Below, piece after piece: positions 1-64,000 of a stretch of DNA of 64,000 bases (its first letter is position 1; each line of letters starts with the position of its first letter). The stretch spans positions 1 to 64,000 of the forward strand of contig CAIPAH010000023.1 of the NCBI GenBank assembly GCA_903862955.1, in the 5' to 3' direction. Made by a program: the position numbers and the translations under genes. A model generated the notes under the pieces. That model saw only the letters and a list, made by a program, of their open reading frames with translations, made no database searches and was not told the DNA's origin. Source of the stretch: an uncultured Opitutia bacterium (lineage in GTDB: Bacteria > Verrucomicrobiota > Verrucomicrobiia > Opitutales > Opitutaceae).

Positions 1-11
1 CCGGGCATATG

Positions 12-45
12 CCTTCTTCGCGCCTTGGCGGCTTTGCGTGAGACA
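12..45. repeat. Single arm of a palindromic intergenic repeat
   Basis: The first bases carry the arm CGCCTTGGCGGCTTTGCGTG. Its complementary counterpart (CACGCCAAGCCGCAAAGGCG) occurs at about 36850-36880, so this is one arm of a dispersed family whose other arm may lie outside the window. Nothing else is visible in 1-126. Confidence 0.55.
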
Positions 46-126
46 ACAGGAAAAATCGCCAACACCTGCGCGTCGCGGCCAAGCGACGGCAGGTGACAAA
101 CGCGCGCGGCCGGGCAGGTTGGCGGC

Positions 127-918
127 ATGCTCACCCCGACCCAAATCAACGAATTCAAGACCCAAGGCTACCTGCGCGGCGCGAAAGTGCTGACCGATGC
201 GCAGGTGGATGAGCTGCGCGCCGAGATGGAGCGCGTGATCGAGCAGCGCGCGCGGAAAGACATCCCGCAACCCGTGCTCTGCCACAATTTCACCCACGAC
301 GACTCCGCGCCCGTCTGGCAGATCGTCAACATATGGGAGGCGAGCCCGGCCTACGCGCAGCTCACCCGCAACCCCACGATCGGCGAGGAAATGGCCCAGC
401 TCACGGGGGCAACGGCCCTGCGCATCTGGCACGACCAGATCCAATATAAGCCTGCCGCGACCGGCGGCGTGAACATGTGGCACCAGGACGCGCCGCTCTG
501 GCCGATCATCGCGCCGATGACCGAGGTGACGGCGTGGGTGGCGCTCGATGACGTCGATGTGGACAACGGCTGCATGAGCATGGTGCCCGGCTCGCACCTC
601 TGGGGCGACCACATGAAGTATCTCTTCACGCTGAAGGATTACGTGAAGGACATGCCGCAGGAATACGAAGGCCACAAGGTGACGGTTCGCACCTGCCCGG
701 TGAAGAAGGGCGAAGTGCACTACCACCACTCGCTGACCTGGCACGGCTCGCACGCCAACACGAGCGGCCGCAAACGCCGCGCAATTGCGCTGCATTTCAT
801 GACCGACGAGACCCGCTACGTTGCTTCCGGCGACCACTGCATGAAGCAGTTCGTGGAAGTGGCAGATGGCGAAGTATTGAAGGGAAAGCATTTCCCGCTC
901 GTCTGGAGCAGGAATTGA
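127..918 (+). CDS. Phytanoyl-CoA dioxygenase (PhyH) family protein
   Basis: This is a 263-residue Fe(II)/2-oxoglutarate-dependent oxygenase of the PhyH family, expected to be cytoplasmic and to hydroxylate an unknown small substrate. The iron triad is visible as H119-Q-D121 (MWHQDAPLW) and a distal H206 (TWHGSHAN); R215 or a nearby Arg would bind 2-oxoglutarate. The length is typical for bacterial PhyH proteins. The ATG at 127 follows non-coding sequence and gives a conventional N-terminus. A second, clearly different PhyH is at 36889-37710. The substrate cannot be deduced from the neighbours (a sugar-nucleotide-type epimerase follows). Confidence 0.9.
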   Translation: MLTPTQINEFKTQGYLRGAKVLTDAQVDELRAEMERVIEQRARKDIPQPVLCHNFTHDDSAPVWQIVNIWEASPAYAQLTRNPTIGEEMAQLTGATALRIWHDQIQYKPAATGGVNMWHQDAPLWPIIAPMTEVTAWVALDDVDVDNGCMSMVPGSHLWGDHMKYLFTLKDYVKDMPQEYEGHKVTVRTCPVKKGEVHYHHSLTWHGSHANTSGRKRRAIALHFMTDETRYVASGDHCMKQFVEVADGEVLKGKHFPLVWSRN

Positions 919-1003
919 CTAGGGTAGGTCCCAACCCGCGGCTGCCGCCGTCATAATTCGCGTCGCGCGTCGACTTCACGGGTCGCTCGCACACATTGAT
1001 GCG

Positions 1004-2002
1004 ATGCGCCTGTTGATCATCGGCGGAAGCGTATTTCTCGGCCGGGCGCTGGCCGCCGAGGCTCGGACGCGCGGGCACGAACTCACGCTGTTCAATCGCG
1101 GCTTGGCCATGCCGACGCCGGAGCACGGCGTGAAGCTGATCCGGGGCGACCGTAACGGTGACTTGCAGGAGTTGCAGGGCGGTACATGGGACGCGGTCAT
1201 GGACACCTGCGGCTATTTTCCCCGACAAGTGCGCTGCCTCCTGGCGACACTAGCGGGGCGGGTGGGACATTACACGTTTGTCTCGACCGTGTCGGCCTAC
1301 GCAGATCTCAGCCGCTCGGGCCTGACCGAGGCCGATGTGTTGGGTCGGATCGCGGACGAAACCACGGAGACGGTCACGATGCAGACCTACGGCCCACTGA
1401 AGGCCCTCGGTGAAGCCGCGGCTGAGCAGGCGTTGCCAGGGCGGACGCTGATCGTGCGGCCAGGCATCATCGCGGGGCCCTTCGATCCGACGGATCGCTT
1501 TGCCTACTGGGTCGAGCGCCTCGCGCAGGGTGGCGAAGTGCTGGCGCCGGGCGATCCTGCCCGAGCCGTGCAGTTGATCGACGTCCGTGATCTCGCGATG
1601 TGGATCTTGGCGATGGTCGAGACGAGAGAGACTGGCGTGTTCAATGCCGTTGGTCCCTGCCAACCACATACGTTCGGAGAGTTGCTAGCCGGCTGTGCCC
1701 AAGAACTAAATCCGGCGAGTCGGTTGGTGTGGGTGGAGGACGGCTTCCTCAGAGGGCATGGGTTGGCGGAATGGACGAAGTTGCCGCTCTACGTTCCGGC
1801 GCTGGAAACGCAGTTGGCGGGACTCTTTTCGGTTAACGGAGCGAAAGCGTGGAAGAAGGGACTCAAGTTGCGTCCATTCGTCCAAACCGCCGCCGATACT
1901 TGGCGATGGATGCAGTCACGGGCTGGCGGAGCCGCCGTGAAGAACGGCCTCGAACGTGCGCAGGAACAGGCGCTGCTCACCGCTTGGCGGGCGCGCAGTT
2001 AG
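1004..2002 (+). CDS. NAD-dependent epimerase/dehydratase family protein
   Basis: This 332-residue protein is an extended short-chain dehydrogenase. It starts with a Rossmann glycine motif (GGSVFLGR, residues 7-14) and has a serine-rich strand near residues 93-98 and a YxxxK pair at Y129/K133. The GGxxFLG form is typical of the reductase/CSP41-like branch of the epimerase family rather than of GalE. Substrate is unknown. Its TAG stop overlaps the TAA stop of the convergent methyltransferase by three bases (TTAG at 1999-2002). Confidence 0.85.
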   Translation: MRLLIIGGSVFLGRALAAEARTRGHELTLFNRGLAMPTPEHGVKLIRGDRNGDLQELQGGTWDAVMDTCGYFPRQVRCLLATLAGRVGHYTFVSTVSAYADLSRSGLTEADVLGRIADETTETVTMQTYGPLKALGEAAAEQALPGRTLIVRPGIIAGPFDPTDRFAYWVERLAQGGEVLAPGDPARAVQLIDVRDLAMWILAMVETRETGVFNAVGPCQPHTFGELLAGCAQELNPASRLVWVEDGFLRGHGLAEWTKLPLYVPALETQLAGLFSVNGAKAWKKGLKLRPFVQTAADTWRWMQSRAGGAAVKNGLERAQEQALLTAWRARS

Positions 2003-2775
2003 CCGCGATGTGCGACCCAGAAGCGGCACTCGTCGGAGAAGGCGAGGACGGGGCGGGACTCCTTGGCGATCTCGGCGCGCAGGGCGTCGAAGGCGTGGGT
2101 CCAGCCGGTGGCGGCGAGGTCGGCGAGAATTTCGGCGCGGTCGGGGAGGTGCATGAAGGTGCGGCCGGTGCCGGCTTCCTCGAAATAGCGGTCGCCGAAC
2201 TCGACCAGCCGCGGGTCCTGTTCGTTGCGCTCCCACCGGGCCGCTTCGAGCCGCCAGAGCACGCGCTCGGTCGGAGAGACATCGCGGTCGTGGGTCGTGA
2301 AGAGCAGCGGCGCGCCGTGTCGGCACACGCGATGCAACTCGCGTAGAGCAGTGCGGCGGCGTTCGCGGCCGGGAATCTGCATGAGGCCGTTGAACATGAA
2401 GAGCGCGCCGTCAAAGCGCAGGTCACGCAGGGCGTGGCATTGATCCAGGGCGGTGGCGTCGGCGTGGAGGAAGGTGATACCGTTGGGGCCGTCGGCGAGG
2501 CGCTCGGCGGCGAGGCTCTGGGCTTGGTCCACGAGTTCCTCGGCGAAGTCGAAGGCGGTCAGGTGGCGGTAGCCCATTTCCCAGAGGCCGAGCGTGACGC
2601 GGCCGGCGCCGCAACCGGCTTCGAGGAGCGGGGCGTTGAGATCGGGAAAAAAGCGTTCGATCAGGGCGCGCTCGGATTTCCAGAGTCCCAGCTCATGCGC
2701 GGCGCGGGTGTAGTGCACCACGGCCAGCAGGTCGTTGAAATCGGCGCGGACGGTGTCGGAGGAGATCTTTTTCAA
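1999..2775 (-). CDS. Class I SAM-dependent methyltransferase
   Basis: The 258-residue protein has a clear SAM-binding motif I (EAGCGAGR, residues 52-59), followed by an acidic strand end (TAFDFAEE) and a motif resembling HADATAL. It belongs to the broad methyltransferase type 11/25 group; substrate is not predictable. The only in-frame start upstream of the conserved region is TTG at 2775, directly next to GCGGAAACGCG-type repeat sequence, so the N-terminus is somewhat uncertain. It is convergent with the epimerase and shares a 4-base stop overlap with it. Confidence 0.85.
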   Translation of the reverse strand: MKKISSDTVRADFNDLLAVVHYTRAAHELGLWKSERALIERFFPDLNAPLLEAGCGAGRVTLGLWEMGYRHLTAFDFAEELVDQAQSLAAERLADGPNGITFLHADATALDQCHALRDLRFDGALFMFNGLMQIPGRERRRTALRELHRVCRHGAPLLFTTHDRDVSPTERVLWRLEAARWERNEQDPRLVEFGDRYFEEAGTGRTFMHLPDRAEILADLAATGWTHAFDALRAEIAKESRPVLAFSDECRFWVAHRG

Positions 2776-2835
2776 CGCGGAAGCGCGGAAACGCGGGTTG
2801 GGTATATCGCGGAAACGCGAAAGAGCGGAACGGGA
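2773..2835. repeat. Short GCGGAAACGCG-type tandem repeat
   Basis: The motif CGCGGAAACGCG, with variants, recurs several times between the methyltransferase start and the rRNA methyltransferase stop. It is purine-biased, low-complexity intergenic sequence that abuts the TTG start codon of the methyltransferase. Confidence 0.5.
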
Positions 2836-2887
2836 AGCAGGTGCGTGCGCTTGGCTTGGCGACTTCAGTGGATTGCGGAGGATTTGG

Positions 2888-4153
2888 TCAGGCCTTTCGC
2901 TTCCAGGCGGCGATGAACATGCCGTTGGCGTTGATTTCCTGGGGCCAAAGAAAAACCGAAGAGGTCAGTGATGAGAGGTCAGAGGTCAGCGAGGTCGGAT
3001 CAGAAGTGCTGATTTCTGACTTCTGACTTTTGACCTCTGCCCAAACTGGGATTGCTTCCAGTTCGGGATGCGCGGCGGTGAAGGCGGCGGCGACGGCGGT
3101 GGTTTCGCTGCGGGTGAGGGTGCAGACGGAGTAGATCAGGCGGCCGCCGGGCTTGAGGGAGCCGGCGACGTGGTTGAGAAGGGCGAGCTGGGTGGCGGCG
3201 AGTTCGCGGACGTCGTGCTGCGAGGTCGTCCAACGGGCGTGCGGGTTGCGTTGCCAGGTGCCGACGCCGCTGCAGGGGGCGTCGACGAGGATGCCGTCGC
3301 ATTTCACCTTCACGGGCAGCTTCGTCGAGCCGTCCCAGAGGGCGGCGCGGTAGTTGAAAAGTTTCGCCCGGCCGGCGCGGCGCTTGAGGGTGTCGAGGCG
3401 TTTGGCGCTGCGATCGGTGGCCCAGACGACACCCTTGTTTTGCATGAGGTCGGCGAGGTGGAGGGTTTTGCCGCCCTCACCGGCGCAGGTGTCCCACCAC
3501 GTTTCGCCCGGCTGCGGGGCGCAGGCGACGCCGACGAGCTGGGACGCGAGATCCTGGATTTCGAATTCGCCGGAGCTGAACTGCTCGGTGCGGAAGAGAT
3601 CTTGGGTTCCGGTGAAGCGAAGGGCGTCGGGGGCGAGGTCAGTGCGCTGGCAGGCGAAGAGCGACTTCGCGACGGCGTCCGCGGTGCCCGGGCGCGCGCG
3701 GAGCCAGAGGGCCGGGTCGCGCTGGAGTTGGCGGAGATAGGCGGCTTTCGCAGACATTTTCACTTTATGCGGTGCGCCCTCCTTCGTCCCGCTCAGCGGG
3801 ACTACGGAGGGTGAGTCGCTGCGCGACTCAGCGGTTAAGTCGAGTTCGGTCCAGAGCCATGCGGGAACCGCAAGAGCAGCTAGCGTCTCCGCTTTCACGG
3901 CCTTGGGGTCGGCATCGAAGCGCTCCTGCAGGGTGAGGGCCTGGGCGAGGCGCTTTTGCGGGGCGACCTTGGGCTCGAGCCAGGACAGCCAGCGGAAATA
4001 GACGAACACGGCGTGGCTGATGGCACGCTTGAGCGGCGGCTGCAGGTACCGGTGGGCCTCGAAATACAAGCGCAGCGCGGAATCCGCGCGCTGGTCGTCC
4101 GAGATGGCGGCAAGGACCTGCGCGGCGTGGTTGAGCGTGGCTTGGTCGGGCAT
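2888..4153 (-). CDS. RsmB/NOP2-family RNA m5C methyltransferase with two in-frame repeat insertions
   Basis: The 421-residue protein is a class I SAM-dependent RNA cytosine-C5 methyltransferase. SAM motif DTCAGEGGKT, motif IV DAPCSGVGTW and motif VI YSVCTL supply the two catalytic cysteines of the family. I chose the ATG at 4153 because everything upstream in the longer frame is repeat sequence (CACGAAACACACGAAAC). Two segments look foreign: residues about 109-127 (charged and Ser/Pro-rich, encoded by a GTAG-headed hairpin plus a perfect palindrome) and residues about 372-397 (Ser/Thr-rich, encoded by an inverted repeat). Both keep the frame. A second family member, the more canonical RsmB with a NusB domain, is at 42088-43431. 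Confidence 0.88.
   Translation of the reverse strand: MPDQATLNHAAQVLAAISDDQRADSALRLYFEAHRYLQPPLKRAISHAVFVYFRWLSWLEPKVAPQKRLAQALTLQERFDADPKAVKAETLAALAVPAWLWTELDLTAESRSDSPSVVPLSGTKEGAPHKVKMSAKAAYLRQLQRDPALWLRARPGTADAVAKSLFACQRTDLAPDALRFTGTQDLFRTEQFSSGEFEIQDLASQLVGVACAPQPGETWWDTCAGEGGKTLHLADLMQNKGVVWATDRSAKRLDTLKRRAGRAKLFNYRAALWDGSTKLPVKVKCDGILVDAPCSGVGTWQRNPHARWTTSQHDVRELAATQLALLNHVAGSLKPGGRLIYSVCTLTRSETTAVAAAFTAAHPELEAIPVWAEVKSQKSEISTSDPTSLTSDLSSLTSSVFLWPQEINANGMFIAAWKRKA
2966..3041. repeat. In-frame inverted repeat in rRNA methyltransferase 3' region
   Basis: The arms AGAGGTCAGAGGTCAG and CTGACTTTTGACCTCT flank a centre containing TGATTTCTGACTTCTGA (3011-3027). That 17-mer recurs exactly, on the opposite strand, in the intergenic region at 33210-33226 upstream of ispD. 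Here it encodes a Ser/Thr-rich stretch just before the conserved C-terminal FLWPQE segment. Confidence 0.8.
3776..3830. repeat. In-frame GTAG-headed hairpin plus palindrome (REP-like)
   Basis: On the minus strand the element reads GTAG followed by the hairpin TCCCGC-TGA-GCGGGA, and it is preceded by the perfect 17-base palindrome GAGTCGCTGCGCGACTC (3813-3829). The GTAG head is at 3802-3805. It is read through as residues about 109-127 of the rRNA methyltransferase. Confidence 0.75.
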
Positions 4154-4233
4154 GAGTGGCACCACGAAACACACGAAACACCCGAAGGACAAACCCGGAA
4201 AACGGAGGGTGCCTGCGAATGACGCAATGGGAT

Positions 4234-4376
4234 TGGCGTGGCACGGGTCTCTGACCCGTGATGGCGAAGACCGAAGCAAATTGTAGCGCAGGCGTCCGCG
4301 CCTGCTGGAGATGGGGAATGCAGGCGGGGACGCCTGCGCTACCGGATAATCACGGGCCGGAGACCCGTGCCACGCC
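4234..4376. repeat. Nested REP-like palindromes between rRNA methyltransferase and dnaE
   Basis: An outer pair of hairpins (CACGGGTC-TCT-GACCCGTG at about 4240-4258 and its inverted relative at about 4350-4375) encloses an inner pair headed by GTAGCGCAGGCG (4283-4342), each with a 3-base loop. The last outer hairpin touches the dnaE stop codon. The inner pair is the first of three copies of the same family (also at 9681 and 14735). Confidence 0.85.
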
Positions 4377-7300
4377 TAGCGTTTCGACCAACGGCGGTCC
4401 TGCTTGAGTTCGAGGCGCTTGGTTTCGAGCTGGACGCCGGCGACGGCGGGGTGGGCGCGGAGCGACTGGAAGACGGGGGCGGTGAGTTTCCAGCCGAGTG
4501 CGCCGCTGACCTCCGCGACGGGCGCGGCGCGGTCGTCGAAGACGAAGGCGAACTCCATCCGCGTGTCGCCGGTCTGCCGGTTGATGGTGTCGCGCAGCAG
4601 GCGGAAGAACGCGGGCAGCTCGGGGTGCGACGGATGCAGGAGCCAGGTGACCTTCTTGACGATGCCGGTGACGAAATTGTCGAGGGGGTAGCACTCCTTG
4701 ATGTTGATGCGCGTGCCGTCGTTGCCGCCGATGACGTTGCCCTGCACGAGCACGGGCGACTCGGGCAGCAGGTTGGGCGCGTAGGCGGCGTAGGCGTCGG
4801 CGAACATGTTGAGCGAGAGCGTGGAGCGCTTCGTCGCGAGGGTGAACGCCGCCCACGGGCGGTTGTCCTTCTTCGAGAGTTTCTTCGCGATGTTCGACGC
4901 GATGCCGCAGAGGCGGAATTCGGTGCGGTCGCCGAGCGTGAGCAGTTCCTCCTCGGGAAACGTGTTGATCGCCTCGGCGAGCCCTGCGAAGACGTTCATC
5001 GGGTGGCCGGACACGTAGAAGCCGAGCAGCTCCTTTTCATACTGGAGCCGCTCTGCAGCGGGGAAATCACCGGCGGAGTCGTGGACAGTGGTCGTCACGG
5101 CGGTCGCGGGGCGGGCGGGGGTTTCCTCGGCGAGCATGTCGAGGAAGCTGTGCTGGCCGGCGGCCTTGTCGCGGGCGGTGGCGGCGACGCCGGAAAGGGC
5201 GGCGTCGATGCCGTCGAAGAGGGCCTTGCGCGAGGCGCCGCTGAAATCGAAGGCGCCGGTCTTCACGAGGTGCTCGAGCACGCGTTTGTTGAGCGCGCGG
5301 GCGTCGACTCGCGAGATGAAGTCGTCGAAGTCGCGGAACGGGCCGTTCTTGTCACGCTCCTCGATGATCTTCTGGGCGGCCTGTTCGCCGACGCCCTTGA
5401 TGCCGGCGAGGCCGAAACGAATGGCGCCGCCGCCCTGCGGCGGAATGTCTAATGACGATGGGTCCTTTTCGTGGGCGGAGCCATTTGCGCCCGGTTTGCC
5501 ACCAGGCATTAGGCCTTGGTCATTAGTCATTGGCCGGATCACCGGGGTAAACATTTCCCGACTCTCGTTTACATCCGGCCCCATCACCTTCAGGCCCATC
5601 GACTCGCACTCGCCGATATAGTGGGCGACCTTTTCGGAGTTGCCGAGTTCCGTGCTGAGCACGGCGGCCATGAACTGGACGGGGTAGTTCGCCTTGAGGA
5701 AGCCGGTCTGGAAACTGAGCACGGCGTAGGCGGCGGAGTGCGCCTTGTTGAAGCCGTAGCCGGCGAACTTGTTGAGGATGTCGAAGATCGAGTTGGCGGT
5801 GTTCTCGTCGATGTTGTTCACGCGCTTGGCGCCCGCGACAAACTTGTCGCGCTCGGCGGCCATGGCGGTGGCGTCCTTTTTGCCCATCGCGCGGCGCAGG
5901 AGATCGGCGCCGCCCAGCGAGTAGCCGGCGATGATCTTCGCGGCCTCCATGACCTGCTCCTGATAGACCATCACGCCGTAGGTTTCGCGGCAGACCTCCT
6001 CGAGGAGACGGTGGGGAAACTTGACGGTGCTGGGGTCCTTCTTGCCGCGCACGTAGTCGGGAATCCACTCCATCGGGCCGGGGCGGTAGAGCGCAATGAG
6101 CGCGACGATCTCGTCGATGGAGGAAAGGCTGATCTGGCGGCAGAGCGCCTGCATGCCGCCGGACTCGAGCTGGAACACGCCGGTGGTGCGGCCGGTGTTG
6201 AGCAGGGCGTAGGTCTTGGGGTCGTCGAAGCCCACGGCCTCGAGGTCGAATTTCGGGTCGACGGTGCGATGGATGTTGTCGAGGGCGTCGGCGATGACGG
6301 TCAGCGTCTTGAGGCCGAGAAAGTCCATCTTGAGCAGGCCGAGCTTGGACACGGCGTTCATGTCATACTGCACCGTGACGTCGCCTTCCTGGAGCGTGAG
6401 CGGGACGAATTCCTCGAGGGGGCGGTCGGTGATGATGATGCCGGCGGCGTGCTTGCCGGTGTTGCGCACCATGCCCTCGAGCACGAGCGCCTGGTCCCAG
6501 ATTTTCTTTGCGGCGGGGTTCTTGGCCAGCTCGTCGCGGAGCTCGGCGGATTTCTTCTGCGCGTCGGCGAGCGAGATGTTGAGCTCGTCCGGGATCATCT
6601 TCGCGAGGCGGTCGGCCTCGGCGTAGGGGAGGTTGTGCACGCGTGACACGTCGCGGATGACCATCTTGGCGCCGAGCGTGCCGTAGGTGATGATGTTGGC
6701 CACGCAGTCGTTGCCGTATTTCTGGCGGACGTAATCGACGACCTCGCCGCGGCGGCGCATGCAGAAATCGATGTCGAAGTCGGGCGGGGAGACGCGCTCG
6801 GGATTCAGGAAACGCTCGAAGAGCAGCTTGAAACGCAGCGGGTCGAGGTTGGTGATGCCGAGCACGTAGGCCACGATGCAGGCGGCGCCGGAACCGCGGC
6901 CGGGGCCGACGGGAATGCCTTGGCGCTTGGCCCAGTCAATGAAGTCCCACACGACTAGGAAATAGTCGATGAAGCCGGTCTTGGAGATGACGGAGAGCTC
7001 GAAGTCGAGGCGCTCGACGAGGGTCTTGCCCAGCGCTTTGTCCGAGAACTTCTCGGGTGAATGATAGTCGACGCCGTAGCGCTTTTTCAGGCCGGCGATG
7101 CAAAGGTCGCGGAGATAGCCGGTGCGGTCGTCCTTGACCTCGGTCGGGAGCGGATACTTCGGGTAGCGCTCGCTGCCCTTGGGAAACGGGATGGTGAGCT
7201 CGCACATCTCGGCGACGAGCTGGGTGTTCAACACTGAGTCGGGCACCTCGGTGAAGATCCGGGCCATCTCATCGCGGGACTTGAGATAGAACTGCGAGCC

Positions 7301-8038
7301 GTCGAAGCGCATGCGCTTTTCGTCCTCGATCTTCGCGCCGGTCTGGATGCAGAGCATGGCGTCGTGCGAGGTGGCGTCGGAATTGCGGACGTAGTGAACG
7401 TCGTTGGTGCAAATGACCTTGAGCTTGAACTCCTCGGCGAGTTGCAGGAGGCCGGGGATGATCTTGCGCTGTTCCGGGATGCCGTGGTCCTGGATTTCGA
7501 CGAAGTAATTCTCGCGCCCGAAGATCTCGACGAAGCGGGCGGTGGCCTTGCGGGCCTCGTCGAGGCGGTCGTAGAGCAGGTGCTGCGGGACGAGGGAGGC
7601 GAGGCAGCCCGTGAAGCCGATCAGGCCGTTGGCGTATTGCGCGAGCGTGTCGAGGTCGGTGCGGGGCTTGTAATAAAACCCCTTGAGATGGGCGTCGGAG
7701 ACGAGCTTCAGGAGGTTCTGGTAACCGGTGAGGTTTTTCGCGAGGAGGCCGAGGTGGAAGATGGACTTGCCCTCGTCGTCGGAGCGGCCGTGTTTCTCGA
7801 GTCGCGAGGTCTCTACGAGGTAGAGTTCGCAACCGATGAGGGGCTTGATGCCCTTGGACTTGGCGGTGTTGTAGAACTCAATCGCGCCGTAGAGGTTGCC
7901 ATGGTCGGTGAGAGCGAGGGCCGGCATGCCCAGTTCCACCGCCCGGTCCATCAGCCGGTCGATGCGGCAGGCCCCGTCGAGTAGGCTGTAGTCGCTGTGG
8001 ACGTGGAGGTGGACGAAATTTTTATCAACGGCCGGCAC
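4376..8038 (-). CDS. dnaE: DNA polymerase III subunit alpha
   Basis: This is the replicative polymerase catalytic subunit, 1220 residues (E. coli DnaE is about 1160). The N-terminal PHP domain opens with HLHVHSDYSLLDG. The palm motifs GPGRGSGAA (about 381-389) and PDFDIDF (about 419-425) hold catalytic aspartates, and the finger, helix-hairpin-helix and OB-fold regions follow. Translation probably starts at GTG 8038; no good Shine-Dalgarno sequence is visible. An unusual stretch at about residues 833-869, between the fingers and the AIRFGLAGIKGVG segment, is Gly/Pro/Asn-rich and coded by an AATGACTAATGAC-type inverted repeat. It has no counterpart I recognise in other DnaE proteins. The extra length relative to E. 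coli fits this insertion. Confidence 0.98.
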   Translation of the reverse strand: MPAVDKNFVHLHVHSDYSLLDGACRIDRLMDRAVELGMPALALTDHGNLYGAIEFYNTAKSKGIKPLIGCELYLVETSRLEKHGRSDDEGKSIFHLGLLAKNLTGYQNLLKLVSDAHLKGFYYKPRTDLDTLAQYANGLIGFTGCLASLVPQHLLYDRLDEARKATARFVEIFGRENYFVEIQDHGIPEQRKIIPGLLQLAEEFKLKVICTNDVHYVRNSDATSHDAMLCIQTGAKIEDEKRMRFDGSQFYLKSRDEMARIFTEVPDSVLNTQLVAEMCELTIPFPKGSERYPKYPLPTEVKDDRTGYLRDLCIAGLKKRYGVDYHSPEKFSDKALGKTLVERLDFELSVISKTGFIDYFLVVWDFIDWAKRQGIPVGPGRGSGAACIVAYVLGITNLDPLRFKLLFERFLNPERVSPPDFDIDFCMRRRGEVVDYVRQKYGNDCVANIITYGTLGAKMVIRDVSRVHNLPYAEADRLAKMIPDELNISLADAQKKSAELRDELAKNPAAKKIWDQALVLEGMVRNTGKHAAGIIITDRPLEEFVPLTLQEGDVTVQYDMNAVSKLGLLKMDFLGLKTLTVIADALDNIHRTVDPKFDLEAVGFDDPKTYALLNTGRTTGVFQLESGGMQALCRQISLSSIDEIVALIALYRPGPMEWIPDYVRGKKDPSTVKFPHRLLEEVCRETYGVMVYQEQVMEAAKIIAGYSLGGADLLRRAMGKKDATAMAAERDKFVAGAKRVNNIDENTANSIFDILNKFAGYGFNKAHSAAYAVLSFQTGFLKANYPVQFMAAVLSTELGNSEKVAHYIGECESMGLKVMGPDVNESREMFTPVIRPMTNDQGLMPGGKPGANGSAHEKDPSSLDIPPQGGGAIRFGLAGIKGVGEQAAQKIIEERDKNGPFRDFDDFISRVDARALNKRVLEHLVKTGAFDFSGASRKALFDGIDAALSGVAATARDKAAGQHSFLDMLAEETPARPATAVTTTVHDSAGDFPAAERLQYEKELLGFYVSGHPMNVFAGLAEAINTFPEEELLTLGDRTEFRLCGIASNIAKKLSKKDNRPWAAFTLATKRSTLSLNMFADAYAAYAPNLLPESPVLVQGNVIGGNDGTRINIKECYPLDNFVTGIVKKVTWLLHPSHPELPAFFRLLRDTINRQTGDTRMEFAFVFDDRAAPVAEVSGALGWKLTAPVFQSLRAHPAVAGVQLETKRLELKQDRRWSKR
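5432..5540. repeat. In-frame palindromic insertion in dnaE
   Basis: On the minus strand the segment begins AATGACTAATGAC and ends GTCATTAGACATT, near-perfect inverted arms around a GC-rich centre. It encodes roughly 36 residues of Gly/Pro/Asn-rich, probably disordered sequence. Related AATGACC/CATGACC-type sequence fills the intergenic gap at about 51772-51845. Confidence 0.75.
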
Positions 8039-8096
8039 GGAGGGACTTAACCAAGCCCAACGGCGGGCATGCGCAAGGCGGGAATGGGGAGGTTTA

Positions 8097-8182
8097 AGCC
8101 GGAAGCTAGGAAGCCAGGAATCGGACGAGAATAATTGTCCGGAGGCCCATACTCAGGTTCCTGGATTCCTGGCTTCCGGCTC
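8097..8182. repeat. Inverted repeat, family AGCCGGAAGCCAGGAA, copy 1
   Basis: The left arm AGCCGGAAGCTAGGAAGCCA and right arm TTCCTGGCTTCCGGCT pair across a short AT-richer centre. Copies 2 and 3 are at 18558-18617 and 40039-40100. It lies between the divergent dnaE and rpsU genes, upstream of the putative rpsU promoter. Confidence 0.9.
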
Positions 8183-8217
8183 AAAATAGACTGGGTTTTC
8201 TGCCCCGAAAAACGCCA

Positions 8218-8247
8218 TTGACGCAGGGCTCTGGGCTTGGCCTATTT
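8218..8247 (+). promoter_or_regulatory. Putative sigma70-type promoter of rpsU
   Basis: TTGACG at 8218-8223 is followed after about 18 bases by CTATTT (8242-8247), close to the -35/-10 consensus and about 35 bases ahead of the rpsU start. This is assigned from consensus only. Confidence 0.45.
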
Positions 8248-8281
8248 GTCAGCTTTTCCTTTCACAAACACGTCCGCACCC

Positions 8282-8479
8282 ATGTCCATCGAAATCAAGA
8301 TCCGCAAGAACGAGCCCGTTGACCGTGCGCTGCGCCGCATGAAGAAGAAGCTCGATCGCGAGAACATCATCAAGGGCACCCGCGCCAAGCGCTACTACGA
8401 GAAGCCCTGCGAGAAGCGCCGCCGCAAGGAGAAGGTCCAGGCCTTCACCCAGATGCTCCGCCGCCGCTACGCCGAGTAA
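8282..8479 (+). CDS. rpsU: 30S ribosomal protein S21
   Basis: This 65-residue, strongly basic protein starts MSIEIKIRKNEPVDRAL and matches the small-subunit protein S21, which supports translation initiation on the 30S particle. I chose ATG 8282 because the 15 codons upstream in frame do not resemble S21 and overlap the probable promoter. The gene stands alone, with a promoter ahead of it and a strong hairpin terminator behind it. Confidence 0.97.
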   Translation: MSIEIKIRKNEPVDRALRRMKKKLDRENIIKGTRAKRYYEKPCEKRRRKEKVQAFTQMLRRRYAE

Positions 8480-8510
8480 TCGCTGTCCACGAGCGAGTTA
8501 GATATTTTCC

Positions 8511-8543
8511 ACCGCGCCTCCGGATTCCGGGGCGCGGTTTTTT
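8511..8543 (+). terminator. Rho-independent terminator of rpsU
   Basis: The stem ACCGCGCC/GGCGCGGT, with an inner TCCGGATTCCGG loop, is followed by TTTTT. It begins 31 bases after the rpsU stop codon. Confidence 0.9.
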
Positions 8544-8566
8544 GTTTTGGGGTGGGTTTCCGATGG

Positions 8567-8671
8567 TGGCCACAAAGAGGTGCGAAAAGACGCAAAAAAT
8601 ATCTTCGGATGGGCGTCTTGGGCTGTCGTTGTGTCCACTCTTTTTGCGCCTTTTCGCGCCTCTTTGTGGCT
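8567..8671. repeat. Inverted repeat, CCACAAAGAGG family, copy 1
   Basis: Arms GGCCACAAAGAGGTGCGAAA and TTTTCGCGCCTCTTTGTGGC flank a GC-rich centre. The same family recurs at 10793, 15885, 30246 and 31908. The last two copies overlap the starts of oppA genes. Confidence 0.9.
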
Positions 8672-8739
8672 GATCACCAGGCTCGGGACGGCCGCGTTTT
8701 TGGTGGTCAAGGAGACGGCCGGGCCCCTTCGTTGGAGGC

Positions 8740-9684
8740 GTGGCGGCCAAACCCATCCTGTCCCTCTCCACCAGCTGGTGTTCGTCCCGGCACACGGACG
8801 GGTATGCAATGGCGCAGGAGATGGCCGGCCTCGGGTTTGAATACGTCGAGCTGAGCCATGGCATCCGGATCACGCTGGTTCCGGGCCTGCTCAAGGCGGT
8901 CGAGCAGGGGCTGATCAAGGTGGGCTCGGCGCATAATTTTTGCCCGCTGCCCACCGGGGTGAACCATGCGGCGCCGAACCTGTTCGAGCCGTCGGCGACC
9001 GATGCGCGCGAGCGCGACCAGTGGGTGCGCCACACCAAGCGTTCGATCGACTTCGCGGCGCAGGTGAAGGCGCGTGTCCTCGTCTGCCATTTGGGGAGCG
9101 TCCGATTCTTCTGGTTCAACCCGGCGAAGGCGCTGCAGGCCTACACGCGCGGGCGCAACCTTGCCACCCTCGCGGCGGACCCGGGTTACCAGGCCCTGCT
9201 GGCGAAGTCCCTCGCCAAGCTGCGGAAGCGCATGCCGCCGTATTGGGCGCAGGTGCAGGCGAGCGTGAACGAAATCCTGCCCTACGCGGCCGCGAATGGC
9301 ATCCGGCTGGGCTTCGAGAACCGCGAGGGCTTCAACGAACTGCCGCTCGAGGCGGATTTCCCGGCCTTCATGGCGGGGCTGCCGGCGGCCGCGCCGGTGG
9401 GCTACTGGCACGACACGGGGCATGCGGATCTCAAGCAGACGATGGGCCTGCTGGACCATCGGGCGCATTTGGAGACGATGGCGCCGCGACTGATCGGGTT
9501 TCACCTCCACGACGTGAACGCGGTCGGGCGCGACCACCAGGCGGTGGGCGCGGGCAAGATCGATTTTGCGATGGTCAGCAAATTCTGGCGGCCTGAGCAC
9601 GTGCTGGTGCTGGAGCTGAGTCCGCGTCAGTCGGTGGAGGACGTGGTCAGCTCGAAGGCCCGAATCGAGGCGTTGATGAGGTAG
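8740..9684 (+). CDS. Sugar phosphate isomerase/epimerase family protein
   Basis: The 314-residue protein has the look of an AP-endonuclease-2/xylose-isomerase-like TIM barrel: an LSLSTSW first strand, ARVLVCHLGS, IRLGFENREG (a Glu metal ligand), VGYWHDTGHA (His and Asp ligands) and a terminal VLELSPR strand. These usually bind a divalent metal and act on sugars or inositols. The start is GTG at 8740; it must lie close to this point because the first barrel strand follows directly, and a GGAGG stretch sits only a base or two upstream. Its TAG stop is formed by the GTAG head of the repeat at 9681. Confidence 0.85.
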   Translation: MAAKPILSLSTSWCSSRHTDGYAMAQEMAGLGFEYVELSHGIRITLVPGLLKAVEQGLIKVGSAHNFCPLPTGVNHAAPNLFEPSATDARERDQWVRHTKRSIDFAAQVKARVLVCHLGSVRFFWFNPAKALQAYTRGRNLATLAADPGYQALLAKSLAKLRKRMPPYWAQVQASVNEILPYAAANGIRLGFENREGFNELPLEADFPAFMAGLPAAAPVGYWHDTGHADLKQTMGLLDHRAHLETMAPRLIGFHLHDVNAVGRDHQAVGAGKIDFAMVSKFWRPEHVLVLELSPRQSVEDVVSSKARIEALMR

Positions 9685-9736
9685 CGCAGGCGTCCCGCCT
9701 GCTTCCCGAATGATGCAGGCGGGACGCCTGCGCTAC
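9681..9736. repeat. Paired REP-like hairpins, GTAGCGCAGGCG family, copy 2
   Basis: GTAGCGCAGGCG-TCC-CGCCTGC is followed by its inverted copy ending GCCTGCGCTAC. Each half folds as a hairpin with a 3-base loop and a GTAG head. The element lies between two convergent genes and provides the stop codon of the isomerase (TAG 9682-9684). Confidence 0.92.
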
Positions 9737-9737
9737 T

Positions 9738-10739
9738 TCACTTTTGGGAAGTGAACAGCTCGGCGATGACGTCTTCGAGCGGGACGTCCTCGATCGTGAT
9801 GTCGGCCACGGGGCCGGCGCTGAGGATTTCCTGGGACACGGACACGACGTTTTCGCCCGGGACGCAGACGGTGAACTTGCCGTCGTCCGCGCGGGTGGTC
9901 GTGCCGAAGCCTGACTTCCACGTCTCGGGAAACGCATTGCCCTGCGGCGAGTCAGCGGCGGCGAGGGCGGGTTCGAAGGTGATGATCTTCTTGCGCGCGC
10001 CGCCGGCGTTTTCGAGTTGGGCGAGGGCGCCGTCGTAAATCTTCACGCCTTTGTGGATGACGATGACGCGTTCGCAGAGCTCCTTGATGTCGGCCATGTA
10101 GTGGCTCGTGAGCAGGATGGTGACCTTGTAACGGCGGTTGTAGTCGCGCAGGAACTGCCGCACGGCGCGCTGCGACACGACGTCGAGGCCGATGGTCGGC
10201 TCGTCCAGGAAGAGCACGCGCGGCCGGTGAATGAGCGCGGCGATCAGCTCCATCTTCATGCGCTCGCCGAGCGAGAGCTCGCGCACCATGACGTTGAGCT
10301 TCTTCTCGACGTCGAGGAGCTTCACGAGCTCGTCGAGCGAGGCCTTGAACTGGTCGGCGGGCAGGCCGTAGATCGCGCGCAGGAGATTGAACGACTCGAT
10401 GGCGGGGAGGTCCCACCAGAGCTGGTTTTTCTGGCCGAGCACGAGCGCGAAGATCCGCCGGTAGGCATTCTCGCGCTTGGTGGGATCGAAGCCGGCGACG
10501 CGGGCGGTGCCGCTGGTCGGGTAGATCAGGCCGGACAGCATCTTCAGCGTGGTGGTCTTGCCCGCGCCGTTGGGCCCGAGAAAGCCGACGAATTCGCCCT
10601 CGGCGATGTCGAAGGAAATATCCTTGGCCGCGGCTGTCTCCTCGAATTCGCGGTGAAACAGGCCCGTCACGCCGCCCCAGAAACCGGGCTTTTTCTTATA
10701 CGTGCGGAAGATGCGGGTGAGGTGGCGGACTTCGATCAT
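9738..10739 (-). CDS. ABC-2-type transporter ATP-binding protein
   Basis: The 333-residue ATPase has Walker A GPNGAGKTT (55-63), signature LSLGER (155-160) and Walker B VLFLDEP (175-181). The N-terminal stretch FRTYKKKPGFWGG ahead of the nucleotide-binding core is typical of the uncharacterised ABC-2 group (COG4586), which normally pairs with two membrane proteins. I chose ATG 10739 because the preceding 40 in-frame codons overlap a repeat. No permease gene adjoins it: surE lies upstream and a convergent isomerase downstream, so the partner is not in this window. Confidence 0.9.
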   Translation of the reverse strand: MIEVRHLTRIFRTYKKKPGFWGGVTGLFHREFEETAAAKDISFDIAEGEFVGFLGPNGAGKTTTLKMLSGLIYPTSGTARVAGFDPTKRENAYRRIFALVLGQKNQLWWDLPAIESFNLLRAIYGLPADQFKASLDELVKLLDVEKKLNVMVRELSLGERMKMELIAALIHRPRVLFLDEPTIGLDVVSQRAVRQFLRDYNRRYKVTILLTSHYMADIKELCERVIVIHKGVKIYDGALAQLENAGGARKKIITFEPALAAADSPQGNAFPETWKSGFGTTTRADDGKFTVCVPGENVVSVSQEILSAGPVADITIEDVPLEDVIAELFTSQK

Positions 10740-10792
10740 CGGCGAGGCGAGAGAGTAGCGAGGAGTGGGTGGCGGGTAGCGAGTGTTTTTTA

Positions 10793-10900
10793 ACCGCGAA
10801 GGGACGCGAACGACACAAAGCCCAATCGGGTTGGCCACGAAGAGGCGCAGGCAGCGCAAAAAGGGAATCAGCCTTGCGACTTTTGGGCCTCTTTGCGGCT
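10793..10900. repeat. Inverted repeat, CCACAAAGAGG family, copy 2
   Basis: The arm GGCCACGAAGAGGCGCAGGC (about 10832) pairs with the right arm GGGCCTCTTTGCGGC that ends by 10900. An additional CGCGAAGGGACGCGAACGAC half-arm precedes it. The element fills the gap between surE and the ABC ATPase. Confidence 0.8.
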
Positions 10901-10908
10901 AACTCCAC

Positions 10909-11682
10909 TCACAGCCCGAGCTTGGTGTAGTCGAGGACGGTGTGGCTGATGAGGCCGGCGGCGAGGCAGGAGCGGTCGGTCAGGGGCTCGGCGGGCGAAA
11001 CGTCCTCGCCGATGCGCCAGATCAAGCGGTGGGTGCCTTCGTCGTCGCGCGGGCTGAAAAGTCCGGGCACGAACAGCCGGGCCGGCACCGTCTGGCGCAT
11101 CGGGGTGTCGGCGCGGCAGCGGGCCGGGAAATTGACGTTGTGGATCGTGAAGCTGTGTTTCTTCGTGCCAGAGATGAGCCCGGGCGTGAGCCTGGCGGCG
11201 TGGGCGGCGGAGACCTTGAGGGTCGAGAGCAGTTCGCCGTCGGGCACGCTGCCGTGGTCCTTGAGGTGCGCGTAGGTGGCCTCGGTGACGTCCTGGGAGA
11301 ACGCGACGGCGGGCAGGCCGTGGATGGCGGCTTCCCAGGCGCCGGCGACGGTGCCACTGGCGAGGATGAAGCCGAGGGAGGCGTTCATGCCGACGTTGAT
11401 GCCGCTGACGACGCCGTCGATGGGGGTCTTCACCAGGTGCGCGAGGGCGATGTTGACGCAATCGCTGGGAGTGCCGTCGACCATCCACGTCGGGCAGCCG
11501 AAGCCGCGGTTGACGGCGGCGGAGCGGACGGGCTTGGAGCGGGTCTTGGACGCGCCGGTCCAGCTCTGCTCGGTGACGGGAGCGACGACGTTGACGTCGT
11601 GCCCGGCCTTCACGAGGGCGGCGACGAGTTCATGGAGAAAAACGCTTTCGACGCCGTCGTCGTTGGTGACCAGGAGTTTCAT
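10909..11682 (-). CDS. surE: 5'/3'-nucleotidase SurE
   Basis: The 257-residue protein opens with MKLLVTNDDGV, the metal-binding ND-DG motif of SurE survival nucleotidases, followed by SGINVGMNAS and ASGTVAGAWEA, both characteristic. SurE dephosphorylates nucleoside monophosphates using a divalent cation and is linked to stationary-phase survival. The start is a clear ATG, preceded by GAGGGAG-like purines about 10 bases upstream (CTCCCTCTTCC on the other strand is weak support). Confidence 0.96.
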   Translation of the reverse strand: MKLLVTNDDGVESVFLHELVAALVKAGHDVNVVAPVTEQSWTGASKTRSKPVRSAAVNRGFGCPTWMVDGTPSDCVNIALAHLVKTPIDGVVSGINVGMNASLGFILASGTVAGAWEAAIHGLPAVAFSQDVTEATYAHLKDHGSVPDGELLSTLKVSAAHAARLTPGLISGTKKHSFTIHNVNFPARCRADTPMRQTVPARLFVPGLFSPRDDEGTHRLIWRIGEDVSPAEPLTDRSCLAAGLISHTVLDYTKLGL

Positions 11683-11694
11683 GGAAGAGGGAGA

Positions 11695-11730
11695 ACTTTA
11701 AGCGGTAAGCGGAAAGCTGTAAGCTTAAAA
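11695..11730. repeat. TTAAGCGGTAAGC-type repeat upstream of surE
   Basis: Sequence TTTAAGCGGTAAGCGG followed by GTAAGCTTAAA. Similar sequence lies at 32484-32512 (ispD-ispF gap) and about 12445-12476 (next to the pnp stop), indicating a further dispersed family. Confidence 0.6.
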
Positions 11731-11766
11731 TACAGCCTGCTGCATTCAGCGGTCTCGTGGTTTGCC

Positions 11767-11790
11767 GTAGGTCGGGCTTTACGCCCGACA
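11767..11790. repeat. REP hairpin, left flank of RAYT
   Basis: GTAG head followed by GTCGGGC/GCCCGAC arms and a TTTAC loop. It is the exact inverted counterpart of the right-flank copy. Confidence 0.9.
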
Positions 11791-11825
11791 TGCTTGCCCG
11801 GTTGTGGAGACCCAAACCTGACCTA

Positions 11826-12347
11826 CTACTTCAACCATTCGACAAATGGCCGACTTTCTTTGGTTAGACCACCAAACCATTCCCAATCTTCCGGGGCGCA
11901 CGTATACCACGGCCATGTCTGTTCTGGTGTGATGAGGCCAGCGCGGTAGGGGTTGAGAAAGATATACAAGAATGTTGGCAGTAGTTCGTCTGTAGATCGG
12001 AGACGATGATCGTAGAAATCCTCCTGCCAGCTCAGATCGTGCCTTCGGAGCACAGGTGTCAGCGGGCCTTTCAGTTGGCGCAATGCATCTGCCAAGCTAC
12101 TTTGTATCCCAAGTGTGACTAACAGGTGAACGTGGTCCGGCATTATCACCGAAGTGCGAACATGCCAAAGTCCACGTCGATTCAATGCGCATAGCTGTGC
12201 CTGCACTTGTGGTGCCAGGATTGTGCTAGCCAGGCCTGTAAGCGGGCGCCGAACACAAACGGTGAGAAAACAGTCGCTGCCCCCTAGCGAGCATCGCCCT
12301 TGGCGGAGCGCGCCATAGCCACGGTAGCCTTTTGGTTCGTCGCTCAC
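11826..12347 (-). CDS. REP-associated tyrosine transposase (RAYT)
   Basis: The 173-residue protein is a Y1/HUH single-strand nuclease of the REP-associated transposase group (IS200-like fold). The HUH pair is H72-V-H74 in MPDHVHLLV. The later WQEDFYDHRLRS and YIFLNPYRAGL segments match the RAYT C-terminal helix; Y128 is the likely nucleophile. RAYTs recognise and cleave GTAG- or GGAG-headed REP hairpins. The gene has its own flanking REP pair and sits alone between surE and pnp. It appears intact. Confidence 0.93.
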   Translation of the reverse strand: MSDEPKGYRGYGALRQGRCSLGGSDCFLTVCVRRPLTGLASTILAPQVQAQLCALNRRGLWHVRTSVIMPDHVHLLVTLGIQSSLADALRQLKGPLTPVLRRHDLSWQEDFYDHRLRSTDELLPTFLYIFLNPYRAGLITPEQTWPWYTCAPEDWEWFGGLTKESRPFVEWLK

Positions 12348-12371
12348 GCAGGAAGGCAGAATTTACGAACC

Positions 12372-12395
12372 TGTCGGGCGTAAAGCCCGACCTAC
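12372..12395. repeat. REP hairpin, right flank of RAYT
   Basis: Inverted copy of the left-flank element: GTCGGGC, loop, GCCCGAC and CTAC, i.e. the GTAG head on the minus strand. Confidence 0.9.
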
Positions 12396-12412
12396 GTAAG
12401 AAATCCGAGCAC

Positions 12413-12443
12413 AAAAAAGCCGGAGGCGCGAACGCCTCCGGCT
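12413..12443 (-). terminator. Rho-independent terminator of pnp
   Basis: On the minus strand AGCCGGAGGCG and CGCCTCCGGCT form a stem that is followed by TTTTTT. It begins 30 bases after the pnp stop codon. Confidence 0.93.
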
Positions 12444-12473
12444 TGAAGTAGCTTGGAGCTTTAAGCTTGGCGC

Positions 12474-14699
12474 TTACTGCTGCGGCGCAGCGGGCGTGGC
12501 TTCGGCCGCGGGAGCGGCGCCGCCGGCCTGCTTCTGGGCCTCGAGGTCCTTCATCGCGGCACGGCGCGAGAGGCGGACCTTGCCGGAGCGCTCGTCGATG
12601 CCGATGCATTTCACGGTGATCGACTCGCCCATCTTGACCACGTCTTCGGTGCGGCGCACGCGGAAGTCCGCGAGCTCGCTGATGTGGCAGAGGCCTTCCT
12701 TGCCGGGGAGGCACTCGACGAAGCAGCCGAACTCCTTGATGCCGGTGACGCGACCCGTGTAGATCTTGTCCATCTCGATCTGGGCGCCGCCGCCACCGCC
12801 GCCAGGGCCGGAGCCGCCGCCGCAGAGGCTGTCGACTTCCTTGATGGCGCGGGCCATGGCCTCGCCGTTGTTGGAGTAGATGAACACCTTGCCGGAGTCG
12901 TCGTCGGCGATGTCGATCTGCGCGCCCGTCGTCTCGACGATGCGGCGGATGGTCTTGCCACCGGGCCCGATGAGCAGGCCGATCTTTTCGGGATCGATCT
13001 GGATCGTCTGGATGCGGGGGGCGTATTTCGACAGGTCGGCGCGGGGCGCGGGCAGCGAAGCGAGCATCGACTTGAGGATCTCGATGCGGGCGTCGCGGGC
13101 CTGGAAGACCGCCGTCTTGGCGATCTCGAAGGGCAGGCCGTTGATCTTGAGGTCGAGCTGGAAGCCCGTGATGCCCTTGGTCGTACCGGCGATCTTGAAG
13201 TCCATGTCGCCGAAGTGGTCTTCCTCACCGAGGATGTCGGTGATGGTCGTCCACTTGGTGATGTTACCGGAAGCGTCCATCTCGGTCATGAGACCGCAGG
13301 AAATGCCGGCGACGGGGGCGATGATCGGCACGCCGGCGTCCATGAGGGCGAGGCAGCCGCCGCAGATCGAGGCCATCGAGGTCGAGCCGTTGGAGGCCAT
13401 GATCTCGGAGACGACGCGGATGGAGTAGGGGAACACGTCCTCGGCGGGGAGCACCGGGACGAGCGAGCGCTCGGCGAGGGCACCGTGGCCGACTTCGCGG
13501 CGGCCGGGGCCGGTGAAACGACCCGTCTCACCGACGGAGAACGGCGGGAAGTTGTAGTGGAGGATGAAGCTCTTCGACGTGGCGCCGCCGGTGAGTCCGT
13601 CCATGTCCTGGGCTTCCTTCGTCGGCCCGAGGGTGACGATGGCGATGTTCTGGGTGTCGCCGCGCTGGAACATGGCGGAGCCATGCACGCGGGGGAGGAC
13701 GCCGACCTTGGAGCTGAGCGGGCGGATCGTCTTGGCATCGCGCTTGTCGGAGCGCACGCCCTGGGCGAGCACGGTGGCGCGGTAGGCCTTGTATTGGAGG
13801 TCCTCGAAGACGACGTTGAGGTCGACGTCGCTGAAGCGGCCGGCACCGAGCTCGGTCGTCAGGGCGGCGTGGGCCTCGGCCTTGAGGATTTTGACGTTGG
13901 CGGAGCGGACGGCCTTCTCGTGACCGAAGATGGCGGCGGAAACGCGCTCGGCCGGGACGACGCGCTCGATGATGGCGCGGGCCTCGGCGGTGGCGCCGAC
14001 GAGGGCGAAGTGGGCCTTGGGTTTGCCGGCGAGGGTGACGAGTTCCTTGATGGCCGTGATGATCGGCTGGATGGCCTCGTGGCCGAAGGCGAGGGCCTCG
14101 ACGAACTTCTCCTCGGAGATCTGGTCGGCGGAACCCTCGATCATCAGCATGTCCTTGGCGTTGCCGACGTAGATGAGGTCGAGCGACGACGAATACATCT
14201 GCTCGATCGTCGGGTTGGCGACGAACTTGTCCTCGATCAGCGCGACGCGGACGCAGCCGATGGGGCCGCCCCACGGGATGTCGGAGATGGCGAGGGCGGC
14301 GCTGGCGCCGTTGACCATGGCGATGTCGGAGTCGTGGATGAGATCGGCCGACATGAGCTGGCCGATGATCTGGACCTCATTGAGGAAACCCTCGGGGAAG
14401 AGCGGGCGGCAGGGACGGTCGCAGAGGCGGGAGATGAGGATCTCGCGCTCGGTCGGGCGACCCTCGCGCTTGAAGTAGCCGCCGGGGAAGCGGCCGGCCG
14501 CGGCGTATTTGTCGCGGTAGTCGACGGTGAGCGGGAAGAAGTCCTGGCCTGGGCGCATGGTTTGCGCGACGCAGGCGGTGACGAAGACGTTGGTCTCGCC
14601 GACGTTGACGTTGACGGCGCCGCCAGCGAGCTGGCCAATCGAGCCGGTGGAGAACGTGAGCCCGAGGCCGGGCACGGTGACATTATGTTTCTGATTCAT
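12474..14699 (-). CDS. pnp: Polyribonucleotide nucleotidyltransferase (PNPase)
   Basis: The 741-residue protein is the phosphorolytic 3'-5' exoribonuclease that degrades mRNA and can add tails, working as a trimer. Two RNase PH domains (about 10-230 and 310-545) with a helical linker precede a KH domain ([11 protein letters not shown] at about 568-578) and an S1 domain ([14 protein letters not shown] from about 645). The C-terminus is an Ala/Pro/Gln-rich tail. An ATG at 14699 gives a normal N-terminus. rpsO lies upstream in the same orientation, as in many bacteria, but is separated by its own hairpin and by repeats. Confidence 0.98.
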
Positions 14700-14734
14700 T
14701 TGCGGACGGATTTCGGATGCGGACGGTTATCTGG

Positions 14735-14791
14735 GTAGCGCAGGCGACTCGCCTGCAGCTTTGGGGTAGGCAGGCGGGACGCCTGCGCTAC
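14735..14791. repeat. Paired REP-like hairpins, GTAGCGCAGGCG family, copy 3
   Basis: GTAGCGCAGGCGACTCGCCT and the inverted half GCAGGCGGGACGCCTGCGCT form two GTAG-headed hairpins. The element lies in the leader region of pnp. Confidence 0.9.
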
Positions 14792-14862
14792 GATGCGGCC
14801 AATGGGCCGCGGTTGGTTGGATTCTGGGAACCCACCTTGTCTCCCCGTACGAGACGCGAGAG

Positions 14863-14913
14863 ATTTCCGTTTGCCGCCGGCTGGCGGGGTTTGCCTGGGC
14901 GGCAAACGGAAAT
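14863..14913. repeat. Long hairpin in the rpsO-pnp spacer
   Basis: The perfect 16-base arms ATTTCCGTTTGCCGCC and GGCGGCAAACGGAAAT are separated by about 19 bases. The hairpin lies upstream of pnp on the rpsO-pnp transcript side. It may be a processing site, but no direct evidence of function exists. Confidence 0.8.
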
Positions 14914-14940
14914 GTCCCGGTCTGGAGTGCGAGTGTCGGT

Positions 14941-14976
14941 AAAGACAACGGGCGACCCGCGGATCGGGTCGCCCGT
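14941..14976 (-). terminator. Terminator-like hairpin after rpsO
   Basis: On the minus strand ACGGGCGACCCG and CGGGTCGCCCGT form a 12-bp stem 13 bases beyond the rpsO stop, followed by TGTCTTT. The T-run is interrupted, so read-through into pnp is possible. Confidence 0.75.
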
Positions 14977-14989
14977 GTGACAAAGCTGG

Positions 14990-15253
14990 TTATTTGCGGA
15001 GGTTCAGTTTCTGGAGCAGCTCGCTATACTTGGGCAGGTCGTGCTTCTTGAGGTAATCGAGAAGCTTGCGACGGCGGCTGGCCATCTGGAGGAGCCCGCG
15101 GCGCGAGTGGAAGTCCTTGCGATGCGTGCGCAGGTGCTCGGTCAGGTGATTGATCCGGGCGGTCAGCAGCGCGACCTGGACCTCGGAAGAACCGGTGTCC
15201 GTTTCGTGCGTTTTGTATTCGGCGATGATTTCGGGTTTAACGACTGTAGGCAT
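14990..15253 (-). CDS. rpsO: 30S ribosomal protein S15
   Basis: This 87-residue protein binds 16S rRNA early in small-subunit assembly. The sequence shows the S15 signature [14 protein letters not shown], followed by [19 protein letters not shown] and the basic C-terminal helix ending LNLRK. I chose the ATG at 15253 (MPTVVKPEI); the longer open frame upstream is not S15-like. A structured leader lies between it and dciA, and S15 commonly autoregulates through its leader. Confidence 0.97.
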
Positions 15254-15479
15254 GGTTTGGTGACTGAGGGTTACACGACTGTAGGGAACCCTTGCGGGCT
15301 CCGTGACCCCCGCCCCGCCCCGACAAGTCGGGGTTGAGCCGGCGTCACCGTTCCAATCCGGCGGGATGCCGGACCAGTCATGGTGGGAATCCGCAACCGA
15401 CGGATTTCCACTAACGCAAGGAGACAGAATCCAAAACCTCCCCCGGTGGTGCAAGCGTAATTTTGGGCCGCCGGCAGGG
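15254..15479 (-). other. Leader region of rpsO, with hairpins
   Basis: This 226-base gap between dciA and rpsO holds no credible gene. A short perfect hairpin, CCCCGACAAGTCGGGG (15318-15333), lies about 65 bases ahead of the rpsO start, together with GC-rich stretches that could fold. It is a candidate for the structured leader through which S15 represses itself. No specific motif could be assigned. Confidence 0.4.
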
Positions 15480-15863
15480 TCACCCGGACCGGAGATTGAG
15501 CGACTTAACCGCTTCGCATCCGGGGAGTTGACGAATCTTCTGCACGATGTCGGCGCGGTGGTGGAAGAGTTCGCTCCGGACCACGGCGTGGGAGACCATG
15601 ACGGAGAGCTTGGACTTCTCGATCCGGACGGGGTGGGAATAGGCGGCGTTGGCCGCTCCGACGAGTTCCGCCCAGTGGTCGCGGATGGTCTGCTCGGCGG
15701 AGGGCCGGCCGACCTGGTATTTGACCATGAGCTCCTCGACGAGGCCGGCGAGCGGACGCGTGGCGCGTTTTACCTGCCGGCGGGGTTCGTCGAACGGCAC
15801 GCCGCGCAGGTCGCCGACCAGTTCCTCGGCGAGTTTGCTGAACGTGTGCGGCTGGTCAGGCAT
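15480..15863 (-). CDS. DciA family protein (DUF721)
   Basis: The 127-residue protein matches the DUF721/DciA family by its core: RDHWAELVG, then [20 protein letters not shown] and a terminal DIVQKIRQ helix. DciA proteins recruit the replicative helicase DnaB in bacteria that lack DnaC/DnaI loaders. The ATG at 15863 is chosen because the upstream in-frame codons run into a repeat element. It lies between the GT2 gene and rpsO on the same strand. Confidence 0.88.
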
Positions 15864-15884
15864 GGGTTGCAGACCAAGGCAGGT

Positions 15885-16001
15885 TGGCCGCGAAGAGGCA
15901 CGAAAAGGCACAATAACTCTGAGCACATTTGCTCGTGCGCCTATGGGCGCGATGGAACGTTGAGCCGAAGCCACGGAAGTTTTTGTGCCTTTTCGTGGCC
16001 A
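15885..16001. repeat. Inverted repeat, CCACAAAGAGG family, copy 3
   Basis: Left arm GGCCGCGAAGAGGCACGAAA; right arm TTTTTGTGCCTTTTCGTGGC ending at 16001. It abuts the glycosyltransferase at 16002 so that the stop codon of that gene is read at the element border (TGA next to GGCCACG). Confidence 0.85.
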
Positions 16002-16784
16002 TCACTTCTGGGGATCGCGATGGTGTTCCGCCTCATACAGCCGGCTGTAGCGGACGAAGGCGCCGAAGGCGGTGGCCTGGGCGATGTAGAAGCCCGGGAA
16101 GCCATCGAGGAAACCGAGCTTCACCACGTAGGCGCGGAAGAACCGCCAGAACGGGCGGAAGACGGCGGCGAGGACGGAGAATTTTCCGCCCTTGGCCTGC
16201 TGTTGGCGGACGAAGAGGTCGGCGAACGGGTTGATCTTCGCCACGTGGCTCGCGAGCGTCGGGAACGAAAAGTGGTGCAGGTCGCCCGTGAGCGTCGCGA
16301 CGGGGCCGTCGCACTCGACCTTCTCATGCACGAACTGGTCGCCGCCCCAGCGCGCGCGACCGACGTGCAGGAGGCGGAGACTCAGGTCCGGATACCAGTC
16401 GCCGTGCGTGATCCAGCGGTCAATGAACCAGACTTTCCGGGGAAAACGCGCGCCGGCGAACGTGTCGTGGTCAGCTCGGGCGAAGAACGCGGTGAGCGAG
16501 GCGCGCAGCGCGGGCGAGACTTCCTCGTCGGCGTCCAGCGACAGCACCCACGGCTGCTTCGCGAGCGCGAGCGCGGCGTTCTTCGTGTCGCGGTAACCAT
16601 GCCAGGGCAGGTTGTGCACGACGGCGCCGGCCTGGCGGGCGACGGTGTCGGAACCGTCGGTGGTGTTGTTGAGCGCGACGACGATCTCCGCGACCCAGCC
16701 GGACACGCTGGCGAGGCAGCGGGGCAGCGTCTGCGCCTCGTTCTTGGCGATGATGACGACGGAGAGCGGAAGCGGGGCGGCCAC
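16002..16784 (-). CDS. Family 2 glycosyltransferase, WaaE/KdtX-like
   Basis: The 260-residue protein has the GT-A fold opening (LPLSVVIIAKNEA), the nucleotide-sugar motif SLDADEEVS and the WaaE-like C-terminal part (GDWYPDLSLRLLH, FVHEKVE, LHHFSF). WaaE-type enzymes add sugars to the LPS inner core at the cytoplasmic face of the inner membrane. The start is probably GTG 16784; no ATG precedes the first strand, and the longer open frame overlaps the upstream gene. It begins 14 bases after that glycosyltransferase stops, so the two probably form an operon. Confidence 0.88.
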   Translation of the reverse strand: MAAPLPLSVVIIAKNEAQTLPRCLASVSGWVAEIVVALNNTTDGSDTVARQAGAVVHNLPWHGYRDTKNAALALAKQPWVLSLDADEEVSPALRASLTAFFARADHDTFAGARFPRKVWFIDRWITHGDWYPDLSLRLLHVGRARWGGDQFVHEKVECDGPVATLTGDLHHFSFPTLASHVAKINPFADLFVRQQQAKGGKFSVLAAVFRPFWRFFRAYVVKLGFLDGFPGFYIAQATAFGAFVRYSRLYEAEHHRDPQK

Positions 16785-16798
16785 AGGAAGGATGAAGA

Positions 16799-17740
16799 CT
16801 AAATCTTTCCCACGAGCGAGCGCGGGATTTGGTAGAGGTAGCCGCAGGAACGCCACGCGCGGACGAGGGATTTCTTGGCGGTGTCGGGGTTGAACGTCAG
16901 CCAGCCGAGCAGGGCGAGGAGGGCGTAGCCGAGGACTTTGAAGACATTGCCCACGAGGCGCCCGGCAAAATAGCCCGCGGCGCCGGGCTGGCCGGCGCGG
17001 TCGATGACGCGCGAGCGGGCCGAGTCGAAGGCGTGGCGCGTGGCATAGCGGAAGGTGGTGCGATTCGCGGGCATCTGGTGCTGGACGGCCGCGGCGGGCA
17101 CGAACCACACCTGGAGGCCGGCGGCGCGCACGCGGCGGATCATCTCGCTGTCGCCGCCGGAAAAATAGTTGCCGGCGGCACGGTCGAGCGCGGTGTGAAA
17201 CGGCCCGAGTTGCTCAAACACCCAGCGGGGAAACGCCAGGTTTGCGCCCATCGGGGAGTGCCGGGCGTCGATCGGGCCGGCATCGGCGCGAAACGCCAGC
17301 GGGGCGTGCCACTCGGCGACCCAGGGCGGCAGGCCCTGCGGGAAGACGGGAATCACCTCGCCCCCCACGGCGCCGACGCGGCGGGACTTGTCGGCGCGCA
17401 GCGGTGCGGTGAGCTGCGTGAGCCAGTCCGGCTGCACAAGGATGTCGTCGTCGGCGAAGATGAGGATCGCGCCGCGCGCCTCGGCGATGGCGCGGTTGCG
17501 GGCATGGTCAAGTCCCTGCTGGGTCTCGAGCACGTGCCGCGGCGCCGGCTGCGCGTCGGCGAACTCCGCGACGACGGCACGGGTGTGGTCGGTGGAGTTG
17601 TTGTCGATGACCAGCACCTCGAACTGACCTGCGGGGAAAACCTGCAGCGCGATGCCGGCGAGGGTCTGGCGCAGGAAGTCGGCGCGATTATACGTCGGGA
17701 TGGCGACGGTGAGCTGCAGGGGGCCGTTCAGGGAAAGCAT
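16799..17740 (-). CDS. Family 2 glycosyltransferase
   Basis: The 313-residue protein has a GT-A N-terminus (LTVAIPTYNRADFLR), the motif VLVIDNNSTDHT and the metal-binding ILIFADDDIL. A middle segment with GGDSEMIRR is the family-2 acceptor site, and a hydrophobic C-terminal stretch (LGYALLALLGWL) suggests membrane attachment. It is likely an LPS or exopolysaccharide sugar transferase. ATG 17740 was chosen over an upstream GTG because conservation begins shortly after it. It is divergent from the methyltransferase at 17827. Confidence 0.88.
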   Translation of the reverse strand: MLSLNGPLQLTVAIPTYNRADFLRQTLAGIALQVFPAGQFEVLVIDNNSTDHTRAVVAEFADAQPAPRHVLETQQGLDHARNRAIAEARGAILIFADDDILVQPDWLTQLTAPLRADKSRRVGAVGGEVIPVFPQGLPPWVAEWHAPLAFRADAGPIDARHSPMGANLAFPRWVFEQLGPFHTALDRAAGNYFSGGDSEMIRRVRAAGLQVWFVPAAAVQHQMPANRTTFRYATRHAFDSARSRVIDRAGQPGAAGYFAGRLVGNVFKVLGYALLALLGWLTFNPDTAKKSLVRAWRSCGYLYQIPRSLVGKI

Positions 17741-17826
17741 GCGGTGACCTCCAGTTGTTGCCGGGCGGGGCGCCGCCCGCAAAGAAAAAGCTTCCCGCCC
17801 GGGGGCGCATGGCGTGGATTCACCCC

Positions 17827-18537
17827 ATGGCTTTCAAGCACTGGCCCCTCGTGCGCGACCTGCGCTTTGCCCAGAAATGCGGCCGTTACCTGCGCGGCGC
17901 ACGCAAGCGCCGGCCGGATCTCGACTGGAACGAATTTCACCGCGTGGCGCGGCATTTCAAGACGGACGACATGGGCAGTTTTCCGGAGCGGGGTTTCCTC
18001 TACCAGCTGGCGAGCGATGCGCCGGCGGGTGCGCAAGTGATTGAGGTGGGGTCGTGGATGGGCGCGTCGACGTGCTTCCTTGCGGCGGGACTGAAGGGCG
18101 ATGCGGCGAAGATTTTCGCGGTGGACAACTTCCAGGGGCTTTCGACGTGCGGCGAGGATGCGGCGTGGTATAACCGGCATTTCCGGAAACTGGGGTCGAG
18201 CAGTACGCTGGAGATTTTCCGCGGCAACTTCGCGGCGCTCGGGTTCGCGAACCGGGCTGAACCGGTGGTGAGCGATTCCCTCGCGGCGGCGCAGAGCCTC
18301 CAGGCGAAGCGCGGGACGATCGACCTGGTTTTCATCGACGGCGACCATTCGTATGCGGCGTGCGCCGCGGACATCGCGGCGTGGGCGCCCTATGTGAAGC
18401 GGGGCGGCGTGATTGCATTTCACGACTTCGGGAGCCGGGCCAGCGGGGTGACGCAGGCGATTTTCGAAGCGATCAAAGCCGGCCGGTTCGCCGAGATTGT
18501 CGGCGTGGCGAACACGATCATCGCGTTCCGGATGTAA
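17827..18537 (+). CDS. Class I SAM-dependent methyltransferase (Methyltransf_24-like)
   Basis: The protein of about 236 residues has motif I VIEVGSWMGASTC, an acidic motif II (FAVDNFQG) and the metal/acceptor motif LVFIDGDHSYAACAADI, all typical of the class often found in polysaccharide loci. ATG 17827 and ATG 17809 are both possible starts; neither has a good ribosome site. It is embedded in the glycosyltransferase cluster on the opposite strand, which suggests a sugar or lipid substrate. Confidence 0.85.
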   Translation: MAFKHWPLVRDLRFAQKCGRYLRGARKRRPDLDWNEFHRVARHFKTDDMGSFPERGFLYQLASDAPAGAQVIEVGSWMGASTCFLAAGLKGDAAKIFAVDNFQGLSTCGEDAAWYNRHFRKLGSSSTLEIFRGNFAALGFANRAEPVVSDSLAAAQSLQAKRGTIDLVFIDGDHSYAACAADIAAWAPYVKRGGVIAFHDFGSRASGVTQAIFEAIKAGRFAEIVGVANTIIAFRM

Positions 18538-18557
18538 GAGCCGGAGGAGGGGATTTT

Positions 18558-18617
18558 AGCCGGAAGCCAGGAATCCAGGAATTCGGACTCAGCTTCCTGG
18601 TTTCCTGGCTTCCGGCT
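18558..18617. repeat. Inverted repeat, AGCCGGAAGCCAGGAA family, copy 2
   Basis: AGCCGGAAGCCAGGAATCCA and the right arm TTCCTGGTTTCCTGGCTTCC are separated by a short spacer. The right arm is read on the minus strand as the last codons of the glycosyltransferase, which stops inside the element at 18589. Confidence 0.92.
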
Positions 18618-19665
18618 TCAAACTATCCGCGAGTGCGGTGAAAACTTGCTCCACGGTCAGGTGGCGCACGCAGTAGCTTTTGTAGGAATTGCCCGGCTCG
18701 CAGGGGGTCGGGCCCACGGCCCCGAGGCAGGTGCAGGGCAGCGGCGGCTGGAGGACCGTGGTGCGTTGGCCGAGCGGCCGCCAGATGGTGGCATTCTGTG
18801 AGCCGAAGAGCGCCACGACAGGCGTGCCGACCGCGGCGGCGATGTGCATCGGGCCGCTGTCGTGGCAGAGGAAGAGGTCGAACTGGGCGGTGAGCGCGGC
18901 GAACTGGCCGACGGTGAAGCGTTGTTCGAGGGCGACGAGGTGATACTTGGCGTGGCGGCGGATCTCCGCGACCAACGCCTGCTCGCCCGGGCCGGCGACG
19001 ACGAAGACCTGCGCGCCGAGTTCGGATTGCACGCGGTCGCAAACGGCGGCGAAGCGCTCGGCGGGCCACAGGCGATACGGACTGCGGCTGCCCGGGTGCA
19101 GCAACACGCGGGCATGGGACGCGGTATATTTCTTCTCGACGTTCCCGGCCCAGACGGCGGTGGACTCGAGGTCCTTGGGCCGCGGCACGAGGCGGACTTC
19201 CCGCGAGACGATGGGCACGCCGATCGCGGGCAACAGCGCGAGGTAGGTGTCGGTGATGTGGTGCGAGTCGTAGAAGGCGTTCGTGACCTTCGCGACCTGG
19301 GTGTAGAAGCGCTGGTAACGGAACGGGATGAGCTCGCGATTGAAGGTGGCGCGGACGGCGGCGCCGGTCAGGCGGGCGACGATCGCGGTCTTCTCCGTGT
19401 TGTCGAAGTCGAGGACGTGCGTGAATCGCGCGCGGCGCAGCCTGCGGATGAAACCCGGCCAGCTCGAGAGGTGCTTGGGCAGCGCCAGCGCGGCGTCGAC
19501 GTCGGGGTTGAGCGCGAGGATGTCGGTGTAGGCGGGCTCGGCGGCGACGGTGACGCGGGAGGAGGGCCAGTGCAGGCGCAGGTTGCGGAGCACGCTGCCG
19601 AGAAGGACAATGTCGCCGAGGTAGCGGCGGCGAATGACGAGGACGTTGGGCGGAGCGTCGGCCAT
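18589..19665 (-). CDS. Glycosyltransferase family 9, heptosyltransferase-like
   Basis: The 358-residue protein shows the family-9 layout: an N-terminal NVLVIRRRYLGDIVL, a central HPGSRSPYRLWP and the signature FLCHDSGPMHIAAAVGTPVV. Heptosyltransferases of this family add heptose to the LPS inner core. A Cys-rich stretch near the end (PCTCLGAVGPTPCEPG) is typical of members. The last ten or so residues (KPEARKPGS) come from a repeat, not from the family fold. It begins three bases after MsbA stops and is probably translated from the same message. Confidence 0.92.
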   Translation of the reverse strand: MADAPPNVLVIRRRYLGDIVLLGSVLRNLRLHWPSSRVTVAAEPAYTDILALNPDVDAALALPKHLSSWPGFIRRLRRARFTHVLDFDNTEKTAIVARLTGAAVRATFNRELIPFRYQRFYTQVAKVTNAFYDSHHITDTYLALLPAIGVPIVSREVRLVPRPKDLESTAVWAGNVEKKYTASHARVLLHPGSRSPYRLWPAERFAAVCDRVQSELGAQVFVVAGPGEQALVAEIRRHAKYHLVALEQRFTVGQFAALTAQFDLFLCHDSGPMHIAAAVGTPVVALFGSQNATIWRPLGQRTTVLQPPLPCTCLGAVGPTPCEPGNSYKSYCVRHLTVEQVFTALADSLKPEARKPGS

Positions 19666-19668
19666 GCG

Positions 19669-21411
19669 TCAGGCGGCGCTGTGCTGGCGATCGTAGAGCG
19701 ACTGATAGAGGGCGTTGCCCGCGTAGAGCTGGGCGTGGGTGCCGGAGGCGACGACCTGGCCGCGGTCGAACACGAGGATCATGGACGCGTCGCGGATGGT
19801 GCTGAAGCGGTGGGCGATGATCAGCACGGTCTTGCCGACGACGAGTTTCCGCAGCGCCTCCTGGATGAACTGTTCGCTCTGGGAATCGAGGGCCGACGTG
19901 GCCTCGTCGAGGATGAGGATCGGGGCGTTGCGGAGGAATGCGCGCGCGAGGGCGAGGCGCTGTTTCTGGCCGCCGGAGAGGAGGGAACCGCGCTCGCCCA
20001 CGATCGTTTCGTAACCGTGCGGCAGTGTGCGGATGAAGTCGTCGGCGTGGGCGTCGATGGCGGCGGCGAGGACCTCGTCGCGCGTGGCGTCGGGGCGGCC
20101 GAGGAGGAGGTTGTGGTAGATCGTGTCGTTGAAGAGCACGGGGTCCTGCGAAACGAGGGCGATGTTGCGACGCAGGTCGGCGACGCGCATGGCGCGGACG
20201 TCATGGCCGTCGATCGTGACGCGCCCGGCGGTGGCCTCGTAGAAGCGCGGGACGAGGTTGGCGAAGGTGCTCTTGCCGGCGCCGCTGGGGCCGACGAGCG
20301 CGCAGACGGTGCCGGCGGGGATGCGGGCGCTGAGGTCATGCAGGACGGGTTCGCCGGGATTGTAGGCGAACGTCACGCCCTCGAACCCGACGTGGCCCGC
20401 GAGACGGCCGACGGGGACGGGCTGGGCCGGATCGGTGATCGTGACGGGCTCGTGGAGGACGAACTCAAGTCGGTCCAACGCGGCGAGGCCGCGTTTGTAT
20501 TCGTTGTTCATCGCGCCGAGTTTCTTGATCGGCTCGTAGCTGAAATAGAGCGCGGTGATGATGGCGACGAAGGTGGATTCGCGGATGCCGGTGCCGTAGG
20601 CGAACACGAGGGTGACAGCGATGCCGGCGGCGGCGATGACCTCGATGGCGGGGGTGAGCGCCTGGACGTATTTGGCAATCTTGACCTGCGAGGTGATGAG
20701 GTCGTGGCTGGCGGCGGCGAAGCGCTCGGTTTCTCGTTCCTCGAGGCCGAAGGCGCGGACCTCGCGGGCGGCGGCGAGGTTTTCCGCAAAGCGGGTGGTG
20801 ACGACGCCGAGGTTGGTCTGGAGCTGGTAGGCGCGCTTGATGACCTTCTTGCCGACGTAGCGCACGGGCAGGACGGCGAGCGGGACCAGCGCGAGGCTGG
20901 CGAGCACAAGCCACACGCCCTGGTCGCCGAAGGCAAAGACGACGAGCGTGGCGAGCGTGGCAATCAGCTGCACGGGCTGTTTGATGCCGTCGCTGGCGAG
21001 CGTGGTGAGCGTGGCCTGCAGCTGGCCGGTGTCGGACATGCCGCGCGAAATGAGGTCGCCGGCGGCCTTACCCTGGACGAACGAAAGTGGGAGTTGCTGG
21101 AGTTTCCGAAAATAGTCGGTGCGAATCGCCTCGAGGATCCGCACACCGCTCAGCTGGATGTAGTAGCTGTTGAGGTAGCCGCTCACCGCGCGAAGCAGGA
21201 AGGCCACCGGGATGGTGGCGGCGATGAGGATGACGGTGCCGAGCGGCAGGCCGACGTGGTCGCGGTCAAAAATGACGGGAAAGACATACTTGATGAGCGC
21301 GGGGAGGCTGACGCCGTTGGTCAAGGCGAAGAGCACCGCGTAAAAAATCGCCGCGATCAAGGGACGACGGACGGGCTTCAGGTAGCGGAGATAGGGGCGG
21401 AAACGGCGCAT
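19669..21411 (-). CDS. msbA: ABC transporter ATP-binding/permease, MsbA-like
   Basis: The 580-residue half-transporter has an N-terminal six-helix membrane domain (about 15-310) and a C-terminal ATPase: Walker A VGPSGAGKST, signature LSGGQKQRLALARA, Walker B ILILDEATSALD and the switch His in IIAHRFST. MsbA exports lipid A-core across the inner membrane; E. coli MsbA is 582 residues. Location next to a heptosyltransferase and two other LPS-type glycosyltransferases supports this. Without further comparison it might be another lipid or drug exporter. Confidence 0.9.
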   Translation of the reverse strand: MRRFRPYLRYLKPVRRPLIAAIFYAVLFALTNGVSLPALIKYVFPVIFDRDHVGLPLGTVILIAATIPVAFLLRAVSGYLNSYYIQLSGVRILEAIRTDYFRKLQQLPLSFVQGKAAGDLISRGMSDTGQLQATLTTLASDGIKQPVQLIATLATLVVFAFGDQGVWLVLASLALVPLAVLPVRYVGKKVIKRAYQLQTNLGVVTTRFAENLAAAREVRAFGLEERETERFAAASHDLITSQVKIAKYVQALTPAIEVIAAAGIAVTLVFAYGTGIRESTFVAIITALYFSYEPIKKLGAMNNEYKRGLAALDRLEFVLHEPVTITDPAQPVPVGRLAGHVGFEGVTFAYNPGEPVLHDLSARIPAGTVCALVGPSGAGKSTFANLVPRFYEATAGRVTIDGHDVRAMRVADLRRNIALVSQDPVLFNDTIYHNLLLGRPDATRDEVLAAAIDAHADDFIRTLPHGYETIVGERGSLLSGGQKQRLALARAFLRNAPILILDEATSALDSQSEQFIQEALRKLVVGKTVLIIAHRFSTIRDASMILVFDRGQVVASGTHAQLYAGNALYQSLYDRQHSAA

Positions 21412-21543
21412 GCGGGGGTCGACTTAGTGGAGATTGAGGCGGCAGGGTTCCACCTTCAATCCTTTGACGCGCGCACGTCCGCCTTCGCTCCAAGAGCTAC
21501 GGCGCGACAAGCAGGCTTTAAACTTGGGTCGCATGTCTGAGCT

Positions 21544-22515
21544 TCAGTCTTTGGAGGCTCGGACGTCGAGGGCGTCTCTCAGGCCGTCGCCGAGGAAATT
21601 GAGGGAGAAGAGCGTGAGCGAAAAAACACTGCCGGGGAAGACGAGCAGCCACCAGAACTCCTCCATCTTCTCGGCGCCGTCCTTGATCAGCGCGCCCCAC
21701 GAGCTCATCGGCGGCTGGACGCCGAGGCCGAGGAAGCTGAGGAAAGCCTCAAGCAGCATGACGGCGGGCACGGTGAGCGTGGCGTAGACGATGATGGGTC
21801 CGAGGATGTTGGGGATGATGTGGCGGAAGATGATCCGGCGCCGCCCGTAGCCGAGCGAGTGGGCGGCCTCGATGAATTCCATCTTTTTGACTGAAAGCAC
21901 CTGACCGCGCACGATCCGCGACATCGTGAGCCACTCGACGGCGCCGATGGCGGCGAAGAGGAGCACCATGTTGCCCGCGCCCTGCATGCCCTCGAGGTGG
22001 ACGGTGTTGCGGAGCCACGCGTCGAGTTTCTCCGACGGCTCCTTCATGAAGACCATGAGCAGGATCACGAAGATCGTGAACGGCAGGGCGTACATGATGT
22101 CGACGATGCGCATCATGACGCGGTCGGTCTTGCCGCCGAGGAAGCCGGCGATCGCGCCGTAGGTCACGCCGATGGTGAGCGCGACGAAGGTGGCGACAAG
22201 GCCGACCATGAGCGAAATGCGGCCGCCGTAGAGGATCCGGGCGAAGAGGTCGCGGCCGAGCGTGTCGGTGCCCAGCCAGTGTGCGGCGCCGGGCGGCGTG
22301 GCGCCGAGGTCGAGGTTTTGGTCCTGATAGGTCTGGGAGAACCACGGCCCGCAGATGCACAGGAGCGTGAGTGCCAGCAGCGCGATGCCACCGGCGACCG
22401 CCAGCTTGTTTTTCCGCAACCGGGCCCACGCGTCGTGCCACGGCGAGTGACCGTGCTCCAGCTGCGCCGGGGTGACGTCGGCGGTGGGGAGAACTTTAGG
22501 CGAAAGGGAAGGCAT
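21544..22515 (-). CDS. oppC: Oligopeptide ABC transporter permease OppC-like
   Basis: The 323-residue inner-membrane permease has an N-terminal OppC_N segment (LRKNKLAVAGG) followed by six predicted transmembrane stretches and the EAA loop (EAAHSLGYGRRRIIFRHIIP) that contacts the ATPase. It would form the peptide channel with OppB, which lies 84 bases upstream. The genes for the two ATPases (OppD/OppF) are absent from the downstream side; msbA follows. Confidence 0.93.
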   Translation of the reverse strand: MPSLSPKVLPTADVTPAQLEHGHSPWHDAWARLRKNKLAVAGGIALLALTLLCICGPWFSQTYQDQNLDLGATPPGAAHWLGTDTLGRDLFARILYGGRISLMVGLVATFVALTIGVTYGAIAGFLGGKTDRVMMRIVDIMYALPFTIFVILLMVFMKEPSEKLDAWLRNTVHLEGMQGAGNMVLLFAAIGAVEWLTMSRIVRGQVLSVKKMEFIEAAHSLGYGRRRIIFRHIIPNILGPIIVYATLTVPAVMLLEAFLSFLGLGVQPPMSSWGALIKDGAEKMEEFWWLLVFPGSVFSLTLFSLNFLGDGLRDALDVRASKD

Positions 22516-22522
22516 CGGAGTT

Positions 22523-22593
22523 GCCCGCGGATTTCCCGAATGGGCGCGAATCCGAAGGCTGGGGATTCGTGGTCATTCGTGTGATTCGCGGGC
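22523..22593. repeat. Inverted repeat in the oppB-oppC gap
   Basis: GCCCGCGGATTTCCCGAATG and CATTCGTGTGATTCGCGGGC are imperfect inverted arms. The family resembles the CACGAATCACACGAATG type of intergenic repeats and fills the gap between the two permease genes. Confidence 0.75.
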
Positions 22594-22599
22594 AGAAAG

Positions 22600-23520
22600 T
22601 CATTCGAACTTCAGTTTTGGGTTGAGCCAGACTTGGGCGACGTCGACGGCGAGGTTCAGGCCGATGAGGAGGGCGGCGTAGAGGATGACGGTGCCGAGGA
22701 CCAGGGTGTAGTCGCGGTTGAAGGCGCTGTTGACGAACTCGCGGCCGAGGCCGGGGATTTGGAAGATCGTCTCGATGACGAAGGAGCCGGTGAGGATGCC
22801 GGCGATCGCGGGGCCGAGGAAGGAGACGACGGGCAGCAGGCCGCCGCGGAGGGCGTGGTGGAAGATCACGCGGGTTTCGGAGGCGCCCTTGGCGCGGGCG
22901 GTGCGGATGTAATCCTGATTGAGCACTTCCAGCATGCCGCCGCGGGTGAGGCGGGCGACGTAGGCGGCGTAGACGCAGCCGAGCGTGAGGCTGGGCAGGA
23001 CGCGGTCGATGGGCGTATACCAGCCGGAGGCGTTGAACCAGCCGAAGTGGATGGCGAACGTGAGCACGAGCAGCGGGCCGAGCACAAACGTGGGCACGCA
23101 GATGCCGATCATCGCGGCGGAGGAGCAGACATAGTCGATCCAGGTGTTGCGCTTGACGGCGGCGAGGACGCCGAGCGTGAGCCCGACGGCGAGGGCGATG
23201 GCGAGGGAGAGCAAGCCGAGCTCGAGGGAGACCGGGAGCTTGTCCGCAATGATCTCGTTGACGGTGCGATTGGGATACTTGAACGACGGCCCGAGGTCAC
23301 CGTGGAAGATTACCCGCCCGAGATAGTTGGCGTATTGCTGCCAGAGGGGCTGGTCGAGGTGGTAGGCCCGCTCGAGGTTGCGCATGACCTCCGGAGTGAC
23401 GGCCTTTTCCGCCGTGAAGGGGCCGCCCGGCACGAAACGGATCATGAAGAACGTCGCCGTGACGATGATGAAGAGGACCGGGATCGTCTCGAGGACGCGG
23501 CGGGCGATGAAACGAAGCAC
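22600..23520 (-). CDS. oppB: Oligopeptide ABC transporter permease OppB-like
   Basis: The 306-residue protein begins with the OppB N-terminal helix (FIARRVLETIPVLFIIV) and carries the conserved PGGPF segment, the EAA-like loop (YIRTARAKGASETRVIFHHA) and a final helix in front of LNPKLKFE. It pairs with OppC in the inner membrane to import peptides. It is preceded by four substrate-binding protein genes on the same strand, so its operon is probably large. Confidence 0.93.
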   Translation of the reverse strand: MLRFIARRVLETIPVLFIIVTATFFMIRFVPGGPFTAEKAVTPEVMRNLERAYHLDQPLWQQYANYLGRVIFHGDLGPSFKYPNRTVNEIIADKLPVSLELGLLSLAIALAVGLTLGVLAAVKRNTWIDYVCSSAAMIGICVPTFVLGPLLVLTFAIHFGWFNASGWYTPIDRVLPSLTLGCVYAAYVARLTRGGMLEVLNQDYIRTARAKGASETRVIFHHALRGGLLPVVSFLGPAIAGILTGSFVIETIFQIPGLGREFVNSAFNRDYTLVLGTVILYAALLIGLNLAVDVAQVWLNPKLKFE

Positions 23521-23570
23521 GACGGAAAGTAAGGGTTAAGCAGGAAGAAGGAAGTAGGAAAACGCGGTGA

Positions 23571-23653
23571 GGTGGGCCGGGCGCTCCGCGTGCGGCAGCT
23601 GAGCGATCAAGACGCAGGTCGGAATGTCGCGCGCGGAGCGCCCGACCCACCTA
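23571..23653. repeat. Paired REP-like hairpins between oppA and oppB
   Basis: Two opposed hairpins (GGTGGGCCGGGCGCTCCGCG and, on the minus strand, GTAGGTGGGTCGGGCGCTCC) share the TCC loop. The minus-strand GTAG head provides the TAG stop codon of the oppA gene (23651-23653). Confidence 0.85.
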
Positions 23654-25273
23654 CGGCGCCAGATCGACGTATTTCCAGGGGCAGTTGTCGACGGGCGTGT
23701 TGACGAAGCCGAGGACGCGCGGGCTGATCAGCCGGGCGCGGGTGTAGTAAAAGATCGGCAGCACCGGCATCTCATCGAGGAGGATCTTCTCCATCCGGTG
23801 GTAGATGGCGTAGCGGCCGGTGTTGTCACGTGCGGACAGCGACGAGTGGAGGAGCCGGTCGTATTCCGCGTTGCCCCAGTTGCTGTCGTTGTTGCCGCCG
23901 CCGGTTTCCCAGAGGTCGAAGAACACGTGGGGATCGACGTAGTCGGCGATCCAGCCGGCGCGCTCGATCTGGAAGTTCCTCGCGTGCTGGTCGTCGATGT
24001 AGACCTTCCACTCCTCGTTCACGAGGTTGATGTCCACGCCGAGGTTCTTGCGCCACATCTGCTGGAGCGCCTCGCCGATGGTCTTGTGCTTCTCGAGCGT
24101 GTTGTAGAGCAGGTCGACGCGCGGGAAGCCGCGGCCGTCGGGGTAACCGGCCTCGGCCAGCAGGCGCCGCGCCTCTGCCACGTTGGCCTTGAAGCTGTCG
24201 GTGCTGCGGTAACCGAGGAGATTCTGCGGGACGAAATTGTAGGCGGGCACCTCGTCGGCGAGCGTGACGTTCTTCACGAGGCTCTCGCGGTCGATCGCGA
24301 GCGCGAGGGCGCGCCGCACGCGGACATCGTCGAAGGGCTTCCGCGCGACGTTGTAGCGATAGAAATAGATGCCGTCGTAGGGGTCGACGCGGACGGATTC
24401 GGGGTGTTCGCGGCGGTAGATCGCGAGCTTGGTGAGCGGCACCTCGTTGGTGATGTCGAGCTGGCCGGCGCGGAACATGCGCTCTTCGGTGTCGGCGAGT
24501 TCGACGGGATAGAAGTCGATCTCGTCGATCTTGACGTGGGCGCGGTCCCAGTAGGTGGGCGAGCGTTCGGCGACGATGAGCTGGTTGGGCGTCCAGGATT
24601 TCAGGACATACGGACCGTTGCCGACGAAGTTTTCGGGGCGCGTCCAGGCCGTGCTCCGCTGCGTCATGCCGCCGAACTTTTTTATCGTGGGAATATGCAC
24701 CGGATACCACGCGTATTGGTTGAGGGCGTGGAGCAGAAACGGCGCGGGCTGGACCAGGGTCAGCACGAAGGTGTGGGCGTCCGGGGCCTGGAAGCCGGTC
24801 TGCGCGAAGTCGGTAAGCTTGCCGTCGTAGTAATCTTTCGCACCGCGTACGTGGTTGAAGAGCATGTAGGCATACGCGCAGGCGAGGGCGGGGGTCAGCT
24901 CGCGCTGGTAGGACTGCACGAAATCCTGCGCCGTGAGCGGGTCGCCGTTGGACCATTTGGCGTCGGCGCGGAGGTGGAACGTGTAGGTCAGGCCGTCGGG
25001 CGAGATCTCCCAGCGCTCGGCGACGCCGGGGATGATGTTCATCTGGGGATCCTCGTTCACGAGTCCCTCGCAGAACGTCTGCAGGAGGCGGTATTCCACC
25101 GTGCCGGTGACGATCTGCGGGTCGAGGTCCTGCGGCTCGGAGCCATTGCCGAAGCGCAGGATTTTGCGCGCAGGAGGGTTGCTGCCGGAGCCGGCGGTGG
25201 CGGTGGGCTCTTTTTTGGCGCAGCCCGAAAAGACCAGGGCGGCGGCGAGAAGGAGGGTGAGACGGGACAGCAT
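23651..25273 (-). CDS. Peptide ABC transporter substrate-binding lipoprotein (OppA-like 1)
   Basis: The 540-residue SBP-bac-5 family protein has a conventional lipoprotein signal with C18 (LVFSGC), then GNGSEPQDLDP and the family motif TYTFHLRADAKWSNGDP. It should bind peptides at the outer face of the inner membrane and deliver them to OppBC. It starts 48 bases after the preceding oppA paralogue stops. Its TAG stop is inside a repeat. Specificity is unknown. Confidence 0.93.
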   Translation of the reverse strand: MLSRLTLLLAAALVFSGCAKKEPTATAGSGSNPPARKILRFGNGSEPQDLDPQIVTGTVEYRLLQTFCEGLVNEDPQMNIIPGVAERWEISPDGLTYTFHLRADAKWSNGDPLTAQDFVQSYQRELTPALACAYAYMLFNHVRGAKDYYDGKLTDFAQTGFQAPDAHTFVLTLVQPAPFLLHALNQYAWYPVHIPTIKKFGGMTQRSTAWTRPENFVGNGPYVLKSWTPNQLIVAERSPTYWDRAHVKIDEIDFYPVELADTEERMFRAGQLDITNEVPLTKLAIYRREHPESVRVDPYDGIYFYRYNVARKPFDDVRVRRALALAIDRESLVKNVTLADEVPAYNFVPQNLLGYRSTDSFKANVAEARRLLAEAGYPDGRGFPRVDLLYNTLEKHKTIGEALQQMWRKNLGVDINLVNEEWKVYIDDQHARNFQIERAGWIADYVDPHVFFDLWETGGGNNDSNWGNAEYDRLLHSSLSARDNTGRYAIYHRMEKILLDEMPVLPIFYYTRARLISPRVLGFVNTPVDNCPWKYVDLAP

Positions 25274-25321
25274 GAGAAAGAGAGGAGACGCGCGCGAGCT
25301 GGGCGCAAGCGGCTTGGCGGG

Positions 25322-26953
25322 TTACTTGGTGGGCTCCAGCCAGAGTTCGCGCCAATCGACGGAGCGCAGGCGGTTGCTCTGCCAGCCGTGAACCGAGGTT
25401 TGTCGCAGATAGCCCTGATTGGCCTGGTAGAGCGGCGCATAGGGCACTTCCCGGACAAGTATCGCGTTCATGGTGTCAAAGGCGGCGTTGCGCTCGGCCG
25501 TCCGGAGGACGGCGTCCGATCGGGCAAAGGCCGCATCGAATGCGCGGTTGTTCCAGGCGGAGTCGTTGTTCGGATCGCCGCTGGTCGCGAGCTCGAGCGG
25601 GTCGCGGGGGTCGTCGAGGCCGTAACCCCAGCCGTCGAGGAGCAGCGTGAATTGCTTTTCGCGCAGGGTGCTGAGGTAGACCTTGAACTCGCACGGCAGC
25701 ACCGACACGTGGACGCCGAGATTCTGCGCCCACATGGCCTGCAGGGCGGAGGCGAGGAGCAACGTGACGCCGGTGTTGCCGTTCAGTGTGAATTCCACCG
25801 GCGGCAGGCCGGTTCCGCCGGGGAATCCCGCCTCGGCGAGCAGCCGGCGGGCCTCCGCGGGATCGAACCCCGGGCCCGGCGGGGGAGTGTAGCCGCCGGT
25901 GCCGGGGATGACCAAGGTGGTCACCGGCGATCCCAGTTTGCCCAAGGTTGCCTTCACCAGCTGGTCGCGGTTGATCGCGAGGGAAAACGCGCGGCGCACG
26001 CGCACGTCGGTGAAGGGCGGCCGCGTGACGTTGAAGGTCAGATAACTGAGTCGCAGGTCGGGTGCGATCTGCAGCTCTTCGGGGTGGTCGCGTTCGTAAA
26101 CGGCCACCTTGGATTGCGGCATGCGATAGGTGACGTGGAGCTGGCCCGCGCGAAAGGCGCGTTCCTCCGCGTTCTCATCCTCGAGCGGATAAAAGCAGAC
26201 CTCCTTCAGGCGCACGTGGGCGGCATCCCAATAAAACGGGTTGCGGACCACGCGGATGACGCTGTTGGGGTGCCATTCGGCGAGCATGAACGGACCGTTG
26301 CCGACCAGCTGGCCGGGCCGGGTCCAGGCGCCGCCGCGCTGGTGCCAGCCGCCGGCCGCTTCCACCGAGCGCCGATGGAGCGGCCAGAGCGGACCCGTGT
26401 AAGCGAGGATGCCGAGCCAGTAGGGCGCCGGGTGGCGCAGGATCGTGATGAACGTGTGCGCATCCGGCGCGCGGAGACCAACGGATGCGGGATCCTTCGA
26501 GCGACCCTCGGCAAAATCCTGCGCGCCGACGATGGGGAACGCCACGTTCGCCTGCTCGCAGCCGAGGGCGGGATCGAGGACGCGCAGGAAGGAGTCGCGG
26601 AAATCCTGCGCGGTGACGGGGTCGCCGTTCGACCATTTCGCGTCGGCCCGCAGGTGAAACGTGTAGGTCAGGCCGTCGGGGGAAACATCCCAACTTTCCG
26701 CCGCGCCCGGGAGGATGGTCACGCCGTCGTTGGCGCGGATGACGAGACCCTCAAACAGCGAACTCAGCAAGGTGCCGGTGGTACCGGAATTGTTGGGATG
26801 CGGATCGAGATCCGCCGGCTCGTCATGGTTTCCCAAGTGAAGCACTTGTTCGCGATTACCTGCCTCGACCGCCGTCTCGTGCTTCGTGCAACTGCCGAGG
26901 AGCAGGGCGAAGGCGGAGAAGGGGAGGAGAAACCGGCGGGATCGCATGAACAA
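25322..26953 (-). CDS. Peptide ABC transporter substrate-binding lipoprotein (OppA-like 2)
   Basis: The 543-residue paralogue has a lipobox at C22 (LLLGSC), followed by LHLGNHDEPADLDP and the same TYTFHLRADAKWSNGDP core as OppA-like 1. The signal peptide is ordinary sequence, not repeat-derived. It lies downstream of the M28 peptidase gene and upstream of OppA-like 1, with short gaps (61 and 48 bases), suggesting one transcript. Confidence 0.93.
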   Translation of the reverse strand: MFMRSRRFLLPFSAFALLLGSCTKHETAVEAGNREQVLHLGNHDEPADLDPHPNNSGTTGTLLSSLFEGLVIRANDGVTILPGAAESWDVSPDGLTYTFHLRADAKWSNGDPVTAQDFRDSFLRVLDPALGCEQANVAFPIVGAQDFAEGRSKDPASVGLRAPDAHTFITILRHPAPYWLGILAYTGPLWPLHRRSVEAAGGWHQRGGAWTRPGQLVGNGPFMLAEWHPNSVIRVVRNPFYWDAAHVRLKEVCFYPLEDENAEERAFRAGQLHVTYRMPQSKVAVYERDHPEELQIAPDLRLSYLTFNVTRPPFTDVRVRRAFSLAINRDQLVKATLGKLGSPVTTLVIPGTGGYTPPPGPGFDPAEARRLLAEAGFPGGTGLPPVEFTLNGNTGVTLLLASALQAMWAQNLGVHVSVLPCEFKVYLSTLREKQFTLLLDGWGYGLDDPRDPLELATSGDPNNDSAWNNRAFDAAFARSDAVLRTAERNAAFDTMNAILVREVPYAPLYQANQGYLRQTSVHGWQSNRLRSVDWRELWLEPTK

Positions 26954-27014
26954 GAAAGGAAGACGCGCGGCGCATTACTGCAGGCCGCGCGCCAAGGTAG
27001 ACGTCCCGAGCGGA

Positions 27015-28706
27015 TTAATGTTTCGCGGCTGAAAGCATCGCGTCGCGGCGGGACTTGAACTCGTTGCCCGGACGCCATTCGGGCCACGTGGGGCTGTTGG
27101 CCACGTGGCGGATCATTTCGGCGAGGAAGGCGGCATCCTGGGCGCCGCCGGCAAAGGTCCAGTCGGGGCGGACTTCGTCGGTGACCTTGTGGTAGTTCTT
27201 GAGGTCAAAATCGGCCTCGAACTTCGTGCCCCAGCCGGCGGGCTGGCCGACGTAATCGAGTCCGCGCTTGGGGTAGATGGCGGGCACGCCGACTTTTGCG
27301 AATTCGAAGTGGTCGCTGCGGTAATAGGAGCCCTTCTCCGGGGCCTGGTCCGGGGTGATGGTGCGACCCTGGCTCTGGGCGACCTCGGTGGCGACGTCGT
27401 CGAGCGTGGACGCGCCCAGGCCGATGATGCGGACATCACGCGTCGGGCCGTAGTAGTTCGCGCCGTCCGTGTTGATGTTGGCGACGGTGTGGTCGAGCGG
27501 GTAGAGCGGGTTGCGCGCATAGAAGCGCGAGCCGAGCAGGCCCTTTTCCTCGGCGGTGACGGACAGGAAAATCACGGTGCGCTTCGGGCGCTGCGCGGCG
27601 GGAGCCTGGGCGAGCGTCTGCGCCACCTCGAGGAGCATGGAGCAGCCGGAGGCGTTGTCGTCGGCGCCATTGTAAATCTGATCGCCGGGCAGGGCGGGAT
27701 TGCGGCCGAGGTGGTCCCAGTGCGCAGAGTAGACGACGTATTCATTGCGGAGCTTGGGATCGGAGCCGGTCAGCTTGCCGACGACGTTGCGCGAATCGAC
27801 GTTGCGCAGCGTGGTGTCGATGCTGAACGACGCCTTGGCGCCGAGCGCGACGGGGTGAAAATCGCGGCTGACGGCGGCGGCCTTCAGCTTGAAGTAATCC
27901 TGCCCGCAGGCGGCGAAGAGCTTCTGGGCGGTCTCGACGGTGAACCAGCCGTTGAGTGCGATGTTGCCGGCGTTGCCGTCGGGGGTACGCAGCGTGAAGT
28001 TCTCGCGGCTGTTGCTCGCGATGACGACGGCGAAGGGATACGCGGCGGGGACCGTCTCGTGGACGATGATGCAGGCGGCGGCGCCCTTGGCGGCGGCGAT
28101 CTCATACTTGTACATCCAGCGGCCGTAGTAGGTCATGGCCTTGCCGCCGAAGACCTTCGGGTCGAGCTGGCCGGTCTTGGGATCGAGGACCGGCGGGTCG
28201 TTGACGAGCATGACGATGGTTTTGCCGCGGACGTCCACGCCCTTGTAGTCGTCCCAGTTGTATTCGGGCGCCACGACGCCGTAGCCGACGAACACGACGT
28301 CGCTCTCCTTGCCCTCGACGTGGGGGACGACGCGCGTGGTGAATGCGACGTAGTCGTTGATGTTGGTGAGCGGAATGACCTTGCCGCCGACTTTGAAGGA
28401 AAGCGTGGGCTTCGACGTGATGCCCACCAGCGGCACGTCCTGGATGTAGGTGCCGTTGGGATTGCCGGGCTCGAGGCCCATCTTTTTGAACTCGCTGACG
28501 AGGTAGGACACGGTCTTTTCCTCGCCGGCGGTGGCGGGACCGCGGCCCTCGAATTCGTCCGAGGCGAGCACCTTGGCGCGCGCGAGCATGCGGGCGGCGT
28601 TGGGTCCCTCCTTCGCCGAGGCTTCGGAGGGCGCGCTACGCGCGGCGTCCGCAAGGGCGAGAGAGGTGGCGCAGGTTGCGGCGAGGAGGAGGAGCTTAGT
28701 CTTCAT
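27015..28706 (-). CDS. M28 family metallopeptidase with a repeat-encoded N-terminal segment
   Basis: The 563-residue exported zinc peptidase has a signal peptide (MKTKLLLLAATCATSLALAD), then an inserted charged stretch (about 21-35), then a PA-like middle region and the M28 core: metal ligands in SAHWDHLG, GADDNASG, TAEEKGLLGS and NTDGANYYG, plus YYRSDHFEFA. M28 peptidases remove N-terminal amino acids from peptides. I chose ATG 28706, which overlaps the end of OppA-like 3 by 11 bases, so translation is probably coupled. The peptidase between peptide-binding genes suggests periplasmic trimming of imported peptides. Confidence 0.92.
   Translation of the reverse strand: MKTKLLLLAATCATSLALADAARSAPSEASAKEGPNAARMLARAKVLASDEFEGRGPATAGEEKTVSYLVSEFKKMGLEPGNPNGTYIQDVPLVGITSKPTLSFKVGGKVIPLTNINDYVAFTTRVVPHVEGKESDVVFVGYGVVAPEYNWDDYKGVDVRGKTIVMLVNDPPVLDPKTGQLDPKVFGGKAMTYYGRWMYKYEIAAAKGAAACIIVHETVPAAYPFAVVIASNSRENFTLRTPDGNAGNIALNGWFTVETAQKLFAACGQDYFKLKAAAVSRDFHPVALGAKASFSIDTTLRNVDSRNVVGKLTGSDPKLRNEYVVYSAHWDHLGRNPALPGDQIYNGADDNASGCSMLLEVAQTLAQAPAAQRPKRTVIFLSVTAEEKGLLGSRFYARNPLYPLDHTVANINTDGANYYGPTRDVRIIGLGASTLDDVATEVAQSQGRTITPDQAPEKGSYYRSDHFEFAKVGVPAIYPKRGLDYVGQPAGWGTKFEADFDLKNYHKVTDEVRPDWTFAGGAQDAAFLAEMIRHVANSPTWPEWRPGNEFKSRRDAMLSAAKH
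28602..28645. repeat. In-frame REP-like hairpin in the M28 peptidase gene
   Basis: On the minus strand GTAG (28636-28639) is followed by CGCGCCCTCCGAAGCCTCGG and GGAGGG. It adds about 15 Ala/Ser/Pro/Glu-rich residues between signal peptide and mature domain. The element resembles the insertion at 3776 in the rRNA methyltransferase gene. Confidence 0.7.
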
Positions 28707-30309
28707 GGAGGTAAACATCTTGGTAGAAACGTGTCCAAAGCGGGTCTTGATGCCAGCCCCGAACTGCGGGGCGCATGAGCCAGTTGGTGGCGTTGAAATA
28801 CAGCGGCGCGAGGGGGCATTCCGCGAGCAGCCGGGCCTCGGCCTCGCGCAGCCGGCCGGCCTGCAACGCCGCATCCGGCGTGTGCGCGGCGCGGGCGATG
28901 AGCTCGTCGTAGCGCGGGTCGCTCCAATGCGGGTAGTTGGCGGGCGAGCCGGTGGTGAAGTCGCCGAGCAGGTTGGCGGCGTCGGCCACGTCGGGAATCG
29001 CCGTGATGAAACCGATGTCGTAGCGGCCCTCACGCAGGGCGGCGACGTGCACCCGGGCCTCGCGGGTCACGAGGGCCACGTCGATGCCGAGTTCGGTTTT
29101 CCACATGGCCTGGATCGCCTCCGTGACGGGCGTGCTGACGAAACTCGACAACTCGAGGCGGGGGAAACCGCGTCCGCCCGGGAAGCCGGCGTCGGCGAGC
29201 AACTGGCGCGCAGTGGCAGGGTCCTCGCGGATTTCGCCGGCGAGTCGCGTCTCCCGGTCATCGCCGTCCCGCAGCGCCGCGGGCACCAGTCGAAAGGCAG
29301 GCTCCTGCCCGCCGTGCACGACGCGGTCGACGAGTTTGGCGCGGTCCAGGGCCAATGAAAGCGCGCGCCGCACGCGGACGTCGTTGAGGGGGGCGCGCGT
29401 GGTGTTGAAGGCCAGGTAACGCGTTTCCGCCAGCGACGCGTGGTGCAATTCGTTGCGGTGCTCGGCGCGATAGGGATCGAGCTTCGAGAAGGGCACGGCC
29501 ATCGTCACGTCGAGCTGGCCGGCGCGGAAGGCGCGTTCCTCGGTGTCGCCGCTGTCGAAGGCGATGAACTGAATCTCGTCGAGGCGGATGCGGAAAGCGT
29601 CGTGGTAGGCGGGATTTTTCCGGACGACGATGCGCTGGTGCGGCTGCCATTCAGCGAGGGTGAACGCGCCGTTGCCGACGAAATGCGCGGGGCGCGTCCA
29701 CGTGCGGCCGAACTGCGCGACGACGCGGGGATTCACGGGAATCCACGGACCGCTGGCGACATAGGCCAGGAAGCGGGGCTGGGGCTGCTCGAGGGTGACC
29801 ACCAGCGTATGGGCGTCGGGCGCGCGAAAGCCGACGGCCTGGAAGTTGTCGAGCTGGCCGGTGGCGAAGGCGCGCGCGTTTTTCACCATGAAGAGCAGCG
29901 GCGCCTTCTGGGCGGCGGTGGCGGGCGTGAGCACGCGGCGGTAGGAGGCGAGGAAGTCGGCGGCGGTGACGGGTTCGCCGTTGGACCAGCGGGCGTTTCT
30001 CCGCAGGTGGAACGTGTAGGTGCACAGGTCCGGCGAGATTTCCCAGCTTGTGGCGGCGGCCGGCTGGGACGGGCGGTTGTCGGGGGCCGGCGCGACCAAG
30101 CCCTCGCTCAGGGCGCGGATGATGAAGAGCTCATCGGGCAGGGAGGCCGTCGCGGGATCGAGGTCGGCGGGCTCGTTGCGCTGGCTGATGCGGAGGACCT
30201 GCTGGGCCGGAGCCGCGGAGTCGGTCCGTTTGCAGCCGGAGTGAATGGCCACAAAGAGGCACAAAAGTGCACAAGAACCAATCCAGCCAGAGCTCCGTTT
30301 TTTGCGCAT
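28696..30309 (-). CDS. Peptide substrate-binding lipoprotein (OppA-like 3), repeat-derived signal peptide
   Basis: The 537-residue SBP-bac-5 protein keeps the core motif TYTFHLRRNARWSNGEP. Its lipoprotein signal has a positively charged n-region (MRKKRSSG), a core LLCLFVA and lipobox HSGC with C26. The core is coded by the right arm of the repeat at 30246-30329, and the left arm gives AAAGAGG seven bases before the ATG, a good ribosome site. The same arrangement is found in OppA-like 4. Its end overlaps the M28 start. Confidence 0.92.
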   Translation of the reverse strand: MRKKRSSGWIGSCALLCLFVAIHSGCKRTDSAAPAQQVLRISQRNEPADLDPATASLPDELFIIRALSEGLVAPAPDNRPSQPAAATSWEISPDLCTYTFHLRRNARWSNGEPVTAADFLASYRRVLTPATAAQKAPLLFMVKNARAFATGQLDNFQAVGFRAPDAHTLVVTLEQPQPRFLAYVASGPWIPVNPRVVAQFGRTWTRPAHFVGNGAFTLAEWQPHQRIVVRKNPAYHDAFRIRLDEIQFIAFDSGDTEERAFRAGQLDVTMAVPFSKLDPYRAEHRNELHHASLAETRYLAFNTTRAPLNDVRVRRALSLALDRAKLVDRVVHGGQEPAFRLVPAALRDGDDRETRLAGEIREDPATARQLLADAGFPGGRGFPRLELSSFVSTPVTEAIQAMWKTELGIDVALVTREARVHVAALREGRYDIGFITAIPDVADAANLLGDFTTGSPANYPHWSDPRYDELIARAAHTPDAALQAGRLREAEARLLAECPLAPLYFNATNWLMRPAVRGWHQDPLWTRFYQDVYLHED

Positions 30310-30329
30310 TTTTGTGCCTCTTTGTGGTC
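30246..30329. repeat. Inverted repeat, CCACAAAGAGG family, copy 4, exapted as gene start
   Basis: The arms GGCCACAAAGAGGCACAAAA and TTTTTGTGCCTCTTTGTGGT pair almost perfectly. In the direction of OppA-like 3 the first arm holds the AAAGAGG ribosome site (30317-30323), the ATG (30307-30309) follows directly, and the second arm is translated as residues 15-21 of the signal peptide. Confidence 0.93.
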
Positions 30330-30343
30330 AAAATTCCGGCGGC

Positions 30344-31975
30344 CTATTCCTCCAGCCAGACATGTTTATACGGGTGGTGGTCCAGCAGCGTGGGGTGCCA
30401 GCCTTTGACGGACGGTTGGAGGAGAAAGACGTGCGTGTTGTAGTAGAGCGGAATGATGGGCGCGTCGGCGAGCATCAGGGCCTCGGCTTGCTGCAGCTGG
30501 CGGGCGCGCTCCGCGGCATCGGGCGTGCGGGCGGCGGCGAAGAGGAGACTGTCGTAGGCGGTGCTGGTCCAGGTCGTGTGATTGTTGCTGCTGTCGCTCC
30601 GCCAGAGGTCGAGGAAGGTGCTCGCATCGAGGTAGTCGCCGACCCAGTCGGAGAGGAGGATCTGGAAATTCCCGGTGCGGCGCTCGGTGAGGACGACCTT
30701 GAATTCCTGGTTCACCAGGCGCACGTCGAGGCCGAGCTCGCGGCGCCACATTTCCTGCAGGGCCTCGGCGAGCGTGCGGTGATTCTCGGACGTGTTGTAG
30801 AGCAGCTCGACGGGCGGCAGGCCCTTGCCACCGGGAAAACCGGCGTCGGCGAGCAGTCGGCGGGCGGCGTCGAAATTGACGGCGAGGCCGGTGGGCGCGG
30901 TGTAGCCGGGCAGGCCCGGGGGCGTGAGGGCTGTGGCGGGGTGTTGGCCGCCGTGGAGGATCTTTTCGACGATGGCGGCGCGGTCGATGGCTTGCGCGAG
31001 CGCGCGGCGGACGCGGACATCACCGAGTGGCGGACGCAGCAAATTGAGCCGGAGAAAATAAGTGTCGAGATAGGGATCGGTCCGCAGGAGCTGCGGCGAC
31101 TCACGGCGATACGTGTCCACCTTGCTGAACGGCAGCACGTAGGTGACGTGCAGCTGGCCGGAGCGGAAGGCGCGTTCCTCGGTGTCGACGCTGTCGATCG
31201 GGTAAAAATTGATCGCGCTCAGCCGCACGTGGGCGGCGTCCCAGTAGGTGGGCGATTTTTCAACGATGATGCGGCGATTCGGCTCCCACGACTTGAGCGT
31301 GAACGGACCGTTGCCGACGAAGGTGGCGGGCTTGGTCCAGGGGTTGCCGCGTTCGCTGGCCGGGCCGCTCGCGGCGATGGTTGGCACCGGCACGGGCAGC
31401 CAGGCAGGATTGGTCAACAGCGAGAGGAAATACGGCGCCGGGTGTTCGAGGCGGACGCGCAGCGTGTGCGGGTCGAGGGCGGTGACGCCCACGGAGTTGA
31501 AGTCCTTCGTCAGCCCGCGATGAAACGCCTCGGCGCCTTGGAGCAGGTGCAGCAGGTCGGCGTTGGTGGCCCCGAGCGACGGCGTGAGAATGCGGCGCCA
31601 CGATTCGACAAAATCCTGCGCGGTGACCGGGACGCCGTTCGACCAGCGAGCGCCCGCGCGCAGGTGAAACTGGTAGGTCAGCTGGTCGGCGGAGATTTCC
31701 CAGCTTTCGGCCACGCCGGGCACCGGGTGGAGGTCCACGGGATCCTCCGCCACGAGGCCCTCAAAGAGGGCGGACGCGATGTCGCCCTCGGCGATGTTGG
31801 CGGCGAGCTGGGGGTCGAGATCGCTGACCTCGGAGCCGATGCCGCGATGCAGCACTTGGTCGCGGTTGCCGCTTTGCACGGCGGATTCGCGACGGGCGCA
31901 GCCGGTGATGGCCACGAAGAGGCACAAGCAGGCACAGGAAAGAGTCGGGCCGAGGAAACGGAATTTTTTGTGCAT
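30344..31975 (-). CDS. Peptide substrate-binding lipoprotein (OppA-like 4), repeat-derived signal peptide
   Basis: The 543-residue SBP-bac-5 protein has the family motif TYQFHLRAGARWSNGVP. Its signal peptide starts MHKKFRFLGP, has the core CLCLFVA (about 16-22) and lipobox ITGC with C26, the same residue number as in OppA-like 3. The core is coded by the right arm of the repeat at 31908-31996, and the left arm gives GAAGAGG seven bases ahead of the ATG. It is the first oppA of the run, downstream of ispF. Confidence 0.92.
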   Translation of the reverse strand: MHKKFRFLGPTLSCACLCLFVAITGCARRESAVQSGNRDQVLHRGIGSEVSDLDPQLAANIAEGDIASALFEGLVAEDPVDLHPVPGVAESWEISADQLTYQFHLRAGARWSNGVPVTAQDFVESWRRILTPSLGATNADLLHLLQGAEAFHRGLTKDFNSVGVTALDPHTLRVRLEHPAPYFLSLLTNPAWLPVPVPTIAASGPASERGNPWTKPATFVGNGPFTLKSWEPNRRIIVEKSPTYWDAAHVRLSAINFYPIDSVDTEERAFRSGQLHVTYVLPFSKVDTYRRESPQLLRTDPYLDTYFLRLNLLRPPLGDVRVRRALAQAIDRAAIVEKILHGGQHPATALTPPGLPGYTAPTGLAVNFDAARRLLADAGFPGGKGLPPVELLYNTSENHRTLAEALQEMWRRELGLDVRLVNQEFKVVLTERRTGNFQILLSDWVGDYLDASTFLDLWRSDSSNNHTTWTSTAYDSLLFAAARTPDAAERARQLQQAEALMLADAPIIPLYYNTHVFLLQPSVKGWHPTLLDHHPYKHVWLEE

Positions 31976-31996
31976 GCTGGTGCCTCTTCGTGGCCA
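31908..31996. repeat. Inverted repeat, CCACAAAGAGG family, copy 5, exapted as gene start
   Basis: Arms GGCCACGAAGAGGCACAAGC and GGTGCCTCTTCGTGGCCA. The ribosome site GAAGAGG (31983-31989) and the ATG (31973-31975) of OppA-like 4 lie in or next to the first arm; the second arm is read as the signal-peptide core. Confidence 0.92.
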
Positions 31997-32005
31997 ACGC
32001 TCGCC

Positions 32006-32485
32006 TTAGCGGCGAAGCAGGCACACGGCATGGGCGGCGATGGCGAGGCCGCGGCCGATGTCGTCGCTGCCCTCGTTGGTGGTCGCCTTGACGCCGATCT
32101 CGTCGGCCATCAGGCCGGATGACCGGGCGAGCGCGGCCTTCATCTCGGCCAGGCGCGGGGCAATCTTGGGCTTTTCGGCGACGACGGTGGCGTCGAGGTT
32201 GACGAGATCAAAGCCGAGCTTGCGGACCTCGCCGACGACGCGCTGCAGGAGTTTCTGGGAATCGATATTCTTGAAAGCGGGGTCGGTGTTGGGAAATTGG
32301 TGTCCGATGTCGGGCAGGCCGGCGGCGCCGAGGATCGCGTCACAGATCGCGTGCGTCAGGCAGTCGGCGTCGGAGTGCCCGTCGAGGCCGTAGTCAGTGT
32401 CGAACTTCACGCCGCCGAGCACGAGGGGACGGCCCGCAACGAGGCGGTGGATGTCGTAGCCGTGGCCGATGCGGATTGTAGCCAT
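32006..32485 (-). CDS. ispF: 2-C-methyl-D-erythritol 2,4-cyclodiphosphate synthase
   Basis: The 159-residue trimeric enzyme of the MEP isoprenoid pathway is recognised by GHGYDIHRL and GLDGHSDADCLTHAI, which carry the Zn-binding Asp/His residues, and by the C-terminal TTNEGSDDIGRG. It follows ispD on the same strand after a 30-base gap that holds a repeat abutting the ATG. The segment normally written TTTEGLGFTG in the family differs slightly here. Confidence 0.97.
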   Translation of the reverse strand: MATIRIGHGYDIHRLVAGRPLVLGGVKFDTDYGLDGHSDADCLTHAICDAILGAAGLPDIGHQFPNTDPAFKNIDSQKLLQRVVGEVRKLGFDLVNLDATVVAEKPKIAPRLAEMKAALARSSGLMADEIGVKATTNEGSDDIGRGLAIAAHAVCLLRR

Positions 32486-32512
32486 AAGCGGTAAGTTTTA
32501 AGCTTTAAGCTG
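32484..32512. repeat. TAAGCGGTAAG-type repeat in the ispD-ispF gap
   Basis: The sequence TAAGCGGTAAGTTTTAAGCT, followed by TTAAGCTGCAG, is similar to 11695-11730 upstream of surE. It ends against the ispF start codon. Confidence 0.6.
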
Positions 32513-32515
32513 CAG

Positions 32516-33196
32516 TCAGGCGGCGGGTGACGAGAGCAGGAACTCGAGGTAGGCCAGGTCGGACGGGGTGGTGAGCTTGGGGTTGGGATGCAGGTTTTCG
32601 AGCAGCGCGATGGGATGGCCGAGTTTCTCGACGGCGGCGGCGTCGTCGGTGATGTGGTGCCGGCGGGTGGCGACGCGGGCATAGGCGCGGACGATGAGGT
32701 CGCGCGCGAAGACCTGGGGCGTCTCCATCGCCCAGAGCCGCGCGCGGTCGAGGGTGCGCAGGCGGGCGTCGTCGCGATGCTGCTTGATGGTGTCAGTCAC
32801 GCGGTGCGCGAGCACGACGGCACCCTCCTTGCGGACGATTTTGTGCAGGGCCACCAACTGCTCGGGCCGCACGAGCGGGCGGGCGCAGTCGTGGATGAAG
32901 ACGTAGGAGATGTCCTCCGGCAGGGCAGCGAGGGCGTTCATCACGGAGTCCTGCCGTTCCCGTCCGCCCTGGACGAGCGCCGACGGGGTGGGCGCGTAGG
33001 CCATCAGCTCGGTCATCTGCCGCGCGTCGCGATACACCACGACGTAGAAGTCGGCGATGCTGCTCTCCATGAAGGCGGCGACGGAATGGACGAACACCGG
33101 CCGGCCCGCGAGCGGCGCCAGCACCTTGTCGGACACGGCGCCGTTCATGCGCGAGCCGCTGCCGGCGGCGAGGAGAATGACGGCGGTGCGGCTCAT
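32516..33196 (-). CDS. ispD: 2-C-methyl-D-erythritol 4-phosphate cytidylyltransferase
   Basis: The 226-residue enzyme attaches CMP to methylerythritol phosphate in the MEP pathway. The CTP-binding loop LLAAGSGSRM, the DKVLAPLAGRPV segment and HDCARPLV are all characteristic; the C-terminal NPKLTTPSDLAYLE matches the family ending NIKITTPED. It is adjacent to ispF and near ispE, so three consecutive-pathway enzymes cluster here. Confidence 0.97.
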   Translation of the reverse strand: MSRTAVILLAAGSGSRMNGAVSDKVLAPLAGRPVFVHSVAAFMESSIADFYVVVYRDARQMTELMAYAPTPSALVQGGRERQDSVMNALAALPEDISYVFIHDCARPLVRPEQLVALHKIVRKEGAVVLAHRVTDTIKQHRDDARLRTLDRARLWAMETPQVFARDLIVRAYARVATRRHHITDDAAAVEKLGHPIALLENLHPNPKLTTPSDLAYLEFLLSSPAA

Positions 33197-33203
33197 GTGA
33201 GGA

Positions 33204-33236
33204 TAGAGATCAGAAGTCAGAAATCAGAGATCAGAT
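33204..33236. repeat. TCAGAAGTCAGAAATCAGAG-type repeat upstream of ispD
   Basis: It includes TCAGAAGTCAGAAATCA, which matches 17 bases of the in-frame insertion at 3011-3027 on the opposite strand. This is the intergenic counterpart of that coding insertion. The following 33240-33282 hold half of an AGCCAGGGAGCCGGGA-type element. Confidence 0.8.
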
Positions 33237-33282
33237 CCGGAATTTGGAAGAGGGAAGCCAGGGAGCCGGGAACGGAGATGGG

Positions 33283-34008
33283 TCAGACTGATAACGGGCG
33301 GCTGGGTTCTGCGTTCTGGGTGATTTCTGCCAAAATCGCGCGCGCGACAGCAGCGGGATCCTTGGCTTTCAGGATGGGGCGGCCGACGACGATGTAGCTC
33401 GAGCCCGCGCGGGCGGCCTCGGCGGGGGTCATCACGCGCTTTTGGTCATCGCCACCGGCGTCACCGGCGGGGCGAATGCCCGGCGTCACGAGCTGGATTT
33501 TGGCGGGCAATTGGCTGCGCAGCATGGGAACTTCCAGCGGCGAGCAGACGAGCCCGCGCAGGCCGGAGGCGGCGGCGAGATTGGCCAACCGGCTGACCTG
33601 GGCGTCGGCGGCGGACGTGACGCCGGTGTCGTGGAGCGCGGCAGTGTCCATCGACGTGAGCACGGTGACCCCGAGCAGGAGCAGTCGCGGGTTGGACTGT
33701 TCCTGGGCCTGGCGGGCGGCGGTCATCATTTCGCGTCCGCCGGACGTGTGGATCGTGAGCATGCCGATGGGCAGCGGGGCGAGGGACTCGACGGCCTTGG
33801 CAACGGTATTGGGGATGTCGTGGAGCTTGAGGTCGAGGAAGATGCTGTAGCCCTCGTCGGCGACGGCGCGCACGTAATCGGGCCCGTAGGCGGTGAACAT
33901 CTGCAGGCCGATTTTCACCCAGCGGAGGGAACCGCGGAGCTGGCGGAGCAGGGGTGCGGCTGCTTCACGGGTGGGGACGTCGAGGGCCAAAATGAGGTCG
34001 CAAGCCAT
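33283..34008 (-). CDS. pyrF: Orotidine 5'-phosphate decarboxylase
   Basis: The 241-residue TIM-barrel enzyme makes UMP in the last step of pyrimidine synthesis. The first strand LILALDVPT, the catalytic Lys/Asp motif FLDLKLHDIPNTV and the phosphate-loop region TPGIRPAGD identify it. It is divergent from ispE with only 37 bases between starts. Confidence 0.97.
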   Translation of the reverse strand: MACDLILALDVPTREAAAPLLRQLRGSLRWVKIGLQMFTAYGPDYVRAVADEGYSIFLDLKLHDIPNTVAKAVESLAPLPIGMLTIHTSGGREMMTAARQAQEQSNPRLLLLGVTVLTSMDTAALHDTGVTSAADAQVSRLANLAAASGLRGLVCSPLEVPMLRSQLPAKIQLVTPGIRPAGDAGGDDQKRVMTPAEAARAGSSYIVVGRPILKAKDPAAVARAILAEITQNAEPSRPLSV

Positions 34009-34045
34009 GGCGAAAAAGGCTGACGGCCCGGGCCGGGCATCGCCA

Positions 34046-34963
34046 ATGTTTTATTTGCCCGTGAACCCCGTCGTCCTTGCCTGTCCCGCCAAGCTAAACC
34101 TGCTCCTCGCCGTGACCGGCCGGCGGCCGGATGGCTTCCACGAGCTGGTGTCGGTGGTCGCGCCGGTGGCGCTCGCGGACACGCTGACGGTTGAACCCGC
34201 GGCAGAGTTTTCGCTCAGCTGTGACGATCCGACGGTGCCCACGGACGGCACGAACCTGGTGCTCAAGGCCGCGGCGGCGTTTCGCACGGCCACGGGCTGG
34301 CGGGGCGGGGCAAAATTCACCCTGGCAAAATGCATTCCCGCCGGCGCTGGCCTCGGAGGCGGCAGCAGCGATGCGGCGATTGCGCTGAAGGCACTGAACC
34401 AGCTGGCGGGAAATCCGTTGGCACCGGACGCGTTGGCGACAGTGGCCGCGGGCGTGGGCTCGGATTGCGCGCTGTTTATCGCGGGCGGGCCGGTCGTCAT
34501 GCGCGGCCGCGGGGAAAAGGTGGAACGACTGCCGGAGGCCGTGGCGGCGCGACTGCGGGGGCGGCGGGTGTTGATTTTCAAGCCGGCGTTTGGCGTGGCG
34601 ACCCCGTGGGCCTATGCGCGACTGGCTCTGCGGAACCAAGGCGCGGTGAAGTCGCAGGGCTACCAGACGCCGGCGCAGGCGGAAAAGCGACTGGCGGCAT
34701 TCGTGAGCGCGGTCGAAACGGGCGCGGGACTGGAGGGCGTCCTGTTCAACGATTTGGAAGCGCCGGTCTTCGGCAAGTTCGTCGCGCTGCCGCTCCTGCT
34801 GGAGCATTTGCGGCATCGCTTCGGGCTGGCGGCCCGGATGAGCGGCAGCGGCAGCGCGTGCTTTGCGTTGTTGCCCGACGGCGCGCCGGTGGCGGGTATC
34901 ACGGCCGCGGTGCGCGCGGAGTGGGGCGATTCAACCTTCGTGGCGGAAATGACGCTGCGGTGA
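34046..34963 (+). CDS. ispE: 4-diphosphocytidyl-2-C-methyl-D-erythritol kinase
   Basis: The 305-residue GHMP-family kinase has CPAKLNLLLAVTGRRPDGFH and the ATP loop PAGAGLGGGSSDAA, both diagnostic for IspE, plus a C-terminal MSGSGSACFAL. It phosphorylates the IspD product in the MEP pathway. I chose ATG 34046; upstream in-frame codons overlap the divergent pyrF start. Together with ispD and ispF it covers three successive MEP reactions, although it is on the opposite strand. Confidence 0.97.
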   Translation: MFYLPVNPVVLACPAKLNLLLAVTGRRPDGFHELVSVVAPVALADTLTVEPAAEFSLSCDDPTVPTDGTNLVLKAAAAFRTATGWRGGAKFTLAKCIPAGAGLGGGSSDAAIALKALNQLAGNPLAPDALATVAAGVGSDCALFIAGGPVVMRGRGEKVERLPEAVAARLRGRRVLIFKPAFGVATPWAYARLALRNQGAVKSQGYQTPAQAEKRLAAFVSAVETGAGLEGVLFNDLEAPVFGKFVALPLLLEHLRHRFGLAARMSGSGSACFALLPDGAPVAGITAAVRAEWGDSTFVAEMTLR

Positions 34964-35069
34964 GCGCGACGCGCCCGGAATCGTAAATCCGCATTGACGC
35001 ACCCCGCGGGGCGGAGCGTTATCGTTGACGCCGTCCGCGCGTTCCCCCGCGCTCGTGCTCCGCAACCAC

Positions 35070-36833
35070 ATGGCCAACCAAGGCAAAGCCGAAATCACCG
35101 TGCAGGGCATCTCCGCCTCGCAGGGCATCGCCTATGGCCAGATTTTCGTCTTCATCCAGAGCGACGTCGAGGTGCCGAACTACCAGGTCGACGCCGACAA
35201 GCGCGTCGCCGAGGTGGCGCGGTTTGAGAAGGCGCTCGTCGCGACGCGGCAGCAGATTTCCAAGATCAAGAACGAGGTGGAGAAAAACCTCGGGCCCGAG
35301 GAGGCGATGATCTTCGATGCGCACCTGCTGGTGCTCGAGGACCAGGCGCTGATCGGCGAGACGATCCGGGAGTTCGAGACGACGGGGCGGAACATCGAGA
35401 CGTGTTTCAACCAGATATCGTCGCGTTACATCCAGGCGTTTTCCGAGATCGACGACGAATACCTGCGCGAGCGCGCGGGCGACATTCGCGACGTCGCGCA
35501 GCGCGTGCTGCAGAACCTGCTGGGCCAGGCGGAGAACAGCCTGAGCAAGCTGGCCGACAAGCGCATTGTCGTGGCGACGGACATTTCGCCGTCCGACTCT
35601 GCCAGTATCGACCGTGGCCAGGCGTTGGCGCTCGTGACGGATTCCGGCAGTCGCACGAGCCATGCGGTGATCGTGGCGCGCTCGATGAAGGTGCCTGCGG
35701 TGGTAGGCGTGCGGGACCTGACCACGCGGGTGCACAACGGCGACTGGGCCATCGTCGACGGCTACGACGGCATCGTCATCCTCAACCCGTCGGAGACGAC
35801 GCTGTTCCGTTACGGCAAGATCCAGGAACAGAAGAAAACCTTTGAATCGCGCCTGCTGAAGGCGAACGACCAGCCGGCGGTCACGCTGGACGGCGTGAAA
35901 GTTTCGCTGATGGCGAACATCGAGCGCGTGGACGAGTTGCCGATGGTGAACGAATACAAGGCGCAGGGCATCGGGCTGTATCGCACCGAGTATCTGTTTC
36001 TCAATTCGGCCCGCCTGCCGACGGAGCAGGAGCAATTCATCGCCTACCAGACGGTGGTGAAGGCGCTCGCGCCGTTCCCGGTGATCATCCGCACGCTCGA
36101 CATTGGCGGCGACAAACCGATGGCGGGGCATCCGCACCTTTTTCCGAAGGAGGAAAACCCGTTCATGGGTTTCCGCGCGATCCGGTTCTGCCTCGTGCAC
36201 ACGGACATTTTCAAGGACCAGCTGCGCGCCATCCTGCTCGCGAGCGCCTACGGCAAGGTCCAGCTGATGTATCCGATGATCAGCGGCGCGGAGGAGCTGG
36301 CGAAGGCCAACGCCGTGCTCGCCGAATGCAAGGCGGAGCTGAAGGCCCGCGGCGCGGCGTTCGACGAGAACCTGGACGTTGGCGCGATGATCGAGATTCC
36401 GAGCGCGGCGGCGACGGTGGACCTGCTGGCGAAGCAGTGCGCGTTTTTCAGCATCGGCACCAACGACCTCATTCAATATCTGCTCGCGATCGACCGCGTG
36501 AATGACCGGATCGCGCATCTCTACGAGCCCACGCACCCCGCGGTGATCCGCACGCTGAAGCAGGTCGTGGACGAGGCCCACAAGCGAAACATTCCGGTCA
36601 GCGTCTGCGGCGAGATGGCCGGCGACCCGATTTTCACGCCGCTGCTGCTCGGCCTGGGCATCGACGGCCTGAGCATGTCACCGGCATGGCTGCCGTCGGT
36701 GAAATACCTCGTGCGCGCGATGACAATGGCGGACGCGAAGGCGCTGGCGGCCAAGGCGCTCGAGATGAGTTCGCCGAAGGAAATTTACGCGATGTGCGAT
36801 GCGTTTTATCGCGAGCGGGTGAAGCTGGAATGA
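35070..36833 (+). CDS. ptsI: Phosphoenolpyruvate-protein phosphotransferase (PTS enzyme I)
   Basis: The 587-residue enzyme I transfers phosphate from PEP to HPr. The N-terminal HPr-binding and swivelling domains hold the phosphorylated His at 198 (SGSRTSHAVIVA), and the C-terminal PEP-binding barrel shows GLYRTEYLF, IRTLDIGGDKP, GFRAIRFCL and SVCGEMAGDP. No HPr or sugar-specific PTS component is in the window, so the role may be regulatory or its partners lie elsewhere. I chose ATG 35070 over an upstream TTG. A TTGACG box is at 34994-34999 but a matching -10 is not convincing. Confidence 0.97.
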   Translation: MANQGKAEITVQGISASQGIAYGQIFVFIQSDVEVPNYQVDADKRVAEVARFEKALVATRQQISKIKNEVEKNLGPEEAMIFDAHLLVLEDQALIGETIREFETTGRNIETCFNQISSRYIQAFSEIDDEYLRERAGDIRDVAQRVLQNLLGQAENSLSKLADKRIVVATDISPSDSASIDRGQALALVTDSGSRTSHAVIVARSMKVPAVVGVRDLTTRVHNGDWAIVDGYDGIVILNPSETTLFRYGKIQEQKKTFESRLLKANDQPAVTLDGVKVSLMANIERVDELPMVNEYKAQGIGLYRTEYLFLNSARLPTEQEQFIAYQTVVKALAPFPVIIRTLDIGGDKPMAGHPHLFPKEENPFMGFRAIRFCLVHTDIFKDQLRAILLASAYGKVQLMYPMISGAEELAKANAVLAECKAELKARGAAFDENLDVGAMIEIPSAAATVDLLAKQCAFFSIGTNDLIQYLLAIDRVNDRIAHLYEPTHPAVIRTLKQVVDEAHKRNIPVSVCGEMAGDPIFTPLLLGLGIDGLSMSPAWLPSVKYLVRAMTMADAKALAAKALEMSSPKEIYAMCDAFYRERVKLE

Positions 36834-36849
36834 GGGGCGGAAGTCTGTT

Positions 36850-36880
36850 TCACGCCAAGCCGCAAAGGCGCAAAGCCGAG
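36850..36880. repeat. Single arm of a palindromic intergenic repeat
   Basis: The arm CACGCCAAGCCGCAAAGGCG is the complement of the arm at 12-45. It lies in the short gap between the convergent ptsI and PhyH genes. Confidence 0.55.
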
Positions 36881-36888
36881 CGGCCTCG

Positions 36889-37710
36889 TCACGCGGCGGC
36901 GACGGGCCACATCGTGGGGAACTGGGGGCCGCGGAATTTTTCGCCGGGGGCGGGATGCTCGGGGTAGCGCTTCATCATCCAGTCGTTCATGTGCTCCTGG
37001 CCGGGGCGGTAAGTGCATTCGCCGGACATGACGTGCGAGACGAGGGCGCGGCGGCGGGACGGCGAGAAGTTGCGGTCGCTGCCGTGGAGGAGCAGCCCGT
37101 GGTGGAAGCCGACGGCACCCTTGGGAATGATGAGCGGCACCTCGCGCGTGACGAAACCATCGGGGAGCTTCGGTTTCTGCACGTCGTCGCCGCTGATGCC
37201 GACCGGGAGTTTCCAGATGCCGAGCTTGTGGCTGCCCTCGAGGAAGACCATGGGGCCGGACTCGGGTAGGACATCGTCGAGCGCGATCCAGCAGGTGACG
37301 GTGCGGCACTCGGCGATCATCTGCCAGTAGGCCCAGTCCTGATGGTAGGTGACGACGCGGCCGCCGAAGGGTGGCTTGTCGAGGAGCTGGTCGTGCCACA
37401 TGCGGATGCTGGGCGCGCTGATAAGCTGCGCGGCGATGTGGCCGATCTTTGGGCTGAGCACGGTGCGGGCGAGGGTGGTGTCGGCCTTCCACGTGTTGTC
37501 GATCTTGGTGAGGTCAACCGGCTCGCGGCGCAGCGTGACGACGTCGGGCGGGGCGCCCTTGTCGAACGTGCCGGCGATCACGCGGTCGGCGGCGGCGTTG
37601 ATCTCACCCACCTCCGCGTCGGAAAAAAGCTTCCCGTGGATGTGGTAACCGCGGGCGTCAAAGAGGGCGATTTGCTCAGGCGTGAGCGTGGAGGAGGCGA
37701 GGGGGGGCAT
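36889..37710 (-). CDS. Phytanoyl-CoA dioxygenase (PhyH) family protein
   Basis: The 273-residue Fe(II)/2-oxoglutarate oxygenase has H123-Q-D125 (TYHQDWAYW) and a distal H209 (LLLHGSDRN) with nearby arginines at 219-221. ATG 37710 gives MPPLASSTLTPEQIALFDAR, a standard PhyH N-terminus. It ends a minus-strand group of small enzymes (tautomerase, YciI, DUF3052). It differs from the PhyH at 127-918 in length and in most residues, so it is not a recent duplicate. Confidence 0.9.
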   Translation of the reverse strand: MPPLASSTLTPEQIALFDARGYHIHGKLFSDAEVGEINAAADRVIAGTFDKGAPPDVVTLRREPVDLTKIDNTWKADTTLARTVLSPKIGHIAAQLISAPSIRMWHDQLLDKPPFGGRVVTYHQDWAYWQMIAECRTVTCWIALDDVLPESGPMVFLEGSHKLGIWKLPVGISGDDVQKPKLPDGFVTREVPLIIPKGAVGFHHGLLLHGSDRNFSPSRRRALVSHVMSGECTYRPGQEHMNDWMMKRYPEHPAPGEKFRGPQFPTMWPVAAA

Positions 37711-37817
37711 GGGGAAATGGGGATGCGCCGGGACGTTCGACACGACCGGCGTGGCTGGCAAGAGCGCAGCGGCAAAAAATTCACCCCGGGGCGGGACGAG
37801 ACGGCGGAGCGGAAACG

Positions 37818-38240
37818 TCAGCGGCTGGCCTTCCCGCGTTCGGATTTGCGGATCATCAGCTTCAGGGCGGACCAGGTGTCGTCCACGGCGCAGACCTTGA
37901 TGTCCACAAAGCCCAGCGGGAGGGCCAGTTGTTGGATCGTGTCCTCGGTGATGTCCGTGGCCACGCCGGAGGTTTTCTTCGGCCACGACACCCAGACGAC
38001 GCCGTCCGGCGCGATCGTGCGGCGCAGCGAGGACAGGTGTTTTTGCAACGCCGCGGCCTGAGCGGTGAAACAATGGACAAATTTGACCCCGGGCTCGGAC
38101 GCCTTGAGCCAGGTGACTCTCACGTCGGCGGGAAGCGCCAGAATCTTTCGGTAGTAAGCCGGATCGCCGGCGACCCACGCGCGCGCTCCGGGCGTGTAGC
38201 CGAGTTTCTTCCAAAGCGGGGTGGCAGAGTATCCGGCCAT
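37818..38240 (-). CDS. DUF3052-family protein
   Basis: The 140-residue protein starts MAGYSATPLWKKLG and carries the WVSWPKK segment that is typical of DUF3052, a small Rossmann-like family of unknown function. No catalytic motif is visible. It begins 17 bases after the YciI-like gene stops, so they are probably co-transcribed. Confidence 0.85.
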   Translation of the reverse strand: MAGYSATPLWKKLGYTPGARAWVAGDPAYYRKILALPADVRVTWLKASEPGVKFVHCFTAQAAALQKHLSSLRRTIAPDGVVWVSWPKKTSGVATDITEDTIQQLALPLGFVDIKVCAVDDTWSALKLMIRKSERGKASR

Positions 38241-38257
38241 GGCGGAAACCGCGCGGG

Positions 38258-38554
38258 TCAGACCGGCTTCTCGATGTCCGGAAACGCCTTGGCGTAGCGG
38301 CAGACCTCGACCGAGGCGCGCAGGCCGCCGGTCCAGAACGGGTCACGCTCGTAGAGCGCGACGACCTCGGCGTATTTCTCGACGTCGACAATCCACAGCC
38401 CGCCGATGACGCGGTCATCCGACTCATGGCGCATGGAACCGGCGACGCGGACCCTGTCGCCCTGTGCCCGGAGATACTCGAGGTGCGCATCCATCAACTG
38501 CGGCCGCAGGTGGCGCATGGCGGGATTGTCGCGGAATTGGACGATGAAGAGCAT
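38258..38554 (-). CDS. YciI-family protein
   Basis: The 98-residue protein starts MLFIVQFRDNPAMRHLR and contains the H-A/L-E-Y-L-R pattern (DAHLEYLRAQGD) and the DPF segment (YERDPFWTGGL) of the YCII family, a ferredoxin-like dimer of mostly unknown role with a conserved His/Asp pair. It sits between tautomerase and DUF3052 genes with short gaps. Confidence 0.85.
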   Translation of the reverse strand: MLFIVQFRDNPAMRHLRPQLMDAHLEYLRAQGDRVRVAGSMRHESDDRVIGGLWIVDVEKYAEVVALYERDPFWTGGLRASVEVCRYAKAFPDIEKPV

Positions 38555-38574
38555 GGGGCAATGCCGGAGTTTGG

Positions 38575-38964
38575 TTACTTCTCCACCTTGTAGGAAAGTG
38601 AGAGTTCGTCGCCAGGTTTTCCGCGAATTCCCCAGTTCGCTTTCGGACTTTCGTGGATCGTGATCTCGACATCTTGCGGAGCGATGCCCAGCTCTTTCTC
38701 GAACCGGCCGAAGATGGCACGAATCAGGTCCTTCTTCGTCTCCGTCGTGCGACCCTCGAACATGCTGATTTCGATGATGGTGTAGCGAGGGCTGCGGTCC
38801 GATGGATGGATGAAATCTTCCTCCTCGAGTGAGATGAAACGGTGAAAGCGCTTGTCGGCCGGCAGGCCAATTGCAGCCGTCACGCATGCATGCAACGTGT
38901 CAGAAATCGCCTGCTGGCGCCCGGCAAGGTTCTGACGCCGCGAATAAATTTTGATCTGAGCCAT
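38575..38964 (-). CDS. Tautomerase-family protein with Ala in place of the N-terminal Pro
   Basis: The 129-residue protein matches the longer tautomerase-type family by KRFHRFISLEEEDF, YTIIEISMFEGR and ITIHESPKANWGIRG. In related members the catalytic residue is the Pro exposed by removal of Met1. Here the second codon is GCT (Ala), a single-base difference from CCT (Pro). The rest of the fold appears intact. It may be inactive or have another function, or the true start may differ; no other start fits. Confidence 0.85.
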   Translation of the reverse strand: MAQIKIYSRRQNLAGRQQAISDTLHACVTAAIGLPADKRFHRFISLEEEDFIHPSDRSPRYTIIEISMFEGRTTETKKDLIRAIFGRFEKELGIAPQDVEITIHESPKANWGIRGKPGDELSLSYKVEK

Positions 38965-39017
38965 AGCTAGCCCCGCAGGATGCTGTCGGATTCGTTCATA
39001 CCCCGAGTCGTCGCGGC

Positions 39018-39956
39018 TTACTTTCCCGACTTAATGCCGCTCGCCAGCAGTGTCTCGAACCGGGGTTCGTTTTCCTCGCGGGCGACGGCGGTGACTTCGA
39101 CTTTCGTGAAGCCGGCTTTCTTCAGGAAGCCGTGCAGGGCGCTTTCCTTGAAGCCGAGCCAGACGTCGGCGTAGAGCTCGCGGGCTTTTTCGAAGCCGTG
39201 CTCGTTGAGGTCGAGGATGAGCACCTGGCCGCCGGGCTTGAGGATGCGGAACGCCTCGTTGACGGCGGTCTGCGGGTGCTGGGCGTGGTGCAGCGCCTGG
39301 CTGAGGATGGCGAGATCCACGGAGCGGTCGGGCAGGGGGACGTCCTCGATGTCGCCCTGCTTGTAGGCGAGGTTGGCGAGGCCGTTTTTCTGGGCGAGCT
39401 CGGTGCCGACCTCGACCATCTTGGCGGAGTTGTCGATGCACCAGACCTGCTTCGCGCGGCGGGCGAGCAATTGGGAGACGAGGCCCTCGCCGGCGCCGAG
39501 GTCGGCGATGGTGATGGCGGGAGTGAGCCGAAGCGCGAGGTGGCCGAGGGCCTCCCAGGAGCGGCCGGGGCAGTAGTTTTTGCCGAGGCGGCCGGCGATG
39601 AGGTTGAAATATTGCTCCTGCGTGCGGCGGCGCTTTTGAAGAATGCGATCGAGATTGGCGCGGTCATCCCCGAGCGAGGCTGATTCCGAAACGGAGTCGA
39701 TCGCGGCGCGGAGGAGCGTGAGGGACTTGGGCGCAAGGCTGGAGCGCAGCGAATAGAAGGCCTTCTTACCCTCGCGGCGGTCGGTGACGAGGTCGGCCTG
39801 GCGCAGAAGGGCGAGCTGCGACGAGATGCGGGACTGGCCCATGCCGAGGATTTCCTGCAGCTCGGCGACGGACAGTTCCTCGCGCGAAACGAGGGCGAGG
39901 AGCCGCAACCGGGTGGGGTCGGAGAGGATTTTCAGGATGTCCCAAGAAGCGTTCAA
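39018..39956 (-). CDS. ArsR-type regulator fused to a SAM-dependent methyltransferase
   Basis: The 312-residue protein has an N-terminal winged helix (KILSDPTRLRLLALVSREEL, then AELQEILGMGQSRISSQL) and a C-terminal methyltransferase (motif I IADLGAGEG, later LSQALHHAQHP and LKPGG). Such fusions usually control methionine/SAM-cycle genes. I chose TTG 39956, since the sequence farther upstream in frame is repeat-encoded (Pro/Gly-rich) and no ATG falls between. It precedes the tautomerase gene by 53 bases. Confidence 0.85.
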   Translation of the reverse strand: MNASWDILKILSDPTRLRLLALVSREELSVAELQEILGMGQSRISSQLALLRQADLVTDRREGKKAFYSLRSSLAPKSLTLLRAAIDSVSESASLGDDRANLDRILQKRRRTQEQYFNLIAGRLGKNYCPGRSWEALGHLALRLTPAITIADLGAGEGLVSQLLARRAKQVWCIDNSAKMVEVGTELAQKNGLANLAYKQGDIEDVPLPDRSVDLAILSQALHHAQHPQTAVNEAFRILKPGGQVLILDLNEHGFEKARELYADVWLGFKESALHGFLKKAGFTKVEVTAVAREENEPRFETLLASGIKSGK

Positions 39957-40038
39957 GCGGGCGGGAGACTGGGGAAATAGCGGAGGAAAAGCAATTTCCG
40001 AGACGGGAGCCGGAAACCCGGGAGCCGGAAGTTTTTTT

Positions 40039-40100
40039 AGCCGGAAGCCAGGAAACCAGGAAATCGGAAAGTCTGGTTCCTGGTTTCCTGGCTTCCGGCT
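40039..40100. repeat. Inverted repeat, AGCCGGAAGCCAGGAA family, copy 3
   Basis: AGCCGGAAGCCAGGAAACCA and GGTTCCTGGTTTCCTGGCTT flank a short spacer. A related half-element (GGGAGCCGGAAACCCGGGAG) precedes it at about 40004-40030. Confidence 0.92.
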
Positions 40101-40133
40101 TCCAACTCCCATCAGGGTTCCGGCTCCGGGCAC

Positions 40134-40162
40134 GAAAAAGCCCCGACCTTGCGGTCGGGGCT
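40134..40162 (-). terminator. Rho-independent terminator of greA
   Basis: On the minus strand AGCCCCGACC and GGTCGGGGCT form a stem with a GCAA loop, followed by TTTTC. It begins 17 bases after the greA stop. Confidence 0.93.
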
Positions 40163-40178
40163 GGAAAAACATTCTCGC

Positions 40179-42023
40179 TCAGGCCTGGTTGGCGTAGCGG
40201 GCGATGCTGACGATGGTGTAGGTCTCGTCGGTTGTGCCGCTCTTCACCTTGACGGCGTCGCCCGGCTTCTTGCCGAGCAGCGCCGCGCCGAGGGCGGTCT
40301 TGTAGGAGATGATGTGCTGGTCCGGGTCGCCGTCCCAGGCGCCGAGGATGGTGTAGCGAACCGAAGTGCCGGTGCTCTCGGGGCGAACTTCGACGACGGT
40401 GCCGGCGCTGACCTGTTCGGTCGACGCTTCCTTGAAGTCGGTGATGCGCGCGCGGCCGAGGTCCTTCTCGAGGTTCGTCTTCTGGGCCATGAGGACCTGC
40501 TGGTCCTGCTTGGCCATCTTGTATTCGGAGTTTTCCTTGAGATCGCCGTGCTCGCGGGCGGTGGCGATGGCCTTGGAGTTCTCGGGAATCTTCTTGGAGA
40601 CGATGATCTCGTATTCCTCGCGCTTGCGCTCGTAGGAGGCCTTGGAAACGAGGAGCTGCTCCTCCTTGCCCTCGGCGTCAGCGGCGACCAGCGACTGGAT
40701 CTTGGGGAAGATTTTGATGAAGCGGGCCAGCAGGGACTTCTTGGTGAGTTCCTCGAAGCCCTGGTTGAGCATGAGGGTGTTCGCGAGGTCGCGGGCCGTT
40801 TCCGGGTCGGCGGTTGAGAGCAAGTCGGCGATGAGGTCGGTGTCCTCGCTGAGGATGTCGGCGAGCGGGATGCGGCGGGCGCTGGAGGCCTGGAGGGCCT
40901 CGTAGTCGATGGCGAAGAACACGGCGCCGAGGAGGCGGGGCGTGATCAGGTCATTGAGCAGCTTCGCGAACTTCTTGGAGTGGCGGTTCTTGACGATCCA
41001 GAGGAGCACCGGCGCGCGCAGGTTCTGCTCGGTCTGCCAGCGCTTCAGGGCGGCGGCGAGTTCGTCGGCATGGCCGTCCTCGATGAGGAAGTTGATGCAC
41101 TCGGTGGTGAACTTGCCCTGCGACGTCTTGAGCAGGGTGAAGACGATGTCGCGGGCCTCGATCGGGTGGGTGGCCTTGACGAGTTCGAGGAAGGTGGACT
41201 GGAAGTGGACCGGGATCTTCTCGGCGATGGCGGGAAGGTCGCGGGCGTTGGCGATGAGGGCCGCCTGGCTGGGCTCAAAGACCTCGGACGAGCCGGCGAG
41301 CTTGGCAAGGTCGTCGCGGACGGACGCGCCGTAGAGGCGCTCGGAGGCGTCGAGCTGGTTGGAGTCCTTCACGCCGTCGGCGACGGTCTTGAGGACGGCG
41401 AGGAGATCGGTCTTGATTTCCTTTTTGGCGACGGTGGCGACGAGCTCCTCGGCCAGCGCGATGCGGCGGCGGGCGGAGCGGGTGCCATGAAACTGCTCGA
41501 GGATCTCGTCCTCGGCGGAAACGGGGGTTTCGCGCAGGATGAAGCACTCGGTCTTCTTCTCGGGCACGGAAATGCGCGGATCCTTGCTGATGGCCTTCTT
41601 GGCCGTGGACCACCACTTCTTGTATTTGTCCTCGCCGACGACCTGCGTGAGCGTGATCTCGAGGTCGATGGCGCTGGTGGCGTGGTTCGGGTAGGCCTCG
41701 AGGGCCTCGGCGATGAGCTGGGCCGGATCGTCGGCGATGAGCTCGGCGATCTTCTTGGGCTCGGTCTCCTTGCGCACGAGCAAGTGCTTGGCGGGGAGGA
41801 CCTCCATCGTGTTGAGGCAGAACGCCGGGTCCATGGCGTGGGCCTTCTTGCCCTTGAAATCGATCACGAGACGCTGCGCGGAGTCGTCGTAGGACTTGAT
41901 CTGGCCGAAGCCCCAGCTGCGGTGAATGACATACGCACCCGGCTCCATGGCCTCAAGTTTGGCTTTGGCCGCCTTGAGGGAAGGGTTCTTGGCGATGAGT
42001 GCGGAGAGGGCTTCGGAATTCAT
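40179..42023 (-). CDS. greA: GreA/GreB-family transcription elongation factor with long N-terminal extension
   Basis: The 614-residue protein ends in an apparently complete GreA: a coiled-coil with the acidic tip (REHGDLKENSEYKMAKQDQ) and the C-terminal FKBP-like domain (ITDFKEASTEQVSAGTVVEV, then KTALGAALLGKKPGD). These factors enter the RNA polymerase secondary channel and stimulate transcript cleavage. Residues 1 to about 450 form an extra region; an early part (YVIHRSWGFGQIKSYDD) looks like a small beta-barrel and the rest is helical. E. coli GreA has only 158 residues. Chlamydial GreA also carries a long extension. ATG 42023 is chosen; it is divergent from rsmB. Confidence 0.93.
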   Translation of the reverse strand: MNSEALSALIAKNPSLKAAKAKLEAMEPGAYVIHRSWGFGQIKSYDDSAQRLVIDFKGKKAHAMDPAFCLNTMEVLPAKHLLVRKETEPKKIAELIADDPAQLIAEALEAYPNHATSAIDLEITLTQVVGEDKYKKWWSTAKKAISKDPRISVPEKKTECFILRETPVSAEDEILEQFHGTRSARRRIALAEELVATVAKKEIKTDLLAVLKTVADGVKDSNQLDASERLYGASVRDDLAKLAGSSEVFEPSQAALIANARDLPAIAEKIPVHFQSTFLELVKATHPIEARDIVFTLLKTSQGKFTTECINFLIEDGHADELAAALKRWQTEQNLRAPVLLWIVKNRHSKKFAKLLNDLITPRLLGAVFFAIDYEALQASSARRIPLADILSEDTDLIADLLSTADPETARDLANTLMLNQGFEELTKKSLLARFIKIFPKIQSLVAADAEGKEEQLLVSKASYERKREEYEIIVSKKIPENSKAIATAREHGDLKENSEYKMAKQDQQVLMAQKTNLEKDLGRARITDFKEASTEQVSAGTVVEVRPESTGTSVRYTILGAWDGDPDQHIISYKTALGAALLGKKPGDAVKVKSGTTDETYTIVSIARYANQA

Positions 42024-42087
42024 AGTTACGAAAGTGATGGCCTGAACGGGATAGTTGAGCGGAGAATGGCTAACCTTGTCAAACAGT

Positions 42088-43431
42088 GTGTCGAAATCGT
42101 CTTCCCCGGGTGCTGTCACCCCCTCTGGCCGCCCAACCGCCTGGCCGGCGGCCGTTAACCTCCTCGCCCGCTGGCTCGACCGGCGGGAACGCATTGACGA
42201 GCTGATCGACTCGTTGCCGCCCGGCCTCAGCAGCGCCGAGCGCGCCCGGTGCCAGCACCTCGTCTTTGGCGTCGTGCGGCATTACGGGCGATTGGAGGCC
42301 GCGCTGAGCCGGCTGGTCTCGCATCCGCCCCGTTTTCCGACGCGCGCGGTGCTGCTGATGGCAGGCTACGAGCTGATCGAGGCGGCGGATTCCCCCGCGG
42401 CCGACGGACTCGTGGCGAAGATCGTCCACCACGCGGTCGAGCAGACCAAGGCGGTGGCGAGCAAGTCGGAGGCGGGCCTCGTCAACGCCGTCGTGCGCAA
42501 GCTGGCCGCCGTGCTGGCGGTGCCGCCGCCCCCGAAGCTGGCCTCGGCGGAGGTGCTTTCAGAATATTTTTCCCACCCCGACTGGCTGGTTAAGCGGTGG
42601 CTGGTGGATTTTGGCGCCGATGCGACGCGGAAGCTGCTCGAGTGGAACCAGCAGCCGGCGACCGTCTATGCGCGTTGGCGCGGGCGCGAAGGCGAAGCGG
42701 TGCCGGACTTCCTGAAGCCGACGAAGTGGGTCGGGTTTTACGAAGTGCCCTCGGGGCACTGGTCGCAGGTCGAGCCGCTGTTGAAGAGCGGCACGATTTA
42801 CCTGCAGGACCCCGGCACGCGGCTCGCGGTGGAACTGCTCGCACCGCAGCCCGGCGAAACGGTGCTGGACGGCTGCGCGGCGCCCGGCGGCAAGAGCTTG
42901 ATGATCGCGGACATGATGAAACCCCCGGCGGGCGCAGCGGTGGTGGGGAAAGTCGTGGCGATGGATCTGCCGGGTCCGCGCATCGACCGGTTGAAGGAAA
43001 ATCTGGCCCGCGCCCATGGCGTGGAAGTGGCGCTGGTGCAGGCGGACCTGCTGGCGAATCCCGCCCCGACGCTGTTTGCGCACAAGCTGCCGGACAGTTT
43101 TGCCGCGGTGCTGATCGACGTGCCCTGTTCCAACAGCGGCGTGATGCGTCACCGCGCCGACGTGAAATGGCGGCTGGAGCCGCGGGATTTCGAGAAGCAC
43201 GGCCGGCAGCAGCTCGCGCTGTTGCACGCCGCCGCGCGGCTGGTCGCGCCGGGCGGGCGCCTGGTTTACTCGACGTGCAGCATCGATCCCGACGAGAACG
43301 AGCGCGTGATCAAGGCCTTCTTCGACAGCCGTGCCGGCGGCCCCTTCAAGCTGGCGGGCAGCGCGGTCAGCCAGCCGTGGGTGACCGGCCACGACGGCGG
43401 GTCGGCGTTTTTGCTGCAGAAATCCGGATGA
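42088..43431 (+). CDS. rsmB: 16S rRNA m5C967 methyltransferase RsmB
   Basis: The protein of about 447 residues joins an N-terminal NusB-like helical domain (RCQHLVFGVVRHYGRLEAAL, then AGLVNAVVRKLA) to a C-terminal methyltransferase with motif I VLDGCAAPGGKS, motif IV DVPCSNSGVMRHR and motif VI YSTCSIDP. It methylates C967 of 16S rRNA in E. coli. The start is uncertain: TTG 42055 or GTG 42088; conserved sequence begins around AWPAAVNLLARWL. It is divergent from greA, so the 31-65 base gap must contain both promoters. Confidence 0.93.
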   Translation: MSKSSSPGAVTPSGRPTAWPAAVNLLARWLDRRERIDELIDSLPPGLSSAERARCQHLVFGVVRHYGRLEAALSRLVSHPPRFPTRAVLLMAGYELIEAADSPAADGLVAKIVHHAVEQTKAVASKSEAGLVNAVVRKLAAVLAVPPPPKLASAEVLSEYFSHPDWLVKRWLVDFGADATRKLLEWNQQPATVYARWRGREGEAVPDFLKPTKWVGFYEVPSGHWSQVEPLLKSGTIYLQDPGTRLAVELLAPQPGETVLDGCAAPGGKSLMIADMMKPPAGAAVVGKVVAMDLPGPRIDRLKENLARAHGVEVALVQADLLANPAPTLFAHKLPDSFAAVLIDVPCSNSGVMRHRADVKWRLEPRDFEKHGRQQLALLHAAARLVAPGGRLVYSTCSIDPDENERVIKAFFDSRAGGPFKLAGSAVSQPWVTGHDGGSAFLLQKSG

Positions 43432-43457
43432 CTTGGCGGGCAGCTGAGTGCTGACGG

Positions 43458-44660
43458 CTACGGCACCAAGTCGAACACGTTGAGGCGTTGGGGGACTTCC
43501 TGCGGGCCGTTGAGGAAGGTGAACTCGATAGCGGTGGCGGTGGCGACCAGGAGTTCGTAGCGGCGGATGTCCCATTTGGCCACGGGCTCGCCGTTGATCC
43601 GGGTGACCAGATCGCCGGGCTGCACGCCGGCAGCGGCGGCGGGAGAATGGGGCACCACGCTGGCCACGCGCCAATACGCGGGAAGCTTGGTGAAACTGAG
43701 GCCCGCGCTGCGGCTGGGTTCCGGGGGGATCGGTGCGGGATTGTCGCGCTGGAACGTCACCTGGTTGTGCTCCTGGTCGAAGGTGACCGTGAAATTCCGC
43801 AGGACGCCGCCGCCGAGCGAGGCGAGTTCGTCGGTCAAGTCCGCCACCGGGCGCGTGAGCGCGTATCGGCCGATGGTCAGCGTGGTCGCGAGGCGGCCGA
43901 CGCGCTGGGTGCGGTCGCCGGTGGAGGTGCCCAGCGTGTGGCCCTCGCGCGGGGCAACGGCGAATTCGGGGTCGAGGCCGACGGGGTTGATGCTGAGGCC
44001 CCGGTCGCTGCCGGAGTCAATCAGCGTGGCGAAGACCTTGTCGCCGAGGCGGACGGGGATGATCGGGGTCTTGCGGTCGTTGTTGAACGCAATCGTGGAA
44101 CCGCCGTGCGGCGGCCCGGCGCTGCGGCGTTGGAGCAGCACCTGGCTGTGGGGATAGTCGAGCGTCAGGACCGTTTCGCGGAACAGCGGGAAGCCAAGGA
44201 TGGCGTCGATCTTCATGCCAAGGTGGGCGGAGAGCGGGCCGCAGTCGTAGACGAGGGCCTGGACGTCCTCGAAGCGCGCGCCGTCGAGCTCGAGCCGGCT
44301 CAGCATGGTGGGCGCGAGGAGGGCGGTGTCGCCCCCGGCGGACTTCACGCGCACGAGGGGCGTGTCGGGTGGGAACGGATTTTTCACGCCGTAGCGCGCG
44401 GCGAGTTCGGGCGAGACGAGCGTCACGGATGCGCCGGTATCGATCAGGAAATGATAGGGCCCGTGCTTGTCCCACTTGGCCTCGACCACGAGGTAGTTGG
44501 AAACCGTGAGCGCGGAGAGGATGACGGGCGGCGAGTCGAGCTTGGTGCGGCCGGGGCGCGGGGGTTCGCGATGAAACGAAATGCAGCCCGTGACCAGCGC
44601 GAGCGCGACGAGGGCGGCGGGCCAGCGAAGAAGGCGGGACAGGGCGGCGGCGGTGGACAC
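43458..44660 (-). CDS. Retropepsin-like aspartyl protease with PDZ domain, lipoprotein
   Basis: The roughly 400-residue protein has a signal peptide with lipobox VTGC (C26 from the GTG start at 44660). Two aspartyl-protease half-sites follow: LIDTGASVTLVS and LIDSGSDRGLSI. The C-terminus has a PDZ domain (SVVPHSPAAAAGVQPGDLV). These features fit a periplasmic, membrane-anchored aspartic protease. The start is a choice between TTG 44708 and GTG 44660; the latter gives a normal lipoprotein signal. It lies downstream of the channel-like gene and the histidine kinase. Confidence 0.8.
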   Translation of the reverse strand: MSTAAALSRLLRWPAALVALALVTGCISFHREPPRPGRTKLDSPPVILSALTVSNYLVVEAKWDKHGPYHFLIDTGASVTLVSPELAARYGVKNPFPPDTPLVRVKSAGGDTALLAPTMLSRLELDGARFEDVQALVYDCGPLSAHLGMKIDAILGFPLFRETVLTLDYPHSQVLLQRRSAGPPHGGSTIAFNNDRKTPIIPVRLGDKVFATLIDSGSDRGLSINPVGLDPEFAVAPREGHTLGTSTGDRTQRVGRLATTLTIGRYALTRPVADLTDELASLGGGVLRNFTVTFDQEHNQVTFQRDNPAPIPPEPSRSAGLSFTKLPAYWRVASVVPHSPAAAAGVQPGDLVTRINGEPVAKWDIRRYELLVATATAIEFTFLNGPQEVPQRLNVFDLVP

Positions 44661-44718
44661 GGTGGAGCAAACACGAAAAACGGTCCCGCGCGCGACGCCA
44701 AGGCACAAACGCCGCGGG

Positions 44719-45075
44719 CTACTTGTCGCGGGTCTTGCCAGTCTCGAGATGAAATTTGTGGAGCAGCCGGTGGAGAATGGGCATCAAGAAGAACCCCACG
44801 GTGGTGAGAAAGACCACGCCGCTGAAGAGCGAGTAGGTGCCGACAAAGAGGCGGCCGCCCGCGGACTTGATGGGATCGAGTGGTCCCATGCCCGAGAGAA
44901 TCATGGCCGCGTTGGTGTAGGCGTCGATCCAGCCGAGGCCCTCGAAAAAATGGTAGCCCGCCATGCCGATCCCCACGGAGACAACGAGCGTGAGGACGGC
45001 GAACAGCCCGTGGCGCCGGAGCCGCGCGTAGAAACTTTGGCGAGGCAGGAGTGGAGTGTGGAGCGGTTCGAACAT
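44719..45075 (-). CDS. Small membrane protein resembling a two-helix ion-channel module without a filter
   Basis: The 118-residue protein has two predicted transmembrane stretches (GLFAVLTLVVSVGIGMAGY near 25-43 and TYSLFSGVVFLTTVGFFLMP near 80-99). Between them is a loop YTNAAMILSGMGPLD in the place of a potassium-channel pore helix and filter, but there is no TVGYG-like sequence. The family has no function known to me. It starts 13 bases after the histidine kinase stops and stands before the aspartyl protease, so the three are probably one transcript. Confidence 0.75.
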   Translation of the reverse strand: MFEPLHTPLLPRQSFYARLRRHGLFAVLTLVVSVGIGMAGYHFFEGLGWIDAYTNAAMILSGMGPLDPIKSAGGRLFVGTYSLFSGVVFLTTVGFFLMPILHRLLHKFHLETGKTRDK

Positions 45076-45088
45076 GGCTTACGCGGGG

Positions 45089-47740
45089 CTAGCCCAGCAG
45101 ATCGCGCAATTTACGCTCCAATTTTTCCCGCGCAAAAGGTTTTTGGAGAAAAGCCAGGGGTCCGGCGCCCGGGATGCGGGCCGCGCGGTCGCTTTCGCTG
45201 TAGCCGCTCATCAGCAGCACGGGCACTTTCGGGGACAGGGCCCGCAGGATCGTGAGCGTGTCCTCGCCGTTCATGCCGGGCATCGTCAGGTCGAGGAGCA
45301 CCACGGCGAAGTCCGCGGGCCCCGCGCTGAACTCGGCGAAGCCATTCGGGCCACTGTCGGCGGTGACGACGGTGAAGCCCAGCGTGACCAGGAGACCGGC
45401 CGTGGCTTCCCGGACCTGGGCTTCGTCATCGATGACGAGCGCCTTGCCCGAATACTTCCGGGTTTCGACGGCGGCAGGCGCCACGGTCGTGGGGGCCTTG
45501 GCGCTCACGGGCAGGAGGAGCGTGAAGGTGGAGCCCGCGGCGGGGGTGCTGACAACGTGGAGTGCACCGCGGTGGCCGCGCACGATGCCGCGCACGGCGG
45601 CCAGGCCGAGGCCGCGGCCGGCGAATTTGGTGGTGAAGAACGGATCGAAGATGCGCGAGAGCGTCGCTGCATCCATGCCGCAGCCGTTGTCCCGCACCTC
45701 AACGAATGCGTATTCTCCCGGCGTCAGGGCGTCGCCTTCGCGGGCGGCATGCAGGAAGTCGTGGTCGAAGGCGCGGATGCCCGTGGTGAGGTTGATTTCG
45801 CCCAGCCGCGCGCTGACGGCGTCGGTGGCGTTGAGCACGAGATTCATCACGATTTGCCGCAGCTGCGTCGCGTCGGCCATGACGATGACGGGGTGCGGGC
45901 TGAGGTTGAGGTGCACCGTGGCGCGGCTTACGAGCGTGGTGTGGAGCAGGGGCAGCGTGTCGGACACGAGCTGGCTCAGGTCGACGGGCTCGACGAGGAA
46001 ACTGCTCTTGCCGGAGTAGGCGAGCATCTGCTGGCAGAGCTCCGCGGCGCGGGCGGTGGCGAGCTCGATCTTGTGGAGATGCGGGAGGACGTTGGAGTCC
46101 TTGCTGAGCTTGAACTGCGCGAGGTTGGCGTTGCCGAGGATGCCGGCGAGGATGTTGTTGAAGTCGTGGGCAATGCCGCCTGCGAGCAGGCCGAGGCTCT
46201 CGAGCTTCTGGCTCTCGAGCAGCTTGCGCTCGATGGCGAGCTTGTCCGCCTCGGCGCGCTTGTTCGCGGTGATGTCGATGGCGAGGCCCTCGAGGAAGAG
46301 CAGCGTGCCGTCGTCGGCATAGACGCCGCGGCCGCGGGCCAGGATCCATTTCTCGACCTTGCCGCGGGTGATGAGCCGGTATTCCACCTCGACGTCGCGG
46401 TGCTCCCGCAGCGCCACCAGCGTGTCATTGCGCACGCGATTGACGTCATCCGGGTGGATCAGCTGGCGGAAGTGCACCTTGCCCCAGATGAAATCGTCCG
46501 CCGAGTAGCCGGTGAGTTCGGCCGCGCCTTCGCTCGCGTAGATGACCTTGAGTTGGGCATCGTATTGGCAGCGGAAAGCCATGCCGGGCAGGGCGTGCAG
46601 GAGGCTGTCGAGCAGGCGGCGGCTCTCGTTCAGCTCGGCGGTGCGCTCGGCGACCTCGCGCGCGATGTCGGCGGAGCGGCGCCCGAGCAGGTAGACCAAT
46701 ATGGCAACCAGGAGCGTAATCGTCAGCATGCCCGCGGAGCGGACCCACGGCAGGGGCGTGAACTGGTCGTCCATCCAGCCAGCGCGAGGCCGGTAAACGA
46801 TGCGCCAATTGCGGCCGCCGATGGCCAGCGGATAACTGACGGAAAGGCTCTCCCGAAACAACTGCTCCGTCATGGCTGGGGTCCCATGCACCGGCTGCTC
46901 GGCGGGTCGGTAGTAGAGGATGCGCCGGGCCGGGTTGGGCTCGGACTCGTCGACGAAGAGCATATCGAGGATGCTTTCGGGCTTCCACGTCCGGCTGCGG
47001 GTGGTCTCAAGCATGTCCTCAACGCGGAAAACGGCCTCGATGAATCCGAGAAATTCGCCGGACTCGGGGGCCGCGCCGGGCACGTCGCGGTAGAGCGGCC
47101 AGATCATGACGACGCCCTGCTGGTCCTGGGTCTCTTGCACCAGATGGATCTGTCCGCTCAGCGCCATCTGGCGGCTGCCGCGCGCGCGTTCGAGGTCGCC
47201 TCGCGTCGGGCCGGTTTGGAGATCGTAGCCGAGGGCCCGCTCATTGCCGGCGAGGGGTTCGATGAAGGTGATGGGAAAATACTCGGCCCGTTCGCCGGCG
47301 GGAACCAGGTGTCCCGCCGCGTCGAGTTCGGTGAAACCGGCAAAGGCCTTGCCCGCCGGATGCGGCCACGCCTGCTCCACGGCGGCGCGCCGGTCGGCGG
47401 GCACCGCCGGAACCCATTCGAGGGCCGTGATGCCGGGATTGTGCTGCAGGAGTGTCTGCGCGATGTGGGTGAACTGAGATTGGTCCAGCTCCCCCTTGAG
47501 CGTAAAGACCAGGTGCAGGTCAAACAGGGCGTCCACGTAACTGTCGATGATGCCCTCGGTCAGGGAGTGCAGGACGGCGGCGCGGCGGGCGAACTCGTCC
47601 TCGGCGCGCTGGTGGTTGTACACACGCGTTTCGTAAAAGGCCCAGATCGTCGTCGCGATTCCGACCAGCAGGATCAGGACGACCGCGATCCGCGCCGAAG
47701 GCGGCGACGGGTGGCGCAGGTCGGGGTCCGATGACGGCAT
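45089..47740 (-). CDS. CHASE/PAS hybrid histidine kinase with receiver domain
   Basis: The roughly 883-residue sensor has an N-terminal membrane helix (IAVVLILLVGIATTIW), a periplasmic CHASE domain, a second helix (MLTITLLVAILVYLLG) and a PAS domain. The HisKA region has the phosphorylated His in GGIAHDFNN. A HATPase domain (AGRGLGLAAVRGIVRGHRG) and a C-terminal receiver (LVIDDEAQVREA, then the Asp in VVLLDLTMPG) follow. It senses an external ligand through CHASE and autophosphorylates. No separate response regulator is nearby. Start ATG 47740 or GTG 47761. Confidence 0.93.
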   Translation of the reverse strand: MPSSDPDLRHPSPPSARIAVVLILLVGIATTIWAFYETRVYNHQRAEDEFARRAAVLHSLTEGIIDSYVDALFDLHLVFTLKGELDQSQFTHIAQTLLQHNPGITALEWVPAVPADRRAAVEQAWPHPAGKAFAGFTELDAAGHLVPAGERAEYFPITFIEPLAGNERALGYDLQTGPTRGDLERARGSRQMALSGQIHLVQETQDQQGVVMIWPLYRDVPGAAPESGEFLGFIEAVFRVEDMLETTRSRTWKPESILDMLFVDESEPNPARRILYYRPAEQPVHGTPAMTEQLFRESLSVSYPLAIGGRNWRIVYRPRAGWMDDQFTPLPWVRSAGMLTITLLVAILVYLLGRRSADIAREVAERTAELNESRRLLDSLLHALPGMAFRCQYDAQLKVIYASEGAAELTGYSADDFIWGKVHFRQLIHPDDVNRVRNDTLVALREHRDVEVEYRLITRGKVEKWILARGRGVYADDGTLLFLEGLAIDITANKRAEADKLAIERKLLESQKLESLGLLAGGIAHDFNNILAGILGNANLAQFKLSKDSNVLPHLHKIELATARAAELCQQMLAYSGKSSFLVEPVDLSQLVSDTLPLLHTTLVSRATVHLNLSPHPVIVMADATQLRQIVMNLVLNATDAVSARLGEINLTTGIRAFDHDFLHAAREGDALTPGEYAFVEVRDNGCGMDAATLSRIFDPFFTTKFAGRGLGLAAVRGIVRGHRGALHVVSTPAAGSTFTLLLPVSAKAPTTVAPAAVETRKYSGKALVIDDEAQVREATAGLLVTLGFTVVTADSGPNGFAEFSAGPADFAVVLLDLTMPGMNGEDTLTILRALSPKVPVLLMSGYSESDRAARIPGAGPLAFLQKPFAREKLERKLRDLLG

Positions 47741-47814
47741 CGGCGGAGTTTGGCTGAGCACCGTCGGCGGGCAATGGTTTCCGGCGCGAAAATCTACTTA
47801 GAAGCTTCCTTCAC

Positions 47815-47885
47815 GAATGCGGCGGAGGGGCCGACGGACGACGAGAAAAGCCACTCGCTCACGCTCGTAGCTACGGCCGGAGCTG
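47815..47885. repeat. GTAG-rich palindromic repeat between glyA and the histidine kinase
   Basis: On the minus strand the segment reads GTAGACTCCGGCCTCAGCTC, then CGTAGCTACG (a perfect 10-base palindrome). It resembles the GTAG-headed elements elsewhere and fills the gap downstream of glyA. Confidence 0.55.
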
Positions 47886-47895
47886 AGGCCGGAGT

Positions 47896-49161
47896 CTACT
47901 GGCGGTAAGGCAGGGGATGCCGGGAGGTCAGGGCAACGACGCGGGCCTTGGTGCGGGCGATCGCGGCGGCTTCGTCCGGGCTGCCAATCGCGGTGAGGAC
48001 GGCGTCGATGCAGGCCGCGATCTCCTCCATGTCCGCTTCGAGGAAGCCGCGCGTGGTGACGGCCGGGGTGCCGAGGCGGATGCCGGAAGCCTGGAAGGGT
48101 GAGCGCGTCTCGAACGGGACGGTGTTCTTGTTGCAGGTGATGCTGGCGCGATCGAGGGTTTCCTGGGCGACCTTGGCGGTGAGCTCGGGGAGCTTGGGCC
48201 GCAGGTCGACGAGCATGAGGTGGTTGTCGGTGCCGCCGGAGACGATCTTGTAGCCGCGCTTCGCCATGGCGGCGGCGAGGGCGCGGGCGTTCTTCACGAT
48301 CTGGGCCGAGTAGGTCTTGAACTCGGGCTTGAGCACCTCGCCGAAGCACACGGCCTTGGCGGCGATGACATGCATGAGCGGGCCGCCCTGGGTGCCGGGG
48401 AACACGGCGGAGTCGAGGGCCTTGGCGTGCGCGGCGCGGCAGAGGATGAGGCCGCCACGGGGGCCGCGGAGGGTCTTGTGCGTGGTGGTGGTGACGAAGT
48501 CGGCATGCGGCACCGGCGACGGATGCACGCCCGCGGCGACGAGGCCGGCGATGTGCGCGATGTCGGCGAAAAGCAGGGCGTTCACGCTGCGGGCGATCTC
48601 GCCCATCCGCGCGAAGTCGATGACGCGCGAGTAGGCGCTGGCACCGACGGTGATCATCTTGGGCTGCTCGCGCTGGGCGACGGCGGCGAGCTCGTCGTAG
48701 TCGATGAGGCCGTTGTCCTCGCGCACGCCGTATTGGCAGAACTTGTAGAGCTTGCCGGAGAAGTTGGCGGGATTGCCGTGGGTGAGGTGGCCGCCGTGGC
48801 TGAGATTCATCCCGAGGAGCTTGTCGCCGGGCTGGAGCACGGACGCGTAGACGGCGGTGTTGGCCTGGGCGCCGGAGTGCGGCTGCACATTGGCGTGGTC
48901 GGCGCCGAAGATCTGCTTGGCGCGCTCGATGGCGAGGGTCTCGATCTGGTCGACGAACTCACAGCCGCCATACCAGCGCTTCCCCGGGTAACCCTCGGCG
49001 TATTTGTTGGTGAGCACGCTGCCCTGCGCCTCGAGCACGGCGGGATACGTGAAATTTTCCGAGGCGATGAGCTCGATGTGGCTCTGCTGGCGCGCGAGCT
49101 CGGCGGAAATCGCGGCGTAGACGGCGGGGTCGAGTTTTTGGAGCGAGGTGGCGTTGAGCAT
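47896..49161 (-). CDS. glyA: Serine hydroxymethyltransferase
   Basis: The 421-residue PLP enzyme converts serine and tetrahydrofolate to glycine and methylene-tetrahydrofolate. It shows [19 protein letters not shown] (as IELIASENF), [15 protein letters not shown], the PLP lysine in [14 protein letters not shown] and ALNxHG-type contexts ([11 protein letters not shown]). ATG 49161 is chosen ([12 protein letters not shown]); the upstream in-frame codons are repeat-coded. It lies on the same strand as the phosphatase and purD and shares one-carbon/purine logic with purD. Confidence 0.98.
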
Positions 49162-49162
49162 G

Positions 49163-49201
49163 ATGGAATTTTCGAATCTGGATTTTCGAATTTCGATTGC
49201 A
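49163..49201. repeat. AAATTCGAAATTCG-type degenerate repeat upstream of glyA
   Basis: The sequence ATTTTCGAATCTGGATTTTC, then GAATTTCGATTGCAA, lies immediately upstream of the glyA ATG. It is the degenerate intergenic relative of the perfect AAATTCG heptamer array in queG. Confidence 0.55.
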
Positions 49202-49295
49202 AGCCAAGCGACCAAGCGGCGGCGACAAAGTTTGTCTTAACCCGGCCGGCCAAATCCGGTTGGGCCGACGGCTCCGGGTTGGAAACAATCCAAAA

Positions 49296-49775
49296 TTACG
49301 GCAGGCGTGATTTGAGCGCCGCGAGCAGCGAGGGCAGGGCCTCGACCATTTCGTCGCGGACGGCCTCGTAAACCCGGAGTGGCCCGCCGTAGGGGTCGCC
49401 GATTTCCTTGTCGTCCTGCCCGGGCATGAACTCGCGGAAAAGCAGGAGGTGTTTCGGCGCGGGATCGGCCTGCTCCCGGATGATCGTGCGGTGTGACTCG
49501 GTCATGCAGATCACCGCAAACGCCTCGTCGAGCATGGCCTGGGTCAGCGGCCGGCTGACATGACGGGAGATGTCGATGCCGGCCTTGCGGAGCGCGAGCA
49601 CCGAGTTTTGCGAGACCCGCTCGCCGGTCCGCGCGGACACGCCGGCGGAGATGATGCGGAGCGAGTGCAGGGGTTCGGGCTGGGCGGCAAAGGCGTGCTG
49701 CAACAGGCCCGCGGCCATTGGACTGCGACAAATGTTGGCCGTGCAAACGACAAGGACAGTGGCGGGCGCGGGCAT
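49296..49775 (-). CDS. Low-molecular-weight protein-tyrosine phosphatase
   Basis: The 159-residue enzyme has the phosphatase loop VVCTANICRSPMA (C11, R17) and the general-acid motif DPYGGP near the C-terminus. These phosphatases often counteract a bacterial tyrosine kinase in polysaccharide export, or resemble arsenate reductases; no kinase is present here. It lies between the purD-associated gene and glyA on the same strand. Confidence 0.93.
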   Translation of the reverse strand: MPAPATVLVVCTANICRSPMAAGLLQHAFAAQPEPLHSLRIISAGVSARTGERVSQNSVLALRKAGIDISRHVSRPLTQAMLDEAFAVICMTESHRTIIREQADPAPKHLLLFREFMPGQDDKEIGDPYGGPLRVYEAVRDEMVEALPSLLAALKSRLP

Positions 49776-49831
49776 CAGTGACGGATTAACGGATAGGATT
49801 TCCGGGGAAACGCAAAACGGGAGTGGCCGGC

Positions 49832-50476
49832 TCAGACGTGGCGAAGGGCCAGGAGGGTGCGGTGCAGGTGCACCGCGCGGAGCAGCACGTAGTCGATGAC
49901 TGGCGCGGGCGCCGCCGGCACGGTGGAGGCCGAATCGGAGGGGTCGGAATCATCCTCCTCGGCGGCTGGGCCCGTCCGCTCCTGGGCGATCGACGCCTCG
50001 TCGTGGCGGGGCTTTACCCGCGGATCGGTCAACAGCGTGGCCAAGGCCGTGCCGTGTTCCAGCGCCTCGTAGGCGGTGCGGTCCGCGCGGTCGGACGTCT
50101 TCACGACGATATCGGTTTCCAGCCGCGAAGACCGGGGGCCCAGCGTGACCAGGCCCGGGCCGGGCTCGTGGGCGGCGAGGTAGGCGAGCGCGGCGGGAGC
50201 GGTGTCGGCGTTGACGAGCACGAAGACCGGCGTGGCGGCCGTGGCATGGAGCTTGAGCCACGCGCCGAAAGCCGTGGCGGCGTTGTCGTCGCCGTGGGCG
50301 AAACGCAGGTCCAACACCAGCGCGCCCCGGGCGGCCGCAGTCGGCAGGTCGGCGGGCAGGGTGTGGACGCGGCAATACGCGAGGCCCTGGCCCAGGTCTT
50401 TCTCGAGGCGGTCAGGCGCGGCCAAAGCCGCGACGGGGAGCAGAACGGCGAGCAGGGCGAAAAGGAAGTGTTTCAT
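49832..50476 (-). CDS. Secreted protein of unknown function, coupled to purD
   Basis: The 214-residue protein begins [20 protein letters not shown], a clear signal peptide, and continues with a predicted alpha/beta part ([20 protein letters not shown], then [20 protein letters not shown]) that resembles the substrate-handling fold of ClpP-like or S41 proteins, without visible catalytic residues. A long Asp/Ser/Pro-rich stretch precedes the C-terminus. Its ATG overlaps the purD stop by four bases (ATGA), so translation is coupled. I do not recognise the family. Confidence 0.75.
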
Positions 50477-51759
50477 CGGCGGTTGAGCTGGCGGGCGCCG
50501 ATGTCTCGGCGAAAATATTTGCTGGCGCACAGGACGGCATCGCACGCGGCGTAGGCGCGGGCGGCGGCCTCGGGCAGGGTGGGCGCGAGCGCGGTGACGC
50601 CGAGCACGCGGCCCCCGTTGGTCACGATTTGGCCGGCGGCATTCGTGGTCGTGCCGGCGTGGTAGATGAACGTGGCGGGCGGGAGTTGGGCGGGGAAGGT
50701 GATGACGTCGCCCTTGGGAAATTTTTCGGGATAGCCCTTCGCGGCGACGACGACGCAAAGCGCGAAGTCGGGGCGGACTTTCAGTCGGAAACCCGCGAGC
50801 TCGCACCGCGCGGCGCGCCAGAGCAGTTCGAGCAAGTCACAGTCCAGCCGGGGCAGCACCACCTGCGTCTCGGGATCGCCGAAGCGGGCGTTGTATTCGA
50901 TGACGCTCGGGCCGGTCGGCGTGAGCATGACGCCGACGAAGAGTGTGCCCCGGAAATCCATGCCCTCGTCGGCAATGGCGTTCACGGAAGGCCGGACGAT
51001 TTCGCGGTCGATGCGTTCGAGCAGCGCGGGCGTCACGACCTCGGCGGGCGAGTAGGTGCCCATGCCGCCGGTGTTGGGACCGGTGTCGCCGTCGCCGATG
51101 CGTTTGTGGTCCTGCGACGTCGGCAGGATGACGTAGTCGCGACCGGAAACCACGACGAGGATCGAGGTTTCCTCCCCGAAAAGGCAGTCCTCGACCAGGA
51201 TCCGGCTGCTGCTGGTGCCAAACTTGCCGCCGAGCATGTCGCGCACGGCGGCCTCGGCTTCGGCGAGGGTGGCGGCAACCACGACGCCTTTTCCCGCGGC
51301 GAGGCCATCGGCCTTGATCACGATCGGGACCGGCCGCGAGCGCAGGTAGGCGAGAGCCGGCTCGACCTCGCGGAAGAATTCGGCGGCAGCGGTGGGAATC
51401 CGGTATTTCAACAGGATTTCCTTGGTGAAAATCTTCGACGACTCGAGGCGCGCGCCATCGGCCTTGGGGCCGTAGGCGGGGATCCCGGCCTTGGTCAGTT
51501 CGTCCACCAAGCCGAGAGAAAGCGGCACCTCGGGTCCGACGACGACGAATCCAACCTGCTCGCGTTTCGCCAGTGCCACCAAGGCTGCGATGTCCTCGAC
51601 GGCAACCGGGAAGCACGGTGCGTCCTGCGCGATGCCGGCATTGCCCGGCGCACAGAGAACGCGGGGCTTCGTGGCCGAGGCGAGGAGCAGGCGGACGAGC
51701 GTGTGTTCGCGTCCGCCGGCGCCGACGACCAGGACTGAGGAAGGCAAAGGCATCGGCAT
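50473..51759 (-). CDS. purD: Phosphoribosylamine-glycine ligase
   Basis: The 428-residue ATP-grasp enzyme makes glycinamide ribonucleotide in purine synthesis. The N-terminal [44 protein letters not shown] and the metal region [20 protein letters not shown] are diagnostic. glyA, whose product supplies glycine and one-carbon units, is two genes downstream. The start ATG 51759 gives the usual N-terminus. Confidence 0.98.
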
Positions 51760-51771
51760 TGGGGATGGGTT

Positions 51772-51845
51772 ATCGGTGATAGGTCATGGGTGGAAAGCCT
51801 TTTTGCCTTCGCCTATGACCAATTGCCCCTGGCCCATGACCCGTC
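51772..51845. repeat. CATGACC-type inverted repeat between the LOG gene and purD
   Basis: GGTGATAGGTCATGGGTGG and the later CTATGACCAATTGCCCCTGG plus CCCATGACC form imperfect inverted arms. It is related to the AATGACTAATGACC-type insertion in dnaE. Confidence 0.6.
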
Positions 51846-53753
51846 TCAGAGCACCTGTAGCTTCTTGCGGTAGAACGCCACGACTTCGGCGGGGTCGTCG
51901 GTGAAGAGGATGTAGTCGGCCATCCACGCCGGGGCGCGATTGGTGCGGATCATTTCGCGCACCTGTTTGCGGAGGTCGCCCCAGAAGCGCGCGTTGAAGA
52001 ACACATACGGCACGCGCGGGCGGATGCCGAGCTTGAGGTTGCACATTTCGATGCCGATTTCCTCGAGCGTGCCGACGCCGCCGACGTTGAAGATGCAAAA
52101 ATCCGCCGCCTCGAACCATTTCTGGCGGAAGTGCCGGGACGATTCCTGGAAGGTGTTGAAGAAATCCACGCCGAACTCCGGCGGCTGGGCCTCGAGTTCG
52201 AGGAAGCACGCGCCGGTGAGCGCGCCCTGGCCGCGGGCCTGATCGGTGGCGAGGCGCATGACGCCGCCGCCGCCGCCGGTGAGCACCCCGACATTGGGGC
52301 CGATGAAGCCGGTGAGCTGCTCGACGAGGCCGGTGATGCGGGCGGTGTCGGCCGCGTCGATGCCGACCGCGGAGCCGTAGAACGCGAGGATCGTGGTTTC
52401 CTGGAATTTGCGCGCGAGTTCCTCGCGCACGAAGAAGCCGTGGTCCTTCTTGTAGGTGTGCAGGTAGAGATCCTTGGTGATGTCGTCGTGCCAGTAGACT
52501 TGGACGCCGATGGCTTCGTAGGTGTCGAGCCGGGCGTGAGCATTGCTGGAAAGGAAGTAACCGTGGGTGCGCGACGCCTTGCGGAAGATGATGCGCCGGA
52601 GCTTCACGTCGCCGATACGGGTCAGGAGCTCGATGTGCTCGAGCAGGTCCGGAAAGTAGTCCATCACGAGCGTGTCGGCGTCGGGCGGCGCGTCGTCGAG
52701 GGCCTGGATCATGGTGCGACTGCCGATGGGGCAGGCGTCGCCCTCGAGGAATTTCTTGAGGTCCTCGTTGGCGCGGACGAGCACGCTGCGGTTCTCCATC
52801 GTGCCGCTTTGGCCGCGGACGCTGATCTTGGTCCTGGGGCGGGCCTCGGCGTTGTGGACCGGCGGATTGGTGTCGAGGCACTTGTAGAGGTTGCTCGACG
52901 TGGCCAGCAGGCGGACGCGCTTCTTGGTGAGGGTCTTGACCTCGGGGTTCGTGAACGGCGGCGCGCGGAAAATGTCGACCGACACCATGGGGTTCACCAC
53001 GGGCTGGTCGCCGGTGTTGTAGATCTCGAGCATGACATTCGTGCCGAACGTCTTGATCGGGTCGAGGAGGACGGCGCTGGTGTGGAGGCCGAAGTTGCCC
53101 TCGCCCTGGTTGAGCACGACGAAGTGCTCCTTCAGATACATCGAGCAGCTCGTGAGGATGCCGGCCCGCGGCGCGATGGTGAGCGGGGAGGCGTCGTGGC
53201 GGACCTGCACCTTGTCGAGGAAGTTGCGGCCGGCGTTGCCGCTGACGATGTGCTCGAAGTTGAGGCGGGAAAGCTTGGTGGAGAGGGTGTAGCTGACCTG
53301 GTGCGGCGTGAGGAAAACCCGGCCGCGGCTATCGATGCTGATCGTGTTGGGCAGCTTGAGGTCGTTGTGCTTGATCGCCTCCCAGATTTCGCCGGAGGAG
53401 AGCTTGGCGGCGGCGGGCGCGTGGAAGAGGCGCCCGACGGGGGTGCCGGGGCGCAGGAGCTTCTTCCAGTAGGGGGAATCGGGGAAGCTGCCGTCGAAGA
53501 TGAACGCGTCCGCGTCCAGGACCAGGCGGTTGCCGTCGGCCCGGACCGGTCCATGGGTCAGCATTTCTATCCCAATGCGGGCGAGGGAGCTGCGTTCGGT
53601 GAAGTGGAGTTCGCCGAGGATGGGCTTGAGGTAATCCAGCTCGGCGGGATGACGCAGCCAGAAGGCCAGGGTGAGGGCGACCGTGCGCTCGTCCTTGTTC
53701 TTTACAGTGAGGATTTGCCCATCGTGGCTCGTCCAAAATTGATCGGGGTTCAT
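51846..53753 (-). CDS. Two-part protein: unknown N-terminal region with C-terminal LOG-like domain
   Basis: The 635-residue protein ends in a Rossmann-like LOG/lysine-decarboxylase-type domain: FYGSAVG near 457, TGGGGGVM near 490 and GGVGTLEEIG near 556, the PGGxGTxxE signature. The N-terminal 330 or so residues are beta-rich (VFLTPHQVSYTLSTKLSRL and later MLEIYNTGDQP) and recall dCTP-deaminase/dUTPase-like folds, though I cannot assign them. The central section contains GQSGTMENRS. The LOG domain hydrolyses nucleoside-phosphate bases. ATG 53753 is chosen; divergent from the FKBP gene. Confidence 0.78.
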   Translation of the reverse strand: MNPDQFWTSHDGQILTVKNKDERTVALTLAFWLRHPAELDYLKPILGELHFTERSSLARIGIEMLTHGPVRADGNRLVLDADAFIFDGSFPDSPYWKKLLRPGTPVGRLFHAPAAAKLSSGEIWEAIKHNDLKLPNTISIDSRGRVFLTPHQVSYTLSTKLSRLNFEHIVSGNAGRNFLDKVQVRHDASPLTIAPRAGILTSCSMYLKEHFVVLNQGEGNFGLHTSAVLLDPIKTFGTNVMLEIYNTGDQPVVNPMVSVDIFRAPPFTNPEVKTLTKKRVRLLATSSNLYKCLDTNPPVHNAEARPRTKISVRGQSGTMENRSVLVRANEDLKKFLEGDACPIGSRTMIQALDDAPPDADTLVMDYFPDLLEHIELLTRIGDVKLRRIIFRKASRTHGYFLSSNAHARLDTYEAIGVQVYWHDDITKDLYLHTYKKDHGFFVREELARKFQETTILAFYGSAVGIDAADTARITGLVEQLTGFIGPNVGVLTGGGGGVMRLATDQARGQGALTGACFLELEAQPPEFGVDFFNTFQESSRHFRQKWFEAADFCIFNVGGVGTLEEIGIEMCNLKLGIRPRVPYVFFNARFWGDLRKQVREMIRTNRAPAWMADYILFTDDPAEVVAFYRKKLQVL

Positions 53754-53906
53754 AGGGAAAGGGGTCAGGATATGTCGGATTGGCGTCGCGGACACAAGCG
53801 GGGAGTAATTGGTTGCCTTTCCCCGGGACGGCTGGCACATGGAAAACTTTACGGCACAAAGTCCGGCCGATTCGTTCCATATCCCTTCGACCCCACGTTC
53901 TCATTC

Positions 53907-54758
53907 ATGAAACTCCCATCCTCTGTCATGACCTGCCTCCTGGCGCTCGGCCTTACGGCCACGCTCCGGGCCCAGGACATCAAGCTCAACATCCCCGGCG
54001 GGGCCACTCCGCCGGCGTCCGCCCCCGCCGCGGCTCCCGCAGCGGCGGCCCCGACCGCGCCGGCCCCGGTGTTCACCGAGAGCCAGCTCCTTGAGGAGTA
54101 TGGCTGGTTCATCGGCAAGCGCGTCGGCTTGAGCGACCTCAACTTCACCCAGCAACAGATTGAGGCTGTCCTGAAGGGCCTCACGGCCGCGTCGTTCGGC
54201 AAGCCCTCGCCCCATGAGCTCGAAAAGATCGGCCCGAAGATGGATGAGTTCATCAAGGCCAAGCAGGCGGAATATATGTCCAAGCTGAAGGCGAAGAGCC
54301 TCGCGGACGCCGCCGTCCTCCTGACCGAGGTCAAGAAGAAGAAGGGCGTGACCGTGCTGCCGGACGGCCTGTGCTACGAGATTTTCGCCCAGGGCGAGGG
54401 TCCGGGCCCGAAGCCCACGGACACGGTGACGGCGCATTACGTCGGCGCGCTCGTCGATGGCACGGTGTTTGACAGCTCCGTCTCCCGCCAGGAACCCATC
54501 GCGCTGCCGCTTTCCCAGATGATCCCGGGTTGGATCGAGGGCCTGCAGAAGATCGGCAAGGGCGGCAAGATCCGCCTCTACATTCCGCCGGACCTCGCCT
54601 TTGGCGATGATACGCGTCCCGGCATCCCGCCTGGTTCGACCCTGGTCTTCGACGTCGAAATCCTCGACATCAAGCCCACGCCGCCCGCTCCCCCGGCCGC
54701 CGTCGACACGTCGACCCCGCCGCCGCCCGACGCCCCCGCGGCCCAGCCCGGCAAATAA
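53907..54758 (+). CDS. FKBP-type peptidyl-prolyl isomerase, exported
   Basis: The 283-residue protein has a signal peptide (cleavage near residue 22, LRA-QD), an Ala/Pro-rich linker (about 32-55), an N-terminal FKBP dimer domain (ESQLLEEYGWFIGKRVG onward) and a C-terminal FKBP catalytic domain (VTAHYVGALVDGTVFDSS, IPGWIEGLQKIGKGG, GIPPGSTLVFDVEIL). It resembles the FkpA/Mip group of periplasmic folding helpers. The tail is again Pro/Ala-rich. A strong terminator follows. Confidence 0.94.
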   Translation: MKLPSSVMTCLLALGLTATLRAQDIKLNIPGGATPPASAPAAAPAAAAPTAPAPVFTESQLLEEYGWFIGKRVGLSDLNFTQQQIEAVLKGLTAASFGKPSPHELEKIGPKMDEFIKAKQAEYMSKLKAKSLADAAVLLTEVKKKKGVTVLPDGLCYEIFAQGEGPGPKPTDTVTAHYVGALVDGTVFDSSVSRQEPIALPLSQMIPGWIEGLQKIGKGGKIRLYIPPDLAFGDDTRPGIPPGSTLVFDVEILDIKPTPPAPPAAVDTSTPPPPDAPAAQPGK

Positions 54759-54770
54759 GTTCTTCGAACT

Positions 54771-55901
54771 TCAACGAGCCCCCGGTTTTTTCGCCGGGGG
54801 CTTTTTCTTGCCCGTTTTTGTCGCGGGTTCTGCGCCGACGGCCGTCCGCAGGTCGGCCAGGAAGGCCGCCACGTCCTGCTGGGTGGTGTCCCAAGCGCAC
54901 ATCAGCCGGTAGCCGTGTTCCCCCGTGAAATCGTAGAAGTGCCAGCCCCGGGCCGCGAGGGCCGTGGCGACCTTGGGCGGCATTTGAACGAACACGCCGT
55001 TTGCCTCGGGCTCCATGATGAGCCGTAGCGTCGGCAGGGTCCGGATGGTCGTGGCGAGCTGCCGGGCCCGGGCGTTGGCGTTGGCACCATTCCGCAGCCA
55101 GGTGCCGTCGCTTAGGAGCGCGATCCACTGCGCGGCGGCAAAGCGCATCTTTGAGTCGAGCTGGCCGGCCTGCTTGACGCGGTGGGCGAAATCGCGGCCG
55201 AGCGTGAGATTGAAGAACACCACGGCGACGGACGAGCTCAGGCCGTTCTTCGTGCCGCCGAAGCAGAGCACATCCACGCCGGCGCGCCAGGTGAAGTCGG
55301 CGGGCGTGAAGCCGCGCTCGGCGAGGGCGGCCGCGGCGTTGGCGAAACGCGCGCCGTCCATGTGCACCGCCATGCCGTTGGCGTGGGCCAGCTTCGCGAG
55401 CGCGCGCACCTCGGCGGGCGTGTAGAGCGTGCTCCATTCGGTGGACTGCGTGAGCGAGAGCGCGCCCGGCTTTTGAAAATGGACGCCGCGCTCGCGCCGA
55501 AGGACGGGTTCGATGTCCGCGGGCCAGAGCTTGCCGTGCGCTCCCGGGAGCGCGACGAGCTTGGACCCGCCGGTGAAGAATTCCGGCGCGCCGCATTCGT
55601 CGGTGTCCACGTGCGCCTGCTGGTGGCAGAGGATGCTCTGGTGGCTGCGGCAGAGCTGGGCGACGGCGAGCGCGTTGGCGGCGGTGCCATTGTAGACCAA
55701 GTGCACGTCGCAGGCGGTCCCGAACACCTTCCCAAAGCAGCGGTTCAGGTCGGACGACCACGCGTCGGCGCCGTAGCTTTCCACGCTCCCGGTGTTGGCG
55801 GCGGCGAGCGCGGCCCAGGCTTCCGGGCAGATGCCGGCGGTGTTGTCGCTGGCGAACGTGAAGTCGGCGCGGGGAGCCGGGGTGATTTTCGTGTTTGGCA
55901 A
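54771..55901 (-). CDS. Threonine aldolase-family PLP enzyme
   Basis: The 376-residue protein belongs to the beta-eliminating-lyase/threonine aldolase group: FASDNTAG, HQQAHVDTDECGAPE, the helical VHMDGARFANAAAAL and the PLP lysine in CFGGTKNG. These enzymes split L-threonine or allo-threonine to glycine and acetaldehyde. The C-terminus (KKKPPAKKPGAR) is basic and is partly encoded by the terminator of the convergent FKBP gene. It is divergent from aroK, with 35 bases between starts. Confidence 0.9.
   Translation of the reverse strand: MPNTKITPAPRADFTFASDNTAGICPEAWAALAAANTGSVESYGADAWSSDLNRCFGKVFGTACDVHLVYNGTAANALAVAQLCRSHQSILCHQQAHVDTDECGAPEFFTGGSKLVALPGAHGKLWPADIEPVLRRERGVHFQKPGALSLTQSTEWSTLYTPAEVRALAKLAHANGMAVHMDGARFANAAAALAERGFTPADFTWRAGVDVLCFGGTKNGLSSSVAVVFFNLTLGRDFAHRVKQAGQLDSKMRFAAAQWIALLSDGTWLRNGANANARARQLATTIRTLPTLRLIMEPEANGVFVQMPPKVATALAARGWHFYDFTGEHGYRLMCAWDTTQQDVAAFLADLRTAVGAEPATKTGKKKPPAKKPGAR
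54777..54806 (+). terminator. Rho-independent terminator of the FKBP gene, inside the convergent gene
   Basis: The stem AGCCCCCGG/CCGGGGGCT is followed by TTTTT. The stem begins 19 bases after the FKBP stop codon and lies within the final codons of the convergent aldolase-like gene (54771-55901). Confidence 0.9.
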
Positions 55902-55936
55902 GGCGGGGCAGGAGCCGTTTCGTGACAGCGCACGCG

Positions 55937-56491
55937 ATGAATGCGGCAGACGTCAATCTCTACCTCGTCGGTTTCATGGGCACGGGCAAGACCACCGTGG
56001 GGCGCGCCGTGGCCCAGCGGCTCGGTTTTACGCTGGTGGACAGCGACCACGAGATCGAGCGGCTGTGCGGGAAGAGCATCTCCGAGATTTTCGCGAGCGA
56101 AGGCGAGGCGGCGTTTCGCGCGCACGAGAAGACGTTCGTCACGAGCGGGCACGCCGCGACGCGGACGCTGGTGGCCTGCGGCGGCGGCATCGTGATGCAG
56201 CCCGGCGTGCTCGAGCTGCTCAAGTCCCGCGGCGTGGTGATCTGCCTGCACGCCTCGATCGAGACGATCCTTGAGCGCACCGCCCGCAACCGCAACCGGC
56301 CGCTGCTCAACGTGGGCAATCCCGAGGAGCGCGTGCGGGCGCTGTACGCGGAGCGCGAGGCGGTTTACAAGCGGTCGGGCGCGGTGATCCTCACCGACTC
56401 GCGGCCGCTCAGCGACATCGTCGCCCACGTCGTGCGCACCTGGCGGCGCGAGGCGGCGGACTTCGCGCGCCGGACGCCCGGCGCCGCCTGA
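55937..56491 (+). CDS. aroK: Shikimate kinase
   Basis: The 184-residue kinase of the chorismate pathway has a Walker A loop in VGFMGTGKTTVG, the shikimate-binding VDSDHEIERL and VACGGGIVM, and the lid RNRNRPLL. I chose ATG 55937; an in-frame GTG lies 15 bases upstream. queG follows after one base, so translation is probably linked. Confidence 0.96.
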   Translation: MNAADVNLYLVGFMGTGKTTVGRAVAQRLGFTLVDSDHEIERLCGKSISEIFASEGEAAFRAHEKTFVTSGHAATRTLVACGGGIVMQPGVLELLKSRGVVICLHASIETILERTARNRNRPLLNVGNPEERVRALYAEREAVYKRSGAVILTDSRPLSDIVAHVVRTWRREAADFARRTPGAA

Positions 56492-56492
56492 C

Positions 56493-57626
56493 ATGGAGGC
56501 GCGCGCGGAGGAGTTGCGCCGGCGGCTGGCCGCGCTGGGTTTCGATGACGTGCGCTTCGCCGCGACTGCGGCGCTCACCGACGAAGGGCTGCCCGCGTGG
56601 CTCGCGGCGGGCCTGCAGGCCGATATGCAATGGATGGAGCGCACCGCCGAAAAACGCCTGCAGCCTGACGCGGTGCTACCGGGCGCGCGCTCCATCATCA
56701 TGCTGGGCGTGAATTACGGTCCCGCCCGGCCGACCGGCGGCAGCGTGCAGTGGGCGAGGTATGCGCTGCACGACGACTACCACGACACGGTCAAGCCGGG
56801 CCTGGTCGCGGCCGGGCGCGCGCTCGAGGAAATTTACGGCGTGAAAGGCGAGGACTACCGCTACTATGTCGACACCGGGCCGGTGCTGGAGCGCAGCTGG
56901 GCGGCGCGCGCGGGCGTGGGTTTCGTCGGCAAGAACGCGATGTTGATCTCGCGCCGGTACGGCAACTGGCTGCTGCTCGCGGCTATCCTGGCGCGCGTGG
57001 AGCTGCCGCCGGATCCGCCGATTCGCAAGAAATTCGAAATTCGAAATTCGAAATTCGAGAATGCCCCCGGCCTGTTGTGCGGCAAGTGCACGCGCTGTCT
57101 CGACGCGTGCCCGACGAACGCCTTCCCGCGTCCGGGCGTCGTCGATGCGCGGCGGTGCATTTCCTACCAGACGATCGAGAACAAGGGCGTGATTCCGCGG
57201 GCGCTGCGCGCGGGCATCGGCGCGCATGTTTACGGCTGCGATGTTTGCCTCGAGGTGTGCCCGTGGAACCGGTTCGCGCAGGCGGGCCGGCGGATGCTTT
57301 TGACGGTGCGGGACGAGATTGGCGCGTTGACGCTGGCTGAACTGCTGGAGCTCACGCCCGAGCGGTTCGCGGCGGTGTTCAAGGGCACGCCGATCAAGCG
57401 CGTGAAGTTCGCCGGTCTGCTGCGCAACGCCTGCATCGTCGCGGGTAACTCGGGCGATCGCAGCCTGCTCCCGGCGCTCGTGCGGCTGGCGGCGCACGAC
57501 GTGGCACTCATCCGCGTCCACGCCGTCTGGGCGGTGCGACGGCTCGGTGGGGACGCGATGCTCGCGTCCCTGCGGGCCGGCGAGAAGGACGCGTCCGTGT
57601 TGGAAGAATACGCGGCGGCCGACTAG
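56493..57626 (+). CDS. queG: Epoxyqueuosine reductase QueG with a heptamer-repeat insertion
   Basis: The 377-residue enzyme performs the last step of queuosine formation in tRNA using cobalamin and two [4Fe-4S] clusters: LCGKCTRCLDACPTNAF and CDVCLEVCPWNRF. The core AARAGVGFVGKNAMLIS and the C-terminal HEAT-like part follow the family. A stretch at residues about 180-189 (KKFEIRNSKFEN) is encoded by four perfect copies of the 7-base unit AAATTCG, just before the first cluster motif. A change of one unit would shift the frame. Its TAG overlaps the convergent thioesterase stop. Confidence 0.94.
   Translation: MEARAEELRRRLAALGFDDVRFAATAALTDEGLPAWLAAGLQADMQWMERTAEKRLQPDAVLPGARSIIMLGVNYGPARPTGGSVQWARYALHDDYHDTVKPGLVAAGRALEEIYGVKGEDYRYYVDTGPVLERSWAARAGVGFVGKNAMLISRRYGNWLLLAAILARVELPPDPPIRKKFEIRNSKFENAPGLLCGKCTRCLDACPTNAFPRPGVVDARRCISYQTIENKGVIPRALRAGIGAHVYGCDVCLEVCPWNRFAQAGRRMLLTVRDEIGALTLAELLELTPERFAAVFKGTPIKRVKFAGLLRNACIVAGNSGDRSLLPALVRLAAHDVALIRVHAVWAVRRLGGDAMLASLRAGEKDASVLEEYAAAD
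57030..57057. repeat. Four tandem AAATTCG heptamers inside queG
   Basis: Exactly four consecutive copies of AAATTCG (28 bases) lie in the coding region. Since 7 is not a multiple of 3, gain or loss of one unit would frameshift queG. Confidence 0.95.
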
Positions 57627-58021
57627 AACAACGCGCTCATCTTCGCGACGAAGGCCGGCGGGGGGCGGGTGGGGCGGCCGTGCAGGTCGCAGAAGGCGTG
57701 GGAACTGTGGCCCGTTGCGAGGAGCTCCTCGCCGCGAAAGACCTCATATTCGAGGCGGATGCGCAGCAGCGGCTTTTCCTTCATCGTGGCGACGATCGTG
57801 AGCGTGTCGTCGTAGAGTGCGGGCCGGACGAATTTCGCCGCGACTTCCAGCACGGGAATGCGGTAGCCGTCGGTCTCCAGCTGGCGATAGGGAAAGCCCT
57901 GTTCGCGCAGGAGGGCAGTGCGCGCCACCTCGAACCACGGGAGGTAGTTGGCGTGATAGACGATGCCCATCATATCGGTCTCGGCGTAGCGGACCGTGAC
58001 TTCCACGCGTGATTGGATCAT
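57623..58021 (-). CDS. YbgC-type 4-hydroxybenzoyl-CoA thioesterase-family protein
   Basis: The 132-residue hot-dog protein starts MIQSRVEVTVRYAETDMMGI and then VYHANYLPWFEVAR, with the catalytic Asp16 of the YbgC/4HBT family. It hydrolyses acyl-CoA or acyl-ACP thioesters. Its ATG overlaps the stop of the upstream GT4 gene by four bases (ATGA), so they are coupled. The stop overlaps the queG stop (CTAG at 57623-57626). Confidence 0.92.
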   Translation of the reverse strand: MIQSRVEVTVRYAETDMMGIVYHANYLPWFEVARTALLREQGFPYRQLETDGYRIPVLEVAAKFVRPALYDDTLTIVATMKEKPLLRIRLEYEVFRGEELLATGHSSHAFCDLHGRPTRPPPAFVAKMSALF

Positions 58022-59181
58022 GATTCTGTCCCCCCTGCCGGGTTGCCGAACAGGGCCGTGGCGGATTCCTTCCAGCAGTTGCGGCCGGCCCATTCGCGGC
58101 CGGCGTTGCCCAGCTGGTGGCGGAGATTTTCGTCGTGGATCAGCCGTTCGAACGCCGCCGCGAGTTGGGCGGGGCGGTCGGGCGGCACCAGAAGCCCCGT
58201 GACGCCGTCAGCGACCGCTTCGGATACGCCGCCGACATCGTGCGCGACCACGGGCAGACCGTGCGCCGCGGCCTCGAGATAGACCAGGCCGAAGCCCTCG
58301 ATGCTGTGGTCGAGGTTTACGCTGGTCATCGCGAAGATGTCGGCGCGGTCATAAACCTCCGAGAGCTCGTCGTCGGGCAAATTGCCCAGGAAATTGACGG
58401 TGAAGTCCGACTCCGCCGCGGCGATGCGCAGTGTCTCGGCGTAGCTGCCCTTGCCTGGGGCGCCGACGACCCAGTATTCGAGCTGTGCGCGCACCGCGGG
58501 GGCGAGGGCCTGGAGCGCACGGAGTGTGAGGAGCTGGCCCTTGCGGGGATGCAGCCGGCCCACGGTGAGCACGATGATTTTTCCCTTCGTGCGGATCGGC
58601 TTGGGGGGAACGACCACGAAGTCGGTCCGCAAGGCGCCGGGCGTGAGGAAGATCTTGTCGGCGGCCTCGGGGAAGGACGCGAGCAGCAGCTCCTGCGTGT
58701 AGTTCGTGAGCGTGCTGATGCGCGAGGCGTGGCGGATGAGACGGCGGGCGAGCCAGTGGCGGACGGGGCTGCGGGTGAACTTCAGGATTTCCGAGCCGTG
58801 GAAGGTCAGCACGAGCCGGCTGGGGCGAAACGCGTGGAAGAACTGCAGGAGCATCATCGTCAGCATCGGCCCGGGCTCGGGCAGATAAACGATGGCGTGG
58901 CGCAGTTCGCGTCGGGTGCGCACCAAGTGGCAGGCCAGCCGGAACTGGCACCAGAGATCATGCGTGCCCTTGAGCGGCAGGCGGCGCAGCCGGAAGGGCC
59001 ATTTTTTCTCGCCTTGGGGCGGAGCGGACGGCGCCCAAACCTCCACGTCGAATCCGAGACCGGCGCTGGCGCGGGCGATTTCCTCGGCGAAGGTCGCGAT
59101 GCCGCCCCGGACCGGGTAAAACTCATGAGTGATGAGGAATACGGGACTCGCGGCGAAAGGCGGGCTGGGGGAAAGACTCAT
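58018..59181 (-). CDS. Glycosyltransferase family 4 protein
   Basis: The 387-residue GT-B enzyme has an N-terminal ITHEFYPVRGGIATFAEEIA, the LTVGRLHPRKGQ motif that opens the second domain and the EGFGLVYLEAAAHGLPVV pattern (EX7E). It likely transfers a sugar to a lipid or polysaccharide. It is co-translated with a thioesterase on the same strand and stands next to the acyl-carrier operon that runs the other way. Confidence 0.92.
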   Translation of the reverse strand: MSLSPSPPFAASPVFLITHEFYPVRGGIATFAEEIARASAGLGFDVEVWAPSAPPQGEKKWPFRLRRLPLKGTHDLWCQFRLACHLVRTRRELRHAIVYLPEPGPMLTMMLLQFFHAFRPSRLVLTFHGSEILKFTRSPVRHWLARRLIRHASRISTLTNYTQELLLASFPEAADKIFLTPGALRTDFVVVPPKPIRTKGKIIVLTVGRLHPRKGQLLTLRALQALAPAVRAQLEYWVVGAPGKGSYAETLRIAAAESDFTVNFLGNLPDDELSEVYDRADIFAMTSVNLDHSIEGFGLVYLEAAAHGLPVVAHDVGGVSEAVADGVTGLLVPPDRPAQLAAAFERLIHDENLRHQLGNAGREWAGRNCWKESATALFGNPAGGTES

Positions 59182-59356
59182 GCGCGTGCGGCAGTCATCA
59201 AGGGGTTAGGTCGGGACCGGGCCCCTTGCAAGCGTGCCGAATGGGTGGCCGGCGATTAATGCCGGAACTTTCGCCGTCGTTTTACAACCATGGCAGTCTG
59301 CAGGACCAAGAATGGGGTTTACTTTCCGAGACCTGCCAGCATACAAAGGACGAACA

Positions 59357-60334
59357 ATGCCAGATGCCGTTCAACTCAGCCAAGGTGCCGCCAAACCATT
59401 TGTCATTCCAGGCAAACCGTTTGCACCTGAGGATGAGGCCGCACTGCGCGAAGCCCTGAAACGTTGTTCGCCCTCGACCTTTGAGGCGGCGGTGCAGTTT
59501 CGCAAGACGGGCAATCCAGAGCATTTGCCCGCGGTAGTGATCGGCGTCATTGAGCGCTTTGTCGAACCCGACCTGCGCATCAAGCTGAAGGATGCGGACG
59601 ACGATCTCCGCCTGATCGAAGACTTGGGCATCGATTCGCTGACGATGATGGAGATCGTGATCCTCGTGGAGGACGTGCTCCAGATGTCGATCAACAACGA
59701 CGAATTGCGGAACCTGCGCACGGTCGGCGACGTGAAGACTTTCATCGATTGCAAAGTGCGTGGCCTCTCGCTGCCGAAACCCACGAAGTTCCTGCCGATC
59801 GAGCAGATTGCGGCGATCATGCCGGTCCAGCCGCCGTTCCTTTTCCTCAACGAGGCGTCGGTCAGTTCCAATGGCGCCAACGGCAAATACAAGATCTCGG
59901 GCCAGGAGTTCTTCCTGCAGGGTCATTTCAAGGACAACCCCGTCATGCCCGCGTCGATCATGCTCGAGGCGCTTGGCCAGCTCGCGGTGCTTTATCTGCT
60001 GGAGGGTGCGTCGACAGAGCCGGGCAAGGTCATCAGCCCCAATACGATTTTCTTCACCGGCTGCGAGGGCGTGCGCGCCCATCGCGTCTGCCGCCCCGGC
60101 GACATTCTCACCCTCTCGATCAAGCCGAAGCGCATGAAAATGCCGCTGGCGACGTTCGAGGGCGCCATCCGCGTCGGCCAGGAAAAGGCCGCGATCGCAG
60201 AGGAGATCACCATGACCTTCGGTTTTGCCGAGGCCGTTGCGCAGCCCGTGCCCGTCAACGGGACGGCCCCCAAGTTGAATGGCGAGAACGGGAGCCACAG
60301 CCCGACGCCCCTGCGCGCGGCCGTGAACGGCTGA
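59357..60334 (+). CDS. Acyl carrier protein - hot-dog dehydratase fusion
   Basis: The 325-residue protein joins an acyl-carrier-like part (LRLIEDLGIDSLTMMEIVIL, S94 for the phosphopantetheine arm) to a FabA/FabZ-like hot-dog domain (GHFKDNPVMPASIMLEALGQ with H190 and E204). The first 65 residues are an extra region, and the C-terminal tail is Pro/Asn-rich. I chose ATG 59357, preceded by AAAGGA six bases upstream (a good ribosome site, unlike longer alternatives). The fusion would keep the carrier next to its dehydratase. The ketosynthase follows. Confidence 0.88.
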   Translation: MPDAVQLSQGAAKPFVIPGKPFAPEDEAALREALKRCSPSTFEAAVQFRKTGNPEHLPAVVIGVIERFVEPDLRIKLKDADDDLRLIEDLGIDSLTMMEIVILVEDVLQMSINNDELRNLRTVGDVKTFIDCKVRGLSLPKPTKFLPIEQIAAIMPVQPPFLFLNEASVSSNGANGKYKISGQEFFLQGHFKDNPVMPASIMLEALGQLAVLYLLEGASTEPGKVISPNTIFFTGCEGVRAHRVCRPGDILTLSIKPKRMKMPLATFEGAIRVGQEKAAIAEEITMTFGFAEAVAQPVPVNGTAPKLNGENGSHSPTPLRAAVNG

Positions 60335-60360
60335 GCCTCCGTTAACTTTCTGCCTTTTCC

Positions 60361-60389
60361 GGCGGCCTCCTGCGAGGCCGCCTTTTTTG
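60361..60389 (+). terminator. Rho-independent terminator after the carrier-dehydratase gene
   Basis: The stem GGCGGCCTC/GAGGCCGCC with a CTGC loop is followed by TTTTTT. It would separate or attenuate transcription into the following ketosynthase gene. Confidence 0.92.
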
Positions 60390-60521
60390 TGCCGGCGGGA
60401 TTCGCCGCCTCCCGCGTTGACCAGTGGCGAGAACTGGTTTCATCCTCTCAGGTCAATTCCCACCTTTCGCAAGCTCCGCGCCCCCGGCAGGTTCGGGACG
60501 CCGCCTACCACAATTCCACGC

Positions 60522-61784
60522 ATGCCTAGAGTTTACATCACGGGCCTCGGTTTCATCACCAGCATCGGCAACGATGCCGCCCGCGTCACCACGAGCCTGC
60601 GCGAACTTCGCCACGGGTTCGAACTCTACCCGCCGTTCCAGAAGCCCGAGATTCCGGTTAAAGTCGCCGCACCCGTCCGGGAGTTTTCCACCGACTCGAC
60701 CGACTGCGAGGACTGGACGTTCCCGTCCCGCTACACCATCAAGCGCGAGGTGCTCCGCGGCATGGCGCCGCATGGGGTGTTCGCGTGGTGCGCCATGCAG
60801 CAGGCCATCGAGGACGCCAAGCTGAGCGATGCCGACGTTTCCAACTCCCAGACCGGCCTGTATGCCGCGTCGGGCGGCTCGCCACACCTCATGGGCTACA
60901 TGCTGCAACGCATGCACTCGGTCGGCGTGATGCGCTGTTCGCCGCTGGGCATCGTGGCTTCAATCGCCGGCACGGTGCAGTTCAACCTCGTGGCGCACTT
61001 CAAGATCAAGGGGTCGTCCTGCGGTTTCGCGTCGGCCTGCGCTTCGTCCTCGCACGCGCTGGGCTTTGCCTTGGACGACCTGGTGCTGGGCCGGCAGAAA
61101 CGCATGTTCGTCGTCGGCGCCGAGGATGGGAACATGGACGCCATCCTGCCGTTCGCCGGCATGCGCGCGCTTTCGCTCCAAACCGACCCGAACCTCGCGT
61201 CGCGCCCGTTCGACGCGGCGCGCGACGGCTTTGTCGGCACGGGCGGTGGGGTGGTGCTGGTGTTGGAGACCGAGGACGAGGTCGCCCGCCGCGGTGTGAA
61301 ACCTTACTGCGAAATCCTCGGCTGGGGCCAGGCGTCCGACGGACACAACGTCGCGATCTCGCATCCCGAGGGCACGGGTCTGCGCGCGGCGATGGAAAAT
61401 GCCCTGCGGGCCACGAAGGTTGCGCCGGAGGAGGTCGATTATGTGAACGCCCATGCCACCTCCACGCCCATCGGCGACGTGTCCGAGGCGAAGGCGTTGA
61501 AGGCGATTTTCAAGACGCCAGCGGCCCGACCCGCGATCAGCAGCACGAAGTCCCTCACCGGCCACGGGCTTTCCCTCGCGGGGGCGATGGAGAGCGGCTT
61601 CTGCGCGCTGGCGATCCGGGACGGCTTCATGCCCGGGTCCGCGCACATCACCCGGCTGGACCCCGAGTGCGAAGGCCTGAACATCATCCGTTCCACGCTG
61701 CCCGCGCAGCCGCACATTGCCATCAACAACGTCAGCGGCTTTGGCGGTGCCAATGTCACGCTGGTGTTTCGGAAAGCCGGCTAA
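60522..61784 (+). CDS. Beta-ketoacyl-ACP synthase (FabF-like)
   Basis: The 420-residue thiolase-fold condensing enzyme has nucleophile C173 in SACASSSHALG and catalytic histidines H311 (NAHATSTPIGD) and H348 (KSLTGHGLSLAG). It elongates an acyl chain by condensation with malonyl-ACP. ATG 60522 is chosen; the upstream codons are not conserved. The next gene (SDR) starts two bases after its stop. It probably acts with the carrier-dehydratase on a specialised chain, as a general fatty-acid operon (fabD/fabG/acpP) is absent here. Confidence 0.93.
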   Translation: MPRVYITGLGFITSIGNDAARVTTSLRELRHGFELYPPFQKPEIPVKVAAPVREFSTDSTDCEDWTFPSRYTIKREVLRGMAPHGVFAWCAMQQAIEDAKLSDADVSNSQTGLYAASGGSPHLMGYMLQRMHSVGVMRCSPLGIVASIAGTVQFNLVAHFKIKGSSCGFASACASSSHALGFALDDLVLGRQKRMFVVGAEDGNMDAILPFAGMRALSLQTDPNLASRPFDAARDGFVGTGGGVVLVLETEDEVARRGVKPYCEILGWGQASDGHNVAISHPEGTGLRAAMENALRATKVAPEEVDYVNAHATSTPIGDVSEAKALKAIFKTPAARPAISSTKSLTGHGLSLAGAMESGFCALAIRDGFMPGSAHITRLDPECEGLNIIRSTLPAQPHIAINNVSGFGGANVTLVFRKAG

Positions 61785-61786
61785 CC

Positions 61787-62617
61787 GTGACCGTGGCGCG
61801 CGTTTCCGACCTCTACCGCACCGCGTTCGTGACCGGCGCGAGCACGGGCTTGGGGCGGGCGTTCGCGGAGATGCTGCTCGCTGACGGCGTGAAGGTGTGG
61901 GGCACGGCCCGCGATGTCGCGCGGCTCAGCGGGCTGGCTGCGCAGCCCAATTTCACCGCGGTCGCGCTCGACCTGCGCGACGGCGCGCGGGCGGAGGCGG
62001 TCTTCCGCGAGGCCGAGGCGGCGTCGGGCGGATTCGATCTCGTGGTGAACAACGCGGGCTACGGCGTGTATGGCGGGTTTGCCACGACCGATTTTTCCGT
62101 CTGGCAGGAGCAGCTCGAGGTCATGCTGGTTCACACAGCGCGACTGGCGCACGCGGCGCTGCGGGGCATGCTCGCGCGCAAGCGCGGGGTGCTCGTCAAC
62201 ATCTCGTCGTTGGGCGCGGAATTCCCGCTGCCGTATCAAAGCGCCTACAACATGTGCAAGTCGGGCCTGAGCGCGTTGAACGAGAGCCTGATGCTGGAAG
62301 TCGAGGGCACTGGGGTTGTCATCCTCGACGTGCGCCCGGGCGACTATCGCACCGACTTCGAGGGTTCCGTGCGCCGGCCCGCGGGCGAGGTCACTCCGCG
62401 CATGGCGCGCGGGTGGACGGCCTTCACAAAGATGATGGAGGACGGCCCGCCGCCGGCCCACGCCGCCGCGGCGTTGCGTCGCGCCCTGCTGCGCGGGCGC
62501 AGCGGCACGGTACGGATGGGACGGTTCTTCCAAGCCGTGGTAGCGCCGCTGTTGGCGCGACTGGGTTCACTCTCGCTGCGACGCCGGATCCAGGCGCGCT
62601 ACTTCGACGTCACCTGA
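61787..62617 (+). CDS. Short-chain dehydrogenase/reductase (SDR)
   Basis: The 276-residue SDR has TGASTGLG (16-23) for NAD(P), VNNAGYGVYG and the active-site triad Ser/Tyr/Lys in NISSLGAEFPLPYQSAYNMC followed by K. It may reduce the ketosynthase product. Start is GTG 61787 or GTG 61793, two or eight bases after the ketosynthase stop. Two bases separate it from the following glycosyltransferase, so the operon is tightly packed. Confidence 0.9.
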   Translation: MTVARVSDLYRTAFVTGASTGLGRAFAEMLLADGVKVWGTARDVARLSGLAAQPNFTAVALDLRDGARAEAVFREAEAASGGFDLVVNNAGYGVYGGFATTDFSVWQEQLEVMLVHTARLAHAALRGMLARKRGVLVNISSLGAEFPLPYQSAYNMCKSGLSALNESLMLEVEGTGVVILDVRPGDYRTDFEGSVRRPAGEVTPRMARGWTAFTKMMEDGPPPAHAAAALRRALLRGRSGTVRMGRFFQAVVAPLLARLGSLSLRRRIQARYFDVT

Positions 62618-62619
62618 CC

Positions 62620-63819
62620 ATGTCCAAAGTTCGCATCCTCGTCCTCACATCCAGCACCGGTGGCGGTCATGACGCCCGCGCCGAGGCCTTTGCCGAGTGG
62701 TGCTTCCAGCTTTACCGTCACGACGTGGACGTCCGCATCGAGCAGATGCTGGAGCAGTCGTCGGTGGTGAACCGGGTGGGGGTGAATTTCTACAACCGCA
62801 TCCAGAAGGCGGCGCCGTGGGTGCACATCTGGTTTTACACCGTGGTCGAGGTGCTGAGCTATCTGAACCGCCGCCGGGTGACGTTTGGCGCGGGCTACTA
62901 CACCGAGGTCCTCCGCGAGTATCAGCCGCACCTGATCTTCAGCGTGCATGACTGCCTGAACCGCGGGTATTTCCAACTGGCGCGGCAGATCCTCGGCGCG
63001 GACAAGGTGCGCTGTGCGACGTATTGCGGGGAGTTTTCGGGCGGGTGGGGGTATTCGCGCAACTGGATTGAGCCCACCGTGGACCTTTACATTTCCCGCA
63101 CGCCGACGGCGCGGGATTTTGCGGTCAAGAAGGGCATTGCGGCCGAGAAGACCCGCGTCCGCGGCAACCTGATGCTGCCGCGCGCCAATCTCGAGCTGAT
63201 CGCCCCGGAGGAGCGCGGCGGTTTCCGCGAGCACAAGCTCGGGCTGCGGCCCGACCTCTTCACCGTGTTTCTGGCCACCGGCGGCAACGGCGCGCACAAC
63301 CACTTCGATCTCCTGCCGGTGCTCGTGAAGCACGCGGACCGGGTGCAGGCCATCGTGATCTGCGGCAAGAACAAGCAGGCCTACAACGAGCTGGTCCACT
63401 GGCGCGCCAACCATCCCGAGCTTAACTGCTACATCGAGGGTTATTCCGAGATCGTGCACCTGCTCATCCAGGTGAGCGACGTCATCGTCACCCGCGGCGG
63501 CACGACGACCTGCGCGAAGGCGCTGAATTTCCGGTGCCCGATCGTCTTCAACGCGTTTGGCGGGATCATGCCGCAGGAGGAGCTGACCTGGAAATTCTTC
63601 CGCAACGGCGCGAAGTGCGAGAAGATCGAGAACGCGGCGGATTTCGCGGCGATCATCGACCGCTGGATGGCCGACCCAGCGGCCTACACGCAGGCGCGGG
63701 AGGATTTCCTCCGGCTGCGCTACGTGGAGGACCCGACCATCGTGATCGACGAGCTGGTGGCGCTGGCGAACGAGCCCGCTCAGGCCGCCCTCAAGCGCCT
63801 GCCGTTTCCGCCGCCCTGA
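62620..63819 (+). CDS. MGDG-synthase-like family 28 glycosyltransferase
   Basis: The 399-residue GT-B protein starts MSKVRILVLTSSTGGGHDAR, with the GGGH motif of the monogalactosyldiacylglycerol synthase/MurG family. The C-terminal half has FLATGGNGAHNH and TRGGTTTCAKALNFRCPIV, matching the UDP-sugar-binding part. It would transfer a sugar to a lipid at the membrane. It follows the SDR by two bases and finishes the acyl-chain operon, so it is a candidate for glycosylating that lipid. Confidence 0.9.
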   Translation: MSKVRILVLTSSTGGGHDARAEAFAEWCFQLYRHDVDVRIEQMLEQSSVVNRVGVNFYNRIQKAAPWVHIWFYTVVEVLSYLNRRRVTFGAGYYTEVLREYQPHLIFSVHDCLNRGYFQLARQILGADKVRCATYCGEFSGGWGYSRNWIEPTVDLYISRTPTARDFAVKKGIAAEKTRVRGNLMLPRANLELIAPEERGGFREHKLGLRPDLFTVFLATGGNGAHNHFDLLPVLVKHADRVQAIVICGKNKQAYNELVHWRANHPELNCYIEGYSEIVHLLIQVSDVIVTRGGTTTCAKALNFRCPIVFNAFGGIMPQEELTWKFFRNGAKCEKIENAADFAAIIDRWMADPAAYTQAREDFLRLRYVEDPTIVIDELVALANEPAQAALKRLPFPPP

Positions 63820-63831
63820 GCCGCACCGCGC

Positions 63832-64000
63832 TCAGCGCGGCTTGGTGATCTCGACGAAAGTCGTGATGACGGGGAGTTTGCCGCCGTAGCACCAGTTTTC
63901 CTCCGCAAAATCGGGGTGGTTGCGCGGGGAGGTGACCGGGTAGTCGGCAAACAACCGCTCCAACTCCTGCTCGCTGAAATAGCGCACGCCGCGTGTGAAC
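63832..64000 (-). CDS. Partial CDS at window edge, C-terminus only
   Basis: The last 55 residues of a minus-strand gene are visible, ending VITTFVEITKPR, with an internal NHPDFAEENWCYGG. The reading frame is open to the edge and has good third-position GC. It may be a methyltransferase C-terminus, but this cannot be supported. It is convergent with the glycosyltransferase. Confidence 0.6.
   Translation of the reverse strand, partial: FTRGVRYFSEQELERLFADYPVTSPRNHPDFAEENWCYGGKLPVITTFVEITKPR

Follow-up and report, generated by a model that had tools for sequence, protein, structure and literature searches.

The start of oppA4, a gene for a solute-binding lipoprotein, lies within an intact copy of a palindromic repeat that is dispersed through the genome of this Opitutaceae bacterium, and the adjacent paralogue oppA3 starts in the same manner within a second copy. 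From the sequence comparisons described below we consider it probable, at roughly 85%, that the element was gained at the junction of ispF with oppA4 as well as at that of oppA4 with oppA3, and that it now codes for the starts of both genes. The window, by which we mean the whole 64,000-nt stretch of DNA analysed, is part of contig C23 of a 3.61-Mb genome.

Gene starts within the two elements

The element at oppA4 occupies positions 31909–31996 and is an imperfect palindrome, with 33-nt arms (31909–31941 and 31964–31996) that are 88% complementary and 22 nt apart. Read in the sense of the gene, the 5′ arm (31996–31964) is purine-rich and the 3′ arm (31941–31909) pyrimidine-rich. The 543-aa frame of oppA4 (30344–31975, minus strand; SBP_bac_5 by Pfam and reading frame) begins with an ATG within the 5′ arm (31973–31975, minus strand), preceded at 7 nt by a Shine–Dalgarno-like GAAGAGG in the same arm (31983–31989, minus strand), and the 3′ arm codes for the hydrophobic core, including CLCLFVA, of a predicted lipoprotein signal peptide, MHKKFRFLGPTLSCACLCLFVAITGC (31898–31975, minus strand). 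Residues 1–22 of this peptide come from the element; ITGC follows the core, its cysteine, residue 26, being just outside. The binding site at 7 nt, the CLCLFVA core from the other arm and the position of the cysteine are exactly as claimed in the first-pass annotation. The upstream gene, ispF (Pfam YgbB; 32006–32485, minus strand), stops 9 nt before the element, and from the preceding in-frame stop to the mature part of oppA4 there is no ATG other than that of the element, TTG and GTG codons being present in the 3′ arm.

The sister element at oppA3 (30246–30330) has 32-nt arms (30246–30277 and 30299–30330), likewise 88% complementary. The two genes had been said to share one geometry, and they do: AAAGAGG (30317–30323, minus strand) stands 7 nt before an ATG within the arm (30307–30309), and the 537-aa protein (28696–30309, minus strand; SBP_bac_5 by Pfam and reading frame) has the signal peptide MRKKRSSGWIGSCALLCLFVAIHSGC, whose cysteine is again residue 26. 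Here the upstream stop is that of oppA4, 13 nt before the element. SBP_bac_5 (PF00496) was matched by the window's four OppA-like proteins scanned, with 321.7 bits for OppA4 and 266.1 bits for OppA3 against a cut-off of 32.4. The mature proteins are under purifying selection, dN being 0.11–0.14 and dS 0.66–0.78 between the oppA4 and oppA3 of the window and their relatives.

The oppA4 start combines a basic n-region, a hydrophobic core and a lipobox cysteine, as predicted for bacterial lipoprotein signal peptides. In the frame used, the first arm is basic, giving WPRRGT and then MHKK or MRKK, and the second arm (taken as a composite) has a mean Kyte–Doolittle hydropathy of 3.03 in the CLFVA frame versus 0.73 and 0.24 in the other two. 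Hence one palindrome yields binding site, start, n-region and core: the purine-rich 5′ arm would provide the ATG, a Shine–Dalgarno-like AAGAGG ahead of it and the basic n-region (M-H/R-K-K), and the pyrimidine-rich 3′ arm, in its CLFVA frame, would provide the core, with the lipobox cysteine just beyond. Since a palindrome runs from purines to pyrimidines whichever strand is read, the element could in principle function in both orientations. It is probably the ATG of the element that is used, and the peptide would be exported and lipidated. Under a strict PS51257-like lipobox pattern, the oppA4 of the window and that of L096 match; the window's oppA3, with His at −3, and five of six element-derived signal peptides tried from relatives do not.

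It might be argued that the repeat is an ordinary intergenic one and that both genes start elsewhere, without it, given that copies are mostly intergenic and that most neighbouring genes have their ATG after the element. This is very improbable, however, because neither the oppA3 nor the oppA4 frame has another ATG before the mature part, and because without the element both proteins would have no signal peptide, whereas a hydrophobic stretch followed by [AGSP]C is found in 158 of 159 distinct oppA3 and oppA4 start regions. In the exception, L155, the stretch examined is too short, and the start region ends in TFTAC.

Codons for L, F, V and A are abundant in signal peptides, and the hydrophobic codons of any signal peptide might resemble the arm by chance; the weaker matches in L062, L097 and L101 may be of this kind. 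As an account of the stronger matches chance is scarcely credible. A position weight matrix, for which 80 arms were taken from the remaining elements in the genome of the window, was run on 214 OppA start regions, with a background maximum of 11.0 bits in 428 gene-body scans. Among the 182 distinct regions, 16 scored at least 18 bits, against 0.02 expected from codon shuffles within the start regions, a control that allows for the composition of signal peptides; all starts with a forward score of at least 10 bits carry the motif in the CLFVA frame. Moreover, the intact cases possess both arms, and a full palindrome contradicts a chance likeness for the genes of the window.

The repeat family and other element-derived starts

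The first-pass annotation had seen in 31908–31996 a repeat-derived gene start, and the observation is real: with at most one mismatch, a 17-nt core of the arm occurs 67 times in the 3.61-Mb genome and the reversed pattern not at all. With at most two mismatches there are 102 occurrences versus 2 for the reversed pattern, and with at most three the window alone holds 10, against 0.5 expected. The 102 arms form 60 clusters, 42 two-armed and 18 one-armed, some of the single arms lying within genes, perhaps by chance. Most clusters are intergenic according to a simple gene caller, a codon-usage script trained on the genes of the window. Further intergenic copies in the window lie at 8567–8672, at 10832–10901 and at 15885–16001, the last belonging to a longer subfamily with GCGCCTATGGGCGC at its centre. 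By eye, two subfamilies can be distinguished: the members of the first measure about 113 bp and have a GCGCCTATAGGCGC-like centre, whereas those of the second vary in length (67–174 bp). In two copies of the second, at G000:C30:145940–146098 and C30:147378–147545, another long palindrome (GGTCGTCGATTTCC...) is nested in the loop of the element. With the oppA pair left out, a paired element lies within 25 nt of 29 of the 37 gene 3′ ends that were measured and of 10 of the 40 gene starts that were called. The dispersed palindrome usually sits just after stop codons, and it would have been gained at the two junctions upstream of oppA4 and oppA3. Beyond this genome, a degenerate arm pattern without mismatches is present in 98 of 252 genomes of the family and in 32 of 49 genera; the reversed control was found in 3 genomes, once in each.

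Inverted arms are seen in other copies of the family as well. With its many, mostly intergenic copies and its inverted arms, the element is classed only as a dispersed palindromic repeat. The terminal inverted repeats expected of a MITE are present at both oppA elements as arms of 32–33 nt, and no Rfam family was found at gathering score within the 64-kb window. Y1_Tnp (PF01797) is the REP-associated type of transposase. The genome has two matches above cut-off, one of them in the window (12021–12188), 1.1 kb from a copy of the repeat, and the other at C22:240405, 65 kb away from the closest of the arms listed for its contig; no link was found between these two genes and the element. The match in the window is barely over the cut-off (24.8 bits) and lies in an open frame of 173 aa (11826–12347, minus strand).

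How often such an element starts a gene was read around the 60 clusters of the window genome, where 43 element/gene-start pairs were compared. Three features, an ATG within the element, the lack of any further ATG ahead of the mature part and the use of the CLFVA frame, come together only at oppA3 and oppA4, hence in 2 of the 60 clusters. Most element-adjacent genes have their ATG after the element. At C13:209776 the ATG of the element is open into a gene of 462 aa; a second ATG further on, however, begins a full signal peptide of its own, and the case was not counted. Other genes, such as that at C24:249542, have an in-frame element ATG, other frames for the arm and their own ATG after the element, and the gene at C4:17088 is open through the arm and lacks an ATG in the element. 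A genome-wide count of further cases had been proposed by the first-pass annotation; none was added in the window's own genome, and the cases gained lie in other genera and in two further genes of G204.

These came from reading 296 arms of the window genome and six others in three frames, considering frames of at least 80 open codons with a coding score above 0.12 (the oppA3 of G204 falls outside these limits and is known from the gene-blind search). Six new cases were accepted, all in the CLFVA frame: oppA4 in G204, G209 and G113, oppA3 in G059, and a pair of adjacent G204 genes that encode a PF00144 hydrolase and a PF03629 esterase with predicted signal peptides and start within elements. 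These two adjacent genes (L230) share, by eye, near-alike elements of the 113-bp type and similar flanks, which suggests from the sequence that a start module may have been copied from gene to neighbouring gene. The element-rich genomes G207 and G015 (27 and 52 pattern matches) gave no accepted gene-start case, and an empty site for the G204 hydrolase was not demonstrable because its congeneric homologues are too distant (at most 39% identity). Among 247 oriented elements an ATG is open to CLFVA in 35, and in 13 of these it is located 18–30 nt into the first arm; seven of the 13 are gene starts (the window's oppA3 and oppA4, plus every new case except G113) and six are without an accepted gene. 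At L252 the open frame (MREKIHSNTG...) has no evident gene character, and at L202 in G204, peptidase-like by eye, the element holds the ATG, yet its arm is read in a different frame and the hydrophobic core comes only after the arm. Most of the genomes compared are metagenome assemblies by title; G113, a single-contig assembly, likewise has an element-derived oppA4 start.

A pattern combining arm and lipobox, in which no gene was named, gave 16 matches in 11 of the 252 genomes, against a single one for the reversed pattern. The cysteine is in frame in 11 of the 16, and nine of these 11 are OppA4 (five) or OppA3 (four), spread over four genera (g1, g27, g37 and g18). For the other two in-frame matches, L177 and L186 (C3:50459), there was neither an OppA match nor a credible gene in frame. 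The predominance of OppA may partly reflect the search, since the pattern demands GGCTGC and misses other lipoboxes and all non-lipoprotein signals; indeed, it missed the two extra G204 genes, which were found only by reading the arms in three frames.

Number of acquisitions

The named relatives of the window's OppA4 are Opitutaceae, many of them from lakes, ponds or groundwater according to their titles. OppA3 and OppA4 are 46% identical, and the neighbouring pair, assigned by tblastn, recurs in many of 110 Opitutaceae loci, so that the duplication is old and looks older than the elements. The first-pass annotation had left open whether the repeat was recruited twice independently or only once, with the arrangement then retained across an old duplication; separate gains fit better, and at 46% identity the genes are not the recent tandem duplicates that, according to it, would have reduced matters to one event. 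It had further proposed comparing OppA phylogeny with the identity of the arms. The arms of the window's two elements rank only 9th–16th of 41 to each other, and the phylogeny places remnants of the element throughout an oppA3 clade and an element at oppA4 only in the window and in L052/L096.

A single clade with 98% support (FastTree) unites the oppA3 genes of L083, L053 and L052/L096 with that of the window, and all have arm remnants, although in L096 and L083 other sequence now takes the place of the first arm. For oppA4 in the same group, L053 and L083 are element-free, and so are L081 and L082: the stop of ispF overlaps the ATG (TGATGG), and no arm stands above background, the start of L081 resembling the first arm at 5.9 bits, under the background maximum. 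In L096 the 5′ arm with its binding site is kept, and the second arm has diverged but is still hydrophobic, FSCAFLGLLVVTTGC. The oppA4 tree, (window,(L053,(L052,L083))), with its forks starred, makes the element-free L083 the sister of the element-bearing L052, and a tree uniting the element bearers (window and L052) was rejected with a p-AU of 1.4e-8, in a test on 15 rows chosen from 96 in which the group was named after the states were known. The mature oppA4 genes of L096 and L083 are 95.1% identical in nucleotides. Over the wider trees the marked state changes at least seven times among 94 oppA4 rows (8 marked) and five times among 54 oppA3 rows (8 marked), counts that include weaker arm-only matches and in which gain and loss are indistinguishable. 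The 94-row tree leaves out L052 and L180, the twin of the latter, L112, being kept, and 12 of 66 oppA3 rows were removed as duplicates, each with a near-identical row kept.

Because the distribution of the element differs between the two genes within the genus, separate gains for oppA3 and oppA4 appear to fit best. Two separate gains within oppA4 would be the simplest reading, as one gain with two clean reversions would require the overlapping start to be recreated. More than one acquisition is thus supported by the tree, short of proof: local copying between the oppA3 and oppA4 starts followed by divergence could mimic separate insertions, and so could an old acquisition followed by losses of the element in L053 and L083.

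Alternatively, the element may have inserted only once, in one of the oppA genes, and spread to the adjacent one through duplication of the gene or through gene conversion. The identical layout of the adjacent paralogues would agree with this, as would the AGCATGCAC common to the starts of the window's oppA4, L096 oppA4 and L053 oppA3, and local copying is also suggested by G204, where two unrelated neighbours have similar elements with shared flanks, as judged by eye. Nevertheless, a single event seems unlikely, given that the paralogues are only 46% identical, that the window's two elements have closer kin than each other (9th–16th of 41), and that the oppA4 genes of L053 and L083 are element-free, yet their oppA3 has arm remnants.

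Hairpin, precedents and other repeats at oppA starts

In RNA folding, the oppA4 stretch has a z of −7.2 and the oppA3 stretch one of −5.7, and none of 200 shuffles was as stable as either. The predicted probability that the binding site is unpaired is 0.00–0.01 in the window's oppA4 and oppA3, L189 and L190 and 0.00–0.02 in the two G204 genes; the site is predicted to be freer (0.23–0.53) in five OppA copies whose arms have changed, and its value reaches 0.75–0.81 in two element-free oppA4 genes. The start-codon stretch shows no such trend and is about equally paired with or without the element, being unpaired, by the same prediction, at 0.05–0.10 in the element-free L053 and L083 versus 0.12–0.13 in the window. 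Efficient unaided translation is doubtful, because in intact copies the binding site is predicted to be fully paired, and translation would have to overcome the hairpin that buries it. Help probably comes from ribosomes that have translated the preceding gene, which ends 9 nt (ispF) or 13 nt (oppA4) ahead of the element, and later divergence of the arms would free the site.

The palindrome may instead be mainly a cis-acting RNA hairpin, for the control of oppA translation or for mRNA stability, its coding capacity being a by-product. The strong folding and the buried site of four OppA copies would be expected of such a hairpin. We nonetheless hold this to be improbable, since in L096, L083 and L061 one arm has diverged or been replaced, with the hydrophobic core kept and the site freer (0.23–0.42), and since L053 oppA3 and L181, scored as two-armed, are also freer (0.29 and 0.53).

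The kind of phenomenon is already known, since repeats of Yersinia and Rickettsia precede it. In Yersinia the small repeat YPAL, or RU-2, makes up a portion of the signal peptide predicted for YPO1552, and in other genera the signal sequences predicted for YPO1552-like proteins bear no relation to it (Delihas 2007, PMC2759123, PMC2229807). This is the closest precedent, in that a dispersed palindromic repeat contributes to an export signal; its main case, however, concerns a single protein, putatively exported, from another phylum and with a different element, whereas here two conserved transporter lipoproteins are concerned, binding site, ATG and hydrophobic core would all derive from the element, element-free relatives can be shown and several lineages are involved. 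The palindromic elements of Rickettsia are located in many unrelated genes. They are translated in frame within host proteins (review PMC10969869); by that description they differ from the present element, which is predicted to form the gene start and the export signal. Neither account, in the passages cited, showed an element that provides the entire start module, a host gene for a conserved transporter lipoprotein, close relatives lacking the element or its recurrent use. REP and REPIN sequences are dispersed intergenic hairpins, present in many copies, with RAYT transposases. The element resembles them in its many dispersed intergenic hairpins, in a genome with two Y1_Tnp matches; unlike them, the copies examined have no evident GTAG foot, a mark of REPs. 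No account of this repeat family or of such Opitutaceae starts was found in the literature searched, mostly outside subscription papers, and a 13-letter arm sequence retrieved only an unrelated worm paper.

The conversion of bacterial non-coding repeats into parts of proteins has mostly been argued from single cases. As both states of one conserved gene occur here at small distances on a resolved tree, the passage from insertion to domesticated signal peptide becomes traceable and testable. It is tempting to speculate, at a little under even odds, that the signal-peptide starts of Opitutaceae are a recurrent sink for repeats, in which purine–pyrimidine palindromes would act as ready-made start modules that replace starts after stop codons, at first silencing the gene by their hairpin and later becoming ordinary signal peptides. 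The latter would come about as the arms diverge under selection for hydrophobicity, and in other lineages oppA4 seems to have made similar use of further repeats rich in pyrimidines. Such a process could help to explain the unrelated-looking signal peptides among orthologous lipoproteins, and gene callers may misplace starts that are coded by elements.

Other repeats were noticed at oppA starts. By eye, the oppA4 signal peptides of L090, L158, L061, L060 and L125 come from degenerate 7-nt tandem repeats (CCTCTGTC or CTTCTGGC), which yield peptides such as SSVLCLLSSVFWLLA, a second type of repeat acting as signal peptide. Exact CYTCTGTCYTCTGWC occurs 5, 3 and 1 times in G061, G060 and G125 (reversed control 2, 0 and 2) and is absent from G000 and G017 (reversed control 0 and 1). 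In L150, L119 and L111 the oppA4 signal peptides FVSFVCFVG, LSCLFVCFVG and YLFVYFAG come from stretches like TTTCGTGTCTTTTCGTGTGTTTCGTGG. The oppA4–oppA3 junction looks like a hot spot for palindromic elements, since in L081, L082, L083 and L295 it is occupied by other palindromes (GGTGGAGC...GCTCCACC; GGGTCTTTGACCCGCCC; a hairpin with CTGAGCGCAGCGAAGGATCC). In the window itself a purine-rich, tandem-like stretch, gagatcagaagtcagaaatcagagatcagat (33206–33236), lies between genes that by eye are ispD-like and pyrF-like, and it is similar in kind to the 7-nt repeats of the oppA4 starts.
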